NCBI RefSeq assembly: GCF_035917675.1
Contig: NZ_CP109104.1
Location: forward strand, 8,494,001 to 8,558,000
Direction: 5' to 3'
Length of the DNA: 64,000 nt
Source: Streptomyces sp. NBC_01775
GTDB lineage: Bacteria; Actinomycetota; Actinomycetes; Streptomycetales; Streptomycetaceae
Shown here: in pieces, positions 1 to 64,000 of the stretch
How the letters are laid out: each line of letters opens with the position of its first letter
How positions within the stretch are numbered: the stretch's first letter is position 1
Notes under the pieces: model-generated
Seen by the model: the letters and a program-made list of their open reading frames with translations, nothing else
Told to the model about the DNA's origin: nothing
Database searches by the model: none
Made by a program: the position numbers and the translations under genes

Positions 1-129
1 ATCGAGACGCTGCGCGAGGGAATGTCGGGGTACCGGATGATGGCGCAGACCATTTTCCTCGCCAAGGACAAGAGCCCGGCCACCACCTGCGCCGACCCCA
101 CCGCACCGGACGACAGCACACGCCACTGA
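1..129 (+). CDS. C-terminal fragment of an unidentified protein
   Basis: An open frame runs in from the left edge and stops with TGA at 127-129, giving the last 42 residues of a protein whose start lies outside the window. The readable tail contains GYRMMAQTIFLAKDK and then a polar, low-complexity end. Codon third positions are GC-rich as in a real Streptomyces gene. It converges on the idonate dehydrogenase gene. I do not recognise the family from so short a tail, so no function is assigned. Confidence 0.55.
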   Translation: METLREGMSGYRMMAQTIFLAKDKSPATTCADPTAPDDSTRH

Positions 130-149
130 CCACGAGGCCCGCTCGCCGC

Positions 150-1178
150 TCAGGGAGTTGTCAGGTCCAGCAGAACCTTCGACGCGACGGTGCGGTCGTG
201 GGCGACAGCGAAGGCAGCGCCGGATTCGGCGAGCGGGAAAGTGTGCGTCACGATCGCGTCGACGGGCAGCCCTCCGGTGAGGAGTCCGATCGCGTCGTCG
301 AACTCGGTGTCGAAGCGGAAGGCCCCCCGCAGCTCCAGCTCGCGGGTCACGGTGACGTTGCCCAACAGGCCGATCTCGCCCGGCGGCAGCAGCCCGAGGA
401 GTACGACGGTACCCGCGCGGCGGACCCGCTCCACGCAGCTGCGCAGGGCGGCGGGCGCCCCGGACGCCTCGATCGCGACATCGAAGTCGTACGCCGCGGA
501 CAGCCGCGCGGGATCGTCCGCCCGGAGCGTGGCGGTGGCTCCGGAGGCTTCGGCGATGCGCAGCGGGGTGTCGAGCAGATCGCTCACGACGACTTCGGCC
601 GCGCCGTGGTGGCGCAGGACGGCGGTGACGAGACACCCGATCGGGCCGGCTCCCGTCACCAGGACGCGCTTGCCGCGTACCTCGCCCGCCCGCCGCACCG
701 CGTGCAGGGCCACCGAGAGGGGCTCCGCCACGACGGCACGGCGCAGGCTCAGCCCTTCGGGCAGCGCCCGGAGCTGCGGAGCGGGCACGGTCACGAGCTG
801 GGCGAACCCGCCTTGGACATGCGGGGTGCGGGCCGCGCTGCCCAGATACCGGGTGTCGGCGCAGACGTTGCGGCGCCCGGCCGCGCACTCGGGGCAACGG
901 CCGCAGGGTGTGGCGGGGTGGACGGCCACCGGTGTGCCCGGGACCGGGCCGTCGTTGCCGGGGCCGAGGGCCGCGACATGGCCGACGATCTCGTGCCCCA
1001 GCACCATCGGCTCCTGGACGGTGAAGTCACCGACCCGGCCGTGGTGGTAGTAGTGCAGGTCGGACCCGCAGATGCCGCCGAGGGCGACGGCCACGGCGAT
1101 CTCACCGGGCCCCGGGTCGGCGGGGGTACGCTCCTCGACCCGGAGATCTCCTGCCGCGTGGACGACACAGGCGCGCAT
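150..1178 (-). CDS. idnD: zinc-dependent L-idonate 5-dehydrogenase-like protein
   Basis: This is a 342-residue medium-chain dehydrogenase. The N-terminal half has the catalytic-zinc motif GGICGSDLHYYHHG and the GHEIVGHV helix. A structural-zinc loop follows with spaced cysteines (CGRCPECAAGRRNVC). The Rossmann half has GAGPIGCLV. The GSDLHYYHHGRVG segment and the length match the L-idonate 5-dehydrogenase/sorbitol dehydrogenase branch, which oxidises L-idonate to 5-ketogluconate with NAD(P). It is the last gene of a minus-strand group, 101 bp after an SDR of the 5-ketogluconate reductase type, which supports the idonate assignment. Another polyol dehydrogenase is possible. Confidence 0.8.
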   Translation of the reverse strand: MRACVVHAAGDLRVEERTPADPGPGEIAVAVALGGICGSDLHYYHHGRVGDFTVQEPMVLGHEIVGHVAALGPGNDGPVPGTPVAVHPATPCGRCPECAAGRRNVCADTRYLGSAARTPHVQGGFAQLVTVPAPQLRALPEGLSLRRAVVAEPLSVALHAVRRAGEVRGKRVLVTGAGPIGCLVTAVLRHHGAAEVVVSDLLDTPLRIAEASGATATLRADDPARLSAAYDFDVAIEASGAPAALRSCVERVRRAGTVVLLGLLPPGEIGLLGNVTVTRELELRGAFRFDTEFDDAIGLLTGGLPVDAIVTHTFPLAESGAAFAVAHDRTVASKVLLDLTTP

Positions 1179-1279
1179 GGGTTGCCTTCCTTCAGTTCGG
1201 CGGAGGGAGAGCCTCCAGTTCGGCGGGGGATCGGTTCAACGGAGGGGAAGCCGTCAGTTCAGCGGCCGGAGCCTTCAGC

Positions 1280-2050
1280 TCAGAGGACGGAGAGCATGCC
1301 GCCGTCGACGTACAGCACCTGTCCGTTGACGAAGTCGGACGCGGGGGAGGACAGGTAGATCAGGGCGCCGACGAGATCCCCGACCTCCCCCCACCGCCCG
1401 GCCGGGGTGCGCTTGCGGACCCAGGCGGTGAACTCCTCGTCCGCGACCAGCGCCGAGGTGAGTTCGGTGGCGAAGTAGCCCGGACCGATGGCGTTCACCT
1501 GGATCCCGGCGGGTCCGAGATCCGCGCACATGCCCTTGGTGAGCATCTTCAGACCGCCCTTGGTCGCGGAGTACGGCGCGATGCCGGGGCGGACCGCCTC
1601 GCTCTGAAGCGAGCAGATGTTGACGATCTTGCCGCGCCCTCGCGAGGTCATCCGTCGCGCCACCGCGCGCCCGACGATGAAGGCGCTGGTGAGGTTGGTG
1701 TCCAGGAGCCCGTGCCAGTCCTCGTCGGTGAACTCCGTGAAGGGGGCACGCTGTTGCCGCCCGGTGTTGTTCACCAGCACGTCGATGGGGCCGACCCGCT
1801 CCTCGATGTCGGCGACGCCGCGCTCGACGGCGGTGGAGTCCGTCACGTCGAAGGCGGCGGTGTGGACCCGCTCGCCGAAGGCCGCGGCGAATTCCTCCCG
1901 CGCCGCCGCGAGGGCGGCGGTGTCGCGGCCGTTCAGCACGAGCGTGCAGCCCGCCTCCAGCAGGCCGCGCGCGAGGGCCTTGCCGATACCCCGGCTGGAG
2001 CCGGACACCAGGGCGACCTGGCCGGTGATGTCGAACATCGGGTGGCTCAT
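1280..2050 (-). CDS. idnO: SDR-family gluconate 5-dehydrogenase (5-ketogluconate reductase)
   Basis: This 256-residue classical short-chain dehydrogenase has the cofactor motif GSSRGIGKALA near residue 17, NNTGRQQRAPF in place of the usual NNAG, the active-site YSATKGG tyrosine/lysine pair, and a C-terminal VDGGM. Proteins of this type interconvert D-gluconate and 5-ketogluconate, linking idonate oxidation to gluconate. Its ATG overlaps the stop of the upstream 2-hydroxyacid dehydrogenase by 4 bases, so the two are translationally coupled. The zinc dehydrogenase follows downstream. Family membership is clear. Substrate is inferred from the idonate/gluconate neighbourhood. Confidence 0.82.
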   Translation of the reverse strand: MSHPMFDITGQVALVSGSSRGIGKALARGLLEAGCTLVLNGRDTAALAAAREEFAAAFGERVHTAAFDVTDSTAVERGVADIEERVGPIDVLVNNTGRQQRAPFTEFTDEDWHGLLDTNLTSAFIVGRAVARRMTSRGRGKIVNICSLQSEAVRPGIAPYSATKGGLKMLTKGMCADLGPAGIQVNAIGPGYFATELTSALVADEEFTAWVRKRTPAGRWGEVGDLVGALIYLSSPASDFVNGQVLYVDGGMLSVL

Positions 2051-3054
2051 GCGGAGGCCTCGGTGGTGGGTACGGACCCGCCGGGGACGGCCGGGGTGCC
2101 GGGCAGGGCGGTGCGCGCCGGGCGTTCGGCGAGAACGTCCAGGATGTTGTCGACGGCCAGGTCGACCATGGCGGCACGGGTGCTCTCGGTGGCCGAGCCG
2201 ATGTGCGGCAGCGTGACGATGTTCTCCTCCGCCACCAGCGGGGACAACGCCGCCCCCATCGGCTCGCGCTCGTACACGTCGAGACCCGCGGAATGTATCC
2301 GCCCCTCGCGTACGGCACGGAGCAGGGCATCCTCGTCCACGACGCCGCCGCGGGAGGTGCTGACCAGCGTGGAGGTGGGCTTCATCGCGGCGAGTTCACG
2401 CTCCGAGACGAGGTGCCGGGTCTCGTCGGTGAGCGGCACGTGGAGCGACACGATGTCGGACTCGGCCAGCAGCGACTCCCACCCCACCGCCGTCGACAGG
2501 GAGTCCTCGCCCGCGTACGGGTCATGGTGGAGCACCCGCATGCCGAAGCCCTGGGCGCGGCGCGCGACGGCGCGGCCGATCTGCCCGTAGCCCACGAGGC
2601 CGAGCGTGGCGCCGTGGATGTCCAGGCCGAGGTAGTCGCGCATCCGGAACAGGTCCCAGCCGCCTCCCGCCAGGCGGGCACCCGCAGCGCCCAGTCGGCG
2701 CCGGGCGGCGAGGATCAAGGCGAAGGTGAGGTCGGCGGTGGTCTCGGCGAGCACCCCCGGTGTGTGGGTGGCGACGACGCCCCGCTCGGCCGCCGCGGCG
2801 ACGTCGACGTTGTCATGCCCCATGCTGGCCAGGGCCACGACGCGCAGGGACGGGCCCGCGGCGTCCAGCAGCGCCGCGTCCACGGCGTCGTTGCCCAGCG
2901 CCAGGACGGCGCTCGCCCCCGGCGCGAGGGCGGCCAGCTCCGCCGGGCCCGGCTTGCCGCTGCCCGGCCAGGCCACCAGCTCGGCCGCCGCGGAAAGGCG
3001 CTCCAGGCCGCGTCCGGGAAGATCTTCTCGGGTAACGAGAACACGCTTTTTCAA
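2047..3054 (-). CDS. D-isomer-specific 2-hydroxyacid dehydrogenase (2-ketogluconate/hydroxypyruvate reductase type)
   Basis: This is a roughly 335-residue NAD(P)-dependent reductase of 2-keto acids. It has the nucleotide-binding motif LVGYGQIGRAVARR, the catalytic arginine in STSRGGVVDEDAL and the catalytic histidine in LPHIGSATEST. I chose the TTG at 3054 because a GGAG lies six bases upstream and the product then begins with a family-like KKRVLVTREDLPG. An ATG at 3081 is the alternative. It heads the idnO-idnD group. With gluconate kinase and permease genes 9 kb away, reduction of 2-ketogluconate is a natural guess, but glyoxylate or hydroxypyruvate cannot be excluded. Confidence 0.78.
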   Translation of the reverse strand: MKKRVLVTREDLPGRGLERLSAAAELVAWPGSGKPGPAELAALAPGASAVLALGNDAVDAALLDAAGPSLRVVALASMGHDNVDVAAAAERGVVATHTPGVLAETTADLTFALILAARRRLGAAGARLAGGGWDLFRMRDYLGLDIHGATLGLVGYGQIGRAVARRAQGFGMRVLHHDPYAGEDSLSTAVGWESLLAESDIVSLHVPLTDETRHLVSERELAAMKPTSTLVSTSRGGVVDEDALLRAVREGRIHSAGLDVYEREPMGAALSPLVAEENIVTLPHIGSATESTRAAMVDLAVDNILDVLAERPARTALPGTPAVPGGSVPTTEASA

Positions 3055-3158
3055 GTTCGGCTCCAGTGCCACGCTGCGCATTTGCCGGTGGGATCGGCAT
3101 GTTTCGGCAGACGCTAGTGACGGCACCGGACCGAGGCAAATAGAGATTTCTTGTGACG

Positions 3159-4103
3159 CTATCGCGAATTCGTATCCGCCCCGGCTTCCCTGTTCTCCTC
3201 GGATTCCTCGAAGGCGGCGATCAGCTCCAGGAAGACGTCCTGCACCGCGAGCGCCGGTTCGGAAAGGGGCTGATTGTCCGAGGTGACCAGGGACAGCTTG
3301 ACCTCGATGACGGGTCGCACGATGCGGCGGACCTCCAGCGCCTGGACGTCCAGGATCGCCCTCGCGGCGGACCACGGCAGCACGGTGGCACCGAGCCCGG
3401 CGTCCACGGCATGGACGAGCGTGAGCGCCGATTCCACCTCACCGACCACCCGGGGGCGCAGCGATGCCTGCTGGAAGGCGGCGTCCACCAGCTGGCGGAT
3501 CGTGTGGATGCGGCTGGGCAGCAGGAGGGGCACATCGGCGAGTTCGTCGAGGCTCACGTCCCCCTCGCCCCGCGGATCTTGTCCGTCGGCGGTGCGGATC
3601 AGGAAGAGGTCCTCCGTGCGCAGCGGCTCGAACTGCACTCCCCGCAGCGGACCGGCGCCGTAGATGAAGGCCATGTCCATGCGGCCGGTCATGATCGCCT
3701 CGCTGATCACCCCGCCGAAGTTCTCGTTGACGTGCAGCAGGATGTCCGGGTAGCGCTCGCGCACGGTCCGCAGCAGCGGAAGGCCCAGGGCCGCGCCCAG
3801 GCTGTACGGGGCGAGCCCCACCGACACGCTTCCTGCCGGCGCCTGCCCCGAGACGTCGACGGCGGCGTGTGCGAGATCGACCTGCCGGAGGATCAGCTGG
3901 GCGTGCTGGTACAGCGTCCGTCCCGCCTCGGTCGGGACGACCCCGCGCTTGCTGCGGATGAGCAGCTGTTGCCCGAACTGGGTCTCCAGGGAGGATAGGT
4001 GCTGGCTCAGCGCGGGTTGCGCGATGTGCAGGATGTCGGCCGCACGCGTGATGCTCCCCGCATCGACGATCTTGATGAAGGAGTAGAGACGCCTGGTGTC
4101 CAT
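3159..4103 (-). CDS. LysR-family transcriptional regulator
   Basis: This is a 314-residue regulator. A winged helix-turn-helix occupies residues 1-60 (SITRAADILHIAQPALSQHL), followed by a linker helix and a periplasmic-binding-like effector domain. The sequence is close to the Nac/CynR-like branch. It is divergent from the pxpABC operon (355 bp apart) and, on the same strand, 104 bp upstream of the ketogluconate genes, so it could control either side. The divergent placement and the dyads between 4270 and 4346 favour the pxp operon. The effector is unknown; a substituted pyroglutamate or its keto acid would fit. Confidence 0.85.
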   Translation of the reverse strand: MDTRRLYSFIKIVDAGSITRAADILHIAQPALSQHLSSLETQFGQQLLIRSKRGVVPTEAGRTLYQHAQLILRQVDLAHAAVDVSGQAPAGSVSVGLAPYSLGAALGLPLLRTVRERYPDILLHVNENFGGVISEAIMTGRMDMAFIYGAGPLRGVQFEPLRTEDLFLIRTADGQDPRGEGDVSLDELADVPLLLPSRIHTIRQLVDAAFQQASLRPRVVGEVESALTLVHAVDAGLGATVLPWSAARAILDVQALEVRRIVRPVIEVKLSLVTSDNQPLSEPALAVQDVFLELIAAFEESEENREAGADTNSR

Positions 4104-4269
4104 GCGGAGCCTTCCGTTCGGGCAGGAGCCTCATCGTAGGGAGCGCCTGGTGGGGAGCCCACACCCGCGCGCGCCACGAGGACGCGGCGCGTCATAACCA
4201 TCCGCGATAACGCCACAAGGAACAGGTATTGGCGGCTCTGCGAACTTGGGATTACGTTCTCTTCAACGC

Positions 4270-4346
4270 CTCCGGAACACGCGAACCGGAGAATCTCTGC
4301 GGAGCAGTTCCGCGAAGAATCCGCGGAGCCGTTCCGCGAAGAATGC
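4270..4346. promoter_or_regulatory. tandem dyads in the LysR-pxpA divergent region
   Basis: The 354-bp gap 4104-4457 holds no gene. It contains a dyad CTCCGG (4270-4275) / CCGGAG (4286-4291). Next come two near-identical 24-bp units (4299-4322 and 4323-4346), each holding GCGGA-N5-TCCGC. The units start 24 bp apart, a little over two helical turns, as expected for cooperative repressor or LysR binding. An alternative is an attenuator hairpin in the pxpA leader. No promoter hexamers were convincing. Confidence 0.5.
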
Positions 4347-4457
4347 GCACCGCGCACACCCTGTTTTCCCTGTCCCATGCGTGCTGATCCGCCCGGGAAG
4401 CATCTCAGCCCCGCGACGGCATTCTCATTTCCTTTTTCCGCTTCCTCGGAGGACATC

Positions 4458-5240
4458 ATGACGCACATGGTTGATCTCGTGGCCGATCTCGGCGAGGGAT
4501 TCGGCGCGTACACGATGGGCGACGACAGTGCCCTCCTGGACTTGCTGACCTCCGCCAACATCGCCTGCGGTTTCCACGCCGGGGACCCGCGCATCATGGA
4601 CGCGACCGTCCGGGAGTGCGCGCAGCGGCAGGTGGCCGTGGGAGCGCATCCGAGCTTCCCCGACCTGGTGGGATTCGGCCGCCGTGCCATGGACCTGTCC
4701 CCGGAGGAGGTCCGCACGGACGTGCTCTACCAGCTCGGCGCCCTCCACGCCTTCGCCGTCGCGCACGGCACCCGGGTACACCACGTGGCACCGCACGGCC
4801 GGCTCGGCAACCTCGTCGCCGTACGCGCCGACTACGCCGATGCCGTGGTGGAGGCCGTCGCTTCTTTCGACGAATCCCTGATCGTGCTGGCACAGGACGG
4901 CGAACTCGCCGACGCCGCCCGCGGGCGCGGTCTGCGCGTGGGCATCGTGGGCATCGCCGACCGCGCCTACCGGGACGACGGCACTCTCGTACCCCGCTCG
5001 GAGCCCGGCGCCGTCATCCAGGACCCGGCGGAGATCGCCCGCCGGACGCTGCGCATGGTCACCGAGGGAGTGATCCGCAGCGTAGGCGGCCACGACCTTC
5101 AGGTCGCCTGCGACACCGTGCTGCTGCACGGAGACACCCCCGGCGCGCTCTCGGTCGCCCGCCGGATCCGGGAGCAGCTCGTCTCGGCCGGCGTCGGGAT
5201 CGCTCCGCTCCCCGAGGTGCTGAGTGGCAAAGCGGCCTGA
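4458..5240 (+). CDS. pxpA: 5-oxoprolinase subunit PxpA (LamB/YcsF family)
   Basis: This 260-residue protein begins at ATG 4458 behind GGAGGA (4448-4453). It has the family hallmarks VADLGEGFGAYTMGDD near the N-terminus, SANIACGFHAGD, and VGAHPSFPDLVGFGRR with its metal-site-like HPSFPD. PxpA acts with PxpB and PxpC to open 5-oxoproline (pyroglutamate) to glutamate using ATP. All three subunits are present here as overlapping genes, which makes the assignment firm. Substrate may be a derivative of 5-oxoproline, given the aldolase and aminotransferase downstream. Confidence 0.92.
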   Translation: MTHMVDLVADLGEGFGAYTMGDDSALLDLLTSANIACGFHAGDPRIMDATVRECAQRQVAVGAHPSFPDLVGFGRRAMDLSPEEVRTDVLYQLGALHAFAVAHGTRVHHVAPHGRLGNLVAVRADYADAVVEAVASFDESLIVLAQDGELADAARGRGLRVGIVGIADRAYRDDGTLVPRSEPGAVIQDPAEIARRTLRMVTEGVIRSVGGHDLQVACDTVLLHGDTPGALSVARRIREQLVSAGVGIAPLPEVLSGKAA

Positions 5241-5955
5241 CATGAAAGCCAACCTGACGATCACGGACTGCGGCGACTCGGCCCTGATGGCCAAGGCCGT
5301 GGGTTCCGACGAGGCACACAGCTGGCAGCTCGTCCACGCCCTGGCCGACGCCCTGGACGCCCTGCGCCTCGAAGACGTCTACGGCGTCGTCCCCACCTAC
5401 GACTCCCTGCTGGTGGAGTTCGACTGCACGGGCACCGACCACGACACGGTACGGCGCGTGCTGTGGCACGAGGCCGCCCGCATCGAGGCACAGCCGCGAC
5501 GGGCGGTACCGGCGAAGCGCTTCGTCGTGCCCGTGGCCTACGGCGGCGAGTACGGGCCCGACCTGCCGGTGGTCGCCGGGCAACTCGGCCTGACGGAGAG
5601 CGAGGTGGTGCGCATCCACTCCGCTTGCGACCTCACCGTACGGTGCCTGGGCGCGCCCGCGGGGGCGCCCATGATGGACGGTCCCCCCTTCCCCGGCCCG
5701 GTGCCCCGCCTGGCCTCGCCCCGCACCCGGGTGGAACCGGGCTGTGTGGCGGTCGCGGGCCGGCAGGCGGTCATCTGTCCGATGCCGTCGCCGGGCGGCT
5801 GGCCACTGCTGGGGCGCACACCGCTGCGGGTCCTCGACCTCCACAGCGACCCGCTCACCTGCTATCTTCCCGGCGACGTCTTCCGCTTCGTCCCGATCCG
5901 GCACGAGGAGTGGGACACCTACGCCGGCGCCTCCCTGGCGGACGCCCATGGCTGA
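5224..5955 (+). CDS. pxpB: 5-oxoprolinase subunit PxpB (KipI/allophanate hydrolase subunit 1 family)
   Basis: About 240 residues long, it has the KipI-family core: DCGDSALM near the start, YDSLLVEFD, FVVPVAYGGEYGPDLP and a C-terminal GRTPLRVLDL-type strand. The GTG at 5224 has a GAGG six bases upstream and overlaps pxpA by 17 bases. An ATG at 5242, just after the pxpA stop, is an equally plausible start. It forms the 5-oxoprolinase complex with PxpA and PxpC. Its stop overlaps the pxpC start by 8 bases, showing tight translational coupling. Confidence 0.9.
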   Translation: MAKRPDMKANLTITDCGDSALMAKAVGSDEAHSWQLVHALADALDALRLEDVYGVVPTYDSLLVEFDCTGTDHDTVRRVLWHEAARIEAQPRRAVPAKRFVVPVAYGGEYGPDLPVVAGQLGLTESEVVRIHSACDLTVRCLGAPAGAPMMDGPPFPGPVPRLASPRTRVEPGCVAVAGRQAVICPMPSPGGWPLLGRTPLRVLDLHSDPLTCYLPGDVFRFVPIRHEEWDTYAGASLADAHG

Positions 5956-6934
5956 GACCCTGACGGTCCGCACCTGCGGCCTCACCACCGTGCAGGACCT
6001 CGGACGCGTCGGCCGCTCCCGTTACGGACTGCCCGCCAACGGCGCCGTCGACCAGCACTCGGCACGCGTCGCCAACGTCCTGTGCGGCAACCACGAGCGC
6101 GATCCGCTCCTGGAGATCACCGCACTGGATTTCGCCTGCACCACCTCGGCCGACATCCTCATCGCCGTCACCGGCGCGCCCGCCGACCTGACCGTCGACG
6201 GAGTCGCCAGGCCCCAGTGGGAACCGCTCTTCGTGCGGGCCGGGGAAACCGTCCGCGTCTCGGGCATCCGCCGCGGGCTGCGGGTCTACCTCGCCGTGCT
6301 CGGCTCGCTCAAGGCCGACTACCTCCAGGGCAGCTGCGCCCCCGACACGATCCTCGGGTTCGGCTCGGCCCTGCGGGTGGGCGAGCAGGTGGGCCTGCGG
6401 GCGTCCTGCCCGCCCCTCGACCACCCGTTCTCCCGCATTCCGCTCTTCCGCCTGGCCACGCCGGCCGCCCCGTTCCCCGACCACTGGATCATCGACGTGA
6501 CCGACGGCCCGGACCGGGCCGAATTCGGCACCACGGGCAGCCGGCTGTTCGACGCGCCCTTCACGGTCAGCCCGCAGAGCAACCACATCGGTCTGCGGCT
6601 GCACGGTGAGGTTCCCCGCCGCGTCGCCTCCGGAGAAGTGCTCTCCCGCGGCGTTCCCATCGGCGCCGTCGAAGTGCCGGCCGGGGACGAACTCCTCGTC
6701 CTGCACCGCGGTCGCGGGGTCACCGCCGGATACCCCGTCCTCGGCGTCGTCACCGCGACGGGACTGTCCGCGCTCGGCCAGGTACGCCCCGGCCAGCGAG
6801 TCCGCTTCCGGCACCGCACGCTCGATCAGGCGGTGACCGCCTACCGCACCCAACGCGGCGCCGTCGCCGCGCTGAAGACCCGCGTACGCGTCGTGTTCGA
6901 CGCCCTGCGCATCCCTGTGTCCGCCGACGGCTGA
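5948..6934 (+). CDS. pxpC: 5-oxoprolinase subunit PxpC (biotin-dependent carboxyltransferase-like family)
   Basis: This 328-residue protein starts at ATG 5948 inside the end of pxpB. The N-terminal GLTTVQDLGRVGRSRYG and GAVDQHSARVANVL, with a later FDAPFTVSPQSNHIGLRL segment, are characteristic of KipA/PxpC proteins. These complete the ATP-dependent 5-oxoprolinase. It is the third of three overlapping subunit genes, and an MHS permease gene follows 87 bp later. Despite the carboxyltransferase-like fold name, no biotin chemistry is implied. Confidence 0.91.
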   Translation: MAETLTVRTCGLTTVQDLGRVGRSRYGLPANGAVDQHSARVANVLCGNHERDPLLEITALDFACTTSADILIAVTGAPADLTVDGVARPQWEPLFVRAGETVRVSGIRRGLRVYLAVLGSLKADYLQGSCAPDTILGFGSALRVGEQVGLRASCPPLDHPFSRIPLFRLATPAAPFPDHWIIDVTDGPDRAEFGTTGSRLFDAPFTVSPQSNHIGLRLHGEVPRRVASGEVLSRGVPIGAVEVPAGDELLVLHRGRGVTAGYPVLGVVTATGLSALGQVRPGQRVRFRHRTLDQAVTAYRTQRGAVAALKTRVRVVFDALRIPVSADG

Positions 6935-7021
6935 CCCCCCCCACCGTCGTCCTCCGCCCCGGCACACCCGCACCGCGCCGCGAGCGCCTCACCCCTCCCA
7001 CGCTTCGAGACTGGAGACGCC

Positions 7022-8332
7022 ATGAGCACCGTGGCCGCTCAGCCGGTACCCAACACCGTCGATCCGAGAACCGCACGCAAGATCACCCTCGCGGGATGCG
7101 TCGGCATCTTCGCCGAGCTGTACGACAACGGCATCTTCGGCTTCATGGCGGGCACCCTCGCCGTCGTCTTCTTCCCCGGCTCGGACAGCGCCGTCCAACT
7201 CGTCTTCCTCGGCTACGCCGTCTCGTTCTTCTTCCGCCCCATCGGCGGGATCGTCTGCGGCTACCTGGGCGACCGCATCGGACGCCAGAAGATGCTGGTC
7301 TTCGTCATCATGCTGATCAGCGTCGCGACCGCGGCGATAGGGCTACTGCCCACGTACGCCGCCATCGGGATCGCGGCCCCCGCCTTGCTGATCCTGCTCC
7401 GCGTCGCCCAGGGCTTCTCCGTCGGCGGCGAGGCATCCGGCGCGATGAGCTTCCTCGCCGAGCACGCGCCCGAGGGGAAACGCGGGCTGTACACCAGCTA
7501 CGCGCAGATAGCCTCCTTCCTCTCCCTGCTCACCGGCACCCTGATAGCCGCCGCCATGACCAGCGGACTCGGCGACCAACGCATGGAGTCCTGGGGCTGG
7601 CGCGTCCCCTTCCTGCTCGCCATACCGCTCGGCATCACCGGGATCTACATCCGCAAGCGGATCCACGACACCCCGAACTTCACGCGGCTGCGCGAGGAAG
7701 GCGGTCTGGCGAAGAACCCGCTCAAGGAGGCGTTCGCCTCCGCCGAGCACCGCCGCGCCATGCTGCTGGCGCTGTTCATCCCGCTGATGAACGGGTCCGG
7801 CTACTACGTGCTGTTCACCTTCATGCCCACCTTCATGACCAACACCCTGAACTTCAGTACGCTGGAGGGCCTCCTCGTCACCGCGACGAGCCTGGTCGGC
7901 ATCTGTCTGGCCATCCCGTACGCGGGTCACCTCTCCGACCGGATCGGCCGGAAGAAGGTCATCGCGGGCGCCGCTGTCGCCATGGCGATCCTCGGCGTCC
8001 CCTGTTACCTGCTCATCGGCACGGGCAACGTCGTACTGGCCGCCCTCGGCGCCCTGATCATGGCCGTGATCTTCGCCGGGCACACCGGCATCGTCCACAT
8101 CCTGCTCGTCGAGCTCTTCCCCACCCGGGTGCGGTATTCCGCGTACGGGCTGGGCTACAACGTCTCCTCCGCGCTCTTCGGCGGCACGGCGCCGCTGCTG
8201 ATGACCTTCCTCATCGACAGCACGGGGAACACCAACATGCCGGCCTTCTACGCCGTGGTCACCGCGCTCGGCACGCTCATCGCCGTATCCCGGGTGCGGG
8301 ACCGGGCCCACCTGCCGCTGCGCGACACCTGA
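7022..8332 (+). CDS. MFS transporter, metabolite:H+ symporter (MHS) type
   Basis: This 436-residue membrane protein has about twelve hydrophobic helices. It carries both major-facilitator loop motifs: GYLGDRIGRQK between helices 2 and 3, and GHLSDRIGRKKV in the second half. RVAQGFSVGGEASGA and the ESWGWRVPFLLA segment are typical of the MHS branch that imports carboxylates, betaines and amino-acid-like compounds. It sits between pxpC and the SDR, so it probably brings in the substrate of this catabolic operon. No specific ligand can be read from the sequence. Confidence 0.88.
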   Translation: MSTVAAQPVPNTVDPRTARKITLAGCVGIFAELYDNGIFGFMAGTLAVVFFPGSDSAVQLVFLGYAVSFFFRPIGGIVCGYLGDRIGRQKMLVFVIMLISVATAAIGLLPTYAAIGIAAPALLILLRVAQGFSVGGEASGAMSFLAEHAPEGKRGLYTSYAQIASFLSLLTGTLIAAAMTSGLGDQRMESWGWRVPFLLAIPLGITGIYIRKRIHDTPNFTRLREEGGLAKNPLKEAFASAEHRRAMLLALFIPLMNGSGYYVLFTFMPTFMTNTLNFSTLEGLLVTATSLVGICLAIPYAGHLSDRIGRKKVIAGAAVAMAILGVPCYLLIGTGNVVLAALGALIMAVIFAGHTGIVHILLVELFPTRVRYSAYGLGYNVSSALFGGTAPLLMTFLIDSTGNTNMPAFYAVVTALGTLIAVSRVRDRAHLPLRDT

Positions 8333-8409
8333 CCGGGCCGCGACTCCCGCGCGAACACCCGCGACCGGAACCACCCGCGACAACACCGCTTTCCAAGGAG
8401 CTCAGCACC

Positions 8410-9153
8410 ATGTCCTTCTCCGACTACAGGACCGCCCTGGTCACCGGCGCCTCCACCGGTATCGGCGCCGTCGTCGTCGAACGGCTCGCCAAGCGAGGTC
8501 TCCACGTGCACGCGGTCGCCCGCAACGCCGACCGCCTGGAGGAGCTGGCCCGCAAGACCGGGTGCACGCCACACGTCGTGGACATCACCGACACCGGCGC
8601 GCTCGCCGAGGCGGTCGGCGAGCTGGAGATCGACGTCCTCGTCAACAACGCGGGGGTGTCGCGCACCGGCAACATCCTCACCGCCGACGAGTTCGCCGTG
8701 GACGAGCAGGTGGCCGTCAACATCAAGGCCGTCCTGCACCTGGTGCGGCTGCTCATGCCCGGCATGGTGGAGCGCGACCGCGGCCACATCGTCAATATCA
8801 GCTCCATCGCCGGCGTCTACAACTTCGGCGGCAACACCATCTACCACGCGACGAAGGCGGCGGTACACACGCTGTCGCGGCAGCTGCGCGTGGACGGCTA
8901 CGGCCGCCGGGTGCGCGTGACCGAGATCTGCCCGGGCCGCGTCGAGACCGAGATCTTCGGACGGCTGCTCGGCGACATGGAGGAGGCACAGCGGCAGTAC
9001 TACGACGGCTACGAGTCCCTCAAGCCCGAGGACATCGCCGACTCCATCGAGTTCGCCGTCGACTCCCCACGCCACGTGAACATCGGACACCTGGAGATCC
9101 TGCCCACCTTCCAGGTCCCCGGCGGCCTCAACTTCGAGCGGCGCGAGGGCTGA
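8410..9153 (+). CDS. SDR-family oxidoreductase (YdfG-like)
   Basis: A 247-residue short-chain dehydrogenase starting at ATG 8410. It has the cofactor motif VTGASTGIGAVVVERL, NNAGVSRTG, the catalytic YHATKAA, and PGRVETEIF. It resembles the 3-hydroxy acid dehydrogenases of the YdfG group, which oxidise beta-hydroxy amino or carboxylic acids with NADP. The aminotransferase follows four bases after its stop, so both are in one transcript. In this operon it could oxidise or reduce a hydroxyl on the opened pyroglutamate skeleton, but that role is inference. Confidence 0.83.
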   Translation: MSFSDYRTALVTGASTGIGAVVVERLAKRGLHVHAVARNADRLEELARKTGCTPHVVDITDTGALAEAVGELEIDVLVNNAGVSRTGNILTADEFAVDEQVAVNIKAVLHLVRLLMPGMVERDRGHIVNISSIAGVYNFGGNTIYHATKAAVHTLSRQLRVDGYGRRVRVTEICPGRVETEIFGRLLGDMEEAQRQYYDGYESLKPEDIADSIEFAVDSPRHVNIGHLEILPTFQVPGGLNFERREG

Positions 9154-9157
9154 CGGC

Positions 9158-10384
9158 ATGTCCCACACGGAGATCACCGCGCAACGCGTACGGCGCATCA
9201 AGCCGTCGCCCAGCACCGCAGCCGCGCAACGCGTCCGGGAGCTCAAGAGCCAGGGCCACACCATCTGGGATCTCACGGTCGGTGAACCCGATTTCGACAC
9301 CCCGGACCACGTCAAGGCAGCGGCCGTCGAGGCGATCCACGCGGGCGACACCAAATACACCCCCGTCAACGGCACTCCGCGGCTGCGCACCGCGATCCGT
9401 CACAAGCTGCTCGAACGCCATGGCCTGGAGTGCTCCGACCAGCAGATCACCGTCGGCGGCGGCGCCAAGCAGGTCATCTTCCTCGCCCTCATGGCCACGC
9501 TGGACGCGGGCGACGAGGTGATCGTGCCCGCCCCGTACTGGGTCTCGTACCCGGACATGGTCCTCGCCAACGACGGCACCCCCGTCGTCGTCGACTGCCC
9601 CGAGGCGGAGGGCTTCAAGCTCACCCCCGGACGCCTGCGGGCCGCGCTCACCGAGCGCACCCGCTGGGTGATCCTCAACGCCCCCGGCAACCCGACCGGC
9701 GTCGCCTACACGGCCGCCGAACTGCGCGCGCTCGCCGAGGTGGTCCTGGAACACCCCCGGGTCCACGTGCTCACCGACGAGATCTACGACGAGATCTGGT
9801 ACGGCGACGGCGAGGCCCCCTGCCTGGCGGCAGTCGAACCACGCCTGGCCGACCGGGTGTTCCTCACCAACGGGGTGTCCAAGACGTACGCGATGACCGG
9901 GTGGCGCCTCGGCTACGGGGTCGGTCCGGCCCACCTGGTGACCGCGGTCAACACCCTCCAGTCGCAGATCTCGTCCTGCCCCTCCTCGGTCAGCCAGGCA
10001 GCGGCATCCGCCGCGCTCACCGGGCCGCAGGACTTCGTCAAGGAGAGCGTCGCCGTCTACCGCGAGCGGCGCGACTTGGCACTGCGGCTGATCGACGAGG
10101 TGGCCCAGCTGTCCTGCACGGCGCCCGACGGCGGCTTCTACCTCTTCGTGAACTGCCGGAGTGCGCTGGGGCAGTTCACGCCGGACGGGACCGAGATCCG
10201 CACCGACGAGGACTTCGCGCGCTACCTGCTGGAGAGCAGGCGAGTAGCGGTGATCCACGGCTCGGCGTACGGCGCGCCGGGATACTTCCGGATCTCGTTC
10301 GCCACCTCGACGGACATCCTCACCGAGGCGTGCGCGGGCATCGCCGCCGCCTGCGCCCAGCTCTCCCCGGCAGCCGCCGCGTAG
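9158..10384 (+). CDS. PLP-dependent aminotransferase, class I/II (AspC-like)
   Basis: This 408-residue fold-type I aminotransferase has NAPGNPTGVAYT, the TDEIYDEIWY aspartate/tyrosine segment that contacts the pyridine ring, and the PLP lysine in SKTYAMTGWRLGYG. The family swaps the amino group of an amino acid for a keto group. Placed between a 5-oxoprolinase set and an aldolase of 2-keto acids, it would convert the ring-opened glutamate analogue to a 2-oxoglutarate analogue. It follows the SDR by four bases and precedes the RraA-like gene by 71 bp. Confidence 0.88.
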   Translation: MSHTEITAQRVRRIKPSPSTAAAQRVRELKSQGHTIWDLTVGEPDFDTPDHVKAAAVEAIHAGDTKYTPVNGTPRLRTAIRHKLLERHGLECSDQQITVGGGAKQVIFLALMATLDAGDEVIVPAPYWVSYPDMVLANDGTPVVVDCPEAEGFKLTPGRLRAALTERTRWVILNAPGNPTGVAYTAAELRALAEVVLEHPRVHVLTDEIYDEIWYGDGEAPCLAAVEPRLADRVFLTNGVSKTYAMTGWRLGYGVGPAHLVTAVNTLQSQISSCPSSVSQAAASAALTGPQDFVKESVAVYRERRDLALRLIDEVAQLSCTAPDGGFYLFVNCRSALGQFTPDGTEIRTDEDFARYLLESRRVAVIHGSAYGAPGYFRISFATSTDILTEACAGIAAACAQLSPAAAA

Positions 10385-10455
10385 CCCCGCAGCCCGTAGC
10401 CCCGCACAAGCCCGTAGCTCCGCATCCCTCCAGCCCCCTGCAAAGGATCTCCGCC

Positions 10456-11151
10456 ATGATTCGCGTCAGCACCGCGTTCGACCGGCCAGACCCGGGCGTG
10501 ACCGAGCAACTGAGCCGCTTCTCGGCAGCCACGATCCACGAGGCGCAGGGCCGTCTCGGGGCGCTCGACTCCACCCTCAAGCCGGTCGATCACCGCATGT
10601 CGCTGTGCGGCCCGGCCTTCACCGTCGAGTGCGCGCCGCGCGACAACCTCATGTTGCAGACCGCCATCGCCTACGCGCGGCCGGGCGACGTCATCGTCGT
10701 CTCCGCGGGCGCGTACGCCGAGGCGGGATCGTTCGGCGATGTCCTCGCCAACGCCTGCAAGGCCAAGGGGCTCGGCGGCCTGATCACCGACACCGGCGTA
10801 CGGGACACCGAGGATCTGCGGAGGCTCGGCTTCCCCGTCTTCTCGCACAGCGTCTGCATGAAGGGCACGGTGAAGGAGACGGTGGGTCCGATGTGCGAGC
10901 CGGTCACCGTCGGGGGGCAGCTCGTCCGCCCCGGCGATGTCGTGCGCGCCGACGCGGACGGTGTCGTCGTCGTCCGGCGTGAGGACGCCGCGAGCGTGGT
11001 GGCCGCCTCCCAGCAGCGCGTGGACACCGAGACCGAGTACATCGCCGCCTACCGGGCGGGCAAGAGCGTCACCGAGATCTGCGGCCTCACCCCGCTGCTT
11101 GCGGCGAAGGGCCTGATCGTCGACGAAGGTGACCAAGACACAGCCGGCTGA
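10456..11151 (+). CDS. RraA-family protein, probable 4-hydroxy-4-methyl-2-oxoglutarate aldolase type
   Basis: This 231-residue protein starts at ATG 10456, with AAAGGA ten bases upstream. It carries FSAATIHEAQGRLG at the N-terminus, PGDVIVVSAGAYAEAGSFGDVLA, and the metal/substrate loop GGLITDTGVRDTEDL. These match HMG/CHA aldolases of the RraA fold, which split 4-hydroxy-4-substituted 2-oxoglutarates to pyruvate plus a second keto acid. True RraA (an RNase E inhibitor) is unlikely in this catabolic context. It ends the operon just before a strong hairpin. Confidence 0.82.
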   Translation: MIRVSTAFDRPDPGVTEQLSRFSAATIHEAQGRLGALDSTLKPVDHRMSLCGPAFTVECAPRDNLMLQTAIAYARPGDVIVVSAGAYAEAGSFGDVLANACKAKGLGGLITDTGVRDTEDLRRLGFPVFSHSVCMKGTVKETVGPMCEPVTVGGQLVRPGDVVRADADGVVVVRREDAASVVAASQQRVDTETEYIAAYRAGKSVTEICGLTPLLAAKGLIVDEGDQDTAG

Positions 11152-11161
11152 ACATGCCGCC

Positions 11162-11194
11162 GCAGGCCGTGCGGCGGGTACCGGCACGGCCTGC
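11162..11194. terminator. bidirectional hairpin between rraA-like and gntP genes
   Basis: A perfect 11-bp inverted repeat, GCAGGCCGTGC at 11162-11172 and GCACGGCCTGC at 11184-11194, with an 11-base loop lies between two convergent genes. There is no clear U-tract, as is common in Streptomyces. Confidence 0.75.
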
Positions 11195-11210
11195 GACGGG
11201 GGAGGGGGAG

Positions 11211-12614
11211 CTACACCACCAGTGACAGCAGCAACAGCAGCACCAGTGCGACAACGGAGATGATCGTCTCCATCACCGACCAGGACTTGATGGTCTGTCC
11301 GACGCTCATCCCGAAGTACTCCTTCACCAGCCAGAATCCCGCGTCGTTGACATGGCTGAAGAAGAGGGAGCCCGCGCCGACGGCGAGGACCACCAGCGCG
11401 GCCTGGGTGGAGGACATGTCGGCGGCGAGCGGGGCGACGAGCCCCGCGGCCGAGACCGTGGCCACCGTCGCGGAGCCGGTCGCCAGCCGGATGCCGACGG
11501 CGATGAGCCACCCGAGCAGCAGCGCCGGGATGGACCAGTCCCGGGACAGATCCAGGATCATCTCGCCGATGCCGACGTCCACCAGCGTCTGCTTGAAGCC
11601 GCCGCCCGCGCCGACGATCAGCAAGATGCCCGCGATCGGCCCGAGGGAGCTGCCCACCGTCGAGGACAGCCGGTCCTTGCTGAAGCCCGCGGACCGGCCG
11701 AGCGTGAACATGGCCACGAGCACCGCGACCAGCAGCGCGATCATCGGGTCGCCGATGACGTCCATGACCCGCTGCACGGTGTTCTCGGCGTCGTCGACGA
11801 TGATGTCGGTCAGCGCCTTGGCGAGCATCAGGACGACGGGCAGCAGCACCGTCGCCAGGGTGAGGCCGAAGCCGGGCCGCCGTTCCAGGTCCGCAGACGC
11901 GCGCTCCGGTACGACCCCCTCGGGCGGGGTGGTGTCGACCCATCGCGCGGCCACCCGCCCGAACAGCGGGCCGGCCACGATCACTGTGGGGATGCCGACG
12001 AGCAGGCCCAGCCCCAGCGTCACGCCCAGGTTGGCGTGGATGGCGTCGATGGCGACGAGCGGGCCCGGGTGCGGAGGGACGAGCCCGTGCATCACGGAGA
12101 GCCCGGCGAGCGCCGGGATACCGACCCGCATCACGGAGAAGTTGCCGCGCTTGGCCACCAGCAGCACCACTGGGATCAGCAGTACCAGCCCGACCTCGAA
12201 GAACATGGGCAGCCCGATGATGCCCGCGATCAGCGCCATCGCCCACGGAATGCTGCGGCGGCTGGCCCTGGCCAAGATCGTGTCGACGATCTGATCGGCA
12301 CCGCCGGAGTCGGCGAGCAGCTTGCCCAGGACGGCGCCGAGCGCGATGAGGACACCGACTCCGGAGACGGTGTCCCCGAGTCCCGTGGTGAAGCTTTCGA
12401 TGGCCTTGTCCAGCGGCGCGGCGGCCACGGCACCCAGCACGAGGGAGCCGACGGTCAGCGCCAGGAACGCGTGCAGCTTGAACCGGGTGATGAGGACGAC
12501 GATGACGGCGATGCCGACGAGGGCGGCGATCCCCAGCTGGGCGTTGCCGGCGGATGAGATGGGGTCCGGTTGCTGTGACCCCGCGGCCAGCATCTCGGCA
12601 CTGAGATGACGCAC
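11211..12614 (-). CDS. gntP: GntP-family gluconate:H+ symporter
   Basis: This 467-residue, strongly hydrophobic protein has about 12-14 membrane segments. It has the GntP-family signatures GLPMFFEVGLVLLIP and HGLVPPHPGPL, then GAGGGFKQTLVDVGIG and FSHVNDAGFWLVKEYFG near the C-terminus. It imports D-gluconate or related sugar acids. It is 43 bp downstream of gluconokinase on the same strand, forming a gntK-gntP pair divergent from gntR. Together with idnO and idnD it would serve uptake of gluconate, ketogluconate or idonate. Confidence 0.93.
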   Translation of the reverse strand: MRHLSAEMLAAGSQQPDPISSAGNAQLGIAALVGIAVIVVLITRFKLHAFLALTVGSLVLGAVAAAPLDKAIESFTTGLGDTVSGVGVLIALGAVLGKLLADSGGADQIVDTILARASRRSIPWAMALIAGIIGLPMFFEVGLVLLIPVVLLVAKRGNFSVMRVGIPALAGLSVMHGLVPPHPGPLVAIDAIHANLGVTLGLGLLVGIPTVIVAGPLFGRVAARWVDTTPPEGVVPERASADLERRPGFGLTLATVLLPVVLMLAKALTDIIVDDAENTVQRVMDVIGDPMIALLVAVLVAMFTLGRSAGFSKDRLSSTVGSSLGPIAGILLIVGAGGGFKQTLVDVGIGEMILDLSRDWSIPALLLGWLIAVGIRLATGSATVATVSAAGLVAPLAADMSSTQAALVVLAVGAGSLFFSHVNDAGFWLVKEYFGMSVGQTIKSWSVMETIISVVALVLLLLLSLVV

Positions 12615-12657
12615 GGCTCTTCCTTCTTCGCGGTGAGTGGTTTTCGGGGGAGGGGAG

Positions 12658-13236
12658 TCAGGGACGAGCGGCAGGCTCGGGGCCCGGTCCGGAGCCCGGA
12701 CCCGAGACCGGTCCGGCGGCCACCGGAGGGGAGGTCGCCGGCCGTAGCGCGGTCAGCGCCCGCTCGGTGACCGCCTCCGGTCCCGGCGCGACACAGACGG
12801 CGACGCCGCCTTCGTCCGGCTCCAGGGGTTCGAGCGTCGCGAACTGGGAGTCCAGCAGGGCGACCGGCATGAAGTGGTCCTCGCGCCCGGCCATCCGCCG
12901 GGAGATCAGCGCGCGGTCGCCGGTGAGGTGCACGAAGAAGAGGCCGGGCGCGGCGGCCCGCAGCCGGTCGCGGTAGGACCGCTTGAGCGCGGAGCAGCTG
13001 ACGACCCCGCCCCGTCCCGCGTGGCGGTGCGCCCAGGCGCCGATCGCGTCCAGCCAGGGCGCCCGGTCGGCGTCCTCCAGCGGGGTGCCCGCGGACATCT
13101 TGGCGACGTTGGCGGGCGGGTGGAAGGCATCGGCCTCGGCGTACGGCACCTCAAGTGCCTCCGCGAGGAGTCGTCCGACCGTGGTCTTGCCCGTCCCGGC
13201 TACACCCATGACGACCACGACGTTCTGGTCCGCCAT
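12658..13236 (-). CDS. gntK: gluconokinase (GntK/IdnK family)
   Basis: This is a 192-residue kinase that phosphorylates D-gluconate at C6. The P-loop GVAGTGKTTVG follows the first strand. DAFHPPANVAKMSAGTPL and the SCSALKRSYRD segment are diagnostic of gluconokinases. The C-terminus adds a low-complexity Pro/Gly tail. I took ATG 13236 over an upstream one because it has GAGG at the right distance and the product then starts MADQNVVVVMG. Its product, 6-phosphogluconate, is the substrate of the Gnd-like enzyme encoded at 32-33.5 kb. Confidence 0.93.
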   Translation of the reverse strand: MADQNVVVVMGVAGTGKTTVGRLLAEALEVPYAEADAFHPPANVAKMSAGTPLEDADRAPWLDAIGAWAHRHAGRGGVVSCSALKRSYRDRLRAAAPGLFFVHLTGDRALISRRMAGREDHFMPVALLDSQFATLEPLEPDEGGVAVCVAPGPEAVTERALTALRPATSPPVAAGPVSGPGSGPGPEPAARP

Positions 13237-13323
13237 CACACACCTCACTGCCTTGCTGTCCTCATCGACCTCGGCGCCGAGCACACTCAACCCCATAGGT
13301 CACACGTATTCAATAGTCGGACA

Positions 13324-13345
13324 CCAATTAGTCATACTTAATTGG
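13324..13345. promoter_or_regulatory. AT-rich palindrome, candidate GntR operator
   Basis: CCAATTA (13324-13330) and TAATTGG (13339-13345) form a 7-bp dyad with an 8-bp spacer. It is an AT-rich island in the 199-bp gap between divergent gntK and gntR, and TAGTC is repeated on its left side. FadR-subfamily GntR proteins bind such dyads. The assignment is positional. Confidence 0.55.
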
Positions 13346-13435
13346 GTGACGCGGAGCACGTAGGCTGAACGTCCCGGGGCGTTCGCCGAGCGGCGCGTGG
13401 GACGGGGGCGGAACGACTCAGGAGAGCCACGACTC

Positions 13436-14167
13436 ATGACCAGCCAGGCGGCACACCCGCGCGGGGGACCGGCGCGCGAGCGGGGACTGCACGCACAGGT
13501 GCTCGCCTCGCTGGGCCCCGCGATCACGGCGGGTGAGCACCCCCCGGGCACGGTCCTGCTCACCGAGGAGCTCGCCGGCCGGTACGAGGTCTCCCGCACG
13601 GTCGCGCGGGAGGCGGTGCGGGTGCTGGAGTCCATGCACCTGGTGGAGTCGCGCCGCCGGGTGGGCGTGACGGTCCTGCCCCCCGAGCAGTGGAACGTCT
13701 ACGACCCCCAGGTCATCACCTGGCGCCTCGCCGGCGCCGACCGTGGCCGTCAGCTGCGCTCCCTCACGGTGCTGCGCTCGGCCGTCGAACCGGTCGCCGC
13801 CCGCCTCGCCGCCGAGCTGGCCACCCCCGAGGAGTGCGCGGCGCTGACCGAGCACGCCCTCGGCATGGTCGCCACCTCGCGAGGACAGCAGCTCGACAAC
13901 TACCTGGTGCATGACGTCGCCTTCCACGGCACCGTGCTCCGCGCTTCCCACAACGAGATGTTCGCCCGCCTCGGCGATGTCGTGGCTGCCGTCCTCACCG
14001 GCCGCACCCAGCACGAGGTCATGTTCAGCGACCCTCGCCAGGAGGCCGTCACCCTCCATGTGCAGGTCGCCGAAGCCGTCCGAGAGGGCGACGGCCCCCG
14101 AGCCGAACGGGCCATGCGCACCATCACCGAGGACGCGATGGCCGAACTGGACGTCCTGGCACCGTAG
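13436..14167 (+). CDS. gntR: GntR-family (FadR subfamily) regulator of gluconate genes
   Basis: This 243-residue regulator has an N-terminal winged helix (LLTEELAGRYEVSRTVAREA, then ESMHLVESRRRVG). An all-helical FCD effector domain follows, with regularly spaced histidines and acids (HDVAFHGTVL, EHALGMVA). The ATG at 13436 has GGAGAG about ten bases upstream. Its divergence from gntK-gntP marks it as the local gluconate repressor. The effector is probably gluconate or 6-phosphogluconate, by analogy with characterised GntR proteins. It converges on the PHP gene. Confidence 0.88.
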   Translation: MTSQAAHPRGGPARERGLHAQVLASLGPAITAGEHPPGTVLLTEELAGRYEVSRTVAREAVRVLESMHLVESRRRVGVTVLPPEQWNVYDPQVITWRLAGADRGRQLRSLTVLRSAVEPVAARLAAELATPEECAALTEHALGMVATSRGQQLDNYLVHDVAFHGTVLRASHNEMFARLGDVVAAVLTGRTQHEVMFSDPRQEAVTLHVQVAEAVREGDGPRAERAMRTITEDAMAELDVLAP

Positions 14168-14235
14168 TTCTGGCACCACGGGGCCGCCCGCCGTTGACCG
14201 TTGGAGCGCAGGTCATCTCGCCGCGACGGGCGCGG

Positions 14236-15252
14236 TCACCGCCCACCCGTCCAGCGCAGCAGCTCGTCGGCGGGCAGGGTGTTGATGACCCGGTCCGCCG
14301 GCACCCCGCACTCGGCCGCCCGGACGCAGCCGCCTTCCTGCCAGTCGAGTTGGCCGGGCGCGTGCGCGTCGGTGTCGATGGCGAAGCGTGCTCCCGCATC
14401 GAGGGCTTCCCGCAGCAGCCGACGGGGCGGGTCGCTGCGCTCGGGACGGCAGTTGATCTCCACCGCCGTCTGCGAATCCGCGCAGGCGGTGAAGACGGCC
14501 TCCGGGTCGAACTCCGACTCCGGCCGCCGCCTGCCCGAGGAGAGCCGGCCGGTGCAGTGCCCCAGCACGTCCACCAAAGGGTTGCGGACGGCGCGGACCA
14601 TGCGCCGCGTCATCTGTTCGCGCGGCATCCGCAGCCGGGAGTGCACCGATGCCACCACCACGTCGAGCCCGTCCAGCAAATCCTCTTCCTGGTCGAGCGT
14701 GCCGTCCTCCAGGATGTCGCACTCGATGCCGGTCAGCAGCCGGAACGGTGCCAGTCGCTCGCTCACCTCCGCGACCACGTCCAGCTGAGCGCGCAGCCGG
14801 TCCGCGGACAGGCCACCCGCGATCGTCAGCCGTGGCGAGTGGTCGGTGAGTACCGCCCACTCGTGCCCGAGGGCCTTCGCCGTCGCGGCCATCTCCTCGA
14901 CGGGGCTGCCGCCGTCCGACCAGTCCGAGTGCAGGTGACAGTCGCCGCGCAGCGCCGCCCGCAGCTTCCGTGCCGCCTCGGGCAGCGGGGGCTCCTCGGC
15001 TGCCTCGGCCTCCAGCCTCGCCAGGTAGTCCGGTACGTCGCCGCCCAGCGCCTCCCGTACGACCTGCGCGGTCTTGGGCCCCACGCCCTTCAGCGATTCC
15101 AGCGTGCCGGCCTCCGCCCGCCGCTCGGCCTCCCTGTCCGGAAGCCCTGCGATTACCCGCGCGGCCGTACGGAAGGCCCGTACCCGGTACGTCGGCGCCT
15201 GGGCGCGCTCCAGCAGAAACGCGATCTGCTCCAGCGCCGTCTGCGGCTCCAC
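14236..15252 (-). CDS. PHP-domain phosphoesterase with N-terminal helix-hairpin-helix region
   Basis: This is a 338-residue protein. The first roughly 90 residues resemble the helical/HhH part of X-family polymerase-like proteins (YRVRAFRTAARVIAGLP, LKGVGPKTAQVV). The rest is a PHP domain with metal-ligand motifs GDCHLHSDWSDG, LTDHSP, GIECDI, VVASVHS and INCRPER, followed by DTDAH. GTG 15252 was chosen because AAAGGGG lies just upstream. The layout is that of the C-terminal two-thirds of PolX without its polymerase palm. Nuclease or phosphatase activity is likely, but the substrate is unknown. Confidence 0.82.
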   Translation of the reverse strand: MEPQTALEQIAFLLERAQAPTYRVRAFRTAARVIAGLPDREAERRAEAGTLESLKGVGPKTAQVVREALGGDVPDYLARLEAEAAEEPPLPEAARKLRAALRGDCHLHSDWSDGGSPVEEMAATAKALGHEWAVLTDHSPRLTIAGGLSADRLRAQLDVVAEVSERLAPFRLLTGIECDILEDGTLDQEEDLLDGLDVVVASVHSRLRMPREQMTRRMVRAVRNPLVDVLGHCTGRLSSGRRRPESEFDPEAVFTACADSQTAVEINCRPERSDPPRRLLREALDAGARFAIDTDAHAPGQLDWQEGGCVRAAECGVPADRVINTLPADELLRWTGGR

Positions 15253-15526
15253 CGCTGCCCCTTTCCCCGGCTCCCGAGCTGCCTCCTCTCGCCACGGTGG
15301 CGTACCCGGGGCGTCCTCGCCCGCCGTACCGTGCCGACGCCGAAGCGGTAGCGGAGGTGGAGCCGGCGCCCGCCGGCGGTCCACGCGTCCCACGTGAGGG
15401 GTGCGGACGCGCTGGTCTGTACGACGCGGGCGAGGCGCAAGACGGGTTCCTCCGGTGCTGTGCGACGTAAATCCGGGTGCGCCCGGGAGCAATGCGTCCT
15501 ACGGTGGGGCACAGCCCAGGTGCGAA

Positions 15527-15632
15527 GGCAGTGGTTACTTCCCTCTTAAGGACGGGGTTGCGGGTTCGAGTCCCGTCATCGGCTTCGAGCCGGTGTAGCT
15601 CAATTGGCAGAGCACGTTATGGCACCACAGCC
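15527..15632 (+). other. complementary flanks enclosing the permuted tRNA
   Basis: GGCAGTGGT (15527-15535) is complementary to ACCACAGCC (15624-15632) apart from one A/A mismatch, so the sequences outside the two tRNA halves can form a helix across the break in the anticodon stem. TACTT and TATGGC lie unpaired between this helix and the tRNA. GGCAGTG can alternatively pair with CACAGCC at 15510-15516, giving a competing hairpin. Confidence 0.55.
15541..15617 (+). tRNA. candidate circularly permuted tRNA-Lys(CTT) gene
   Basis: The 3' half comes first: CC plus the anticodon loop CTCTTAA (15543-15549, anticodon CTT), stem strand GGACG, variable loop GGGTT, T-arm with loop TTCGAGT, acceptor strand CATCGGC (15577-15583) and T84-like discriminator. 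After TCGA the 5' half follows: GCCGGTG (15589-15595), TA, D-arm GCTC/GAGC, A26 and CGT. GCCGGTG pairs with CATCGGC along all seven positions (one G-U). Joining the outer ends restores the anticodon stem CGTCC/GGACG, giving a complete cloverleaf. No normal-order partner half exists on either side. Discriminator U is unusual for tRNA-Lys, so charging and function are open. Confidence 0.75.
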
Positions 15633-15708
15633 GACCAGGATCTCTGGGCTTTCTCCCTTCTCCATTCCCTCTTCCCCCGCGCTCCCCGCTTCCGGGGTTT
15701 CCGCCGCC

Positions 15709-15912
15709 TCAGTCGCGGAAGGAGCCGTCCGCGCGGCGTGCGTGGTGCGACAGCAGGTGTCCGCACTGGGGGCAGTGGCGTCGCAGCCCCCGCTTGACGA
15801 CGTAGCCGATTCCCACGGTGCACAGATACATGAGCCCCACCGCCGTCTTCTGAATCAGCTTGCCCACGCCGGACTTGGTGCAGGTCGAGCAGTCGCGGCA
15901 TCCGGATGCCAT
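15709..15912 (-). CDS. small cysteine-rich membrane-associated protein
   Basis: This 67-residue protein starts MASGCRDCSTCTKSG, has one hydrophobic segment (VGLMYLCTVGIGYVV) and then a second pair of cysteines in RRHCPQCGHLLSHH. CxxC pairs on both sides of a membrane-like segment suggest a zinc ribbon attached to the membrane. The codon third positions are GC-rich. I do not recognise a named family. It stands alone between the permuted tRNA and a small secreted protein gene. Confidence 0.6.
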   Translation of the reverse strand: MASGCRDCSTCTKSGVGKLIQKTAVGLMYLCTVGIGYVVKRGLRRHCPQCGHLLSHHARRADGSFRD

Positions 15913-16115
15913 GAGATTCCCCTTCGCTTGCTGTCACTTCGTGTGCCTGTGCGAGAGGGGACGCGCGAGACGGGGGAGTGGGTGCCCGGGAAGCGGACCG
16001 AGGACTGCCCTGGCACCCGGCTGTTACCAGAGGTGGACACTCCGGCGCTTTCCCGGTCGGGTGAACCGCACCGGCCGAAGGCGTCGCCCGCGCACCAGCA
16101 GGTACGCATCAGAGC

Positions 16116-16373
16116 ATGACAGAGCACCCCAGAATGACCGCGAAGACCGGCACGGGCGAGAACATCGGCATGAGCGGGCTCGTACGCGCCGCCCTTCTCT
16201 GTGCCCTCACCGCCGGGGCACTGTTCCTGGCGGGCCCGGTGCACGCCGAACCCACCCACACCTCAGCCCCCGCCCTTGCCCCGGCCCACGCCAAGCGCTG
16301 CCCGACGGGGACCTACTGGGAGCCACGCAACAGGGTGTGCGTACCCATGTCACCCCCTGTGGCGTGGCACTAG
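16116..16373 (+). CDS. small secreted protein
   Basis: This 85-residue protein has a Sec-type signal (positive start, then LVRAALLCALTAGALFLAG, cleavage near VHAEP). The mature part is about 45 residues with two cysteines in CPTGTYWEPRNRVC, which could make one disulphide. Starts at 16116 or 16134 are both possible. CPxGxxWxxxxxxC resembles the repeated unit of small extracellular cell-surface proteins, but no function can be assigned. Confidence 0.55.
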   Translation: MTEHPRMTAKTGTGENIGMSGLVRAALLCALTAGALFLAGPVHAEPTHTSAPALAPAHAKRCPTGTYWEPRNRVCVPMSPPVAWH

Positions 16374-16504
16374 GGGGGCCAGGGGCCAGGGTGGCCCGGG
16401 GCTGTTCGTGATGGCTGACCGGATGCGGTTCAGGAAGGCGGCGCGAATGGTGCAGCCGCCGCGTCAGATCGTGGCGACGGCGGGAAGGGCGATGTTCCGC
16501 CCCT

Positions 16505-17131
16505 TTAGAAAAGCCAACCCCGGAACGCTTCCTGAGTCGCAGCGCGGATCAGTTCGTCCTCCACCGCGTTGAGGCGAGAGGACCGGGAAGGCTGTGGCGC
16601 GTGCGGCATGGGCCTGGATCCCCACACATTTCCTGCGCCCGGCACGGCGACCAGACAGCTGAAGCGCAGGTCTCCGGCGATCCACAAGACGCCCCGACCA
16701 TCGGTCATCCCCTGCCATGCCCTATCAGGCATCTTCGTGCGGAATTCCCGCGCGACACTGCCGTCAGGAGCCAGGAGTTGTATTCGCTTGGAATTCCACC
16801 CTTTTCTGTCTTCCTCAACTTGACACGGCCACGCCTGGAAAGGGTGTTGCTGAGCGAGACGCATCAATTCTGTCGTATTGGGCCAACCAGCGTCGCTGAT
16901 CATTACCCACAGTACCGTTATGACTATGGGGGAGAAAAGAAAGGCGACCGCAAAAAGGATCAGGTGTGTTGCGGGGAACACCCATAACGCGCCGAAGCAC
17001 GCCAGTACCACGACCCCCGAAACTCTGCGTTGCCGGCTGCGCCGCTGACTGCTCCGCAGAATGTCCATGACGCCTGGAATATCGGCCGCCCGTCCGGCCG
17101 ATACCTGGTAGCCGTACTCCTCAGCGAGCAT
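16505..17131 (-). CDS. hypothetical membrane protein
   Basis: This is a roughly 208-residue protein. ATG 17131 was chosen because a GAGGGGG lies close upstream. Two adjacent hydrophobic segments (residues near 42-85: VSGVVVLACFGALWVF and FAVAFLFSPIVITVLWVMI) form a membrane hairpin, and a soluble C-terminal domain of about 115 residues follows, containing LLAPDGSVAREF and GVLWIAGDL. Its base composition is less GC-rich than that of its neighbours, hinting at transfer. Function unknown. Confidence 0.6.
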   Translation of the reverse strand: MLAEEYGYQVSAGRAADIPGVMDILRSSQRRSRQRRVSGVVVLACFGALWVFPATHLILFAVAFLFSPIVITVLWVMISDAGWPNTTELMRLAQQHPFQAWPCQVEEDRKGWNSKRIQLLAPDGSVAREFRTKMPDRAWQGMTDGRGVLWIAGDLRFSCLVAVPGAGNVWGSRPMPHAPQPSRSSRLNAVEDELIRAATQEAFRGWLF

Positions 17132-17384
17132 CACGTCCCCCTCATGCCCCGATGTCCATCGCCCAGGACTCATGATGGCGTGCCGTACGCCGTCGGGGTA
17201 AGAGGATCGGTACGCCTTTGATCCCGCAGCCACTGAGGCTTTCCAGTCTCAGCTCGAGGCGTTGCACTGGCGGGTCCGGTCAGTGCGATGATCCGAGCCA
17301 AGCGCACCCGCAGACCCACCGTGGGCGCACCGCCGCGGCGCGATGCGCTTGGGCCATGACCGGCCTGCCGGAGAGCGCCAAATG

Positions 17385-17421
17385 CTTCCGGCCCCCACGA
17401 CATCGTCGTGAGGGCCGGAAG
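17385..17421 (-). terminator. terminator downstream of tRNA-fMet
   Basis: A long stem, CTTCCGGCCC (17385-17394) with GGGCCGGAAG (17412-17421), has an inner CACGAC/GTCGTG stem. It begins two bases past the 3' end of the minus-strand tRNA. Confidence 0.8.
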
Positions 17422-17422
17422 T

Positions 17423-17499
17423 TGGTAGCGGGGACAGGATTTGAACCTGCGACCTCTGGGTTATGAGCCCAGCGAGCTACCGAGCTGCTCCACCCCGCG
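17423..17499 (-). tRNA. initiator tRNA-Met (CAT)
   Basis: Read on the minus strand, the 77-base gene folds as a cloverleaf with an encoded CCA. The anticodon loop CTCATAA sits on a stem with three consecutive G-C pairs (GGG/CCC). The acceptor starts with an unpaired C1 opposite T72. Both features mark bacterial initiator tRNAs. A strong hairpin follows immediately. Confidence 0.96.
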
Positions 17500-17711
17500 T
17501 CGTGATGTCCACTCTACGGCATCCGCTGACCCATCCAGCACCACGGCCCTGAGCCGCCCGGGCGGCACCGTGCGCGCCCAGGGCCCATGGGTGCGTCGTT
17601 CTCCCGCCTGCCGCACTCGGCCTTCCCCACGCGCTGGTCGAGCGGGTGGCGGCGACTCTTCGCCGGCTCAGCGCGCGGTCGGCCGTACTTGCTCTGGCGA
17701 CAGCGAGCGGC

Positions 17712-18104
17712 TCACCGGTCCATGGTCGGCTCCGGAGGCATCCCGGGCTGCGGCAGGACGGACCGCACCGACTCCGGAGACCGTCCCAGCACTGCTGTGC
17801 CGTCGTCGGCGGTGATGATCGGCCGCTGGATCAACTCGGGGTGGGCGGCCAGCGCCTCGATCCAACGGATGCGGTCCGCCGGATCGCGCGTCCATCCCGC
17901 GAGGCCCAGTTCGGCCGCTGCCGGCTCACCGGTGCGCGTGATGTCCCACGGCTCCAGCGTCAGGCGCCGCAGGACCGCGTCGAGCTCTTCCGCGGTCGGC
18001 GGGTCTTCCAGGTAGTACCGCACTGTGTACTGCGCGTCCTCCTCGTCCAGCAGCGACAGCGCGGACTGGCACTTGGAGCAGGCGGGGTTGATCCAGATTT
18101 CCAT
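17712..18104 (-). CDS. ArsC/Spx-family thioredoxin-fold protein
   Basis: This 130-residue protein begins MEIWINPACSKCQSA with a CxxC at residues 9-12. It continues with the family strand-helix pattern (YYLEDPPTAEELDAVL, QRPIITADDGTAVLGR). This is the YffB/ArsC-like arsenate-reductase family; many members are not true arsenate reductases. ATG 18104 has GAAGGA eight bases upstream. The C-terminus is extended by a short Pro-rich tail. No arsenic resistance partners are nearby, so a general redox role is as likely. Confidence 0.85.
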   Translation of the reverse strand: MEIWINPACSKCQSALSLLDEEDAQYTVRYYLEDPPTAEELDAVLRRLTLEPWDITRTGEPAAAELGLAGWTRDPADRIRWIEALAAHPELIQRPIITADDGTAVLGRSPESVRSVLPQPGMPPEPTMDR

Positions 18105-18281
18105 GATGTCGGTCCTTCGGTTCCGTTCGGGCAAAGCAGCGTCCCGCAGGGGCGTGCAGGTGTGTTCGGCTTCGATGATGACGCCCAGCCCCTGGGGCGT
18201 CACCGTCGGCGGGAAGCCTCCACACCGGAATCGGTGCCGTGCGGCGTTACGTCACGCCGCCCGCGCGTTCAAACAGGTGGG

Positions 18282-18956
18282 TCAGTGGACAGTGTCATGG
18301 CCCAGTTTCCTGGCCCATTCGAGCAATTCGGGTTCGCCCAGGCCGGCGCCCAGCCAGTCGTGGTCGAGGCTGGCACCCGGAAGGGACGGTACGACCGCGA
18401 CGTACAGCCCGGCAGCACGCGCCGAGGAGATGCCCGTGGCCGAGTCCTCGAAGGCGACGGAACGCTTCGGGGCCACCCCGAGTGCCTCGCATGCTGTGAG
18501 GTAGAGGTCCGGTGCGGGCTTGGGGGAACGTGCCTCGTCGGCGGCGAACGAGTGGGTGAAGTATTCGGCGAGACCGGCCGATCCCAGTGCTGTGTCCAGC
18601 AGTTCCCGGGGGCTGTTGCTGGCGACGGCTATGGGCACGGCTGCCCGACAGGCGCGTACCAGCTCCGCTGCCCCGGGGAGGGCGGCGGCGCCCCGGTCCA
18701 GCTCTTTGCGGACTCTTTCGAGGAGTTCGGCGGCGAGTTCGCCGCCGGCTCCGGACCGGCCGAAGTAGTCCGCCATGGCCTCCCCCGCGGCCTCCACGGT
18801 ACGGCCGATGACCAGCGCTTTCTGTTCAGGACCGAAGGAATGGCCGTGCGCCGCGAAGATGGCTGTTTCCGCGACGGTCCAGCAGACTTCGGTGTTGACC
18901 AGCAGGCCGTCGCAGTCGAAGACAACGGCCTCCGCGCTGGTGGGGAGCGAGCTCAT
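18282..18956 (-). CDS. HAD-superfamily hydrolase (beta-phosphoglucomutase/phosphatase-like)
   Basis: This 224-residue protein has the nucleophile motif FDCDGLLVNTE (residues near 13-23), the threonine/serine motif VASNSP, the lysine in RSPKPAPDLY and the acidic VAFEDSATGI. A helical cap lies between the first two motifs, as in subclass I enzymes. Such enzymes hydrolyse or isomerise small phosphosugars. No neighbour reveals the substrate. It is preceded on the same strand by the LysE-type exporter gene with a 169-bp gap. Confidence 0.87.
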   Translation of the reverse strand: MSSLPTSAEAVVFDCDGLLVNTEVCWTVAETAIFAAHGHSFGPEQKALVIGRTVEAAGEAMADYFGRSGAGGELAAELLERVRKELDRGAAALPGAAELVRACRAAVPIAVASNSPRELLDTALGSAGLAEYFTHSFAADEARSPKPAPDLYLTACEALGVAPKRSVAFEDSATGISSARAAGLYVAVVPSLPGASLDHDWLGAGLGEPELLEWARKLGHDTVH

Positions 18957-19125
18957 GTATGTGTCCCTTCATCTCGGGTGAGCCGGTTGCCTGTTCAGAG
19001 GCTGTCGGCGGGGTCGGCAGAGAAGCTCACATCAGCCTCATGACCAGGTCGTTGGTTTCCGAGGTTCGTCGCGGCGCTCAACCTGCGGTCCCATCGGGCC
19101 GATGCCGCACTCTCCGGGCGATGCC

Positions 19126-19776
19126 TCACTCTCCGAGCGCGAGGCGCAGACCGAAGGCGGCGATGACCGTACCCGTGATGCGGTCGAGACAGCGGCGCGC
19201 CGAGGGCCGTTGCAGGCGGTCTCGGAGCACGTGCGCGAGCGTGATCAGCGCGCAGGCCCAGACGACGGCCAGAAGGATGTGTACACCGGCCAGGAGCACA
19301 CCCGAAGCGAGGTGCGATGCGTCGGCGGGGATGAACTGCGGGAGCACCGCGACATAGAAGGCGCCCATCTTCGGATTGAGGAGATTGGTCGCGATTCCTT
19401 GACGCCAGCCGCCGAGCAAGGTCCCGGCCCCGGTCTTGGCCTCGGCCCCGCTCCCGCTCGTCTTCGGGCACTCGTCCACCGAGTGGCGCCAGGTGGCCCA
19501 CAGCAGCCTGCCACCCATCCACACCAGGTACGCGGCCCCGGCCAAGCGCAGTGTCTCGTATGCGAGGTGAGACGCGGTCAGCAGAGCGGTTACACCGAGC
19601 GAGGTGAGCACACCCCAGACCAGCGTGCCGCTCTGAATGCCGAGGACCACGCCCCAGGCACGACGACGGTGCCCGAGCGCGGCGGTGCGGAGGACGAGCG
19701 CGGTGTCCAGACCGGGAGTGAGGGTGAGAAGTCCCACCATCAGAGAGAAAGTCCCCAATGCGTCGATGGCGATCAT
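19126..19776 (-). CDS. LysE/RhtB-family amino-acid exporter
   Basis: This 216-residue membrane protein has about six hydrophobic helices. It has the family N-terminus with LTLTPGLDTALVLRTA and GIQSGTLVWGVL, and the middle GIATNLLNPKMGAFYVAVLPQF motif. It exports amino acids or related metabolites. A 26-bp palindrome lies 38 bp upstream of its start, although the usual divergent Lrp or LysR regulator gene is absent. The substrate is unknown. Confidence 0.88.
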   Translation of the reverse strand: MIAIDALGTFSLMVGLLTLTPGLDTALVLRTAALGHRRRAWGVVLGIQSGTLVWGVLTSLGVTALLTASHLAYETLRLAGAAYLVWMGGRLLWATWRHSVDECPKTSGSGAEAKTGAGTLLGGWRQGIATNLLNPKMGAFYVAVLPQFIPADASHLASGVLLAGVHILLAVVWACALITLAHVLRDRLQRPSARRCLDRITGTVIAAFGLRLALGE

Positions 19777-19814
19777 GGACGATCACCATAAGTTGAGAGT
19801 CGTGGAACATCTAC

Positions 19815-19840
19815 ATTCCTGCCCGAAATCGGGCAGGAAT
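19815..19840. promoter_or_regulatory. 26-bp palindrome upstream of the LysE-type gene
   Basis: ATTCCTGCCCGA (19815-19826) and TCGGGCAGGAAT (19829-19840) are perfect 12-bp arms around AA. It lies just upstream of the exporter start (19776, minus strand). The remainder of the 350-bp gap 19777-20126 holds no gene I can support; a pair of 24-bp repeats lies at its right end. Confidence 0.65.
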
Positions 19841-20079
19841 TGGACTGTTCGCTCCTCGGGCATCGCGCATCGCACCCGGCCGTCCTCGGTCGGTGCGTGG
19901 CCCGTGGCCCCTCCTTGGCCGTGGCCCTGCCCGGGCGCACGACAGGGAGCTCAGGACGATGACGAACGCACCGAGCGGGGCCAGCACGGGCCGCTCCGCG
20001 GCGTCGACTCCACGTCCTCCAGCGAGATCACGCGCCTCGTTCGGGAGAGCGATTCGCACGTGCAGCCTGGCGGCGGCGA

Positions 20080-20127
20080 CATCACCGCACCGCGGAAAGG
20101 TGGCATCGCCGCACCGCGGAAAGGGGT
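20080..20127. repeat. two 24-bp tandem repeats
   Basis: Two copies with a 24-bp period share CGCACCGCGGAAAGG. The second copy abuts the stop codon of the XRE regulator gene. Confidence 0.7.
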
Positions 20128-20996
20128 CAGTGTGTCCGGTCAGTCGTTGTGTCCTGGTCGCTGCCGGCCCAGGAGGCGAGGAAGCGCAGGCCCTCGTAGC
20201 TGGGGGTGTCGGGGGCGGCGGTCCAGATGACGAGTTGCTGGTCGGGGTCGGTGCTGGCGGTGAGGGTGTCCCAGTCGAGGGTCAGTTCTCCGGCGACCGG
20301 GTGGTACAGGGACTTGGTCCCCACGCTCAGGGTGGCAACGTCGTGGGCTGCCCACCATTTGCGGAAGTCGGAGTCCTGTACCGAGAGTTCCCCCACCAGC
20401 GAGGTGAGCCTGGGATCGTCGGGGCACTTGGCGGCTTCCATGCGCAGTTGGGCGACGCAGGTGCGGGCGACGGTCTTCCAGTCCACGTACAGCGTGCGCA
20501 TCGCCGGTTCGGTGAATACCAGACGGATGTAGTTGCGTTTCTTTTCAGGAATCTCGCCGAAGTCGGTGATCATTGCCGCCGCGAGTGCATTCCAGGAGAG
20601 AATATCCATGCGTCGGCCCAGTACGATTCCGGGGGTCGCCGTCAGATCGTCCAGAAGCCGCTGCAACTGCGGCTGGACCTTTTGATGCGTGCGTCGAGGA
20701 GAACGGTTCGAGGGTTTTCCGGCCAGGCTGAAGAGGTATTCACGCTGGTCGTCACTCAGGTGCAGCACGCGGGCGAGCACCGTGAGCACCGGACCGGACG
20801 CCGGTACGCGACCCTGCTCCAGTCGTGTGTAGTAGTCGGTGCTGATGGCCGCGAGCTGCGCGACCTCCTCGCGCCGCAGCCCGGCCACGCGGCGGGCGCC
20901 GCCGGTGTCGGGCAGGCCGACGGCCCAGGGGCTGAGGTCCGCACGTCGGGCCTTGAGGAACTCTCCCAGCTCATTGCGGTGCGCGTTGCTGCTCAT
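20127..20996 (-). CDS. XRE-family regulator with MmyB-like ligand domain
   Basis: This 289-residue protein has a helix-turn-helix near residues 10-70 ([20 protein letters not shown] and YTRLEQGR). A PAS-like C-terminal domain of the MmyB type follows ([51 protein letters not shown]). It is divergent from an aldo/keto reductase gene with a dyad-bearing 275-bp gap, so it most likely regulates that gene and the cupin and dehydrogenase genes after it. MmyB-type domains are reported to bind fatty-acid-like ligands; the ligand here is unknown. Confidence 0.88.
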
Positions 20997-21040
20997 GTAC
21001 TCCAGTGTCCCACCGGACGCTCGCCGGGAGAGGGGGAAGG

Positions 21041-21074
21041 TTTCTTCCCAGGATGTTTTCTTCCCAGGAAGAAA
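21041..21074. promoter_or_regulatory. direct and inverted repeats, candidate XRE operator
   Basis: TTTCTTCCCAGGA occurs at 21041-21053 and again at 21057-21069. The second copy is half of a dyad TTTCTTCC-CA-GGAAGAAA (21057-21074). It lies 45-78 bp from the XRE start codon and upstream of the divergent aldo/keto reductase. Confidence 0.6.
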
Positions 21075-21271
21075 CTCTCCTCTTTGCGGACGCGAGGCCG
21101 AGTGTCAGCATCGATGTCGTGACGGCAAACGGCCGGGGCCCGGTGCGGCCCCCCCTCCGTGGACCCGGCACCAACTCTTCTACGAAGGCACCCGCTGCCT
21201 CCTCTGCGAATTGCAGAAGGTGCGCGGTGCCCGGTATCACTGAGAATTCAAAGCTGGAGGAATTCATAGCT

Positions 21272-22386
<1,115 letters not shown>

Positions 22387-22504
22387 TCACCGGGTCGTGG
22401 CCGCCGCACTGCCGCTGTCTTTCCTCATTACGCGCGGCGGAGCCCCCGCCGCCGCACAACAGCCCGACAGGGCTCGACCCGATTCGGTTCAAGGAGTTTC
22501 CCGC

Positions 22505-22918
22505 ATGGAATTCGTCAAGCCCCGGCCCACTGGCAAGGGCCCGGCCGAGTGGTTCACCGGCGACGTGTGGTTCGACGTGATTTACGCAGGCCAGGAGCCC
22601 TCGCGGCTGCGCACCAACATGGTCCGTTTCGCGCCCGGCGCCCACACCTACTGGCACCACCACGTCCTGGGCCAGACCCTGCACGTCGTCTCCGGTATCG
22701 CCCTGATCGGTACCCGTGACGGCACCGTCTTCGAGGCCCACCCCGGAGAGACCGTCACCTGCCCGCCGGACGAGGAGCACTGGCACGGCGCCACCCCCGA
22801 ACGGTTCATGGAGCACCTCGCCATGTGGGAGGGCAGCGGTGACGACCGCCCGGAGACCACCTGGCTGGAGCAGGTGACCGACGAGCAGTACAACGGCCCG
22901 CGCACCCGCTCCCACTGA
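22505..22918 (+). CDS. cupin-domain protein
   Basis: A 137-residue single-domain beta-barrel protein. It starts at ATG 22505 with AAGGAG eight bases upstream. The first cupin motif reads GAHTYWHHHVLGQTLHVVSG (three consecutive histidines) and the second PPDEEHWHGATPERFMEHLA. Such small cupins often bind a metal and act as hydroperoxide-, quinone- or carboxymuconolactone-related enzymes. Its pairing with an aldo/keto reductase and a zinc dehydrogenase suggests a detoxification cassette. The specific reaction is unknown. Confidence 0.85.
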   Translation: MEFVKPRPTGKGPAEWFTGDVWFDVIYAGQEPSRLRTNMVRFAPGAHTYWHHHVLGQTLHVVSGIALIGTRDGTVFEAHPGETVTCPPDEEHWHGATPERFMEHLAMWEGSGDDRPETTWLEQVTDEQYNGPRTRSH

Positions 22919-22984
22919 TTCGCCCCCCAGGCAGACCGGGAACCCCACCGGGCCCCGGAACCCCCACGAGAAGAAGGAAGTCCC

Positions 22985-24019
22985 ATGCGAGCGACCACGA
23001 TTCACGGAGCCGGTGACATACGCGTCGAGGAAGTGCCGGACCCGAAGATCCAGCAGCCCACCGATGCGGTGGTGCGCGTGCTGCGCGCGTGCATATGCGG
23101 CAGCGACCTGTGGCCGTACGGATCCATGTCCGCTTCCGCGCACGGCGAGCGGATCGGCCACGAATTCCTCGGCGTCGTCGAGGAGACCGGCTCGGACGTC
23201 TCCGGGCTGAAGCGGGGCGACGTCGTGGTGGCGCCGTTCGTCTGGTCCGACAACACCTGCGACTTCTGCCGCGAGGGCCTCCAGACCTCCTGCCGCCACG
23301 GCGGGATGTGGGCTGTCGACGGCGTCGACGGCGGCCAGGGCGAAGCGGTCCGCGTCCCGCAGGCCGCGGGCACGTTGGTCAAGCTGCCCGTTGGCGAGGA
23401 CACCGCGCTGCTGCCCTCCTTGCTGACGCTCTCCGACGTGTTCCCCACGGGCCACCACTGCGCCGTCACGGCCGGGGTGAACCCTCGTACGACGGTGACG
23501 GTGATCGGTGACGGGGCCGTCGGCCTCTCAGCCGTACTGGCCGCCCGGCGGCTCGGCGCGGAGCGGATCATCCTGATGGGCCGTCACAAGGAACGCACCG
23601 ACCTGGGCCGGGACTTCGGCGCCACAGACGTGGTCGCCGAACGTGGCGAGGAGGGCGTCGAGAAGGTTCGCGAACTGACCGGCGGCGACGGGACCCACAC
23701 CGTTCTGGAGTGCGTGGGGCTCACGCCGGCGATGGACACCGCCTTCGGTGTCGTACGAGACGGTGGCGTCGTCAGCAGGGTCGGCGCTCCGCAGTACGAG
23801 CAGGTCTCGGCGGGCTTCGGCGTCTTCTTCCGCAACGTCACCCTCACCGGCGGCGTCGCTCCCGCCCGCGCCTACGTCGAGGAACTCCTCCCCGACGTGC
23901 TGGAGGGGCGCATCGACCCGGGCCGTGTCTTCGACCGCACCGTCGGCCTCGACGGCGTGCCCGACGGTTACCGGGCGATGGCCGACCGCGAGGCCCTGAA
24001 GGTCCTCGTCACGCCCTGA
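22985..24019 (+). CDS. zinc-dependent alcohol dehydrogenase family protein
   Basis: This 344-residue MDR enzyme has the catalytic zinc motif RACICGSDLWPYG, GHEFLGVVEE, a lobe with cysteines (WSDNTCDFCREGLQTSC) and the Rossmann motif VIGDGAVGLSAVLAA. GRHKERTDLGRDFGA after the second strand suggests NADP preference. It follows the cupin gene by 66 bp in the same direction. It probably oxidises or reduces a small alcohol or aldehyde within this XRE-controlled cassette. Confidence 0.87.
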   Translation: MRATTIHGAGDIRVEEVPDPKIQQPTDAVVRVLRACICGSDLWPYGSMSASAHGERIGHEFLGVVEETGSDVSGLKRGDVVVAPFVWSDNTCDFCREGLQTSCRHGGMWAVDGVDGGQGEAVRVPQAAGTLVKLPVGEDTALLPSLLTLSDVFPTGHHCAVTAGVNPRTTVTVIGDGAVGLSAVLAARRLGAERIILMGRHKERTDLGRDFGATDVVAERGEEGVEKVRELTGGDGTHTVLECVGLTPAMDTAFGVVRDGGVVSRVGAPQYEQVSAGFGVFFRNVTLTGGVAPARAYVEELLPDVLEGRIDPGRVFDRTVGLDGVPDGYRAMADREALKVLVTP

Positions 24020-24104
24020 ACCACCGCATGAGAGGCGGGCGGTGACGACGGATCTTCGCTGTCACCGCCCGCCCCCGCCGCGCGCTACGAAGAGAGATCT
24101 ACAC

Positions 24105-24352
24105 ATGACCGGCAGCATGACGGCACTGTTCGGCGGGACCGGACCGTACTGGGAGATGCGGCAGGTGCCGGTGCCCGGGCCCGGGCCCGGGCCCGGGCCC
24201 GGGCAGGTTCTGGTCCGTGCCCGGGCGGTGGCGCTGAACAACGCCGACATCGTGATGCTCGACCAGGCCGACCCGACAGCGGCCGGTACCGGTAAGGAGT
24301 TCCAGGCCGGGTTCGAGTTCGCCGGTGAGGTCGTCGCTGTCGGTGAGGGCGT
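24105..24352 (+). pseudogene. N-terminal fragment of a quinone-oxidoreductase-like MDR gene
   Basis: About 82 residues match the GroES-like start of an MDR quinone oxidoreductase, ending at FEFAGEVVAVGEGV. The frame then runs into a proline-rich stop at 24389. A GGGCCC microsatellite (about five units near 24176-24205) encodes a PGPGPGPG run, a sign of slippage in a gene under weak selection. The break lies at the same protein position at which an MDR C-terminal fragment begins near 31076. Confidence 0.7.
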
Positions 24353-24670
24353 GCCCTGGCCGGCACCGACCCCGACGCCCCCGACCTGACGAGCCTGGTG
24401 GGCGAACTGCTGCTCAAGAGCCCGGACTTCGCCGGACTGTGGGAGCGGTACGAGGTCACCGGCCGCAAGCACGCGACCAAGACCTTCCAGCACCCCCAGG
24501 TCGGGAAGATCACCCTCGGCTTCCAGGCCATGGACCTGGAGGGCACCCCCGGTCAGCGCCTCGGCGTCCACACGACCGAGCCCGGCATCCCCGACCACGA
24601 CGCCATGCTCCTGCTCGACATGACCGCGGACCAGGCCGAGCCGACACCCTCCAGCGAGCGGCATCAGTAG
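24353..24670 (+). pseudogene. C-terminal fragment of an MmyB-type XRE regulator
   Basis: In the next frame, about 105 residues read [20 protein letters not shown], then GLWERYEVTGRKHATKTFQHP and QVGKITLGFQAMDLEG, then a stop at 24670. This matches the end of the MmyB ligand domain seen in the XRE proteins at 20.1 and 25.9 kb. The helix-turn-helix half is missing. It is joined directly to the truncated MDR fragment, so a deletion or insertion created the junction near 24353. Confidence 0.7.
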
Positions 24671-24831
24671 CCCGCCGGTGCGCCGCGCAGGCTGGTGGGC
24701 ACAGCGCTGCCCGCTCTGTGCCGCACTGATCTGCTGCAAGAAGCTCACCGAACGAGACGCACGAAGGCTCCTGGCGACGCAGCCGCCGGCACGCTGTGGC
24801 GCTCGCCGCACCGCCAGGAGCACGGGGCTTC

Positions 24832-25821
24832 TCAGCGCTCGCTGTCGAGCTCGGCCATGAGCGGGGCCGGGTAGCGCTCGCCGCGCACCGCGCCGCGGGG
24901 CACCAGGGCCGCGATCCGAGCGAGATCGTCATCGGTCAGTGAGAGGCGGGTGCTGTCGACCATTGTCTCGACCTGCTCAGGCCGTCGCGCGCCGAGCACC
25001 GGCACCACATCGTCACCCTGTGCCGCGACCCAGGCCACGGCCAGTTGTGCGACGGTGGCGTCCTTCTCGGCCGCGAACTTCTGCAAGCCGGCGACGAGGG
25101 CGGCGTTGTGATCGAGGTTGGCGCCCTGGAAGCGCGGAAAGACCGTCCTTTTTCCCTCCATCGACCCGCTGCCACCGATCAGGCCGCTCGACAGCACGCC
25201 GTAGGCGGTGATGCCGATGCCCAGCTCGCGGCAGACGGGCAGGATCTCGTCCTCGACGTCACGGCTCAGCAGCGAGTACTCGATCTGCACGTCCGAGATC
25301 GGCGCGACCGCTGCGGCCCGGCGGATCGTGTCCGCTCCCACCTCGCTCAGGCCGATGTGGCGCACGTAGCCCTTCTCGACCATCTCCGCGATCGCGCCGA
25401 CGGTCTCTTCGATCGGCACGGTGGGGTCGAGGCGGGCGGGCCGGTAGATGTCGAGATGGTCGACACCGAGACGCTGTAGCGAGTAGCCCAGGAAGTTGTG
25501 GACCGATTCGGGGCGGCCGTCGTTCCCGCCCAGCTTGCCGCCTGGTCCGCGCAGGGCGCCGAACTTGACCGAGAGGACGACGTCCTCCGGGTCGCGGCTG
25601 CTCAGCGCCTGCCGGATCAGCCATTCGTTGTGGCCGGAGCCGTAGAAGTCACCGGTGTCGAGCAGGGTGCCACCGGCATTGAGGTAGGCGTGGATGGTGC
25701 GCACGCCCTGTTCGTCGTCGGCGGGGCCGTACGCGCCGGACAGGCCCATGCACCCCAGTGCGGGTGAGGTGACGGTGGGACCTGTGCTGCCGAGGCGATG
25801 GGACTGAAGTTCGGATGTCAT
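24832..25821 (-). CDS. aldo/keto reductase with altered catalytic histidine region
   Basis: This 329-residue TIM-barrel reductase starts at ATG 25821. It has LLDTGDFYGSGHNEW (Asp and Tyr), LSVKFGAL (Lys) and IGLSEVGADTIRRA. Where relatives have YxxHR, this protein reads DIYRPARLDPTVPIEE, so the usual tetrad histidine is not obvious. That may narrow activity or mark a subfamily. NADPH contacts are expected around VLGARRPEQVE. It is divergent from an MmyB-type XRE gene with a perfect palindrome between, repeating the arrangement at 20-22 kb. Confidence 0.86.
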   Translation of the reverse strand: MTSELQSHRLGSTGPTVTSPALGCMGLSGAYGPADDEQGVRTIHAYLNAGGTLLDTGDFYGSGHNEWLIRQALSSRDPEDVVLSVKFGALRGPGGKLGGNDGRPESVHNFLGYSLQRLGVDHLDIYRPARLDPTVPIEETVGAIAEMVEKGYVRHIGLSEVGADTIRRAAAVAPISDVQIEYSLLSRDVEDEILPVCRELGIGITAYGVLSSGLIGGSGSMEGKRTVFPRFQGANLDHNAALVAGLQKFAAEKDATVAQLAVAWVAAQGDDVVPVLGARRPEQVETMVDSTRLSLTDDDLARIAALVPRGAVRGERYPAPLMAELDSER

Positions 25822-25868
25822 GCCGTCACCGTGGGCCGTCGCCGGCGCCGGCACCAGGGTCGGCTCAT

Positions 25869-25889
25869 CCAGGGACAAGGTGTCCCTGG
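25869..25889. promoter_or_regulatory. 21-bp palindrome between aldo/keto reductase and XRE genes
   Basis: CCAGGGACA (25869-25877) and TGTCCCTGG (25881-25889) are perfect 9-bp arms around AGG. The site lies in the 92-bp divergent gap and is the likely operator of the XRE regulator. Confidence 0.7.
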
Positions 25890-25913
25890 CAGGCCGACGC
25901 GAGGCGGCCGACA

Positions 25914-26768
25914 ATGGGAAACATGACCGACCGTGCAGGACTCGCCGACTTCCTCCGCCGCCGCCGCGAACTCCTGCGCCCGGCCGACGTCGGGCTGCCC
26001 GAAGGGATGCGGCGCCGTGCGGCCGGTCTGCGCCGTGAGGAGGTGGCCCAACTGGCCGGTATGTCCAGCGACTACTACGCCCGGATCGAACAGCGCCGGG
26101 GACCGCACCCCTCCGAATCGATCGTGTCGGCGCTGGCCATCGCCTTGCGCTGCGACCTGGACGAACGCGACCACATGTTCCATCTGGCCGGGCTGACCCC
26201 ACCGTCGCGGCGCGCGGGCAGGCACATCCGTCCGGGCCTCATCAGCCTGGCCGACCGCCTCACCGACGTACCGGTGTGCATCTGCACGGACGTGGACGAG
26301 GCGCTCTGGCAGAACAGGCTCGCCGACTGTGTGCTGGGGCCGATGCCCCCCAGAGCCGGCCGTTCGCGCAATTTCTGCTGGCGCTGGTTCACCGACCCCG
26401 CTGTGCGGGGGCGCTGCCCGGAGGAGGACTGGCCGCGTCATTCGACCGCGCACGTCAGAGATCTGCGGGCGACGTACTCTCGACGGGGTGCCGATCCGGA
26501 CGTGGCGGCCCTGGTGCACGATCTGAACGAAAGCAGTGCCGAGTTCCGTGCGCTGTGGGAGAAGCACGAGGTCTCGGTGCGCCGTTCCGACCGCAAGAGC
26601 GTGTTGCACCCCGAGGTGGGGGTGCTGCACCTGAATTGCGAGGTGCTGTTGACCCCGGAGGACGACCTCAAAGTCCTGGCGCTGTTCCCGGCCGAGGGCA
26701 CCGACGCGCGAGACAAGCTCGAACTGCTGCGCGTCATCGGGTCTGAGGACTTCCAGTCGGCGACCTGA
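25914..26768 (+). CDS. XRE-family regulator with MmyB-like ligand domain
   Basis: A regulator of about 284 residues starting at ATG 25914 (or 25923). The helix-turn-helix reads [20 protein letters not shown] and ARIEQRRGPHPS. The MmyB-type domain includes FCWRWFTDPAVRGRCPEEDW and LHPEVGVLHLNCEVL. It is a paralogue of the 20.1-kb regulator but with a divergent ligand pocket region. It probably controls the divergent aldo/keto reductase through the 21-bp palindrome. Downstream is a triple 24-bp repeat and the M24-fold gene. Confidence 0.87.
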   Translation: MGNMTDRAGLADFLRRRRELLRPADVGLPEGMRRRAAGLRREEVAQLAGMSSDYYARIEQRRGPHPSESIVSALAIALRCDLDERDHMFHLAGLTPPSRRAGRHIRPGLISLADRLTDVPVCICTDVDEALWQNRLADCVLGPMPPRAGRSRNFCWRWFTDPAVRGRCPEEDWPRHSTAHVRDLRATYSRRGADPDVAALVHDLNESSAEFRALWEKHEVSVRRSDRKSVLHPEVGVLHLNCEVLLTPEDDLKVLALFPAEGTDARDKLELLRVIGSEDFQSAT

Positions 26769-26785
26769 CGGGCGCCCGGCCCACA

Positions 26786-26845
26786 GGCGACCACGCACAG
26801 AACCCCGCGGGCGACCACGCACGGACTCCCGCAGGCGACCACGCA
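26786..26845. repeat. three tandem copies with 24-bp period
   Basis: GGCGACCACGCA starts at 26786, 26810 and 26834. The intervening 12 bases are similar but not identical. The repeats lie between the XRE gene and the M24-fold gene. Confidence 0.75.
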
Positions 26846-26958
26846 TAGCACGTGGCCGTGCACCCTGACCGCGTGCTGCCCCGATGAATTCCTTTTCCCC
26901 AGAACAGCCCGCGACTCGGGCTGTTGAATTCCGTTTCGACAAGCGATGGAGATTCGTC

Positions 26959-28290
26959 ATGCCTAATTCGGACGTGCCTACGTATTCGATGGCGGAGCGC
27001 GACCGCCGATGGGAGCTTGCTCGTCACTTCATGGACCGTGAAGGCCTTGACGCGCTCCTGGTTTTCGGTGAGCACGAAGACGCCGGGCCGGCGCCGGTCT
27101 CCTACGACACGTGGTTCACCAATGGTCGCCCCGGGACAACCGTGCTCTTCGCGAAGAACCGTGAGCCGATCTCCCTGTTCCCGATGGAGTTGTTCATGAT
27201 GGACCACCTGGAGTCCTCACGCAGAGGCGACGTCATGTGGATTCCGCCGGAGAACGTCCGTGCGTCGCGCGATTCTCGCGCCATCGTCGCGACGATCACC
27301 GAACTCGGCCTCACGAGTGGGACCGTCGGTGTCGTAGGCCTGGAGCCCTATCCTCCGTGGTATCCCGAGGGCATCGTCCCCTACGGCCTGTGGAACAAGG
27401 TGCTGGCTCAGCTCCCGAACGTCGAGTTCAGGCCGACCGCCCTGGCGTTCCTGCGACTGATCATGGCGATGGGCCAGGAGGAGATCGCCGTCGTCCGCCA
27501 CTCGGCCCGAATCGGTGACGAGATGGTTCGCGCGATGGTTGCCGCCGCCCGCCCCGGGGCCTGGGAGAGCGAGGTGTACGCCGCCGCCATGACGGCCGCG
27601 CACACCCGTGGAACGGTCGTCCCCGGAATGCACTTCTGGTCGGGTCCGGCCCCCGCTGCCTCCGGGCCGCCCCAGTGGGCATATCGGCCGCAAGCCCCTC
27701 GTGTGCTCCGGGACGGCGATGTCATCCGCGCCGAGGTGTTCAGCCACTTCGGCGGCCGGCACACCCAGCACCAGGTCACGATCGCGCTCGGCGAGGTGCA
27801 TGAAGACCTCACGCGCGCGGCGAGCGTCGCGCGCGCGGCCTACGACGCGGGACTTCGGGCCCTGCGGCCAGGACGAAAATTCGGCGAAATCGTCGAGGAA
27901 ATGCGCAAGTCCGTGGAGACGGCAGACGGGTGGGTGTTCGGCCCCGCAATCCACGGGCTCAATCCGATGATCGGCCTGTCCGGCTTTCCCGGTGACATCA
28001 GTGGCCGGCCCGGGGCCGAGGTCTACCCTTCCGTCCCGGACAAGACCACCATGCTCGGCGACATGCTGCTGGAACCCGGGATGAGTTTCGCGTTCGAGCC
28101 CAATTACGCGTTCGGGCGGCACCTGGCCTATCTCGGCGGCACGGTGATCGTCGGCGAGGACGGGGTCATCGAACTCAACCCGTACACCGCCCAGATCCTG
28201 CGAGCGGGGTCACCGGACACGCCGCAGGGTTGGCGCGGCCCTGGCCTCGACACCCTTCCCCACTTCGAGAACGCCTCGGCGAACCCGTGA
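26959..28290 (+). CDS. M24 (pita-bread) family protein, creatinase/Xaa-Pro peptidase-like
   Basis: This 443-residue protein starts at ATG 26959, seven bases after GGAG. The N-terminal domain is followed by an M24 fold: FGPAIHGLNP, LLEPGMSFAFEPNYAF and GGTVIVGEDGVIELNP. The usual metal ligands are not intact. The aspartate region reads DVIRAEVFSHFGGRHTQHQ, and the final acidic ligand before VIVGEDG appears as glycine. Non-metal relatives such as creatinase use the same fold for C-N hydrolysis. A C-N hydrolase of unknown substrate is my best guess. Confidence 0.75.
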   Translation: MPNSDVPTYSMAERDRRWELARHFMDREGLDALLVFGEHEDAGPAPVSYDTWFTNGRPGTTVLFAKNREPISLFPMELFMMDHLESSRRGDVMWIPPENVRASRDSRAIVATITELGLTSGTVGVVGLEPYPPWYPEGIVPYGLWNKVLAQLPNVEFRPTALAFLRLIMAMGQEEIAVVRHSARIGDEMVRAMVAAARPGAWESEVYAAAMTAAHTRGTVVPGMHFWSGPAPAASGPPQWAYRPQAPRVLRDGDVIRAEVFSHFGGRHTQHQVTIALGEVHEDLTRAASVARAAYDAGLRALRPGRKFGEIVEEMRKSVETADGWVFGPAIHGLNPMIGLSGFPGDISGRPGAEVYPSVPDKTTMLGDMLLEPGMSFAFEPNYAFGRHLAYLGGTVIVGEDGVIELNPYTAQILRAGSPDTPQGWRGPGLDTLPHFENASANP

Positions 28291-28489
28291 TCAGCGCCGT
28301 CCGGGCCAGCGCATGGGCTCTGCTCTGCCGGGTGCCGTGGGGTAATGAGCCCGTGGCCCAGGACAGCGGGATCCTGCCCCGCGCCCCCAAGCGTTCGGGG
28401 CAAGGGGCAGGGCAAGGGCGGGGACAGGTGGGACAGGCGTCTAGGAGCCGAACCGGGACGCGGAAGATCGCGCCGACTACCCTGCTCCG

Positions 28490-29479
28490 ATGTCTGACGA
28501 ACGTTTGATTCTGAGCAGCGTGGCGCCCGACGGCCGCCTCGACGACCTGGCGGTGGTCGAGGTGGACGGGGCGCCGTTGGTGGTGTGCACCGGCTTCTAC
28601 AAACTGTGGAGCTGGGCTCCGCTGCGGGACGAGTGGCTGGAGCGGCCGTTGGCGTATGCCTTTGCCGAGGACCCACTTGCCGCCCAGTATCCGGATGCCG
28701 AGAACGATGTCGACTCGGTTGCCGTGGCTGTTTCCGACGGGCGCGTGGTACTGGCCGCCGGTGGCGATGAACAGGGAGCGGCCATCTGGAACCTGGACAG
28801 CGGCGAGCTGCTGCGCGGGACGACCTATGGCGAGCCCTACGTCTCGTCCGTCGCCACGGTGAAAGGTGCGGGACCACCACTGTTCGTGGCAAGCAGCGGG
28901 GTCCACTGGGACGGAGTCCGGCTGTGGGGGCCGTCCGGCGAGGAGCCTCCGGTGGAACTGGACGCCGGCCCGATCTGGGGTCTCGCCACCGCAAGCATCG
29001 ACGGCCGCTCGCTGGTCGTCGGGGGCGGAGAGGAAGGGGTGGAGGTGTGGAACGCGGCAAACGGCGAGCAGGTCGCGTCGTTCCCCGTGGACGACGAGCA
29101 GCGGGCATACGCCGTCGCGTTGTCCCAGCTCGACGGTCGTCCGGTCGTCGTGGCGGGCACGGACTCCGGAAAAGTGTACGTGTTCGACCTGTCCGGGGAC
29201 GAAGGCGATGATCCGATCCACGAACCGTCCACCGGTCATGAGGGCGGCATCAACGCCTTGGACATCGCCCTGGCCGGCGACAGGGTGGCCCTGGTGACCG
29301 GCGGCGAGGACGGGACCGTGCGGATCTGGGACCTCGCAGACGGCCGACAAATCGGGCCGCCGCTGACCGGCCACGATGGGAGCGTTGAAGCTGTGGTGGT
29401 CACCACGATGCGGGATCGCCCGGTCGCCCTGACCGCCGGCCGGGACGGCGTCGTACGCGTCTGGGATCTGACCCTCTGA
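28490..29479 (+). CDS. WD40-repeat beta-propeller protein
   Basis: A 329-residue protein made of repeated beta-propeller blades. Recognisable repeats end in VRLWGPSGEE, VEVWNAANGEQ, VYVFDLSGDE, VRIWDLADGRQ and VRVWDLTL, with GH dipeptides before some blades (TGHEGGINALD, TGHDGSVEAV). Seven blades would fill the length. There is no signal peptide, so it should be cytoplasmic, probably a scaffold. Partner and function are unknown. A repeat tract and a hairpin follow its stop. Confidence 0.8.
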   Translation: MSDERLILSSVAPDGRLDDLAVVEVDGAPLVVCTGFYKLWSWAPLRDEWLERPLAYAFAEDPLAAQYPDAENDVDSVAVAVSDGRVVLAAGGDEQGAAIWNLDSGELLRGTTYGEPYVSSVATVKGAGPPLFVASSGVHWDGVRLWGPSGEEPPVELDAGPIWGLATASIDGRSLVVGGGEEGVEVWNAANGEQVASFPVDDEQRAYAVALSQLDGRPVVVAGTDSGKVYVFDLSGDEGDDPIHEPSTGHEGGINALDIALAGDRVALVTGGEDGTVRIWDLADGRQIGPPLTGHDGSVEAVVVTTMRDRPVALTAGRDGVVRVWDLTL

Positions 29480-29489
29480 CAAGCTCTGC

Positions 29490-29543
29490 GCCTGACTGGC
29501 TGGTTGCGCCTGACGGGCTGGCTGTGCCTGACGGGCTGACGGA
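29490..29543. repeat. three 18-bp tandem repeats
   Basis: GCCTGACGGGCTGG-type units start at 29490, 29508 and 29526, just after the WD40 gene. Confidence 0.7.
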
Positions 29544-29555
29544 CCGGCCAAGACG

Positions 29556-29584
29556 GTGAGCGCCCGTCCCGCTCGGGCGCTCAC
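29556..29584 (+). terminator. hairpin downstream of the WD40 gene
   Basis: A perfect 11-bp stem, GTGAGCGCCCG (29556-29566) with CGGGCGCTCAC (29574-29584), and a 7-base loop. Confidence 0.7.
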
Positions 29585-30107
29585 GTCGCTCGTCGTCGGC
29601 TACCGCCACATGCTCCGGGCCCGTGTGTGCTGGTGCCGCATCTCCACCTTCATCTTGTAGATGGACACCCCACGACCCACCCCATCGGTGAGCCGGCTGC
29701 GGACCGGCTTCCTCCGGGACTTCGATGCGGACCGAACTCGATGCCTGCGTCAGCCGCCATGCCTCGCAACGTCACCCTCTCGACGTCCAACGCGCAGGCG
29801 GACGGCCGCTGGTGCGGGCACCCGGCCTGCCGGATCTCGCCCTCACCCCGCAGGACCGCGTCACATTCACGTCACCGGCTGGGCCGGTGACGTTTTTGAC
29901 TTGCCGACGACTGCTGCCCCGGCTACCCGCGTCGGCCGATGCGCGTATGGCGGCCCATGCCCTGAACCCAGCCTGATCGCATTGACCGTCCCGGAGATCC
30001 GCCAGCTGCTCGCTATCGTCTTCGACCCACCGGATAGATCACGAACCACACCGGCGCCCCTCGAAAGAAGGTGCCGCGACATCTGGTCAAGTGGCAGGGT
30101 CAAGCAC
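29585..30107. other. 523-bp stretch without a supported gene
   Basis: Several frames are open here but change codon bias repeatedly. One short piece near 29979-30010 (ALTVPEIRQLLA) faintly recalls the C-terminus of Streptomyces DDE transposases. It has no conserved continuation, so I do not call an insertion sequence. Confidence 0.4.
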
Positions 30108-30629
30108 GTGAGCATCCACGACTACCTGCCGACGAATCAGCGGCTGGCCCGGCAGCTCCTGGGCCAGCGCCTCCGGGCGGTGCTTCGCCTTCACGATCAC
30201 GAGCTTGAGGACGAGCCTCGCGTCGAATACGGCATCGTCCTGCTGCTCGGCAGCACTGGGGAGGAGTGGCTGATCGACAAGGAGGAAGGCAAAGGAAATC
30301 TCATCTTCATCGACAACCCCGCACAGGCCATGTCGGAGAGCCCCTGGTACCGCGGCTTCTCTCGGCGCACGCCCATCGCAGAGCCGTCTTCGGACCATCC
30401 TCTGAGGTTCTTGGTGACTGAACCGATCACCGGGGTCGAGGTCATCGGCCGGGAATCGGAGGACGACGAGCTCCCGGACTGCTTCGCGATGTGTGGACTG
30501 CGGCTGACGACGAGCAGCGGCTCGCAGGCCTGTTTCGGCGGGTATCTCCGCGGGCCTGTCGTGGCCAGCGAGTTGGCGTTTCTTTCCCCCGACGAAGTCG
30601 CTCCTGACCTGTGTTTCACGCCGCTGTGA
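30108..30629 (+). CDS. hypothetical protein
   Basis: About 173 residues from a GTG at 30108 (VSIHDYLPTNQRLARQLLGQ) to a stop at 30629. The protein has an acidic middle part (HDHELEDEPRVEYGIVLLLG, EEWLIDKEEGKGN) and no signal peptide or membrane segment. GC3 is lower than in surrounding housekeeping genes. No family recognised. The open frame extends further upstream, but codon bias and the AGGGT near the GTG favour this start. Confidence 0.5.
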   Translation: MSIHDYLPTNQRLARQLLGQRLRAVLRLHDHELEDEPRVEYGIVLLLGSTGEEWLIDKEEGKGNLIFIDNPAQAMSESPWYRGFSRRTPIAEPSSDHPLRFLVTEPITGVEVIGRESEDDELPDCFAMCGLRLTTSSGSQACFGGYLRGPVVASELAFLSPDEVAPDLCFTPL

Positions 30630-30749
30630 CTTGGCTGACCGACTGACCGACGGGGACGATTGCCGAAGACCGGCGGCATGCTTCTCGTCCGCGCGGTCTC
30701 GCCCGAGTCGGGTCCGCGCGTCGAGGGTGAATGGCCGCCTCGCTCACGC

Positions 30750-31075
30750 TCAGGTGCTGACCGGTGCCGCGGGTGCCAGTCGTGCCGCTGGTGGTAGCGG
30801 GGGGTGCTGGGGGCAGGCTTCGAATGCCTGGATGACAAATCCGGCGAAACGTCGGGAGGCCGTGGCCTGGGTGGCGGGTGATGTGGCGTGGATCCCCTTG
30901 TGGGCCATGAGCATGAGGATGAGGTCGTCCAGGACGAAGTCGGGCCGCAGGCGCCCTGCTTCCTTGGCCCGCTGGGCCAGTCCGGCGACCGCTTCGACCG
31001 TGTACTCGCGGCCCGCGGTGGCATCCGTCGCCCCGGGGAAGGTCGACATGAAGGCTTCGGTGAAGCCCCGGCACG
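30750..31075 (-). pseudogene. C-terminal fragment of a TetR-family regulator
   Basis: Roughly 105 residues on the minus strand read RGFTEAFMSTFPGA, then GLAQRAKEAGRLRPDFVLDD and LILMLMAHKGIH. This pattern is typical of the ligand domain of TetR regulators. The DNA-binding N-terminus is absent: the frame meets an MDR fragment in the opposite orientation near 31066-31076. An internal ATG at 31049 could start only a useless fragment. Confidence 0.65.
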
Positions 31076-31831
31076 GTGACCGCGGTCGGTGACGGCGTCG
31101 ACGCGTCGTGGACCGGCCGGCGGGTGTGGGGATTCACCGGCACCGGCGGAGGCTACGTCGAACAGGCCGTCGCGCCGGTCGAGGAGATCCTTCCCCTGCC
31201 CATGAACCTGTCCGCCGTCGACGCGGTGACGCTCGGCAGTTCCGGTGTGGTGGCCCACTTCGGGCTTCGCCACGCCCGTTTCGCTCCCGGGGAGACGGTC
31301 CTGGTGCGTGGCGCGGCCGGCAGCATCGGCATCATGGCTGTGCAACTCGCGGCTCACGGTGGTGCCGCCGCGGTGGCGGTCACGACGTCGTCGGCCGAGC
31401 GCGGCGAGCGGCTGCGCAGTCTGGGCGCGACCCATGTGCTGGACCGCTCCGGCGAAGGAGGGGAAGAGGCACCCGCGGGCTATGACGTCATCGTTGACGT
31501 GGTGGCCGGTGGGGACATGCCGTCGTTCTTCGACAGGCTCAACCCGAACGGCCGCACGGTGGCCGTGGGCGCTGTCGCGGGTCAGCCGCCGGCGGACTTC
31601 GGCACGAGGATGCTGGCGGCGTTCCGGAAGTCGATGTCCTTCGCGACCTTCAGCGCGGACACCGTCACCGGACCCGACCGGCGCGCCGTGCGGAGCGAGC
31701 AGTTCGCCGCGGCGAGCCGCGGCGGGATCGAAACGGTGGTGCACGAACTGCCGCCACTGGACCAAGCCGTGGCGGCTCACCGGAAGATGGACGCGGGTGA
31801 GGTCTTCGGCAGGATCGTGCTCACACCGTAG
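31076..31831 (+). pseudogene. C-terminal part of a quinone-oxidoreductase-like MDR gene
   Basis: About 251 residues cover the region after the GroES core: TAVGDGVDASW, WGFTGTGGGYVEQAVAP, the Rossmann motif VRGAAGSIGIMAVQLAA and a C-terminal AGEVFGRIVLTP. The first roughly 80 residues of a normal enzyme (about 325) are missing. An in-frame stop at 31061 precedes it, so no longer start exists. Its missing part is the size of the N-terminal fragment at 24105-24352. It could still be translated from the GTG at 31076 but would lack the substrate-binding start. Confidence 0.65.
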
Positions 31832-31844
31832 CCCCGGACCGCGG

Positions 31845-31872
31845 GCCGGCCCCGGACTTCCCCGGGGCCGGC
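31845..31872 (+). terminator. hairpin after the MDR fragment
   Basis: GCCGGCCCCGG (31845-31855) pairs with CCGGGGCCGGC (31862-31872) around a 6-base loop. Confidence 0.6.
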
Positions 31873-32048
31873 ACGGTAGGCGTGCGGCCGGGCTCGGGCG
31901 GTCTGCTCGGCTGGGTTCCACGCCGGTCGGGCTCGCGCCGTGCAGCTGGGTCCGGCAGTGACGTCGACGTCCCAGGGACGTTCGCCGCGAGCCCGCCCCA
32001 CGCGGTCTCCTTGTACTTGACCTTTCTGGGATCAGCGGCTGTCGTGTG

Positions 32049-33488
32049 TCAGCTCTCGACCTCGGTCTTGTCGCCGCCCCAGAGGGTGTGGAACACGCCG
32101 TCGCGGTCGGTGCGGTGGTAGGTGTGTGCTCCGAAGTAGTCGCGTTGGCCCTGGGTGAGGGCGGCGGGCAGGCGTTCGGCGCGCAGGGAGTCGTAGTAGG
32201 CGAGGGCGGCGGCGAAGCCGGGGGTGGGGACGCCCTGGGTGACGGCTGTGGCGAGCACCTGCCGCCAGTCGTCCTGGGCGGCGGCGATCTCCTCGGCGAA
32301 GCCCTTGTCGGCGAGCAGGCTCGGCAGTTGGGGCCGGGCCGTGTAGGCCGTGGTGATCCGGTCCAGGAAGGCGGCCCGGATGATGCAGCCGCCGCGCCAG
32401 ATCGCGGCGATCTTGCCGAGGTCGATGTTCCAGTCGTATTGCTCGCTGCCTGCGGCGATCTCGTGGAAGCCCTGGGTGTAGGAGACGATCTTCGATGCGT
32501 ACAGGGCCTGTTCGACGCGGTCGGTGAAGGCCGCCGCCTCTTCCTTGCCGAGGGGCCGCAGTGCGGGTCCGGACAGGTGGCGGGAGGCGGCGCGCAGATC
32601 CGCGTGGCCCGAGACGGCGCGGGCGAAGACGGCCTCGGCGATTCCGGAGACCGGGATGCCCAGGTCGAGGGCGATCTGCACGGTCCAGCGTCCGGTGCCC
32701 TTCTGCTCTGCCTGGTCCTGCACGACGTCGACGAAGGGCTTGCCGGTCGCCGCGTCGGTGTGCGACAGCACCTCGGCGGTGATCTCGATGAGGTACGAGT
32801 CGAGGCGGCCTTCGTTCCAGGTGCGGAAGATGTCCGCGATCTCGGCGGGGGAGTAGCCGCCTACTTGCCGCAGCAGGTCGTACGCCTCGGCGATCAACTG
32901 CATGTCGGCGTACTCGATGCCGTTGTGCACCATCTTCACGAAGTGCCCGGCGCCGTCCGGGCCGACGTGGGTGGTGCACGGGGCGCCGTCGGGGGCGCGC
33001 GCTGCGATGCGCTCCAGCATCGGTCCCAGCGACGCGTAGGACTCGGCCGAGCCGCCCGGCATGATGCTGGGGCCCAGCAGGGCGCCCTCCTCGCCACCCG
33101 AGACGCCGGTGCCGACGAAATGGATACCGCGCTCGCGCAGCGCCGCCTCGCGGCGGCGGGTGTCCTCGAAGTGCGCGTTGCCGCCGTCGATGATCACGTC
33201 ACCGGGCTCGACCAGGTCGGCGAACTCCTCGATCACCGCGTCCGTCGGCGCCCCCGCCTTCACCATGATCACCAGGCGGCGGGGCCTCTCCAACGACGCC
33301 ACGAACTCCTCGGCCGAGGACGCCGGCACGAACTCGCCTTCGCTTCCGAACTCGTCCATCAGCTCCCGCGTCCTGGCGGACGTGCGGTTGTGCAGCGCGA
33401 CGGTGAGGCCGTTCCGGGCGAAGTTACGGGCCAGATTGCGCCCCATGACGGCCAATCCGGTGACCCCGATCTGGGCCGATGCAGTCAT
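32049..33488 (-). CDS. gnd: 6-phosphogluconate dehydrogenase, decarboxylating
   Basis: This 479-residue enzyme oxidises 6-phosphogluconate to ribulose 5-phosphate and CO2 with NADP. The N-terminus has the dinucleotide motif VTGLAVMGRNLARNFA. VIMVKAGAPTDAVI, GTGVSGGEEGALLGPSIMPG and the active-site FVKMVHNGIEYADMQ follow. The C-terminal half is the all-helical domain of the long (about 470-residue) type. ATG 33488 has AAGGGG five bases upstream. It may serve the gluconate genes at 11-14 kb, though it is probably also the housekeeping pentose phosphate enzyme. Confidence 0.95.
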   Translation of the reverse strand: MTASAQIGVTGLAVMGRNLARNFARNGLTVALHNRTSARTRELMDEFGSEGEFVPASSAEEFVASLERPRRLVIMVKAGAPTDAVIEEFADLVEPGDVIIDGGNAHFEDTRRREAALRERGIHFVGTGVSGGEEGALLGPSIMPGGSAESYASLGPMLERIAARAPDGAPCTTHVGPDGAGHFVKMVHNGIEYADMQLIAEAYDLLRQVGGYSPAEIADIFRTWNEGRLDSYLIEITAEVLSHTDAATGKPFVDVVQDQAEQKGTGRWTVQIALDLGIPVSGIAEAVFARAVSGHADLRAASRHLSGPALRPLGKEEAAAFTDRVEQALYASKIVSYTQGFHEIAAGSEQYDWNIDLGKIAAIWRGGCIIRAAFLDRITTAYTARPQLPSLLADKGFAEEIAAAQDDWRQVLATAVTQGVPTPGFAAALAYYDSLRAERLPAALTQGQRDYFGAHTYHRTDRDGVFHTLWGGDKTEVES

Positions 33489-33674
33489 GTGTACCCCTTC
33501 TGGAGCGTGTCTGTGCGGACGGCTGGTGCCGCGCCACACCCCTCCGATGATCTCGCAGCCCCCGGCGGCACGCTCGGTGGGGGTGCAGGGGCGGGGCAGC
33601 GGTCGGGGGTGAGCCCTCGAGGGAGGAGGCCCGGGGGAGCGGAGGCGCGCTGTGCCGGCCCGCGCCGGGTCGCC

Positions 33675-35465
33675 TCACTTGGCGTCGGCGTAGCACTCCA
33701 CGACCGCGGTGGTGAAGGCGAACCGTACCGGGGTCCGGCCGAACGCCGCCACCCCCGCCTGTTCTCCCGCCACCCTGATCGCCTCGGCGACCGTCTCCGC
33801 CTCCTCGGCCGGGCAGTGCACGATCACCTCGTCGTGCTGGAAGAACACCAGCTCGGCAGCCATGCCCGTCAGCCGCTGCCGCAGGGAGGCCAGCATCAGC
33901 ACCGCCCAGTCGGCGGCGCTGCCCTGCACCACGAAGTTCCGGGTGAACCGGCCCCGGGCCCTGGCAGCACCGCCACCGCCAGGGCGCTCCCCGGCGCCTT
34001 CGTCGGCCGTGACTTCCGTGCCCGCCGCCTCACCGGCCTCCGGGCCGCTGCCGCCTTCCTCCCCGGCCGTGCCCTGCCCCACCGGGGGGCAGGTGCGACC
34101 GAGGTGTGTGCGGACCAGACGCCCTTCCTCGCCCGCGCGCGCCGCGTCGTCCACATACGCGACAGCGGCGGGGAAACGTCTTCGGAGCGCGGCGAGGTTC
34201 TTGAGCCCGTCGCCGCTGGTCTGGCCGTAGATCGCGCCGAGCAGCGCCAGCTTGGCCTGGGCGCGGTCGCCCGAGAACGCCTTCTCCGACAGCTCGGTGT
34301 ACAGATCGCGGGCGCTGCCCGCCACCGCCATCAGCCCCGGGTCCCGGGAGACGGCCGCCAGCACGCGGGGCTCCATCTGGTCGGCGTCCGCCACCACCAG
34401 GCGCCAGCCCGGGTCGGCGACCACGGCACGGCGCACCACCTTCGGAATCTGAAGTGCCCCGCCCCCGTTGGTCGTCCACCGCCCGGAGGCCGCCCCTCCG
34501 GGCACGTACTCCGCACGGAAGCGGCCGTCACGCACCCAGGAGCGCAGCCAGGACCAGCCGTGCGCGGTGTAGAGCCGGTAGAGCTTCTTGTAGCGCAACA
34601 GGGGCTCGACGGCCGGATGGTCGACCTTTTCCAGCTCCCACTTGCGGGTGGACGACAGCCGTATGCCGGCGCGCGCGAACGCGTGCAGCACCTCGGCCGG
34701 CAGATCCGGCCGCACCCGTATGCCAGGGCCGAACGCCCGCGAGACCTCCTCCTCCAGCTCGACGAGGTGGCGCGGCAGCCCGCCGCCCGCGTACCGCTCG
34801 CCCAGCAGCTCCAGCAGCAGCTCCCGGTGGATCTCCGCGCTCCAGGGGACACCCGCCCTGGTCATCTCGGCCGCCACCAGCGTGCCCGCCGACTCCCCCG
34901 CCAGCAGCAGCCGCATACGCTCCGGATGCTCGGCCCGCTCCGTACGGGCCAGCTGCGCGGCGTACACCTCCAGCAGCGCTTCCAGCGGCTCAGCACCCTC
35001 GGGCAGCGGCACCGGCCCGGTCTCGAACAACGAGGGCTGCGGGTCCGACTCGCGCGCCGCCGCATGCCGGTCGGGCGGGACGGGCAGCCCGTGCAGCCGC
35101 GCCCACGCCGCGGGCAGGGAGCGGGCGTGCCCCGCCATGCCCTCGTGCCCCAGCAACAGCGCCTCCGCCGCCTCCACGTCGTAACACCGCTCCACCCGCA
35201 CCCCGGGGGCGGCTCCCGCCCGGAGGCCGGGGGAGGCCAGCAGCTCGGGCAGGATCTCGGCCGTCGAGCGCCATACCCAGCGGGCCACCTCCGGCCTGGA
35301 CCGCACCGCTGCCGCCGCCGACTCCTCGGTGCGCACCGGCCCGGCCCGGTGCCCCCGCGCGTCCACCGGACACACCCGCACGCGTCCGTCCCCCACCGGT
35401 GCCAGCGCCCACCTGCCCCCGGTGACCTCACCCTCCGTGACGGGTTCCGCCACTGCCTCTGCCAT
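33675..35465 (-). CDS. PolA-family DNA polymerase lacking the 5' nuclease domain
   Basis: This 596-residue family-A polymerase has motif A VVADADQMEPRVLAAV, the O-helix RAQAKLALLGAIYGQTSGDG and motif C VFFQHDEVIVHC. The N-terminal half occupies the place of the 3'-5' exonuclease but shows no clear DxE motif, and there is no 5'-3' nuclease. A roughly 45-residue Gly/Glu/Ala-rich insertion lies between the O-helix and motif C. This is the short Streptomyces PolA paralogue usually annotated as bifunctional exonuclease/polymerase. ATG 35465 was preferred to 35495. It likely has a repair role. Confidence 0.88.
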   Translation of the reverse strand: MAEAVAEPVTEGEVTGGRWALAPVGDGRVRVCPVDARGHRAGPVRTEESAAAAVRSRPEVARWVWRSTAEILPELLASPGLRAGAAPGVRVERCYDVEAAEALLLGHEGMAGHARSLPAAWARLHGLPVPPDRHAAARESDPQPSLFETGPVPLPEGAEPLEALLEVYAAQLARTERAEHPERMRLLLAGESAGTLVAAEMTRAGVPWSAEIHRELLLELLGERYAGGGLPRHLVELEEEVSRAFGPGIRVRPDLPAEVLHAFARAGIRLSSTRKWELEKVDHPAVEPLLRYKKLYRLYTAHGWSWLRSWVRDGRFRAEYVPGGAASGRWTTNGGGALQIPKVVRRAVVADPGWRLVVADADQMEPRVLAAVSRDPGLMAVAGSARDLYTELSEKAFSGDRAQAKLALLGAIYGQTSGDGLKNLAALRRRFPAAVAYVDDAARAGEEGRLVRTHLGRTCPPVGQGTAGEEGGSGPEAGEAAGTEVTADEGAGERPGGGGAARARGRFTRNFVVQGSAADWAVLMLASLRQRLTGMAAELVFFQHDEVIVHCPAEEAETVAEAIRVAGEQAGVAAFGRTPVRFAFTTAVVECYADAK

Positions 35466-35570
35466 GCCGCCGAGTCTTCCAGCTCCCACTGACAATGCCG
35501 CGCCGCGGCGGTCGTCTTCGCAGGTCGGCGAGGTCAGCGAGACCGGCTGGGCCGGCTGGGCCGGTGAGAT

Positions 35571-37889
35571 TCAGCGAGGTGATACGGGGGCGGTGGTGCC
35601 GGCCGTGGCTTCCAGGTGCAGCAGCCAGGCACGCTCGGGGGGCGTCAGCGGGGGCTGGAGGCCGAGTCCTTCCAGGGCGCGCCCGCTCAGCGTCGTACCG
35701 CCCGCGGACCACCAGCGGGGCGGCGTCGCCCCGGCGGGCGGGGGAGTGCCTGTCGGGTGTACGACACGTATGCGGTAGCGCTGTGCCGGATCCAGGCCCG
35801 GCAGTCGCACGGGTGCCGGTACGCCGTGAGCGGGGACGGCCAACTGCGCGTAGCAGAACAGCGCCTCGCTCCGGTCCGCCGCGACGACCCCGTGCACCCA
35901 CGCCCCGGGGTCCGGATGGTCGGCGCGCACGACGGCGCCGGAGTGCAGCAGCGCACGGTGCCGCTTGTAGAGGGCGAACACCCGCTGGAGCGCCGCCCGT
36001 TCCGCGTCGTCCGCCGCGCCGTCGATGTCCCACTCCGCCCCGGCGTGGCCGAACAGCGCGGTCGCGGCCCGCAGGTCCAGTGCGTGGGTGCGGCCCGTGG
36101 TGTGGGCGCGTGCGGGCCCGATGTGCGCGCCGAGCAGTTCGGGCGGCAGGAACACTCCGGTCCAGCGCTGGATGGCCTGCCGTTCCAGCGCGTCGTTGCA
36201 GTCGCTGGTCCAGACTCTGTCGGTGCGCTCAAGGATGCCCAGGTCCACCCTGCCCCCGCCGGAGGCGCAGCTTTCGATCTCGACGTCCGGATGCTGGTCC
36301 CGCAGCGCGTCCAACAGCCGGTAGACGGCGACGGTCTGCGTGTGCGCACCGGCGCGCCCGGCGTGCTGGGCCGCCACCAGGTCCCGGTTGTGGTCCCACT
36401 TGAGGGCCGCGATCTGGTGCGCGTTCAGCAGCGCGTCGAGGCGCTCGTGCACATACGCCCAGGCATCCGGTCGCGCCAGGTCCAGCACGAGCTGATGGCG
36501 GGCCTTCGGAGGAGTACGCCCAGGAGGGGCCAGAACCCACTCGGGGTGGTCGCGGAACAGCCGGGAATCCGGGTTGACCATCTCGGGCTCGACCCACAGC
36601 CCGAACTCCATGCCCAGGGAGCGCACATGGCCGATGAGCGGCCCCAGCCCGCGCGGCCACACCTCCTCGTCCACGTACCAGTCGCCGAGCCCCGCGTGGT
36701 CGTCACGGCGGCCCTGGAACCATCCGTCGTCCAGCACGAAACGCTCCACCCCCGCCTCGGCCGCCGTCTCGGCCAGTGCGCGCAGCCGTTGCTCGTCGTG
36801 CCGGAAGTAGACGGCTTCCCACGTGTTGAGCACCACCGGGCGAGGCCGGGACCAGCGGGCGCGCGGTGGCCGGGAGCGCAGCCAGCCGTGGAACGCGGAG
36901 CTGATGCCGTCGATGCCCGTGTCGCTGTACGCGGCACACAGCCACGGCATGGCGTACTCCTCTCCGGGGCCCAGTGTCAGCTCACCGGGCGCGAGCAGCT
37001 CTCCGCCGCCGAGCATCCCCCCACCCTCCGGCAGCCGCTCGGCGTAGAGCGTGTGCCCGCCGCTCCATGCCACGTGCGCGGCCCACACCTCGCCGTGCCG
37101 GAATCCGAAGCCGGATGCTCCCGCGAGCATGCCTATGGTCGCGTCCAGCCCCGGCCTGCCCCTGCGCGACTCGCGTACGCGCAGTCCGTCGTGGAAGGGC
37201 TGCCGCTGCGGGACGCGCTCACGGCAGTGCCGCCCGGTGAAGTCCAACAGCTCGGTGGCGTGCGCGGGCAACGGCAAGGCGGCCTCCAGCCCGTCCAGCG
37301 CGTACGGTGCCCGCCCGGTGTTGCGCAGTACGTGGCGTATGCGCAGCAGCCCGTCCGGGGCCAGCTCGATCTCGGTCCGCAGCCGCAGCGCGGCGTGCTC
37401 GTCCACGGCGGTCAGCGTGGCGCGTCGGATGCCGTGCTGGTGACTGTCGGCGGGTGACCCAGCGGCGTGCGCTGTGCCGCCCGACGTCGTACCGGATGGA
37501 GCAGCCGACGGTGTGACGGACTCCAGGGCGAAGAGCGGCGTCCAGTCGGCCCCGTTCCGATGACCGCGCAATCCGGGCCGACCCGGGTATCCGGTGGCGT
37601 GCTCCGGCAGCAGCCCCGGCGGAACCGGGGAGTCCGGGCCGGCCGGGGGCACCGGCGCCGAGAGCGCGTCGGCGAGGTCGGCGGCGCGGTCGAGATCGGT
37701 CTGATCCAGGGGAGCGCCCCAGTGCACGACCGAGGGCAGCCCGGCACCGCGGGCGTCGAGGAGAAGACATACGCGCGCGTTGGCCACCGCCACGAAGCCG
37801 CGTGGGGTGACGGGGGAGTCAGGGCCGGGGGACGGCACGGTGGAGTCGGCGGCGGGCACGGGGGAGTCGGGCGCGGGGGAATCCGGCAT
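35571..37889 (-). CDS. alpha-galactosidase, GH36 family
   Basis: A 772-residue glycoside hydrolase with the N-terminal beta-supersandwich, catalytic barrel and C-terminal sheet of GH36. Key motifs are ERFVLDDGWFQGRRDDHAGL, GLWVEPEMVNPDS, the nucleophile in LKWDHNRD, the acid/base region in TSDCNDALERQAIQRW and ESCASGGGRVDLG. The first 30 residues are a Pro/Ser/Asp repeat with no signal peptide, so it acts inside the cell on imported alpha-galactosides. ATG 37889 was chosen; no transport genes are adjacent. Confidence 0.92.
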   Translation of the reverse strand: MPDSPAPDSPVPAADSTVPSPGPDSPVTPRGFVAVANARVCLLLDARGAGLPSVVHWGAPLDQTDLDRAADLADALSAPVPPAGPDSPVPPGLLPEHATGYPGRPGLRGHRNGADWTPLFALESVTPSAAPSGTTSGGTAHAAGSPADSHQHGIRRATLTAVDEHAALRLRTEIELAPDGLLRIRHVLRNTGRAPYALDGLEAALPLPAHATELLDFTGRHCRERVPQRQPFHDGLRVRESRRGRPGLDATIGMLAGASGFGFRHGEVWAAHVAWSGGHTLYAERLPEGGGMLGGGELLAPGELTLGPGEEYAMPWLCAAYSDTGIDGISSAFHGWLRSRPPRARWSRPRPVVLNTWEAVYFRHDEQRLRALAETAAEAGVERFVLDDGWFQGRRDDHAGLGDWYVDEEVWPRGLGPLIGHVRSLGMEFGLWVEPEMVNPDSRLFRDHPEWVLAPPGRTPPKARHQLVLDLARPDAWAYVHERLDALLNAHQIAALKWDHNRDLVAAQHAGRAGAHTQTVAVYRLLDALRDQHPDVEIESCASGGGRVDLGILERTDRVWTSDCNDALERQAIQRWTGVFLPPELLGAHIGPARAHTTGRTHALDLRAATALFGHAGAEWDIDGAADDAERAALQRVFALYKRHRALLHSGAVVRADHPDPGAWVHGVVAADRSEALFCYAQLAVPAHGVPAPVRLPGLDPAQRYRIRVVHPTGTPPPAGATPPRWWSAGGTTLSGRALEGLGLQPPLTPPERAWLLHLEATAGTTAPVSPR

Positions 37890-38199
37890 GGGCCACACTG
37901 TCGCCGAGCGCCGGCGGGGAGGGAAGCGGGCAACTCCCTTGCGGTACGGCGGTTTCGCGCCTACGCGACCGGTCGGCGGCGAGCCCCGCGATTTCGCTCG
38001 GCGCACCCTGGGCATGATCGCGGAGTTCGAACCCGCTTTCCTCTCGCCCCCGCGGTCGGAGGCCGGAGCTCCCAGGGGCTCCGGCCACCCATCCCGGTTA
38101 CCGACTGCTATCCCGTAGGCCCGCTCCGTGCGACATATTCGCCGACCTTTTGGACACTCGTACGGGGAGCTCTGCTCAAAAGGGTTGAAAGGGGAACCC
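37890..38199. other. 310-bp intergenic stretch, no gene seen
   Basis: Divergent gap between alpha-galactosidase and the GlsB-type gene. The only sites I can read are the AAAGGGG ribosome site at 38188-38195 and an AT-richer patch around 38130-38150 that may carry a promoter. Confidence 0.4.
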
Positions 38200-38481
38200 G
38201 TGGATATCTCAGGCATCATCAGCGCCGTCATCATCGGCCTCGTCATCGGCGCACTCGGCCGCCTGGTTCTGCCGGGCAGGCAGCACGTCGGCCTGCTCTG
38301 GACGCTCGTGGTCGGCATCATCGCGGCGCTGGCGGGCACGGCCATCGCCGGCGCCGCCGACGTCGCCGACACCAGAGGAATCGACTGGATAGAACTCGCC
38401 ATCCAGGTCGGCCTCGCGGCGGTAGGCGTCGGCGTCCTGGAGGGCGCGCAGTCCCGCGGACGGGCGGGACGCCCCCGGTAG
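38200..38481 (+). CDS. GlsB/YeaQ/YmgE-family stress-response membrane protein
   Basis: This is a 93-residue, very hydrophobic protein. It starts at GTG 38200 behind AAAGGGG and reads VDISGIISAVIIGLVIGALG, then RLVLPGRQHVGLLWTLVVGI. The family has three short membrane helices with a GRLVLPG motif after the first. Members are small inner-membrane proteins linked to acid and general stress; biochemical role is not established. It stands alone. Confidence 0.85.
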   Translation: MDISGIISAVIIGLVIGALGRLVLPGRQHVGLLWTLVVGIIAALAGTAIAGAADVADTRGIDWIELAIQVGLAAVGVGVLEGAQSRGRAGRPR

Positions 38482-38902
38482 CCTCGGCGGCCCGCTCCCT
38501 GAGACCGGTTACGCGCCTGCCAAGGGCGTCGTACGCCAACGCGGCACCCCTGGGCGCGCACGCACGCGGCCTCGGGGCGGTGCGGTGCGGTTCGCCGTAG
38601 CTCTGTGTCACGGTGCGTACGGTCACCGGGTTCAGCGAACAGGCCCCCGGGAGAGTTGGCCCCCGGCCGTCCGTGGAACTGGCATGGGCATGCCGCCTCC
38701 GGAGCCATACCCGCCGGTCGAATCCCCCCCCGGGCCACTCTCCGCGAAGCCCTGAAATGCCCCGTGAACAGCTTGGATGTTGGTTGCGGGGCGCTGGTGT
38801 CGGTGCAGGCGGATGCGATCCGAACGAGGGGGCGGACGCCGGATACCGGCAGATCAGCCGGCGCGGATCGTCCACCGCGACACTGAGGGCACGTTCATCC
38901 TC

Positions 38903-39190
38903 ATGGGAGGGAACACCTTGCTGGGTGTCCCGGTCCCCAACCGGTCAACCGCTGACCTGGATGACCCCGAGATCTCGCTCGACCCGGACGACGTCTACGC
39001 CGAGCTCTGCGACGCCGATCTCTACGGCACCGAACTCGAAAGGCGAGGACTGAGCAACAGGCGAGGGACTGAGCAACGCCGGGCTCGAAAAGGGGCGGAC
39101 AGGTTGCTCCTGGCCGACGGCCCGTCTGCCAGGAGCTTCACCACTTCCCGGCACGCGCCCCCTACGCCAACCCGCCTGCCTGTGAGGTGA
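38903..39190 (+). CDS. possible small acidic protein, C-terminus doubtful
   Basis: From ATG 38903 the first roughly 48 codons (MGGNTLLGVPVPNRSTADLD, then DPEISLDPDDVYAELCDADL) have GC-rich third positions and an acidic, Asp-rich composition, so they look translated. After residue 50 the frame turns Arg/Ser-rich with poor codon bias up to the stop at 39190. The original 3' end may have been lost. No ribosome site is convincing and no family was recognised. The surrounding gap 38482-39376 (895 bp) has no other supported gene. Confidence 0.35.
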   Translation: MGGNTLLGVPVPNRSTADLDDPEISLDPDDVYAELCDADLYGTELERRGLSNRRGTEQRRARKGADRLLLADGPSARSFTTSRHAPPTPTRLPVR

Positions 39191-39222
39191 GTTGGCGGGG
39201 CGGGGCTCCGTACAAGTAACCA

Positions 39223-39289
39223 ACGTGAAGTCTCTGGTAGCCGGGGACAGCGTCCTCCGGTGAAAGCCGTCCCACCTGGGGCTTCACGT
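39223..39289 (+). ncRNA. candidate structured RNA element
   Basis: An 8-bp closing stem, ACGTGAAG (39223-39230) with CTTCACGT (39282-39289), encloses two hairpins. One is CCGG-GGAC / GTCC-T-CCGG (39241-39260) and the other is CCC-ACCT-GGG (39271-39280). The segment CTCTGGTAGCC...CCGGTGAAAGCCG recalls domain I of bacterial group II introns, but no reverse transcriptase or domain V is visible. It may be an intron remnant or an unrelated RNA. Confidence 0.4.
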
Positions 39290-39376
39290 CTTCGAGCGGT
39301 CGAGCAGCCGGTCGTGGGAACCCCGCACACGCGTATCAACTCACTTGCGGGGGACCGTTTCCACTGAGAACCCCAG

Positions 39377-40054
39377 TCAGCGACGGGAGGTGGGGCGCTG
39401 GGGTGGGGCGATGCGTACCCGCTCTTCGTCGGGCGCGTTCTCGATGTCGTCGAGCTGCGCGGTGATCGTGCTGCGCAGGTCGTCGTAGTCCTCGAAGTGG
39501 TAGTCGTTGAACAACGTGTAGCCCGTCCACATCAGGTTCGCGCACACCCGTGCCGACACCCGGCCGGTCTGGGCGCCCATGCCGACCAGCGCCACCGACT
39601 CGATGCTGCCCGGCGTCTCCTTGTTCTGCCGGTGGACCGCCTGGAACGCGGCGGCGCACGCCAGGGCAACGTTCAGGGTCTCACTCACGTTCTGTGAGGA
39701 GTTCTCCATCGTCGGCGTCGAGATCAGGAACTTCGGGTTGGTCGCCCCCGACGGGACGCACACCGCGCTTCCCACGGGGAGCCGTCCCGCGGACTGATCG
39801 CGGATCGCCCGCTGCACGCGCAGCTGTATGCCCGCTCCGAGGTGCCGCTTGATGACCGCGTCGACACCGCCGTCCATCCGGCCCCGGGAGTTGGTCGGGT
39901 TGACCCAGGCATCGACGTTCTCATCGAGGATTGAGCCTTTGCGGATCTCGATCTCGGGGGTATCGGCAAACGCCGCCTGCCACGCCTCCACCACCTTCGT
40001 GTTGATATCGGTCAACACGACCCTAAGCGGCGACGGCACGCGGTTTACGGTCAC
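39377..40054 (-). CDS. macro-domain protein (ADP-ribose binding/hydrolase fold)
   Basis: A 225-residue single-domain protein from GTG 40054, which has GGAG six bases upstream. The macro-domain signature is clear: KGSILDENVDAWVNPTNSRG (about residues 39-58) followed by RMDGGVDAVIKRHLG, then GRLPVGSAVCVPSG and VALVGMGAQTGRV. VNPTN plus MDGGVD is the ADP-ribose site of phage-like and DarG-like macro proteins. Its divergent neighbour encodes a UNG-ADP-ribosyltransferase fusion, so this protein is probably the hydrolase or immunity partner that removes or binds ADP-ribose. Longer starts at 40093 and 40153 exist. Confidence 0.87.
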   Translation of the reverse strand: MTVNRVPSPLRVVLTDINTKVVEAWQAAFADTPEIEIRKGSILDENVDAWVNPTNSRGRMDGGVDAVIKRHLGAGIQLRVQRAIRDQSAGRLPVGSAVCVPSGATNPKFLISTPTMENSSQNVSETLNVALACAAAFQAVHRQNKETPGSIESVALVGMGAQTGRVSARVCANLMWTGYTLFNDYHFEDYDDLRSTITAQLDDIENAPDEERVRIAPPQRPTSRR

Positions 40055-40136
40055 AATCCACTCCAATCGAGAAACGGTCCTTCCACCGGTCATGACGCTA
40101 CCGTGTCCCACTGACAACGCCTCTGCCGACGACAGT

Positions 40137-40155
40137 TCGTGACCTATCGTCACGA
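40137..40155. promoter_or_regulatory. 19-bp palindrome between macro and UNG-ART genes
   Basis: TCGTGAC (40137-40143) and GTCACGA (40149-40155) are perfect 7-bp arms around CTATC, in the 319-bp divergent gap 40055-40373. A TTGACA hexamer lies at 40350-40355, close to the UNG-ART start. No other gene is seen in the gap. Confidence 0.5.
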
Positions 40156-40373
40156 TTGCGAGCGTACCGACCCGGTGCTAGCCTGCCGCCAGATTTTCGC
40201 GGACCAAGTCTTGAACTCCGACGCCGCCGAGGAGAGTCGGCCGGCCCACATGCCCGGCGTCGGGGGTTCTTTGCCGTTGGATTCAGGCGGATCCAGGGAT
40301 TTCCCGTGGAAATCGACCACCTCGCCAATCACGCTCCCGCCAGCACGGGTTGACAATTCGGAGTCCCTCCACA

Positions 40374-41990
40374 ATGAGCGATGCCAATACCCCCGCCAAG
40401 CCCGACCCGAATGACCCGCTGGCCCTCACCGAACTGTTCAAGGGCGGCGGCGAACCCTGGCTTCCGCTGCTGAAGCCGGTCATCGAGGCGCAGCCGGACG
40501 CGGCCACCTTCATCGGTCCGGGCCGTGGCCCGGACGTCGTCCCCGTGCGCGAACTGACCTTCCAGGCGCTCAAGCCCAACCCGCCGCACAAGTGGAAGGT
40601 CGTCATATTCGGCCAGAACCCGTACCCGCGGCCGGAGAGCGCCACCGGCATCGCCATGTTCGACAACACCTTCCACGACTGGAAAGACAGTCAGTTCGGC
40701 AGGGTCGTGAGCATCCGCTGCATCATCAAGGCAGCGGCGATGTGGAAGTACGGAATTCCCAAGAAGACCCCGATCGCCGACGTTCGCGCGCTTTTGAAGA
40801 AGCAGGAGACCGTTCAGCCGCCGGAATGGTTTCAGGCGATGCTCACGCAGGGGGTGCTGCTGCTGAACGCGGCTCTCACCGCCAGCGGTAACGAGGCGCG
40901 GGGGTCCGACCGGCACGCCGGATTCTGGCGTCCGGTCGCCGAGCGGATCGTCGAAGAGATCCTCAAGGCCAAACAGAACGCTGCCGACGAGGACCGTGGC
41001 GTTGTCTTCGCCTGGTGGGGCGCTCACGCGCGCAATCTGAAGAAGATCGTCCTCGAACTCCAGAAGAAGTACCCAGAGGTCGACGTCCGGCATATCGACC
41101 ACCCCAACCCCGCGGCGCAGGGCGACATCTTCTGCGAAGGCGACCATTTCGGGATGGTGAACGACGCCCTCGCGTCGCTGGGTGCCGATGAGATCGACTG
41201 GCTGCCGAGCCAGGGGTGGAACAAGCTCGCGGCGGCGGCCGGCGGGACGGAAGGCGACATCGCCGAACGCATGGGCACGTTCATCGCGTCCACCATGGAG
41301 CTGCACCAGCTCTATCTCGAACGGCTCGCCAGCGTCAAAGACGAGGGGCTCGTCCTCCCGGCGATCACCGGTGTGTTCGACACCGCGCTCATGGAATTTC
41401 GTGACGCCGTTACCCCGGTCGCCAAGCTGCTGTCCGGTCTCGACCAGCACGTCAAGCTGTCGCACGAATTCGGCAAGAGGCGGGCGGACGAAGCGGCCGA
41501 CAGCCTGTCCGCCGATGCGATCGCCGCCCTGTACCTCTATACCTGCGAGTCCGCGTTCTACCGGGAGATCAACGCCATTCTGCGCTCCCCGGACCGGACC
41601 AAAATCGTCCCGTACCTCCCGTATCTTCGCCTGTTGTTCTCGGCGGTATCGGGGCTTCCCGCCCGCACGGAGCCGTTGTGGCGCGGGGTATCGCTGGACC
41701 TGCGCGCGCAATACCCACTCGGACGGACCGTGACCTGGTGGGGCGTGTCCTCGTGCACGTCCAAGGTCGGCGTGGCACGGGGATTCCTCGGCAGCCGCGG
41801 CAAGCGAACGCTCTTCGAGGTGCTCCCCGTCCGGGCCGTGGGCATCCGCAGTTTCTCCTCCTTTACCGAGGAGGAGGAATTCATCCTCCTGCCGGGCACG
41901 CAGCTCAAGGTGTCGGACGTAAAGACCGAGCGCAGCGGCCTGTGCACCGTGAAGCTGACCGAATTGGAAGAGCAGACCCTCGTGTCCTGA
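40374..41990 (+). CDS. uracil-DNA glycosylase domain fused to an ADP-ribosyltransferase domain
   Basis: A 538-residue two-domain protein. Residues about 70-270 match family-1 uracil-DNA glycosylase: VVIFGQNPYP (80-85 motif A, with Asn where the catalytic Asp normally sits), QGVLLLNAALTASGNE, VVFAWWGAHARNLKK and motif B HPNPAAQ (243-249). Residues about 380-515 match an R-S-E ADP-ribosyltransferase: ALYLYTCESAFYREINAIL, LWRGV (R437), SSCTS (459-463) and EEEEFILLPGT (E500/E502). A helical linker joins them. GGAG lies ten bases before ATG 40374. Base composition is lower in GC than that of flanking genes. A toxin or defence role with the macro protein is inferred. Confidence 0.85.
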   Translation: MSDANTPAKPDPNDPLALTELFKGGGEPWLPLLKPVIEAQPDAATFIGPGRGPDVVPVRELTFQALKPNPPHKWKVVIFGQNPYPRPESATGIAMFDNTFHDWKDSQFGRVVSIRCIIKAAAMWKYGIPKKTPIADVRALLKKQETVQPPEWFQAMLTQGVLLLNAALTASGNEARGSDRHAGFWRPVAERIVEEILKAKQNAADEDRGVVFAWWGAHARNLKKIVLELQKKYPEVDVRHIDHPNPAAQGDIFCEGDHFGMVNDALASLGADEIDWLPSQGWNKLAAAAGGTEGDIAERMGTFIASTMELHQLYLERLASVKDEGLVLPAITGVFDTALMEFRDAVTPVAKLLSGLDQHVKLSHEFGKRRADEAADSLSADAIAALYLYTCESAFYREINAILRSPDRTKIVPYLPYLRLLFSAVSGLPARTEPLWRGVSLDLRAQYPLGRTVTWWGVSSCTSKVGVARGFLGSRGKRTLFEVLPVRAVGIRSFSSFTEEEEFILLPGTQLKVSDVKTERSGLCTVKLTELEEQTLVS

Positions 41991-42044
41991 GCGAGCGCGG
42001 ATCGGCTCTCCCGCGTCCCAGCTGCCCGATGACGACGTCGAGTT

Positions 42045-42060
42045 GAGCCCTGTCGGGCTC
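42045..42060. terminator. short hairpin after the UNG-ART gene
   Basis: GAGCCC (42045-42050) and GGGCTC (42055-42060) around TGTC, between convergent UNG-ART and TetR genes. Confidence 0.45.
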
Positions 42061-42142
42061 CGCGGGTGCACGGCGGAATCCGTTCGGCCGATTAACCCCC
42101 AACCCCCAACCCCTACCTCCCCCTTCCGCGATCACTGCCCTC

Positions 42143-42826
42143 TCAGCCCGAACGCTCCGCTGCCCCGCCCATGGCATCCACGCCACCCATATCGCCCAAC
42201 GCGCCTGCTCCGCCCGTGAGGTAGCGCGTGAGCATGGCGACGAGTTCGTTCTCGAACTGGGGGATGTCGATGGGGTCGGGGGCGGCGATGAGCTGGTGGA
42301 CGAGGAGTTCGATCGTGGAGACGACGAGACGGGCGGCGATGTGCGTGTCGCCGACCTGGACCTCCGGGTGGCTTCCGAGCAGCTCCCGGACGTAGGCGAC
42401 CCGTGCGCGCCAGTGGTGGGTGATCTTCTCAAGGAGCTCGGGGGCCCGGGGTGCCTGCTCGGCCATGACGCGGAGCAGTTGAGGGTCGTCGAGGTGGTTC
42501 TCGATCGCGGTGTGTACGAACTTGCGGATGATCTCTTCGAGGGAGTCGGGCAGTTCTTCCTCCTGGCGGCGTGTGACGGCGGCTGCCCCCGCTTCGAGGT
42601 GCTGGGTCAGCAGCTCGACGAGGATCGCATCCTTGTTCGGGTAGTACTGATACAGCGAGCCGATCGAGATCCGTGCGCGCTCGGCGATCCGGTTGGTGGT
42701 CCCGGCGGCGTAGCCGTGTTCGGCGAAAACGTGAGCAGCGGCGGCGAGGATGCGCTGTCTGGTGAGTTCGGAGCGAGCCTGTCGTGGCTGTTTACGTGGC
42801 TGAAGTCCGCGATGACCGGACGGCAT
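42143..42826 (-). CDS. TetR-family transcriptional regulator
   Basis: This 227-residue regulator has an N-terminal helix-turn-helix (ILAAAAHVFAEHGYAAGTTN, RIAERARISIGSLYQYYPNK) and a helical ligand domain with a Leu/His-rich core. It is divergent from the PPOX-VanB-SIP operon, with a palindrome in the 206-bp gap, so it most likely represses that operon and itself. The ligand is unknown. The C-terminus ends in a Gly-rich tail (GGAGALGDMGGVDAMGGA). Confidence 0.9.
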   Translation of the reverse strand: MPSGHRGLQPRKQPRQARSELTRQRILAAAAHVFAEHGYAAGTTNRIAERARISIGSLYQYYPNKDAILVELLTQHLEAGAAAVTRRQEEELPDSLEEIIRKFVHTAIENHLDDPQLLRVMAEQAPRAPELLEKITHHWRARVAYVRELLGSHPEVQVGDTHIAARLVVSTIELLVHQLIAAPDPIDIPQFENELVAMLTRYLTGGAGALGDMGGVDAMGGAAERSG

Positions 42827-42875
42827 GGCACCTCCTGGACAGCGCCGCGAAAGCGAGTGGCGCAGGACCTGAATA

Positions 42876-42887
42876 ATTGCTCACAAT
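42876..42887. promoter_or_regulatory. AT-rich dyad, candidate TetR operator
   Basis: ATTG-CTCA-CAAT lies inside an AT-rich patch (about 42871-42890) of the divergent gap between TetR and the PPOX gene, 50 bp from the TetR start. Confidence 0.45.
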
Positions 42888-43032
42888 AGTGCCATGAACT
42901 GCGACGGAGCGGTGAACGACTGCCGTCGGCAGGGAAGCGGGAGCAGGTGACCGACGTGGGCCCGCGCGCCCACCGCCACCCCGCTGCCCCCTCCCTTCCG
43001 CTCCCGCCCCGCCCTCCCTGGAAGGAGACTTC

Positions 43033-43662
43033 ATGGCGCATGTCAGCACACGGCCTCGGCAGGTGTCGCCGGCCGAGGTTCACGCCCGGCTGGGGGAGCC
43101 CGAAGCCATGACCAAGGCCAAGATCCTCGACCGCGTTGACGACTACTCCCGCCTCTTCATCGCGCATTCCCCCTTTCTGACGCTGGCGACGATGGACGCG
43201 GCGGGGCGCGCCGACTGCTCACCCCGTGGTGATTACCCGGGGTTCGTGAAGGTCCTCGACGATCACACGCTCGCGATCCCCGACCGGCCGGGTAACAAGA
43301 TCGCTGATTCCTTCCGCAATCTCGCCGAGAACGACGGGATCGGGCTGCTTTTCCTCATCCCCGGACTACGGGAAACGCTGCGGATCAACGGCCGCGCCTA
43401 TCCCACGGACGAACCCGATGTGCTCGCCCGCATGCGGACCGAGGCCAAAGAAGCGGTGCTGGCGCTCGTCGTCGACGTCGAGGAGGTCTATTTCCACTGT
43501 GGCCGCGCGCTCATCCGCTCCAGGCTGTGGGATCCCGCGAGCCAGGCACTTGCTGAGGAAATCCCGTCGGCCGGCGAGGTCGCCATCGCCCAACTCGGGC
43601 TCGACATCGATCCGAGCGCTGTCGACCACCTCCTCGAAGACGGCTACCGGAAGCTCTACTGA
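43033..43662 (+). CDS. pyridoxamine 5'-phosphate oxidase-fold (split-barrel) protein
   Basis: This 209-residue FMN-binding split-barrel protein starts at ATG 43033 with GGAAGGAG five bases before it. Typical segments are FIAHSPFLTLATMDAAGRAD, CSPRGDYPGFVKVLDDHTLA, IPDRPGNKIADSFRNL and EEVYFHCGRALIRSRLW. It belongs to the MSMEG_1061-like branch, which is not a true PdxH. It leads an operon with a VanB-type reductase and a siderophore-interacting protein, so a flavin-linked redox role is likely. Confidence 0.86.
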   Translation: MAHVSTRPRQVSPAEVHARLGEPEAMTKAKILDRVDDYSRLFIAHSPFLTLATMDAAGRADCSPRGDYPGFVKVLDDHTLAIPDRPGNKIADSFRNLAENDGIGLLFLIPGLRETLRINGRAYPTDEPDVLARMRTEAKEAVLALVVDVEEVYFHCGRALIRSRLWDPASQALAEEIPSAGEVAIAQLGLDIDPSAVDHLLEDGYRKLY

Positions 43663-43680
43663 CCAGGTCGAGCCGACCGG

Positions 43681-43726
43681 GCCAGGTCGGCCAAGCCAGA
43701 CCGGCCAGGTCGGCCAAGCCAGACCG
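43681..43726. repeat. two exact 23-bp tandem repeats
   Basis: GCCAGGTCGGCCAAGCCAGA followed by CCG is repeated at 43681-43703 and 43704-43726, in the 104-bp gap between the PPOX and VanB-type genes. Partial copies flank it on both sides. Confidence 0.85.
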
Positions 43727-43766
43727 GGCCAGGCCGAGCCGGCCCACAAGGTGAACGGAATCCCCG

Positions 43767-44675
43767 ATGCAGCAGACCACTGTCGACCGTATCGACCAGG
43801 TCGCCGAAGACGTCGTCTCCCTCGTACTGCGCGCCGCCGCAGGCCCGCTCGCGCCCTGGGGGCCGGGAGCGCACATCGACCTGGCACTGCCGAATTGGCT
43901 GACCAGGCAATACTCGCTGTGCGGAGATCCGGCCGACCGGCAGTCCTACCGCATCGCGATACGGTACGACCCCCTCAGCCGGGGTGGCTCGGAATACATT
44001 CACCGGTTCCTGCGCCAAGGCCGCACACTCGAAGTGTCGCTGCCACGGAACCATTTCCCTCTCGAACCCGCACCGGAATACCTCTTCCTCGCCGGCGGGA
44101 TCGGCATCACCCCTCTCCTTCCGATGCTGCGGACGGCGGTCGAGTCGGACATCCCTGCATCGCTCGTATTTCTGGGTCAGTCGCTCGCGACCATGCCCTT
44201 CGTCGACGAAATGCGCTCCACCTGCGGCGACCGGGTACGGGTCGTTCCCACGAAGCAGCAGGGCAGGCCGGACCTCGGCGCTCTGGGCTCCGCACTGGAC
44301 CCCGGTGCGCTGGTCTACTGCTGCGGTCCCGCGTCGCTGCTCGCCGCGGTGGAGGACGTGTTCCCCGCCGAACGGCTGCGCACGGAGCGGTTCCACCCGG
44401 TGGCCAGGTCGTTCGCTCCGAACACGGAGTTCGAGGCGGTGTGTACCCGGTCGGGGCGGACGGTTCGGGTGCCGTCCGACGAGTCGCTGCTGGACGCCCT
44501 GACCCACGCCGGATACCCCGTTTCGGCCGGCTGCCGCGAAGGGGTCTGCGGCAGCTGCGCACTCACCGTCGTCGACGGCGAGCCCGAGCACCGGGACGAC
44601 GTCGGCGCTCCCGCCGGCCGCATGTATGCCTGCGTGTCCCGCGCGCTGTCCGCCCGGCTCGTGCTGGATATCTGA
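43767..44675 (+). CDS. PDR/VanB-family oxidoreductase (FMN/NADH/2Fe-2S)
   Basis: This 302-residue reductase has three domains in order: flavin-binding barrel with RQYSLCGDP, NAD domain with LFLAGGIGITPLLPML and a CCGP motif, and a plant-type 2Fe-2S ferredoxin with CREGVCGSC and a fourth Cys in MYACVSRA. Such proteins pass electrons from NADH to a Rieske oxygenase or other acceptor. No oxygenase is nearby. The next gene is a siderophore-interacting protein, so ferric-siderophore or heme-iron reduction is possible. Confidence 0.9.
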   Translation: MQQTTVDRIDQVAEDVVSLVLRAAAGPLAPWGPGAHIDLALPNWLTRQYSLCGDPADRQSYRIAIRYDPLSRGGSEYIHRFLRQGRTLEVSLPRNHFPLEPAPEYLFLAGGIGITPLLPMLRTAVESDIPASLVFLGQSLATMPFVDEMRSTCGDRVRVVPTKQQGRPDLGALGSALDPGALVYCCGPASLLAAVEDVFPAERLRTERFHPVARSFAPNTEFEAVCTRSGRTVRVPSDESLLDALTHAGYPVSAGCREGVCGSCALTVVDGEPEHRDDVGAPAGRMYACVSRALSARLVLDI

Positions 44676-44699
44676 CTCGAAAGGAACGCGAGAGAAAGC

Positions 44700-45503
44700 A
44701 TGTTGCCCAAGGTGCGCGCCCCCGAATCGCGGCGGATGATCAAGCTGGAGGTGCTCAGGAACACGAAGTTGACGCCCTCCTTCTCCACCATCACGCTCGG
44801 CGGCGCCGACCTGGAGCACTTGACTCCCATGGGCTTCGACCAGGCCGTGCGACTGTTCTTTCCCCGTGAAGGGCAGGACGGGTTGAGGATGCCGGGTTTT
44901 GACAACGAGGCGTGGATGGCGGAGCTGCTCGTGCTGCCGAAATCACGCAGACCCTGGGTGCGGAATTTCACCATCCGGCGCACCCGGCCGGAACTCGGCG
45001 AAGTGGACATCGAATTCGCCCTGCACGGTGACAGCCCGGCCTCCGCCTGGGCCCGGCACGCCCGGGCCGGGGATCCGGCGGGCATCTTCGACATGGGCAT
45101 GTCCTACCTGCCGCCGGCTCATGCCGAATGGCAGCTGCTCGCAGGGGACGAGAGCGCCGTGCCGGCGATCCTGGCCATCCTGGAGCACGCGCCCGCGTCA
45201 CTGGTCGCCGAGGTCTTCCTGGAGGTGTGCGGAGCCGCGGACTTCCGTACGGACCTCACCGTCCCCGAAGGCGTGCGTGTGCACTGGCTGGCCCGGGACA
45301 GCGCGGACACCCTGCCTGGTAGACCGGTTCTGGAGGCGGTCAAGGAGATGTCCCCGCGCCCGGGCCGGTTCTACACGTGGGTCGCCGGGGAGGCCGGATT
45401 CGCCACCGGGCTGCGCCGCCACCTGGTGCGCGAGCGCGGAGTGCCGAAGTCGGACATCGGGTTCTTCGGGTACTGGCGGCACGGCCGATCGAGCCCCGGC
45501 TGA
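44700..45503 (+). CDS. siderophore-interacting protein (SIP family, FAD-dependent)
   Basis: This 267-residue protein has the SIP barrel with the FAD motif WVRNFTIRRTRPE, EVDIEFALHGD and DPAGIFDMGMSYLPP. The C-terminal NAD(P) domain has LAGDESAVPAILAILE and WVAGEAGFATGLRRHL. SIP enzymes reduce ferric siderophores to release iron inside the cell. It is the last gene of the PPOX-VanB-SIP group, 24 bp after the VanB-type stop. A strong hairpin follows. Iron-regulatory boxes were not evident. Confidence 0.88.
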   Translation: MLPKVRAPESRRMIKLEVLRNTKLTPSFSTITLGGADLEHLTPMGFDQAVRLFFPREGQDGLRMPGFDNEAWMAELLVLPKSRRPWVRNFTIRRTRPELGEVDIEFALHGDSPASAWARHARAGDPAGIFDMGMSYLPPAHAEWQLLAGDESAVPAILAILEHAPASLVAEVFLEVCGAADFRTDLTVPEGVRVHWLARDSADTLPGRPVLEAVKEMSPRPGRFYTWVAGEAGFATGLRRHLVRERGVPKSDIGFFGYWRHGRSSPG

Positions 45504-45542
45504 TCCGTACACCCGTCGGTCCGGCCTTCCGGAGCGGCGGAA

Positions 45543-45577
45543 TACGGCCCTGCGGCACACCTGGCCGCAGGGCCGTA
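45543..45577 (+). terminator. hairpin downstream of the SIP gene
   Basis: TACGGCCCTGCGG (45543-45555) pairs perfectly with CCGCAGGGCCGTA (45565-45577) around a 9-base loop. Confidence 0.8.
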
Positions 45578-45683
45578 CGACCGTACGTGCCCGAGCGTTA
45601 CGGGCCCCGAGCCAGCTGTACGGGCCCGAGCCGTACGCGCCCGACGCGTCAGACGCGCCGTTCCGGTCCGGTCACTTCCGTCA

Positions 45684-47018
45684 TCACCTGATGGCCTTGA
45701 TCAGTTCGCCGTTCGCCGTGTCGCCGCTCAGCTCCCAGAAGAAGGTGCCGCCCAGGCCCTGTTGGGCGGCCCAGTCGCCCTTGGTTCCGATGGTCTCGGG
45801 GGTGTCGTAGCTCCACCACTGGTTGCCGCAGTGCGCGTAGGCGGTGCCGCCGGCCTTGCCGGTGGCCGGGCATCTGGTCTTGAGGTCCTTGTAGTCCTCG
45901 ATTCCCTGTTCGTACTTGCCCGGCGCGGGCCCGCTCGCCTTGCCGCCAGGCGCGGACTGGGTGACTCCGCTCCAGCCCCGGCCGTAGAAGCCCAGCCCGT
46001 ACAGCAGCTTGTCGCCGGGAATGCCCAGACCCTTGAGCTTGGCGATGGTGGCCTCGGTGTTGAAGCCCTCCTTGGGAATGCCCTGGTACGAACCGAGGGG
46101 CGAGTGCGGGGCTGTGGGCCCCTGTGCGTCCCACGCGCCGAAGTAGTCGTACGTCATCGGCAGGTACCAGTCCACGTACTGCGCCGCCGTCTTGTAGTCG
46201 GTGGCGTCCATCTTGCCGCCGGCGGAGGCGTCGGCGGTGATCGCGGCGGTGACCAGCTTGCCGCTGAACTTCGCGCGCAGCGCCTTCAGCACGTTCGCGA
46301 AGGCGTCGCGCCCGCTCGTGTCGCAGGTCAGGCCACAGGAGTTGGGGTATTCCCAGTCGATGTCGATGCCGTCGAAGAGCCCCGCCCAGCGCGGGTCGTT
46401 GACCAGGTTGTAGCAGGACTCGGCGAAGGCCTGGGGATTCCTGGCCGCCTCGCCGAAGCCGCCGGACCAGGTCCAGCCGCCGAAGGACCAAAGGATCTTC
46501 AGGCCGGGGTGCTTCTTCTTGAGCTTCAGCAACTGGTTGAAGTTGCCCCGCAGCGGCTGGTCCCAGGTGTCGGCCTGGCCGTCGACACTCTGGTCGGCGG
46601 TGTACGTCTTCTCGTAGTCGGCGAAACTGTCACCGACGGTGCACTTGCCGCCCTGGACGTTGCCGAAGGCGTAGTTGATGTGCGTGAGCTTGGCGGCCGA
46701 GCCGGAGGTCTCGACGTTCTTGACGTGGTAATTGCGCTGGTAGACACCCCAGTTGGTGAAGTATCCGACAGTCCTGCTCGCCGCGACGGAAGACTTCGCG
46801 GCGGAGGACTTCGCGGGTGAGGCGGCCGTGGCGGACTTCGACGGTGCGGCGGGGGCCTGCCGTTCGCCCGCCGAGGCGGTGGCCGACAAGAGGGTCGTCG
46901 CGAGCACTGTGGCGCAGGCCGCGCCCAGGAAGGCGAAGAGCCTGCGGCGCTTGGGGAGCGCGCGCCGAGCGGGGGTCGGGTGGGTGGAACGTAAGCGTCT
47001 TTCATCCGGTCCGAGCAT
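45684..47018 (-). CDS. secreted GH18 chitinase
   Basis: A 444-residue enzyme with a long Sec or Tat-like signal (ARRALPKRRRLFAFLGAACA, cleaved near SATASA), then a Ser/Ala/Lys linker and a GH18 barrel. The catalytic motif DxxDxDxE is present as FDGIDIDWEYPNSCG, with KILWSFGGWTWSGGF and YDYFGAWDAQGP. No separate chitin-binding domain is seen. It hydrolyses chitin outside the cell. ATG 47018 follows GAGGAG. Two TGGTC-type repeats 100-130 bp upstream match known chitinase promoter elements. Confidence 0.95.
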   Translation of the reverse strand: MLGPDERRLRSTHPTPARRALPKRRRLFAFLGAACATVLATTLLSATASAGERQAPAAPSKSATAASPAKSSAAKSSVAASRTVGYFTNWGVYQRNYHVKNVETSGSAAKLTHINYAFGNVQGGKCTVGDSFADYEKTYTADQSVDGQADTWDQPLRGNFNQLLKLKKKHPGLKILWSFGGWTWSGGFGEAARNPQAFAESCYNLVNDPRWAGLFDGIDIDWEYPNSCGLTCDTSGRDAFANVLKALRAKFSGKLVTAAITADASAGGKMDATDYKTAAQYVDWYLPMTYDYFGAWDAQGPTAPHSPLGSYQGIPKEGFNTEATIAKLKGLGIPGDKLLYGLGFYGRGWSGVTQSAPGGKASGPAPGKYEQGIEDYKDLKTRCPATGKAGGTAYAHCGNQWWSYDTPETIGTKGDWAAQQGLGGTFFWELSGDTANGELIKAIR

Positions 47019-47118
47019 GGTTCTCCTCGCGTGTGGGGTGCGGGGGGTGAGTGCTGCGGCCGTGCTGTGCGTCCTGGCATGGACACATCTGTACGTCCTA
47101 CGTTCACGGGAATGTAGA

Positions 47119-47151
47119 AGGACTAGACCAGCCCGTCAATGGTTCGGACCA
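47119..47151 (-). promoter_or_regulatory. dre-like direct repeats upstream of the chitinase
   Basis: On the minus strand TGGTCCGAACCA (47151-47140) and TGGTCTAGTCCT (47130-47119) are two 12-bp elements 21 bp apart. They resemble the DasR site consensus ACTGGTCTAGACCACT and the classical direct repeats of Streptomyces chitinase promoters. DasR or ChiR control is inferred. Confidence 0.65.
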
Positions 47152-47385
47152 ATTGCCGTACGGGCGGCTCCGATCCGGCGCGGGTCACACACGTGCGCCG
47201 GTGACGTGCGTCGCCCGATCGGGCATACTCCAACTCGCCGCAGCCGCTGGTCAGCCGCCCTCGTAACCCGAGGGGGCAGTATCACGGCACAGTGGCATCC
47301 CGGCCCCGCCCCGCGGGTCCGTGTCCACGGCACGGCACCACACCCAGGCGCCGTCGCCGCAGTTCCTGACGAAGGAGAGCGCACC

Positions 47386-48561
47386 ATGCCGGAGTACGGT
47401 CCGCGGCCGGTGGAGCGTGAGATGCCCACCGAGGAAGCACGCGATCTGCTGGCACTCGTACGCGACCTGGTGCAGCGCGAGGTCAAGCCCGGGGCTGCCG
47501 AAGGTGAGCGGACCGGCACCTTCCCCCGCGAGACCTTCGCTCTCTTGTCCAGGTCCGGGCTGCTCGGCCTGCCCTACCCCGAGGAGTACGGCGGTGGAGG
47601 GCAGCCCCACGAGGTCTACCTCCAGATCCTGGAGGAGCTGGCCGCCGCCCGGCTCACCGTCGGCCTCGGCATCAGCGTCCACTCCCTCGCCTGCCACGGC
47701 CTCGCCCACTTCGGTACCAAGGAACAGCGCGCCGAGCACCTTCCGGCCATGCTCGGCGGCGAACTGCTGGGCGCCTACTGCCTGTCCGAGCCCTCGTCCG
47801 GCTCCGACGCGGCGGCGCTGCGCACCCGCGCCCTGCGCGACGGCGATCACTGGCTGCTGACCGGCACCAAGGCGTGGATCACCCACGCGGGCATCGCCGA
47901 CTTCTACACCGTGCTCGCCCGCACCGGGGAGGACGGCTCCCGCGGCATCACGGCGTTCCTCGTCCCCGGCGACGCGGAAGGACTCAGCGCGGCCCCGCCC
48001 GAGCGCAAGATGGGGCTCAACGGCTCGCCCACGGCGCAGCTCCACCTGGACGGGGTACGCGTGCCCGACGCGCGGCGGGTGGGGGAGGAAGGCCAGGGGT
48101 TCTCCGTCGCCCTCTCCTCCCTCGACTGCGGACGACTCGGCATCGCGGCCTGCGCCATCGGCGTCGCACAGTCGGCAATGGACGAGGCCCTCGCCTACAT
48201 GGCGGGCCGCGAGCAATTCGGCCGCCCCATCGCCGACTTCCAGGGGCTGCGCTTCATGCTGGCCGACATGGGCACCCAGATCGAGGCCGGCCGCGCCCTC
48301 TACCTCGCGGCGGCACGACGGCACGACGCGGGCCTGTCCTTCTCACGGCAGGCCGCCATGGCGAAGCTGTTCTGCACCGACGCCGCGATGCGCGTCACCA
48401 CCGACGCCGTGCAACTGCTGGGCGGATACGGCTACACCGCGGACTTCTCCGTCGAGCGTTCCATGCGCGAGGCCAAGGTCCTCCAGATCGTCGAGGGCAC
48501 CAACCAGATCCAGCGCATGGTCATCGCCCGCCACCTCGCCGGGCCGGAGAGCACCCGCTGA
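47386..48561 (+). CDS. acyl-CoA dehydrogenase
   Basis: This 391-residue flavoenzyme starts at ATG 47386 behind GAAGGAGAG. Family motifs are LGAYCLSEPSSGSDAAALRT, WITHAGIADFYTV, GREQFGRPIADFQGLRFMLA, and near the C-terminus QLLGGYGYTADFSVERSMRE and IVEGTNQIQRMVIARHL. The glutamate in IVEGTNQ is the usual catalytic base position. It introduces the alpha-beta double bond in acyl-CoA thioesters, probably short-chain by similarity. It stands alone between chitinase and the secreted EEP protein. Confidence 0.93.
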   Translation: MPEYGPRPVEREMPTEEARDLLALVRDLVQREVKPGAAEGERTGTFPRETFALLSRSGLLGLPYPEEYGGGGQPHEVYLQILEELAAARLTVGLGISVHSLACHGLAHFGTKEQRAEHLPAMLGGELLGAYCLSEPSSGSDAAALRTRALRDGDHWLLTGTKAWITHAGIADFYTVLARTGEDGSRGITAFLVPGDAEGLSAAPPERKMGLNGSPTAQLHLDGVRVPDARRVGEEGQGFSVALSSLDCGRLGIAACAIGVAQSAMDEALAYMAGREQFGRPIADFQGLRFMLADMGTQIEAGRALYLAAARRHDAGLSFSRQAAMAKLFCTDAAMRVTTDAVQLLGGYGYTADFSVERSMREAKVLQIVEGTNQIQRMVIARHLAGPESTR

Positions 48562-48581
48562 CGAGAGCGGACGGGCGGGCA

Positions 48582-48604
48582 CCGGCCCCGGCCGGCCGGG
48601 CCGG
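48582..48604 (+). terminator. hairpin after the acyl-CoA dehydrogenase
   Basis: CCGGCCC (48582-48588) pairs with GGGCCGG (48598-48604). The rest of the 437-bp gap up to 48998 shows GC-rich filler with no gene I can support. Confidence 0.4.
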
Positions 48605-48998
48605 ACGGACCGTCCGCTCGGCCGCCCGGCCATCGTTGGACGCCTGCCCGTCCGGCTGCCCTCGTCAGACGGACACCGGCTCCCCTCCCGCCTGTTCCAC
48701 GTCCCGCGCAGGCGAACGATCCGCCGACCGGGCGGCGCCCCGGCACTCAGCCCTCCCCGGCAGCCCCCGAGCAGTCCTCCCCGTCGGTAGCCCGCCGCCG
48801 GTATCCCGCCCCGTGACGGGGCCGGTCCTCGGCGCCACTTCCGTCACTGATGCTGCGCCCCTCACCGTCGCAACGCCCGTCACCGGCGCCGCGCCACCGC
48901 CCGTTCCCGGTCCGTACGCGCACGGGCCACTTCCCCCTCACCGGCCCGTCTGAGACTCTCCCCGAGACCCACCGCGACCACTGCTCACGGAGGCCCCC

Positions 48999-49937
48999 AT
49001 GCCCGCATCCCGCTTCTCCCGCCGACGCGGTATCCGCACGGCCGCCGCCGCTGCCCTCGCGCTGCCCCTCGCCGCGCGGGCCGCCACAGCCCAGGCGGCG
49101 GCCCCGGTCGCCGGTCGGGACGCGCGCGGTGAGGAGGCGGGCGGGGAGCGGGAAAGCGACGCGCTGCGCGTCATGACGTTCAACCTCCGCTATGCCTCGG
49201 ACACCCCGCCGCACAGCTGGCCCGAGCGCCGCCCCGTCACCCGCGCCCTCCTGCGCCGCGAGCGCCCGCAGCTGATCGGCACTCAGGAAGGGTTGTACGC
49301 GCAGCTCAAGGACATCGCGGCCGATCTGGGCAGACCTCGCTACGACTGGATCGGCACCGGGCGCGCGGGCGGCAGCCGTGACGAGTTCATGGCCGTCTTC
49401 TACGACACCCAGCGGCTGCTTCCGATGGAATACGACCACTTCTGGCTCTCCGATCAGCCCGGACTGATCGGTTCGGCGACCTGGGGCAACACCGTGATCC
49501 GGATGGTCACTTGGGTGCGCTTCCGGGACCTGCGCACCGGTGGGGAGCTCTACCACCTCAACACGCACCTCGACCACCAGAGCCAGCCCTCACGGGACCG
49601 CTCGGCGGCCCTCATCGGCGAACGCCTGTCCGCACTCGACACCGCGCTCCCGCGCCTGGTGACTGGCGACTTCAACGTTCCCGCACACGGCAACCCCGTC
49701 TACGACACGCTCCTCGCCAAGGGAAAGCTCACCGACACCTGGGACACCGCCGAGCGGCGCGGCAAGCAGTACGCCACCTTCCACGGCTACAAACCGCTGG
49801 TCCCCGACGGCGACCGCATCGACTGGATCCTCGCCTCACCCGGAGTCCGCGTCCGCCGCGCGTCGATGAACACCTACGCCAAGGACGGGCAATACCCGAG
49901 CGACCACCTCCCCGTCCAGGCGCTCGTCGAGCTGTGA
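48999..49937 (+). CDS. exported endonuclease/exonuclease/phosphatase-family protein
   Basis: This 312-residue protein has a twin-arginine-like leader (SRRRGIRTAAAAALALPLAA) cleaved after an Ala-rich stretch. The EEP fold motifs are RVMTFNLRYASD, IGTQEGLYAQL (catalytic Glu), LNTHLDHQSQPSRDRSA, LVTGDFNVPAHG, DRIDWILAS and YPSDHLPVQALVEL. Such exported proteins hydrolyse phosphodiesters or sugar phosphates, most often resembling deoxyribonuclease I or inositol-phosphate phosphatases. The substrate is not determined by sequence. Confidence 0.88.
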   Translation: MPASRFSRRRGIRTAAAAALALPLAARAATAQAAAPVAGRDARGEEAGGERESDALRVMTFNLRYASDTPPHSWPERRPVTRALLRRERPQLIGTQEGLYAQLKDIAADLGRPRYDWIGTGRAGGSRDEFMAVFYDTQRLLPMEYDHFWLSDQPGLIGSATWGNTVIRMVTWVRFRDLRTGGELYHLNTHLDHQSQPSRDRSAALIGERLSALDTALPRLVTGDFNVPAHGNPVYDTLLAKGKLTDTWDTAERRGKQYATFHGYKPLVPDGDRIDWILASPGVRVRRASMNTYAKDGQYPSDHLPVQALVEL

Positions 49938-49951
49938 GCCCCGGCCGGGAG

Positions 49952-50215
49952 TCAGAACCCGCCGCCTCCGCCCCCGCCGCCGCACGAGGACCCGCCCCCG
50001 CCGCCGCACGAGGACCCGCCTCCGCCGCCGCACGAGGCTCCGCCCCCGCTGTCGCTGTCCCCGCTCTCGCCGGCCGTCCATGCCTGCCCGGTGAACCCGC
50101 CACTCGCGCCCCCGCGCCTGTACTTGCGCGTTTTGCGGTTGGGCGGTCTGCTCCACATCCGGATGCAAAACATGACCAGCAGAAAGATTCCCCCGAACAC
50201 CAGCCACGCGACCAT
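49952..50215 (-). CDS. membrane-anchored Gly/Cys-repeat protein
   Basis: A short protein of 87 residues with one N-terminal membrane helix (MVAWLVFGGIFLLVMFCIRM), a basic stretch (RPPNRKTRKYRRGG) and a C-terminal tail of repeated SSCGGGGG units (three copies). The repeated tail is nearly pure Gly/Ser/Cys. It could be a cell-surface or metal-binding protein, or simply low-complexity. The membrane helix, sensible start and GC3 bias support translation. No family recognised. Confidence 0.5.
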   Translation of the reverse strand: MVAWLVFGGIFLLVMFCIRMWSRPPNRKTRKYRRGGASGGFTGQAWTAGESGDSDSGGGASCGGGGGSSCGGGGGSSCGGGGGGGGF

Positions 50216-50526
50216 GCGCCCCCCCTGGCTCGCCGCTGCTGCCCTCCCCTTGCCCCGGGCCGTACAGGAGAAACGGCGGCCGGCTGAAGGGAGACCAAAG
50301 AGAGACGTGGCCAACCGGACGCCTCACCCGGGAGACGGCCCGACAACGGAGATCCTGGCAGCGCCGACGAGTCCAGAGCCCGCGCAGGGGCGGGCTCTGC
50401 CCGAGCTCACGCGGGTCGAGCGACTCCCGTCCGATGCCCGGGCGGGGCGACGGCCCCCGCCCGGGAGCCAGGCGGAGAGAGGCCCGATCCCCAAGTGTCC
50501 CTCCGCGGCGCGCGCGGCCGAAGCGC

Positions 50527-51378
50527 CTACGCGCCTGCCGCTTCGCGCACCTCGTCGACCACCTTCGAGCTGAGCGCCGCCCGGATCAGGCCGGCCGCCA
50601 GCGAGGCCAGCTCGTCCTTCTTGACGAGCTCTGCCAGCTTCTCCGGCGACTCGGGAAGCCCCAGTTTTCCCGCCCCCTGGAGTGCCTTGGGGTCCAGGTA
50701 CGGCTGGAACTCGGGCCACACCGCCTGCGCCTCCCGCAGGAAGATCGAAATCCCCACCGGACCGAGCCCCGGCATCTCGCGCAGCGCCGCCTCGGGGTCG
50801 TCCCGCTCGCGCAGTTTGCGCAGGTCGCCGCCGTACTTCTCCTTCAACAGCCCGGCTCCCTCGCCGAGTTGGGTGGCGGTGCGCTCGTCGTAGCGGCGGT
50901 AGCCGCCCTCGCCGAGCGCGTCCACCCGCTGCTGCCAGGTCGCTTCCCCCATCCGCCGCGCGTCCCGCATCCCGGCGTCCGAGAGCGCGCGCGAGCTGGC
51001 GACGGCGATGTCCGCGCGGATACGCGCGCTCAGCAGCAGCGAGAGCACCAGAAGGCGGTAGAGCGGGGAGGGGGTGTTACGCAGGGTGATACCCGCTTCC
51101 TCCGCGTAGGTCTGTCCGTGGTGCTTCAGCAGCTCCCGTACGAGCGCGGCGTGGCGCTGGCGCTGACCGTCGGAGGAACGGCTGCCCGTGCGGCTGCCCG
51201 TGCCCTGACGGTTCTTGCTCGCGCCGGCCTTGCGTCCGGCGCTCGCACCTGCGCCGCGCGTCGGGCGTGTACTGCTCGTCGGGCGCGTACTGCGCGTCGG
51301 CCGTGCGCTGCTCGTCCGGCGCTTGCCGCTCGTCCCGCTCTTGGTGCTGGTCCTGCTCCTGGTGCTCGTGGTTGCCAT
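50527..51378 (-). CDS. HhH-GPD/endonuclease III-like protein with low-complexity N-terminus
   Basis: This 283-residue protein has a first 75 residues rich in Thr, Ser, Arg and Gly with short repeats (TRSTRPTSSTRPT). The rest is an all-helical domain like endonuclease III: LYRLLVLSLLLSARIRADIA, then the helix-hairpin-helix MPGLGPVGISIFLREA and an Asp in PYLDPKAL. The C-terminal four-cysteine iron-sulphur loop of Nth is absent. Basic N-terminal tails like this often help DNA binding. A DNA repair or DNA-structure role is probable. Gene stands alone. Confidence 0.8.
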   Translation of the reverse strand: MATTSTRSRTSTKSGTSGKRRTSSARPTRSTRPTSSTRPTRGAGASAGRKAGASKNRQGTGSRTGSRSSDGQRQRHAALVRELLKHHGQTYAEEAGITLRNTPSPLYRLLVLSLLLSARIRADIAVASSRALSDAGMRDARRMGEATWQQRVDALGEGGYRRYDERTATQLGEGAGLLKEKYGGDLRKLRERDDPEAALREMPGLGPVGISIFLREAQAVWPEFQPYLDPKALQGAGKLGLPESPEKLAELVKKDELASLAAGLIRAALSSKVVDEVREAAGA

Positions 51379-51570
51379 GGCCCTCTCCTCGACGTTCTTG
51401 GGTCCTCGGCGTACAGGGCGTACTCGGCACCCGGGTCCCCATCCGCACGGGATCTACGCGGGCCTCGCGGATCTTCCGGCCGACGTGCTTTCACAAGCGA
51501 ACGACCCGCCCGTCCGCAGGTCACAAGAGCAGGAGCGACGCCGCGCCACCCACCCGGTCACCCGCGCGGC

Positions 51571-52626
51571 TCACCACCCGGCCACGTCCGGCACCGCCAC
51601 CGGACGCGAGCCCTCCGCCAGCGAGTGCGCTCCGGCGACGCCGACCAGGGAGGCCGCGACCGCGGCGCGTACCGGCACCCGCGGCGGCGCCCCCTCGGTC
51701 ACCGTGCGCCAGAACGCCTCCACCACCCGCGCGGTGCCTGCCTCCATCGGATCCACGGCCTCGCCGTACAGCTGTAGGGACTCCGGGACGCGCACCTCGT
51801 CGCGCAGCGAACCACCATGCGCCCAGGGCTCGTTGCGCAGCCGCACCGACCACGCGTCCCGGCCCGGCGCGCGCAGCGACTCCGCGAGCCCCTCGGTGCC
51901 GCGCACCGACAGCCACGACCAGTGGCTGTCCGGCTCGCCCTGGAGGAACGTCTGCCGTGTGAGGGCGAGGGCGCCCGTCGACAGCCGGGTGGCCATGACG
52001 ACCGCCATGGGCCGCTCGCCCGTCCCCACCGGGTGCGCCGTCACCTCCACCGGCCAGGCACCCGTGACGTCCAGGACGGGGGAGAGGGTGTGGGTGCAGT
52101 AGGCGGTCGGAGTGATCCGTCCGCGCCAGTGCGCCGGATCGCCCGTCAGCGCGGCCACCGCGGCGGGTGCGAGGCCGTGCACGTAGTCGCACTCGATCAG
52201 CTCGACATCGCCGATCTCCCCACCCTCGACCAGCGTGCCGATGGTCCGCACGTGCGGGTGCTCGACGTAGTTCTCGGCGAAGGAGTAGTCGGCCGAGGAC
52301 TCCCGGGCGGCCTGGACCAGCGCCCTGCCCTCCTCCTCGCTGACGCACGCGGCGCACTCGCTCAGCACGTGAACGCCCCGGCGCAGAAGAGCGATGGCGG
52401 GCTCGGCGTGCGCGTCGAAGTCGTTGGCCAGGACGACGGCCGCCACGTCTTCGCCCGCCAGCTCTTCCCAGCGGCGGGCCGTACGGGCAGCGGGGAACTC
52501 GGCCGAGGCCGCCGCCAGGAGCTCGGGATCCGGGTCGCACAGCGCCGTCACCTCGAACCCGGCCCGCGCACACCAGCGGGCCAGGAGCAGCCCGCGCCCC
52601 AGCCCCGCGATCACCACTTTCGTCAT
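51571..52626 (-). CDS. Gfo/Idh/MocA-family oxidoreductase
   Basis: A 351-residue NAD(P)-dependent dehydrogenase from ATG 52626. The N-terminal Rossmann fold begins MTKVVIAGLGRGLLLARWCA with CDPDPELLAAAS. SECAACVSEEEGRALVQAA replaces the common EKP motif, and YSFAENYVEHPHVRTIG lies in the position of the active-site lysine/histidine region. It may oxidise sugars, polyols or related alcohols. It is divergent from the CrtC-like/APH pair with a short palindrome between, which suggests joint regulation. Confidence 0.86.
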   Translation of the reverse strand: MTKVVIAGLGRGLLLARWCARAGFEVTALCDPDPELLAAASAEFPAARTARRWEELAGEDVAAVVLANDFDAHAEPAIALLRRGVHVLSECAACVSEEEGRALVQAARESSADYSFAENYVEHPHVRTIGTLVEGGEIGDVELIECDYVHGLAPAAVAALTGDPAHWRGRITPTAYCTHTLSPVLDVTGAWPVEVTAHPVGTGERPMAVVMATRLSTGALALTRQTFLQGEPDSHWSWLSVRGTEGLAESLRAPGRDAWSVRLRNEPWAHGGSLRDEVRVPESLQLYGEAVDPMEAGTARVVEAFWRTVTEGAPPRVPVRAAVAASLVGVAGAHSLAEGSRPVAVPDVAGW

Positions 52627-52783
52627 CCGGCTCACCCTGGCCCGAACCCCTGGCAGCGGCAACTCAATTGGGGGCTCCACAGCCGGGGCACCACACCGGC
52701 GCGCCCCGCGCCCCGCACCTGTGCGCGTCCCGCTCCCCGCGCGCCCCGCACCCCCGCCACGACTCTGGCCCCGCCGCGCGAGC

Positions 52784-52796
52784 TGACGTACCGTCA
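52784..52796. promoter_or_regulatory. TGACG-TAC-CGTCA palindrome in a divergent gap
   Basis: TGACG (52784-52788) and CGTCA (52792-52796) lie in the 319-bp gap between the Gfo/Idh and CrtC-like genes. TetR and related regulators bind such sites in actinobacteria. No gene lies in the gap. Confidence 0.4.
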
Positions 52797-52945
52797 AATA
52801 CTCCCCACCGGGCCCGCACCCCCGGCCGACGCCCCATCCCCGGGCGCGCCGCACCGCTCCCGCTCCCGCGCAGCTCCCGCTCCCCGCACAGCTCCCGCCC
52901 GCCCCGCAAGGCCCGCAGGACCACGCCGACACCGGGAGGCAGACC

Positions 52946-54121
52946 GTGCCCGACGACCGCCCGATCCCCCTCGACGAGTACCCCGTACACCAGGTGCCGC
53001 TCTCGATGCGGCACGTCGCCACCGGCGACCGCAACGCCTACGACCGCTGCATCTTCCACGTCTTCGACCACGCGGGCAGCGCCCTGCTGATCACCGGCCT
53101 CGGGGTCTACCCGAACACCGGAGTGACCGACGCCTACGCCACCTTGCGCACCGGCGACCGTATCCTCGCCGTCCGCGCCTCCGACGCGCTCGGCGAGGAC
53201 CGTACCCGGATGGAGACCGGACCGCTGAGCATCACCGTGGAAGAGCCCTTGCGCCGCTTCCGCCTGCGCTGTGCCGCCGACCCCGAGGACCCCGACGGGC
53301 TCTCCTTCGACCTCACCTGGAGCGCGGACTTCCCCGCCCTGTGGGAGCCGCACCACACCCAGCGCAAGGGAGACCGCCTCATCCTGGAGGCCCGTCGCTT
53401 CGTCCAGGCAGGCAGCGTCACCGGCACCCTGTGGGCCCGGGGCGAGGCGAGAGTGCTCAGCGCGGGGGAGTGGACGGGCACCCGCGACCGCAGCTGGGGC
53501 AACCGCCCCATACCCGGCGAGGAGGCGGGCCGGGCGGGCGACGAACACCCGACCGAGGGCTTCCACTGGCTCTGGTGTCCCGTCCGCTTCGAGGACCGCT
53601 TCGTCATGGTGCTCCTCCAGGAGGACGCCGACGGCTTCCGTACCCTCAACGACGCCGTCGAGGTCCGCGAAGGCCACCGCGACCGCCAACTCGGCTGGCC
53701 ACAGGCCGACATCACCTACCGCCCCGGCACCCGCACCCCCGAAAGCGCCGTCGTCCACCTGACGGGCCCGGCCCGCAAACCCCTCGAACTGCACGCGCGG
53801 ACCCTCCTTTCCTCACCGCTGGCCATCGGCGCCGGATATCCGCCCGCCGACGACTGGCAGCACGGCACCTGGCGGGGCCGTGAGTGGAGCGACCGCCGCG
53901 TCTACGACCTGTCCGAGCCCTCCGCGCACCCCCTCGCCGCCTACGGCGTCACCGACCACTCTGCCCGCTTCACCCTTGAGGGCCGCACCGGATACGGGCT
54001 GTTCGAGCACGGTTCCTTCGGGCGTCACGACCCCAGCGGCTTCACCGGATTCGACTCCGTCGCGCCCCCGCTCCCGCCTGCGCCCCGGCACACGCCCGAC
54101 GACCGGCAGGACCGGCCATGA
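52946..54121 (+). CDS. hypothetical protein, CrtC/hydroxyneurosporene synthase-like fold
   Basis: A 391-residue soluble protein starting at GTG 52946. It contains strands and Trp-rich motifs (WSADFPALWEPHHTQRKGDR, WTGTRDRSWGNRPIPGEEA, FHWLWCPVRFEDRFVMVLLQ) that are typical of the lipocalin-like carotenoid 1,2-hydratase superfamily and its actinobacterial relatives. Its stop overlaps the start of the APH-type gene by 4 bases (ATGA), so they are co-translated. These pairs often lie beside acyl-CoA or steroid genes, so a lipid substrate is possible. Confidence 0.72.
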   Translation: MPDDRPIPLDEYPVHQVPLSMRHVATGDRNAYDRCIFHVFDHAGSALLITGLGVYPNTGVTDAYATLRTGDRILAVRASDALGEDRTRMETGPLSITVEEPLRRFRLRCAADPEDPDGLSFDLTWSADFPALWEPHHTQRKGDRLILEARRFVQAGSVTGTLWARGEARVLSAGEWTGTRDRSWGNRPIPGEEAGRAGDEHPTEGFHWLWCPVRFEDRFVMVLLQEDADGFRTLNDAVEVREGHRDRQLGWPQADITYRPGTRTPESAVVHLTGPARKPLELHARTLLSSPLAIGAGYPPADDWQHGTWRGREWSDRRVYDLSEPSAHPLAAYGVTDHSARFTLEGRTGYGLFEHGSFGRHDPSGFTGFDSVAPPLPPAPRHTPDDRQDRP

Positions 54122-55233
54122 CCGCCTCCGAGTCCCGCCCCCGTACCACCACCCGCGACCCGGCCGAGCTCGTCCGCCGGATCGACGCCTGGCTCGACAC
54201 CCGGCTGCCGGGCGCGCGTGCCGTCGATCCCGTGCTGCCCGAGAGCAACGGCATGTCCAGCGAGACCGTCCTCTTCCGCCTCAACCACCCACGCGCGCCT
54301 GTGACCGGCTGCGCACTGCGCCTGGCCGCCGACCCCGCCGCCTACACCGTCTTCCCGCGCTACGACATGGCCCGGCAGTACCGCACCCTGCGCCTGATCG
54401 CCGAGCACACCGACGTGCCCGTCCCGCGCACGCTCTGGCTGGAGGAGGACGAGGCGCCGCTGGGCGCGCCGTTCTTCGTCATGGAGCGCGTCGAGGGCAG
54501 GGTCCCGCCCGACGTCATGCCCTACACCTACGAGGGCAACTGGCTGTGCGCGGCGTCCGACGACGAGCGCGCCCGCCTCCAGCAGGAGACCGTCTCGCTG
54601 CTGGCCCGCCTCCACGACCAGGCACCCGTCCGGCGTGCCGGTTTCCTCGGGACGCGGGGCCCCGGCACCCCGCTGCGCCGCCATGTGGCGGCGCAGCGGG
54701 CCTACTACGAGTGGGTCGTCCAGGGGCGGGCCCGCTCACCCGTCATCGAGCGCGGCTTCGCGTGGCTGGAGGCCAACTGGCCCGCTGACGAAGGCGGAAC
54801 GGTGCTCAGCTGGGGCGACGCCCGCATCGGGAACATCGTCTTCCAGGGGTTCGTCCCCGTGGCCGTCCTCGACTGGGAGATGGCCGCGCTCGGCCCCCGC
54901 GAACTCGACCTGGCCTGGGCGGTCTACCTGCACCGCTTCTTCCAGGACCTGACCGAATCCACCGGGCAGCCGGGGCTTCCCGCGCTGCTGCGCCGCCCCG
55001 ACGTCGAGCGGCGCTACACCGAACTGACGGGCCACACCCCGCGGTACATGGACTTCCACACGCTCTACGCGGCGCTGCGGCACGCCGTGGTGATGCTCCG
55101 CGTCGCCTACCGGCGCGTCCATTTCCACGAGGCGGCCGTTCCCGAGGATCCGGACGACCTGATCATGCACCGCGCCACTTTGGAGGCCATGCTCGAAGGC
55201 GACTACTGGCCCCGGGTGCTGAGCGGGGCGTGA
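54118..55233 (+). CDS. phosphotransferase of the APH/choline-kinase superfamily (ACAD10/11-like)
   Basis: This 371-residue protein has an aminoglycoside-phosphotransferase-like kinase fold: an N-lobe with LEEDEAPLGAPFFVMERVEG, the catalytic loop SWGDARIGNIVFQGF and the metal motif VLDWEMAALGPRELDLAW. It resembles the kinase half of human ACAD10/11 and related bacterial proteins that phosphorylate 4-hydroxy acids (established for ACAD10/11). Overlap with the CrtC-like gene indicates a joint function. An acyl-CoA dehydrogenase gene lies 6 kb away, in a separate transcript. Confidence 0.86.
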   Translation: MTASESRPRTTTRDPAELVRRIDAWLDTRLPGARAVDPVLPESNGMSSETVLFRLNHPRAPVTGCALRLAADPAAYTVFPRYDMARQYRTLRLIAEHTDVPVPRTLWLEEDEAPLGAPFFVMERVEGRVPPDVMPYTYEGNWLCAASDDERARLQQETVSLLARLHDQAPVRRAGFLGTRGPGTPLRRHVAAQRAYYEWVVQGRARSPVIERGFAWLEANWPADEGGTVLSWGDARIGNIVFQGFVPVAVLDWEMAALGPRELDLAWAVYLHRFFQDLTESTGQPGLPALLRRPDVERRYTELTGHTPRYMDFHTLYAALRHAVVMLRVAYRRVHFHEAAVPEDPDDLIMHRATLEAMLEGDYWPRVLSGA

Positions 55234-55234
55234 G

Positions 55235-55345
55235 CCCCACAGGGGCGCGAGGAACCGCGCGCCCAGCTTGGGGGTACCTCCCTGCTCGAAGAGCTTGGGG
55301 GAGCGCCCGCAGTCTGCAATGCACAGGCACGGGCAGCCCCTACTC
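55235..55345. repeat. composite palindromic intergenic repeat
   Basis: The segment contains CACAGGGGCGCGAGGAACCG, a common Streptomyces intergenic palindrome half. It is interrupted by CAGCTTGGGGGTACC...GAAGAGCTTGGGGGAG and resumes as GCGCCCGCAG and GGGCAGCCCC. It appears to be one repeat inserted within another. Confidence 0.55.
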
Positions 55346-55411
55346 AGCACCAGGAAAGAGGGCAACGCAAAGATCCGTCGGACAGGCCGTAGCGGCTGCT
55401 CCGGCTGCTCG

Positions 55412-55437
55412 GCTGACGGGCCCCGGGGCCCGTCAGC
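55412..55437 (-). terminator. 26-bp perfect palindrome at the end of the zinc-ribbon gene
   Basis: GCTGACGGGCCCC and its reverse complement abut with no spacer. The stop codon of the minus-strand gene (55433-55435) lies inside it. Confidence 0.65.
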
Positions 55438-55843
55438 GGTGACTCTGGCTGATCACCTGCATCGGCCGGGAGTCGGGGCGGCCGGCGTGGGAGAACGGCT
55501 GGGTGCGCCAGTCCAATCCCTCGGGCAGGGTCAGCAGTTCGGCGATGCCGCGCTCCCGGGCGGCGCCGTCCGTGGGGGCGGCCTCGCGTACCGGGCGCCC
55601 CGCTCCCTGACACATCGTCAAGCCGAAGGGGTCCCACTTCGAGGCGCACAGCGCGTGCTCCGGCAGCTTCTCCTCCAGTGCCAGCATGGCGATCGCCTGC
55701 CCGCAGTCCGGGCAGATGACGCGGTAGCTCTCATAGGTTTCCTCGTCATCGGGGACCGGCCCCTCGACGCCTTCGTGACTGCTTCGCGCCGAGGCCGCTG
55801 CCGCGTCCTGGCGAACAGCATTGACCGACTTCATCGTGCGCAT
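55433..55843 (-). CDS. hypothetical zinc-ribbon-like protein
   Basis: A 136-residue protein from ATG 55843 (also 55834). The middle has YRVICPDCGQAIAMLALEEK, a CxxC knuckle, and later cysteines in HALCASKWDPFGLTMCQGAG, which may complete a metal site. No membrane segment. The start codon follows a G-rich ribosome site. No named family is recognised. It lies alone between the APH-type and Lrp genes. Confidence 0.6.
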   Translation of the reverse strand: MRTMKSVNAVRQDAAAASARSSHEGVEGPVPDDEETYESYRVICPDCGQAIAMLALEEKLPEHALCASKWDPFGLTMCQGAGRPVREAAPTDGAARERGIAELLTLPEGLDWRTQPFSHAGRPDSRPMQVISQSHR

Positions 55844-56135
55844 GGATTTCCCCCTCGGGTGAACCGGCCGGGCTGGGCTTCCGGCCACAGCAAGCACTTC
55901 CCGTCGTGTCTCTTCCGTAATCTCGACGCTCGGGAGGACACGGAAGCACGAGTGTGTCCTTGGTCACATACGTGTGTCTCCGTGTCACCGGCGCAGCGCC
56001 CGCCCACCATGGCGCGCCCCGCCCCCTGGTCCGGGCGTCCCACAGGACGGCGGGTCACGAGGCAGGGCACCCCACGGTCCCCGGAGGGCGCGGACAGTGT
56101 GCCGGAGTGCTACAAGCACAGTACGGTGATCCGCT

Positions 56136-56576
56136 GTGGAGGAACTGGACCGACAGATCGTGGAACTGCTCGTCAAGGACGGGCGGATGAGCTACACCGA
56201 CCTGGGCAAGGCCACCGGCCTGTCCACCTCGGCCGTGCACCAGCGGGTACGCCGCCTCGAACAGCGCGGTGTCATCCGCGGCTACGCGGCCCTGGTCGAC
56301 CCGGAGGCCGTGGGCCTTCCGATGACCGCGTTCATCTCCGTCAAACCCTTCGACCCCAGCGCTCCCGACGACATCGCCGACCGGCTCGCCGACGTGCCCG
56401 AGATCGAGGCGTGCCACAGCGTCGCGGGTGACGAGAACTACATCCTCAAGGTGCGGGTGGCCACACCCATCGAGCTGGAGCACCTTCTGGCCCGCATCCG
56501 CACCCTCTCCGGCGTGTCCACCCGCACCACGGTGGTCCTCTCCACCCCGTACGAGGCCCGCCCGCCCCGCATCTGA
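56136..56576 (+). CDS. Lrp/AsnC-family transcriptional regulator
   Basis: This 146-residue regulator from GTG 56136 has the N-terminal helix-turn-helix (DLGKATGLSTSAVHQRVRRL) and the RAM effector domain (VPEIEACHSVAGDENYILKV). It should form dimers to octamers that respond to an amino acid. It is 69 bp upstream of, and in the same direction as, an amidohydrolase gene, so it may control that gene as well as itself. The ligand is unknown. Confidence 0.9.
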   Translation: MEELDRQIVELLVKDGRMSYTDLGKATGLSTSAVHQRVRRLEQRGVIRGYAALVDPEAVGLPMTAFISVKPFDPSAPDDIADRLADVPEIEACHSVAGDENYILKVRVATPIELEHLLARIRTLSGVSTRTTVVLSTPYEARPPRI

Positions 56577-56645
56577 CCGGCCGTCCGCGCGCCTCGCCGC
56601 GCACCCCGGGGCCCACCTGCCCCGCGGGAGCGGGAGACTGTCCCC

Positions 56646-58292
56646 ATGAGCGACAGCACAGCCTCCTCCCGGACCGGACCCCGCACTCTCCTGCTGCGCG
56701 GCGGCGAGGTCCACAGCCCGGCCGACCCCTTCGCGACCGCGATGGTCGTGGAGGGCGGCAGCATCGCCTGGATCGGCTCGGAGGGGGCCGCCGACTCCTT
56801 CGCCGACGGTGTGGACGAGACCGTGCACCTCGACGGCGCGCTCGTGACCCCCGCCTTCACCGATGCCCACGTGCACACCACGGCGACCGGGCTCGCGCTC
56901 ACCGGACTCGACCTGTCCGGCGCCGCCACCCTCCCCGAGGCTCTCGACCGGATCCGCGCCCACGCCGAGGCCGGGCCCCACGACCGGGTCCTGCTCGGCA
57001 CCGGCTGGGACGCCGGTGCCTGGCCCGAGCAGCGCCACCCCAGCCGCGCCGAACTCGACGAGGCGGCCGACGGCAGGCCCCTCTACCTCACCCGCGTCGA
57101 TGTGCACTCGGCGCTGGCCACCACCGCCCTGCTCGACCTCGTCCCCGGGATCACCACCCGCGAGGGCTACTCGCCGGACGCACCGCTGACCGGTGACGCG
57201 CACCATGCGGTCCGCGAGGCGGCGCACGCCACCCTCACGCCCCGCCAGCGGGCCGAAGCGCAGCGTGCCGCGCTCGCGCACGCCGCCTCCCTGGGCATCG
57301 GCGCTCTCCACGAGTGCGCGGGCCCCGACATCTCCAGCGAGGAGGACCTGCTCGCTCTCTTCGCGCTGGCCGCCGAAGAGCCGGGCCCGCGCGTGTTCGG
57401 ATACTGGGCCGAACTCGTCACCTCAGCAAAGGAAGCGGCCCGCGTCCGGGAACTGGGTGCCCTGGGCGCCGCGGGCGACCTGTTCGCCGACGGCTCCCTC
57501 GGCTCCCACACGGCACACCTGTGCGCGCCGTACGCGGACGCGCCGGACACCACCGGCAGCGCCCACCTGGACGCCGGGGCCGTCGCCGCACACGTCGCCG
57601 CCTGCACCGAGGCGGGCCTCCAAGCCGGTTTCCACGCCATCGGCGACGCCGCGGTCCAGGCCGTCACCGAAGGCACCCGCGCGGCGGCCGAGCGCGTAGG
57701 CCTCGCCCGCGTCCGTGCGGCGCGACACCGCGTCGAGCACGCCGAGATGCTGACCGCGCGCACCGTCTCCGACTTCGCCGAACTCGCCCTCACCGCCTCC
57801 GTCCAGCCCGCCTTCGACGCGGCCTGGGGCGGCGAACACGGCATGTACGCGCGCCGCCTCGGCGCCGAGCGCGCCGCCGGACTCAACCCGTACGCGGACC
57901 TCCTGCGCGCGGGCGTCCCCCTCGCGCTCGGCTCCGACAGTCCCGTCACCCCCCTCGGCCCCTGGGAGACCGTCAGGGCCGCCGCCTTCCACCGCACCCC
58001 TCGCCACCGGATCTCCGTACGCGGCGCGTTCACCGCGCACACCCGGGGCGGCTGGCGCGCCATCGGCCAGGACGGCGCCGGGGTCCTGGCCCCCGGCGCC
58101 CCGGCCGACTACGCGCTCTGGCGCACCGGGCCCCTCATCGTCCAGACCCCCGACACCCGCGTCGCCAACTGGTCGACCGACTCGCGCTCGGGCACCCCGG
58201 GACTGCCCGATCTGACGCCGGGGACCCAAGTCCCGGTCTGTCTGCGGACGGTGATCGGCGGACAAGCGGTCTACGCACGGCCGGACGAGTGA
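56646..58292 (+). CDS. metal-dependent amidohydrolase (YtcJ-like)
   Basis: A 548-residue amidohydrolase-superfamily enzyme. The first metal motif is TDAHVHTTATG (HxH), further ligands lie in ALHECAGPD and QAGFHAIGDAAVQA, and the C-terminal DSPVTPLGPWETVRAA carries the aspartate. The N-terminal and C-terminal small sheet surrounds the barrel. YtcJ/NfdA-type proteins hydrolyse N-substituted formamides or imides. The substrate here is unknown. The upstream Lrp gene suggests an amino-acid-related compound. Confidence 0.9.
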   Translation: MSDSTASSRTGPRTLLLRGGEVHSPADPFATAMVVEGGSIAWIGSEGAADSFADGVDETVHLDGALVTPAFTDAHVHTTATGLALTGLDLSGAATLPEALDRIRAHAEAGPHDRVLLGTGWDAGAWPEQRHPSRAELDEAADGRPLYLTRVDVHSALATTALLDLVPGITTREGYSPDAPLTGDAHHAVREAAHATLTPRQRAEAQRAALAHAASLGIGALHECAGPDISSEEDLLALFALAAEEPGPRVFGYWAELVTSAKEAARVRELGALGAAGDLFADGSLGSHTAHLCAPYADAPDTTGSAHLDAGAVAAHVAACTEAGLQAGFHAIGDAAVQAVTEGTRAAAERVGLARVRAARHRVEHAEMLTARTVSDFAELALTASVQPAFDAAWGGEHGMYARRLGAERAAGLNPYADLLRAGVPLALGSDSPVTPLGPWETVRAAAFHRTPRHRISVRGAFTAHTRGGWRAIGQDGAGVLAPGAPADYALWRTGPLIVQTPDTRVANWSTDSRSGTPGLPDLTPGTQVPVCLRTVIGGQAVYARPDE

Positions 58293-58402
58293 TGTAGACG
58301 AAGGTGATACGGCCGAACGAGACCCCCTCGGCCTGTCGCCGGAGCGCCACCCCCTCCGCACTGACCTGCTGATTTGCCGAAACACCCCAGGCCACCGGGC
58401 TG

Positions 58403-58433
58403 TTGACAAAAAACCGCCGTGGCCGGGTAGGTT
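58403..58433 (+). promoter_or_regulatory. consensus-like promoter upstream of lnt
   Basis: TTGACA (58403-58408) and TAGGTT (58428-58433) are separated by 19 bp, close to the HrdB-type consensus. It is unusually strong for this window and lies about 450 bp before lnt. Confidence 0.65.
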
Positions 58434-58890
58434 CGGCCGCGTCCACCACAGGACGTCCGACCGGGGAACTTCCGCGCAGTCGTCGAACGCCGCTGGGCCA
58501 CGGGGTGGTGTGCCGCACCGGCGCACCACCACTGGGAGCCAGGTCCAGCGCCCGCGGCACGGGGGCGGAAGCTGTCGGCTGGTCGGCGGGTGTGACCCGG
58601 GACGGGGCCCGGACGCTCAGTAGACAACGGCTTTCGGACGATCCGCAGCCAGCGGGTCCCAGGTCGGACCGAAGGGCGCCGGGCCCCGATCCGCAGATCC
58701 CAGGGGTCCCGAGGACACGGACCTGATCGAGGCAGACCCGATCGAGGCAGACCCGATCAATACGGTCGCTAAGCGCGCCACCAGGCACTTCCCTCGCTTT
58801 CCACAGCTTTACGATCCCGCGCTCCGCCATGCCCCCCGCGCGTTGTACGGTCACTGCACTACCGCACGACCTGCAAGGAAGGCTGCGACC
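58434..58890 (+). other. long untranslated leader or small RNA before lnt
   Basis: About 450 bp without a convincing gene follow the promoter. They contain a hairpin around 58503-58530 (GTGGTGTGCCG / CGCACCAC) and two exact 15-bp repeats GATCGAGGCAGACCC at 58725-58739 and 58740-58754. The stretch could be an mRNA leader or a separate non-coding RNA. Confidence 0.4.
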
Positions 58891-60693
58891 TTGGCACCGG
58901 GCCCCGATACCACCTCCGCTTCCGCCCCGGGCGGACCCCGGGAGCGGAAGGCGGCTGCCGCCGCGCCCCCCAGCGCGCCGGACAGTTCAGCGCGCCCGGA
59001 AGAGCCGGACGGCGCGGCGCCACCGGAAGAGCCGGCGGACGGGAACGTTCCACCAGGAGGCGGGCGCCCCACCCGCAGGCGGCGGCTGGCCGCGCTCGCA
59101 CGGCGCGAGGCACCCCGTACGGCGCTGGCCGTGCTCAGCGGGCTGGCGCTCGCGCTGGCCTTCCCCCCGTACGGGGTCTGGCCGTTGTCCCTTGTCGCGG
59201 TCGTGGCCTTCAGCCTGCTGGTGCGCGGCCGTACGGCCCGCCAGGGCGCCTGGAGCGGATTCGCCTTCGGCCTGCCCTTCTTCCTCTTCCTGTTGAAGTG
59301 GCTGCACGTCGTCGGATGGGACGCGACCATCGGACTGGCCTTCATCCAGGCCCTGTTCGTGGCCCTGCTCGGCGCCGCCTTCGCCGTCGCCACCCGGCTG
59401 CCCGCCTGGCCGCTGTGGGGCGCCTGCCTGTGGGTCACCGAGGAATTCCTGCGCGACCGGCTCCCCTTCGGCGGTTTCCCCTGGGGACGGCTCGCCTTCG
59501 CCAACAGCGGCTCTCCCTATACGCCGCTCGCCGCGCTCGGGGGCGCGCCGCTGGTCACCTTCGCCGTGGCGCTGACGGGCACGCTGCTCGCCGCCGTGGC
59601 GCTGGCCGCCTGGCGCCTGCGCGCCGAGTCCGCCGCCCGCACCCGGCGGGCCTACGGCACGGCAGCGGGAGCGCTCGTGCTGGCCGCCGCCGTCACCGCC
59701 GCAGGGTTCGCCGTGCCCGTCCCCACCAAGGCGGACGACAACGTGCGCATCGCGGTCGTCCAGGGCAACGTCTCCAAGCCCGGCATGGACTTCCTGGGCC
59801 GCCCCATGAAGATCCTCAACAACCACGTCAAGGCAACCCTCGACCTGGCCGAGCGCGTCAAGCAGGGCAAGGAGCCCAAGCCCGACCTCGTGATCTGGCC
59901 GGAGAACGCCTCGGACCTCGACCCCTACAAGTGGCCGGAGGCGGGCCGCCGTATCGACGAGGCCGTCAAGGCCGTCGGCGTTCCCGTGCTGGTCGGCGCC
60001 CTCGTCGACCACCCGACCAAGGAGGGCTATGTCGAGAACCAGGGCATCGTCTGGGACCCCAAGAAGGGCCCCGGAGCCTCCTACACCAAGCAGCATCCGG
60101 TGCCGTTCGGCGAGTACGTCCCCTTCCGCAAGCAGCTCAGCAAGGTCATCACGCGCCTCCAGCAGGTCCCCAGGGACTTCTACCCCGGTGAACACACCGG
60201 CGTCCTCCAGACCGGCCCGGCCCGCCTCGGTGACGTGATCTGCTTCGAGGTGGCCTACGACGAGATCCCCAGGGACACGGTGCGCGACGGCGCCCGCGCG
60301 CTGGTCGTCCAGACCAACAACGCCACGTACGGCAGGACGGGCCAGCCAGAGCAGCAGCTGGTGATGTCCAAGCTCCGCGCCGTCGAGCACGGCCGCGCCG
60401 TGGTCACGGCGGCGACGAGCGGCATCAGCGCCGTCGTCGCGCCCGACGGCACCGTTGAACAGCGTACGGACGAGTTCACCCGGGACGTCCTCACCGCCGA
60501 CCTGCCGCTGCGTGACGGTCTCACCGTCGCGGACCGCGTGGGTGCCGTGCCCGAGCAGGTGATCGCTATCGTGGGCGTGCTCGCCTGCGCGGGGGCCTGG
60601 ATCCTCGGCCGCAGGCGGCGCGCAGCCGGCTCACAGGAGCCCGGCACGGGGCAGCAAGACCGACCAGCACGACCGGAGGGGCAGCACCAGTGA
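58891..60693 (+). CDS. lnt: apolipoprotein N-acyltransferase
   Basis: A 600-residue membrane enzyme that adds the third acyl chain to lipoproteins. After a Pro/Ala/Glu-rich N-terminal region of about 70 residues come roughly six to eight membrane helices and the nitrilase-like domain. The catalytic triad is visible as E338 (LVIWPENASD), K400 (SYTKQHPVPFGEYVP) and C451 (DVICFEVAYDE). The TTG at 58891 was chosen because AAGGAAGG lies eight bases upstream; an ATG-like start at 58843 has none. The next gene overlaps its stop by 4 bases, as in mycobacterial lnt-ppm1 fusions. Confidence 0.93.
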   Translation: MAPGPDTTSASAPGGPRERKAAAAAPPSAPDSSARPEEPDGAAPPEEPADGNVPPGGGRPTRRRRLAALARREAPRTALAVLSGLALALAFPPYGVWPLSLVAVVAFSLLVRGRTARQGAWSGFAFGLPFFLFLLKWLHVVGWDATIGLAFIQALFVALLGAAFAVATRLPAWPLWGACLWVTEEFLRDRLPFGGFPWGRLAFANSGSPYTPLAALGGAPLVTFAVALTGTLLAAVALAAWRLRAESAARTRRAYGTAAGALVLAAAVTAAGFAVPVPTKADDNVRIAVVQGNVSKPGMDFLGRPMKILNNHVKATLDLAERVKQGKEPKPDLVIWPENASDLDPYKWPEAGRRIDEAVKAVGVPVLVGALVDHPTKEGYVENQGIVWDPKKGPGASYTKQHPVPFGEYVPFRKQLSKVITRLQQVPRDFYPGEHTGVLQTGPARLGDVICFEVAYDEIPRDTVRDGARALVVQTNNATYGRTGQPEQQLVMSKLRAVEHGRAVVTAATSGISAVVAPDGTVEQRTDEFTRDVLTADLPLRDGLTVADRVGAVPEQVIAIVGVLACAGAWILGRRRRAAGSQEPGTGQQDRPARPEGQHQ

Positions 60694-61457
60694 AGGACGG
60701 CGGAAAGCGGCGCTACGAACCGCTCGGCACGGCCTTGGTCATCATTCCGACCTACAACGAGGCCGACAACATCAAGCCCGTCGTCTCCCGGGTGCGTGCC
60801 GCCGTGCCCGCAGCGCACATCCTCGTCGCCGACGACAACAGCCCCGACGGCACCGGCAAGATCGCCGATGAGCTGTCGGGGGAGGACGAGCAGGTCCACG
60901 TCCTGCACCGCAAGGGCAAGGAGGGCCTCGGCGCCGCCTATTTGGCGGGCTTCCGCTGGGGCATCGACAACGGCTACGGCGTGCTCGTCGAGATGGACGC
61001 CGACGGCTCCCACCCGCCCGAGGAACTGCCCCGGCTGCTCACCGCGCTGGCCGGCGCCGACCTGGTCATCGGCTCACGCTGGGTGCCCGGCGGGAGAATC
61101 GTCAACTGGCCCAAGTCGCGCGAGTTCCTCTCGCGGGGTGCCAGCACCTACTCCCGGTTCCTCCTGGACGTCTCCGTGCGGGATGTGACAGCGGGCTTCC
61201 GCGCCTTCCGCAAGGAGACGCTGGAGGGCATCGACATGGACACCATCGCCTCCCAGGGCTACTGCTTCCAGGTCGACCTCACCCGCCGCACCGTCCACGC
61301 CGGATACCACGTGGTGGAGGTTCCCATCACCTTCGTGGAGCGCGAGCGAGGCGACTCGAAGATGAGCCGCGACATCATGGCCGAGGCGCTGTGGCGCATC
61401 GCGGCCTGGGGCCTTGAGGACCGCGTGAAGAAGGTCCGCGGACGCCGTCAGACCTGA
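60690..61457 (+). CDS. ppm1: polyprenol monophosphomannose synthase
   Basis: This 255-residue GT2 glycosyltransferase makes polyprenyl-phosphomannose from GDP-mannose, the donor for protein O-mannosylation and lipoglycans. It has ALVIIPTYNEADNIKPVV, the ADDNSPDGTG aspartates, VEMDADGSHPPEEL (DxD-like) and DVTAGFRAFRKETLEGID. No C-terminal membrane helices are seen, as in soluble Ppm catalytic domains. GTG 60690 overlaps the lnt stop in a GTGA, matching the Lnt-Ppm fusion known in Mycobacterium. Confidence 0.93.
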   Translation: MKDGGKRRYEPLGTALVIIPTYNEADNIKPVVSRVRAAVPAAHILVADDNSPDGTGKIADELSGEDEQVHVLHRKGKEGLGAAYLAGFRWGIDNGYGVLVEMDADGSHPPEELPRLLTALAGADLVIGSRWVPGGRIVNWPKSREFLSRGASTYSRFLLDVSVRDVTAGFRAFRKETLEGIDMDTIASQGYCFQVDLTRRTVHAGYHVVEVPITFVERERGDSKMSRDIMAEALWRIAAWGLEDRVKKVRGRRQT

Positions 61458-61475
61458 GCCAGGCACACTTGAGGC

Positions 61476-62117
61476 ATGACGACGCGCGCACCTTTCCCTT
61501 ACGAGCCCTCCGGCCAGGAGCCGGGCGACGGCACCGGTGGCCCCGGAGGGCCGGGACAGGGCCCCGAGGGGCCGAGGCGCCGCTCCAAGGGCCGTACGCT
61601 GTTGCCGCTGGGCGTCGCAGCCTGGGTGGTGCTGGAGATCTGGCTGCTCACGCTGCTCGCGGACGCGGCTGGTGGGCTGATCGTGCTCATCGTGCTCGTC
61701 GCGGGCTTCCTGATCGGCTCCGCGGTGATCAAGCGGGCGGGGCGCAGGGCCTGGCGGAATCTCGCGGAGTCCGTCCAGCGCGCGCAGGAGCAGGCCGGCG
61801 GCGGTGAACCCCGGCCGGAGGCCGAGGGTCGTGCCGGGCGCGGCAGCGGCATGGCGATGCTCGGCGGTCTGCTGATCATGATCCCGGGCCTCGTCTCCGA
61901 CGCCGCGGGGCTGCTGTGCCTCTTCCCGCCCACGGCGAAGCTGCTGCGCGGCAGCACCAAGCGCTATCTGGAACGTCGCAGCGACTTCGAGCCGGGCTCT
62001 CTCGGCGATGCCTACCAGCAGGCGCGCGGCGCCGAGGAGCAGGTCCGTATTCACCGCCCGGACGGCAAGGTCGTCCAGGGCGAGGTCGTCCGGGACGACG
62101 AGCAGGGCCGGGACTGA
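61476..62117 (+). CDS. fxsA: FxsA-family membrane protein
   Basis: A 213-residue protein with two adjacent N-terminal membrane helices (LLPLGVAAWVVLEIWLLTLL and GLIVLIVLVAGFLIGSAVI) and a third (MAMLGGLLIMIPGLVSDAAG), the core of FxsA. In E. coli FxsA counters phage T7 exclusion; in actinobacteria the role is not established. The C-terminal tail is polar and acidic. It follows ppm1 by 18 bp and ends before a strong bidirectional hairpin shared with rbpA. Confidence 0.9.
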   Translation: MTTRAPFPYEPSGQEPGDGTGGPGGPGQGPEGPRRRSKGRTLLPLGVAAWVVLEIWLLTLLADAAGGLIVLIVLVAGFLIGSAVIKRAGRRAWRNLAESVQRAQEQAGGGEPRPEAEGRAGRGSGMAMLGGLLIMIPGLVSDAAGLLCLFPPTAKLLRGSTKRYLERRSDFEPGSLGDAYQQARGAEEQVRIHRPDGKVVQGEVVRDDEQGRD

Positions 62118-62223
62118 CGCCACTGACAGAGCCGGGGCTGACAGGGTCGCCGCTGACCAGGGGCCCTGCCGGCCCGATCGGCCGGCTGCCCCCGCGCCGC
62201 TCGCGGCACCCCGCGCACAACGC

Positions 62224-62269
62224 AGCGAGAGGGCCTCAGACCACACACGTGGTCTCAGGCCCTCTCGCT
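62224..62269. terminator. bidirectional hairpin between fxsA and rbpA
   Basis: A 21-bp stem with one C/C mismatch (62224-62244 with 62249-62269) and loop ACAC. Its arms include GAGAGGGCCT and AGGCCCTCTC. It serves the two convergent genes. Confidence 0.9.
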
Positions 62270-62296
62270 GTTCTCACTCGGCGCGAGGCCGCCGGG

Positions 62297-62686
62297 TCAG
62301 GCGGACTTGCGCTTGCTCCCGCCGCTGTCGTCTCGAGGATGCACCGCGATGTTCATCGTGCCGGAACGCAGCACCGCGAGCCGCTCCGCGAGGACCTCTT
62401 CGAGCTCCTCACGGGTGCGCCGCTCCATGAGCATGTCCCAGTGCGTACGTGCGGGCTTGCCCTTCTTCTCCTCCGGACCCTCGCCGTCGACCAGGAGTGC
62501 CTGTGCGCCGCACACCTTGCACTCCCACTCGGATGGAATCTCGGCCTCTACCGAGAACGGCATCTCGAATCGATGTCCGTTCTGGCATGCGTACTCCACG
62601 GCCTGGCGCGGGGCCAGGTCGATGCCGCGGTCGGTCTCGTAGCTGGTCACCACGAGTCGCGTGCCGCGAAGAGCTCGCTCACTCAT
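62297..62686 (-). CDS. rbpA: RNA polymerase-binding protein RbpA
   Basis: This 129-residue actinobacterial transcription factor binds RNA polymerase and the principal sigma factor and stabilises open complexes. The start MSERALRGTRLVVTSYETDR, the zinc-type CQNGHRFEMP and EWECKVCGAQ segments, and THWDMLMERRTREELEEVLA match Streptomyces RbpA almost throughout. ATG 62686 is the family start. Its promoter region carries a sigma-R site, fitting the known disulphide-stress induction of rbpA. Confidence 0.97.
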   Translation of the reverse strand: MSERALRGTRLVVTSYETDRGIDLAPRQAVEYACQNGHRFEMPFSVEAEIPSEWECKVCGAQALLVDGEGPEEKKGKPARTHWDMLMERRTREELEEVLAERLAVLRSGTMNIAVHPRDDSGGSKRKSA

Positions 62687-62748
62687 GAATTCGTGCCTCC
62701 CGGGCTGGTCGCCCACAGGACAGGTGTCGCTGTCGTCGTCATCCGGTC

Positions 62749-62774
62749 AACGTCCGGTCGGCGGTGAAGATTCC
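62749..62774 (-). promoter_or_regulatory. sigma-R-type promoter of rbpA
   Basis: On the minus strand GGAAT (62774-62770) and GTT (62751-62749) are separated by exactly 18 bases, matching the sigma-R consensus GGAAT-N18/19-GTT. It lies 63-88 bases upstream of the rbpA start. The rest of the gap 62687-63003 holds no gene. Confidence 0.85.
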
Positions 62775-63003
62775 CGTATCGGGACATGCGCCCACCCGTT
62801 TACCCATCGTCACCCCTGAGGGTGCCGCTGTGCGCCGCTGCCTTCTCTGTATTCCGCCGCTTCGTTGAATCTGCGGTACCCCCCGGTGACCGGTTTGTCA
62901 CAACTGACAGGAGATGTCACCCACTGTTCGCATCTCTTTAGCGTGCAGTAACGGTCCATCCGGTGAGCCAAACGCGTACACTACCGGCCCGGCGCGCGGA
63001 GGT

Positions 63004-64000
63004 CTAAATCCGGCCCGGCGCCACGTTGCCCACGGCGGCTGTCGCTCGTCCTATGGGTACCCGCGCAAGCAGGGCGAAACCGAGTACGAAGAAGGCCACG
63101 AGCGACAAGATCGCGTACCGGTAATCACCCGTGAGCTGGTACGTCAGCCCGAACAGCAGCGGTCCCAGCCAGCTCGTGCCCCGGTCGCTCACCTCGTACA
63201 GCGCGAAATACTCCGCCTCCTTGCCCGCCGGCACCAGCTGGGAGAACAGGGAGCGGGAGAGTGCCTGGCTGCCGCCCAGCACCAGGCCGATCCCCGCGGC
63301 GAGCGCGTAGAACCACACCGGCTCCCCGGGCGGCAGGAAGTACGCGGCACTCACCGCCACCGTCCAGGCCGCCAGCGAACCCAGGATGGTCCGTTTGGCG
63401 CCGAAGCGGGCCGCGAGCCTGCCCAGGAGCAGCGCACCCGCCACCGCGAGCAGCTGCACCAGCAAGATTGCCCCGATCAGCGTCGTCTGCTCCAGGCCGA
63501 GCGACTCGGAGCCGTAGACCGAGGCCTGGGTGATCACCGTCTGGATGCCGTCGTTGTAGAGCAGGTACGCCAGCAGGAACAGCAGCGTCAGCGGATAGCG
63601 GCGCAGCTCCCGCAGCGTGCCCCTCAGCTGCTTGAACCCCTCACCCAGCGCGGTGCGCCCGGGCGGGCCGTGCGTGCCCGACGCCGGGCGCTCGCGCAGC
63701 CGCAGCAGCGGGACGATCGTGAAGGCCCCCCACCACAGGCCGGCCGAGGCCAGGCATATTCGTACCCCCGTCGACTGGCTGACGCCCAGCGACTCGTGGC
63801 CCAGGAAGAGCCCGAGGTTCACCACCAGTACCAGCGCCCCCGAGGCGTAGCCGAACGCCCAGCCGCGCGAGGAGACCGCGTCCCGCTCCTCGGGCGGGGC
63901 TATCTGGGGCAAGAAGGCGTGGTAGAGCACCACCGAGACGGCGAAGGACACGTTCGCCACCACCAGCAGCAGGCCGCCGAGCAGATAGCGCTCGCCGTCC
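63004..64000 (-). CDS. MFS transporter (UMF1-like), N-terminus outside the window
   Basis: The C-terminal roughly 332 residues of a major-facilitator protein, read up to the right edge, where the frame stays open (GERYLLGGLLLVVAN precedes an internal GTG). About nine hydrophobic helices are present, with the intra-domain loop ARFGAKRTILGS and FGLTYQLTGDYRYAILSL near the end. VLYHAFLPQIAPPEERD and EYFALYEVSDRGTSWLGPLL match the UMF1 (Atg22-like) branch, thought to move amino acids or other metabolites. The true start lies beyond 64000. Confidence 0.85.
   Translation of the reverse strand, partial: DGERYLLGGLLLVVANVSFAVSVVLYHAFLPQIAPPEERDAVSSRGWAFGYASGALVLVVNLGLFLGHESLGVSQSTGVRICLASAGLWWGAFTIVPLLRLRERPASGTHGPPGRTALGEGFKQLRGTLRELRRYPLTLLFLLAYLLYNDGIQTVITQASVYGSESLGLEQTTLIGAILLVQLLAVAGALLLGRLAARFGAKRTILGSLAAWTVAVSAAYFLPPGEPVWFYALAAGIGLVLGGSQALSRSLFSQLVPAGKEAEYFALYEVSDRGTSWLGPLLFGLTYQLTGDYRYAILSLVAFFVLGFALLARVPIGRATAAVGNVAPGRI

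Follow-up and report, generated by a model that had tools for sequence, protein, structure and literature searches.

A stretch of 64,000 nucleotides from Streptomyces sp. NBC_01775 (the window) encodes what is very probably a YrlA-like Y RNA, with a terminal stem that would be held by the Ro60-type protein Rsr and a head predicted to mimic a complete, circularly permuted tRNA including its anticodon arm. The tRNA halves are swapped, the helices covary, relatives and phages repeatedly carry the RNA next to TROVE genes, and U33 and A38 are kept in the loop. The features of a Y RNA are present: permuted D, T and acceptor arms, and a long covarying terminal stem that joins the 5' and 3' ends. The original prediction was a circularly permuted tRNA-Lys gene, with a tRNA mimic as the fallback; of the two it is the fallback that fits best.

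Direct inspection of the sequence confirmed the swapped tRNA halves at 15527-15632, with the 3' half upstream of the 5' half as in permuted tRNA genes. The acceptor strands pair over seven positions as predicted, GCCGGTG (15589-15595) with CATCGGC (15577-15583), one of the pairs being G-U. The anticodon stem of five perfect pairs is also present, CGT (15615-15617) and CC (15541-15542) together pairing with GGACG (15550-15554), and the anticodon-type loop CTCTTAA occupies 15543-15549. The flanks GGCAGTGGT (15527-15535) and ACCACAGCC (15624-15632) were predicted to pair across the break and do so, with 8 pairs around an A-A mismatch. Their interpretation as a permuted precursor is not supported; they belong to a terminal stem that is conserved in an RNA whose occurrence follows that of Ro60 genes. 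The RNA is larger than 15527-15632, since an outer stem (15514-15519/15644-15649) is added for a total of 136 nt, with the ends at 15514 and 15649 placed by conservation (Table 1). ARAGORN made no tRNA call over 15527-15632. An ordinary tRNA-Met(CAT) gene lies about 1.8 kb from the RNA, at 17423-17499 on the minus strand.

Table 1. Elements of the 136-nt RNA and its predicted promoter, in window positions
Feature	Position	Strand	Basis or remark
Predicted -10 promoter element TACGGT	15500..15505	+	8 nt before inferred RNA 5' end
Whole Y RNA-like transcript, 136 nt	15514..15649	+	Full-length match to model R2
Outer terminal stem, 5' strand, pairs with 15644-15649	15514..15519	+	
Single-stranded conserved GUGCGAA, candidate Rsr-binding motif	15520..15526	+	
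Inner terminal stem, 5' strand GGCAGUGGU, pairs with 15624-15632	15527..15535	+	
Anticodon hairpin UCC-CUCUUAA-GGA, tRNA 29-41	15540..15552	+	
tRNA 42-43 (CG), pairs with 15615-15616	15553..15554	+	
T arm GCGGGUUCGAGUCCCGU	15560..15576	+	Rfam match, covariation alignment
Acceptor helix, 7 pairs, closing loop UUCGA	15577..15595	+	
D arm GCUC-AAUUGGCA-GAGC	15598..15613	+	
tRNA 27-28 (CG), lower anticodon stem	15615..15616	+	55-sequence alignment
Inner terminal stem, 3' strand ACCACAGCC	15624..15632	+	55-sequence alignment
Outer terminal stem, 3' strand CUGGGC	15644..15649	+	55-sequence alignment

The Rfam YrlA model matches 15552-15621, covering the T arm, acceptor and D arm, with 39.1 bits (E 2.4e-6 for a search of 3.5 kb). 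Because this is under the RF02553 gathering score of 69 bits, the RNA is labelled YrlA-like and not a member of that family; in the 10 loci scanned with Rfam every YrlA match was below 69 bits, the best having 44.1. A covariance model of 23 relatives, from which the window and L005 were excluded (R2), matched the window RNA over all 137 model positions with 122 bits (E 1.6e-28, roughly calibrated), and the next-best match across the 64 kb had 20.1 bits. Minimum-energy folding was rejected as support: the fold of 15511-15662 has no extra stability over shuffles (z -0.68), and the best ViennaRNA fold of the 136 nt, at -52.4 kcal/mol versus -41.7 for the consensus structure, pairs the anticodon region differently from the consensus.

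The consensus, read from 25 type A sequences, is a nested structure of 36 pairs made up of an outer and an inner terminal stem, the anticodon hairpin, the lower part of the anticodon stem and the T, acceptor and D arms. A BLAST search with the window, followed by a pattern, supplied these sequences (alignment A3). The 37 pattern hits were called as 24 of type A by presence of the loop and 13 of type B by its absence, one B-called hit with the loop CTCAAAA (L006) being shifted to type A; the loop letters in A3 are therefore selected. In the MAFFT alignment of the 25 sequences 97.7% of cells are paired and 15 of the 36 pairs are doubly changed, a result as high in none of 500 shuffles. A second covariance model, R1, trained on A3, gave 127 matches in 83 sources, a figure that includes type B and short forms and counts at least three places twice (L032/L127, where there are two RNAs, and L067/L118). 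The matches of at least 104.6 bits in 59 of the 83 sources, 55 in number and all of the genus, were aligned to the A3-derived structure with the window included (alignment A5). Here 97.4% of cells are paired, double changes affect 26 of the 36 pairs, and the double-change cells number 178 against a shuffled mean of 28.

Pairing per helix in the 55 sequences ranges from 89.9 to 100% of cells. The outer terminal stem (6 pairs, 4 with double changes), the anticodon hairpin (3 of 3), the pairs 15553-15554/15615-15616 (2 of 2) and the D arm (4 pairs, 2 with double changes) are all 100% paired, and the acceptor helix (6 of 7) 99.7%. The inner terminal stem has 9 pairs, 7 of them with double changes, and gives the value of 89.9%; in 42 of the 55 sequences no pair forms at its mismatch position. 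Columns 7-11 of the alignment, in the GUGCGAA region, are invariant. In a cross-genus set of 24 sequences (A6), taken from 20 chosen sources and comprising phages (CELFI fell below the cut-off), a plasmid and the genus, 97.3% of cells are paired versus 34-44% when slid, and 30 of the 36 pairs are doubly changed, including all three of the anticodon hairpin (98.6% paired). The check proposed with the original prediction, a search in relatives for compensatory changes in the acceptor, anticodon and flanking helices, was thus strongly positive. The window itself has a compensated variant of the anticodon arm, with CG/CG at 27-28/42-43 and UCC/GGA at 29-31 and their partners, where most relatives have CC/GG and CCA/UGG; U 15617 could take the place of U 15540 in the hairpin.

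Upstream of the RNA, TANNNT is found at a distance of 6-9 nt in 49 of the 55 sequences, the window counted. All 49 have CAG at letters 4-6 of the RNA, while the other six have CCG and no TANNNT. A second block, conserved by eye, lies at 15467-15483, about 30 nt before the -10 box; in type A relatives it reads about TAATTCG-N-TCGCC with the same spacing.

The loop carries the general marks of an anticodon loop and leaves the decoding letters free. In A5, U33 and A38 are found in all 55 sequences, C32 in 54, A37 in 48 and U36 in 43, and the loop has seven bases in 54 sequences and six in one. Positions 34 and 35 are the 10th and 6th most variable of the 62 unpaired columns. Across similar bodies the letters 34-36 read CTT, GTT, CAT, GAT, CCT, TTT and others, with less variation at 36 than at 34-35. 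Viral anticodon arms have U33 in 19 of 19 and A38 in 16 of 19 cases. According to section 4.1 of PMC9654439, U36, A37 and A38 in a loop without C33 are the determinant of t6A37. The window loop CUCUUAA carries these letters, and U36A37A38 is found in 39 of the 55 sequences, the window counted; t6A37 modification is predicted from the sequence for the RNAs that have it. An explanation by t6A alone was rejected. Among the solo copies U36A37A38 is kept in the window, L110 and L111 and is missing from L101-L108 (for example CTGTCAA, CTCTCAA, CTGTAAA), and because of this absence only the general loop features are claimed.

The distribution of the RNA follows that of Ro60. Of 150 genomes of the genus (own genome counted), 81 have a TROVE match, and a full-length RNA match scoring 63.8 bits or more is present, among the matches listed, in 74. 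On the same matches listed, 73 genomes have both, one has the RNA only, eight have TROVE only and 68 have neither (Fisher p 2.5e-32). In the genome with the RNA only (G125), an rsr-like fragment adjoins the RNA (tblastn, 35% over 119 positions). For the eight of the 81 TROVE genomes with no strong RNA match, weaker matches were found in five rsr loci, one at E 0.0064 only, and at E 0.01 none was found around the TROVE genes of G038, G041 and G147 (L091, L092, L097). The TROVE genes of these three genomes are about 52-55% identical to the rsr of our strain. Within the 116 full-length RNA matches listed, 98 lie at most 3 kb from a TROVE match (median 1,114 nt) and 18 lie further away. The window copy belongs to the latter and is solo, with rsr about 325 kb away.

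The own genome, of 9.3 Mb, has a single TROVE match (C1:8184744), the rsr gene at 721-2313 of locus L002 (TROVE, 55.7 bits). Its 530-aa product has relatives of solved structure in the TROVE proteins 9l5y and 9kop and, less close (E 2.6e-5), in PDB 2nvo, "Ro sixty-related protein, RSR", which we take to be the protein from D. radiodurans; in the best 120 of 6317 relatives the closest named ones are from Streptomyces. Two further Y RNA-like matches are found in this genome, one directly upstream of rsr (L002 432-542, C1:8183675, 39.3 bits) and one at L090 1236-1394 (C1:8364235, 53.4 bits), so that the three copies are spread across about 325 kb. The strong relatives fall mainly into type A, which has a loop of the kind CTNNTAA, and type B, which has none; the two often lie about 240 bp apart near a TROVE gene. 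With a 181-base query, matches were obtained in 134 of the 150 genomes, many of the weak ones being tandem-tRNA-like. Some rsr loci also contain short RNAs of 66-73 nt (for example L098 1565-1630, L126 2037-2104, L022 1409-1481). They have the terminal-stem motif, are too short for a tRNA head and perhaps form a third class of Y RNA. Human Ro60 is a lupus autoantigen, which makes the Ro60 system of wider interest. Lupus is also mentioned in PMC8394870.

The 5' part of the type A pattern, loop included, was found in Streptomyces and Kitasatospora records (at least 80 loci). BLAST gave 44 phage and 50 plasmid records, from which eight phage and two plasmid hits were inspected. Full-length model matches were obtained in the Gordonia phages GMA2, Trax and Cashline, the Microbacterium phages Magritte, SM23 and FuzzBuster, Rhodococcus phage Weasels2 and Mycobacterium phage CELFI, and two more on a Rhodococcus plasmid with a TROVE gene adjoining. 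A Priestia plasmid locus resembles tRNA genes by eye. The RNA adjoins an annotated "Ro-like RNA binding protein" in Trax, Cashline, Magritte and FuzzBuster; the SM23 locus has an annotated "RNA-binding protein", and GMA2 ORF59 matches Ro by tblastn. The stretches of CELFI and Weasels2 examined gave no Ro match by tblastn. In GMA2 (L160) the Y RNA lies inside a tRNA cluster, flanked by an Rfam tmRNA (3564-3975, 94.6 bits, overlapping ORF58) and a Pistol ribozyme (4285-4341, 56.8 bits), both over their cut-offs and both missing from the feature table.

IMG/VR was searched with a pattern that required no anticodon arm. The loci so found, at least 80, were filtered with R1, leaving at least 39 matches, of which at least 29 are non-tandem and at least 105 nt long; loci judged tandem (L303, L321, L322, L329, L330, L340, L364) were dropped. 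All five anticodon-stem pairs and a seven-base loop are present in at least 19 matches in 16 loci, with 12 pair combinations, in a set that includes near copies (L302, L343). At least 12 of these 16 loci have a Ro-like gene in the stretch examined. Parts of such RNAs can be mislabelled as tRNA genes, which is a hazard for annotation: GenBank has a tRNA-Arg(tct) over 3984-4060 of the Magritte locus (L161) and a tRNA-Asn over 2975-3041 of the SM23 locus (L162), and ARAGORN calls some viral copies as tRNA-Lys, -Asn, -Ser, -Arg or -Thr. A phylum-wide scan with R1 gave matches at E <= 0.001 in 217 of 396 genomes. Occurrence across the phylum is not claimed from this: outside the genus no match among those listed exceeded 51.6 bits, and four of the five loci checked with ARAGORN (L071, L072, L074, L075, L077) lay on tRNA genes. 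At L072, from another family of the class (G198), a full-length match of 50.6 bits at 1501-1626 on the minus strand has no ARAGORN tRNA and is a candidate Y RNA outside the genus, judged by its sequence.

The RNA would be transcribed as one molecule from the TACGGT box and bound by the Rsr ring at the terminal stem, around GGUGCGAAG. The head would take on the L shape of tRNA, the terminal stem branching off the anticodon stem at about 28/29. As in RYPER, it could offer a docking site on Rsr to proteins able to recognise tRNA or structured RNA, such as PNPase and tRNA-modifying enzymes. The RNA would act whole: with every pair nested and a short loop capping the acceptor stem, nothing needs to be cut or joined. 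Its anticodon arm probably renders the mimic adequate for proteins that grip the loop without reading 34-35. Docking of PNPase and modification by TruB and DusA are described for the studied Y RNAs in PMC8394870, which also reports D in the D arm and pseudouridine in the T arm of YrlA. Counting against the YrlA-like reading are the Rfam score under the cut-off, the solo position of the window copy in a genome whose rsr has another Y RNA-like match just upstream, the three TROVE loci in which no RNA match was found, and the predicted folding energy. The role of the tRNA-like head becomes directly testable by mutation of one loop.

An ordinary Y RNA whose hairpin is only a structural spacer at a three-way junction, and resembles an anticodon loop without functional meaning, is the less favoured but still quite possible alternative. 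Y RNAs with no loop do occur beside rsr, among them 12 of the 37 pattern hits and the short forms. The fixed U33 and A38, in all 55 sequences, together with the variable 34-35, among the 10 most variable of the 62 unpaired columns, are however what recognition of an anticodon loop would predict; the seven-base loop in 54 sequences and the retention of the hairpin with different stems in phages and a plasmid also speak against a spacer. A decoy function, in which the loop of phage and host absorbs tRNA-cutting enzymes or toxins and 34-36 follow the enzymes met, is rather doubtful. Its appeal is that phages encode the loop-bearing form, that 34-36 vary, and that the authors of PMC7790460 suggest that the uncut YrlA head may competitively inhibit an anticodon nuclease. 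That suggestion concerns Salmonella YrlA, which in the passages concerned is described without an anticodon arm; the variability also fits a lack of constraint, and the link to nucleases is a hypothesis. The broader idea that actinobacteria and their phages share Ro60-bound whole-tRNA mimics, as t6A37-modified baits and Ro-anchored anti-nuclease decoys with 34-36 diversifying with the attacker, is offered as speculation.

A true permuted tRNA gene is very unlikely; its precursor would have to be cleaved at the junction, closed into a circle and then opened at the acceptor end, yielding a decoding tRNA-Lys(CUU). The layout agrees with that of red algal and archaeal genes, where 1-74 bp intervene (PMC3978253), and the anticodon stem of five pairs is perfect. 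Against this, positions 34-35, and 36 to a lesser degree, vary among relatives so that no single decoding identity is kept; the terminal stem is conserved with covariation, unlike a discarded leader and trailer; and the genome has ordinary tRNA-Lys genes (CTT in L138 and L153, TTT in L133). For these reasons, and with an occurrence that follows Ro60 genes, the original claim of a gene for a working tRNA-Lys finds no support. By inspection there is also no bulge-helix-bulge at the junction, where the linkers of the window are 4 and 7 nt. The halves can hardly be the remains of ordinary tRNAs that have decayed, such as a tandem pair read out of register, since the helices covary. Tandem tRNA-Asn(GTT) genes do match the model in part (58-65 bits, positions 28-105) and are a source of false matches to the permuted head, but they have no terminal stem, whereas the window matches all 137 positions and its relatives keep the helices. 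The 28-105 matches were all excluded from the RNA counts; the three loci checked (L068-L070) proved to be such tandem genes, 4-5 nt apart. Among the tRNAs compared from the own genome, those closest to the reordered halves are tRNA-Trp (81% identical) and tRNA-Asn (79%), and none stands out as a parent. A single tRNA parent was rejected for the 55 sequences as well: the best match is tRNA-Lys(ctt) in 27 and Met, Val, His or others elsewhere, in a comparison that covered the tRNAs in 30 of the 60 own tRNA places. Tandem tRNA-Asn genes are a plausible route by which a permuted tRNA mimic could arise.

The YrlA-like Y RNA has counterparts among several known systems. Red and green algae and archaea have permuted tRNA genes in which the 3' half is likewise first, with a short spacer between the acceptor strands (PMC3978253); these genes yield a joined, decoding tRNA, whereas the present family has a variable anticodon and a conserved terminal stem. 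Two-piece tmRNA is also a tRNA-like RNA of bacteria with a permuted gene order (PMC3978253). In the Rfam scan of the window RNA, tmRNA was absent among the matches listed, a list that omits one match of lower score from the tRNA/tmRNA clan. To our knowledge, tmRNA has no anticodon arm of the tRNA type.

The system of Deinococcus radiodurans is similar in having a Ro60-type protein with a Y RNA as tether, in RYPER (PMC8394870, PMC7790460). It differs in that tethering of PNPase in the Streptomyces system would follow by analogy, and in that the own Rsr is only distantly related to 2nvo. YrlA (RF02553; Salmonella, PDB 6CU1) is described as mimicking tRNA through D, T and acceptor arms, which sit on a stem that binds Rsr, and as belonging with PNPase to RYPER (PMC8394870). 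Like the window RNA it has a terminal stem that bears a permuted head of T arm, capped acceptor helix and D arm, and the Ro60 gene is co-encoded in some bacteria (PMC11472068, PMC8394870). The original prediction knew of no bacterial permuted tRNA with this design, a view that has to be revised, since in three dimensions YrlA matches a circularly permuted tRNA (PMC11472068). The permutation is thus known; the covarying five-pair anticodon stem with its loop is new as far as could be checked, which covered the Rfam YrlA model, the YrlA descriptions cited here, and the titles and abstract openings of the Y RNA literature listed, where no Y RNA with an anticodon arm is named. In the Rfam YrlA structure the terminal stem leads through a 3-nt linker into a 4-pair helix, and no hairpin intervenes ahead of the T arm, while the window RNA has its anticodon hairpin there. 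The tRNA mimicry of Ro60 partners is in this way extended from three arms to all four, in actinophages and in a genus that includes laboratory strains.
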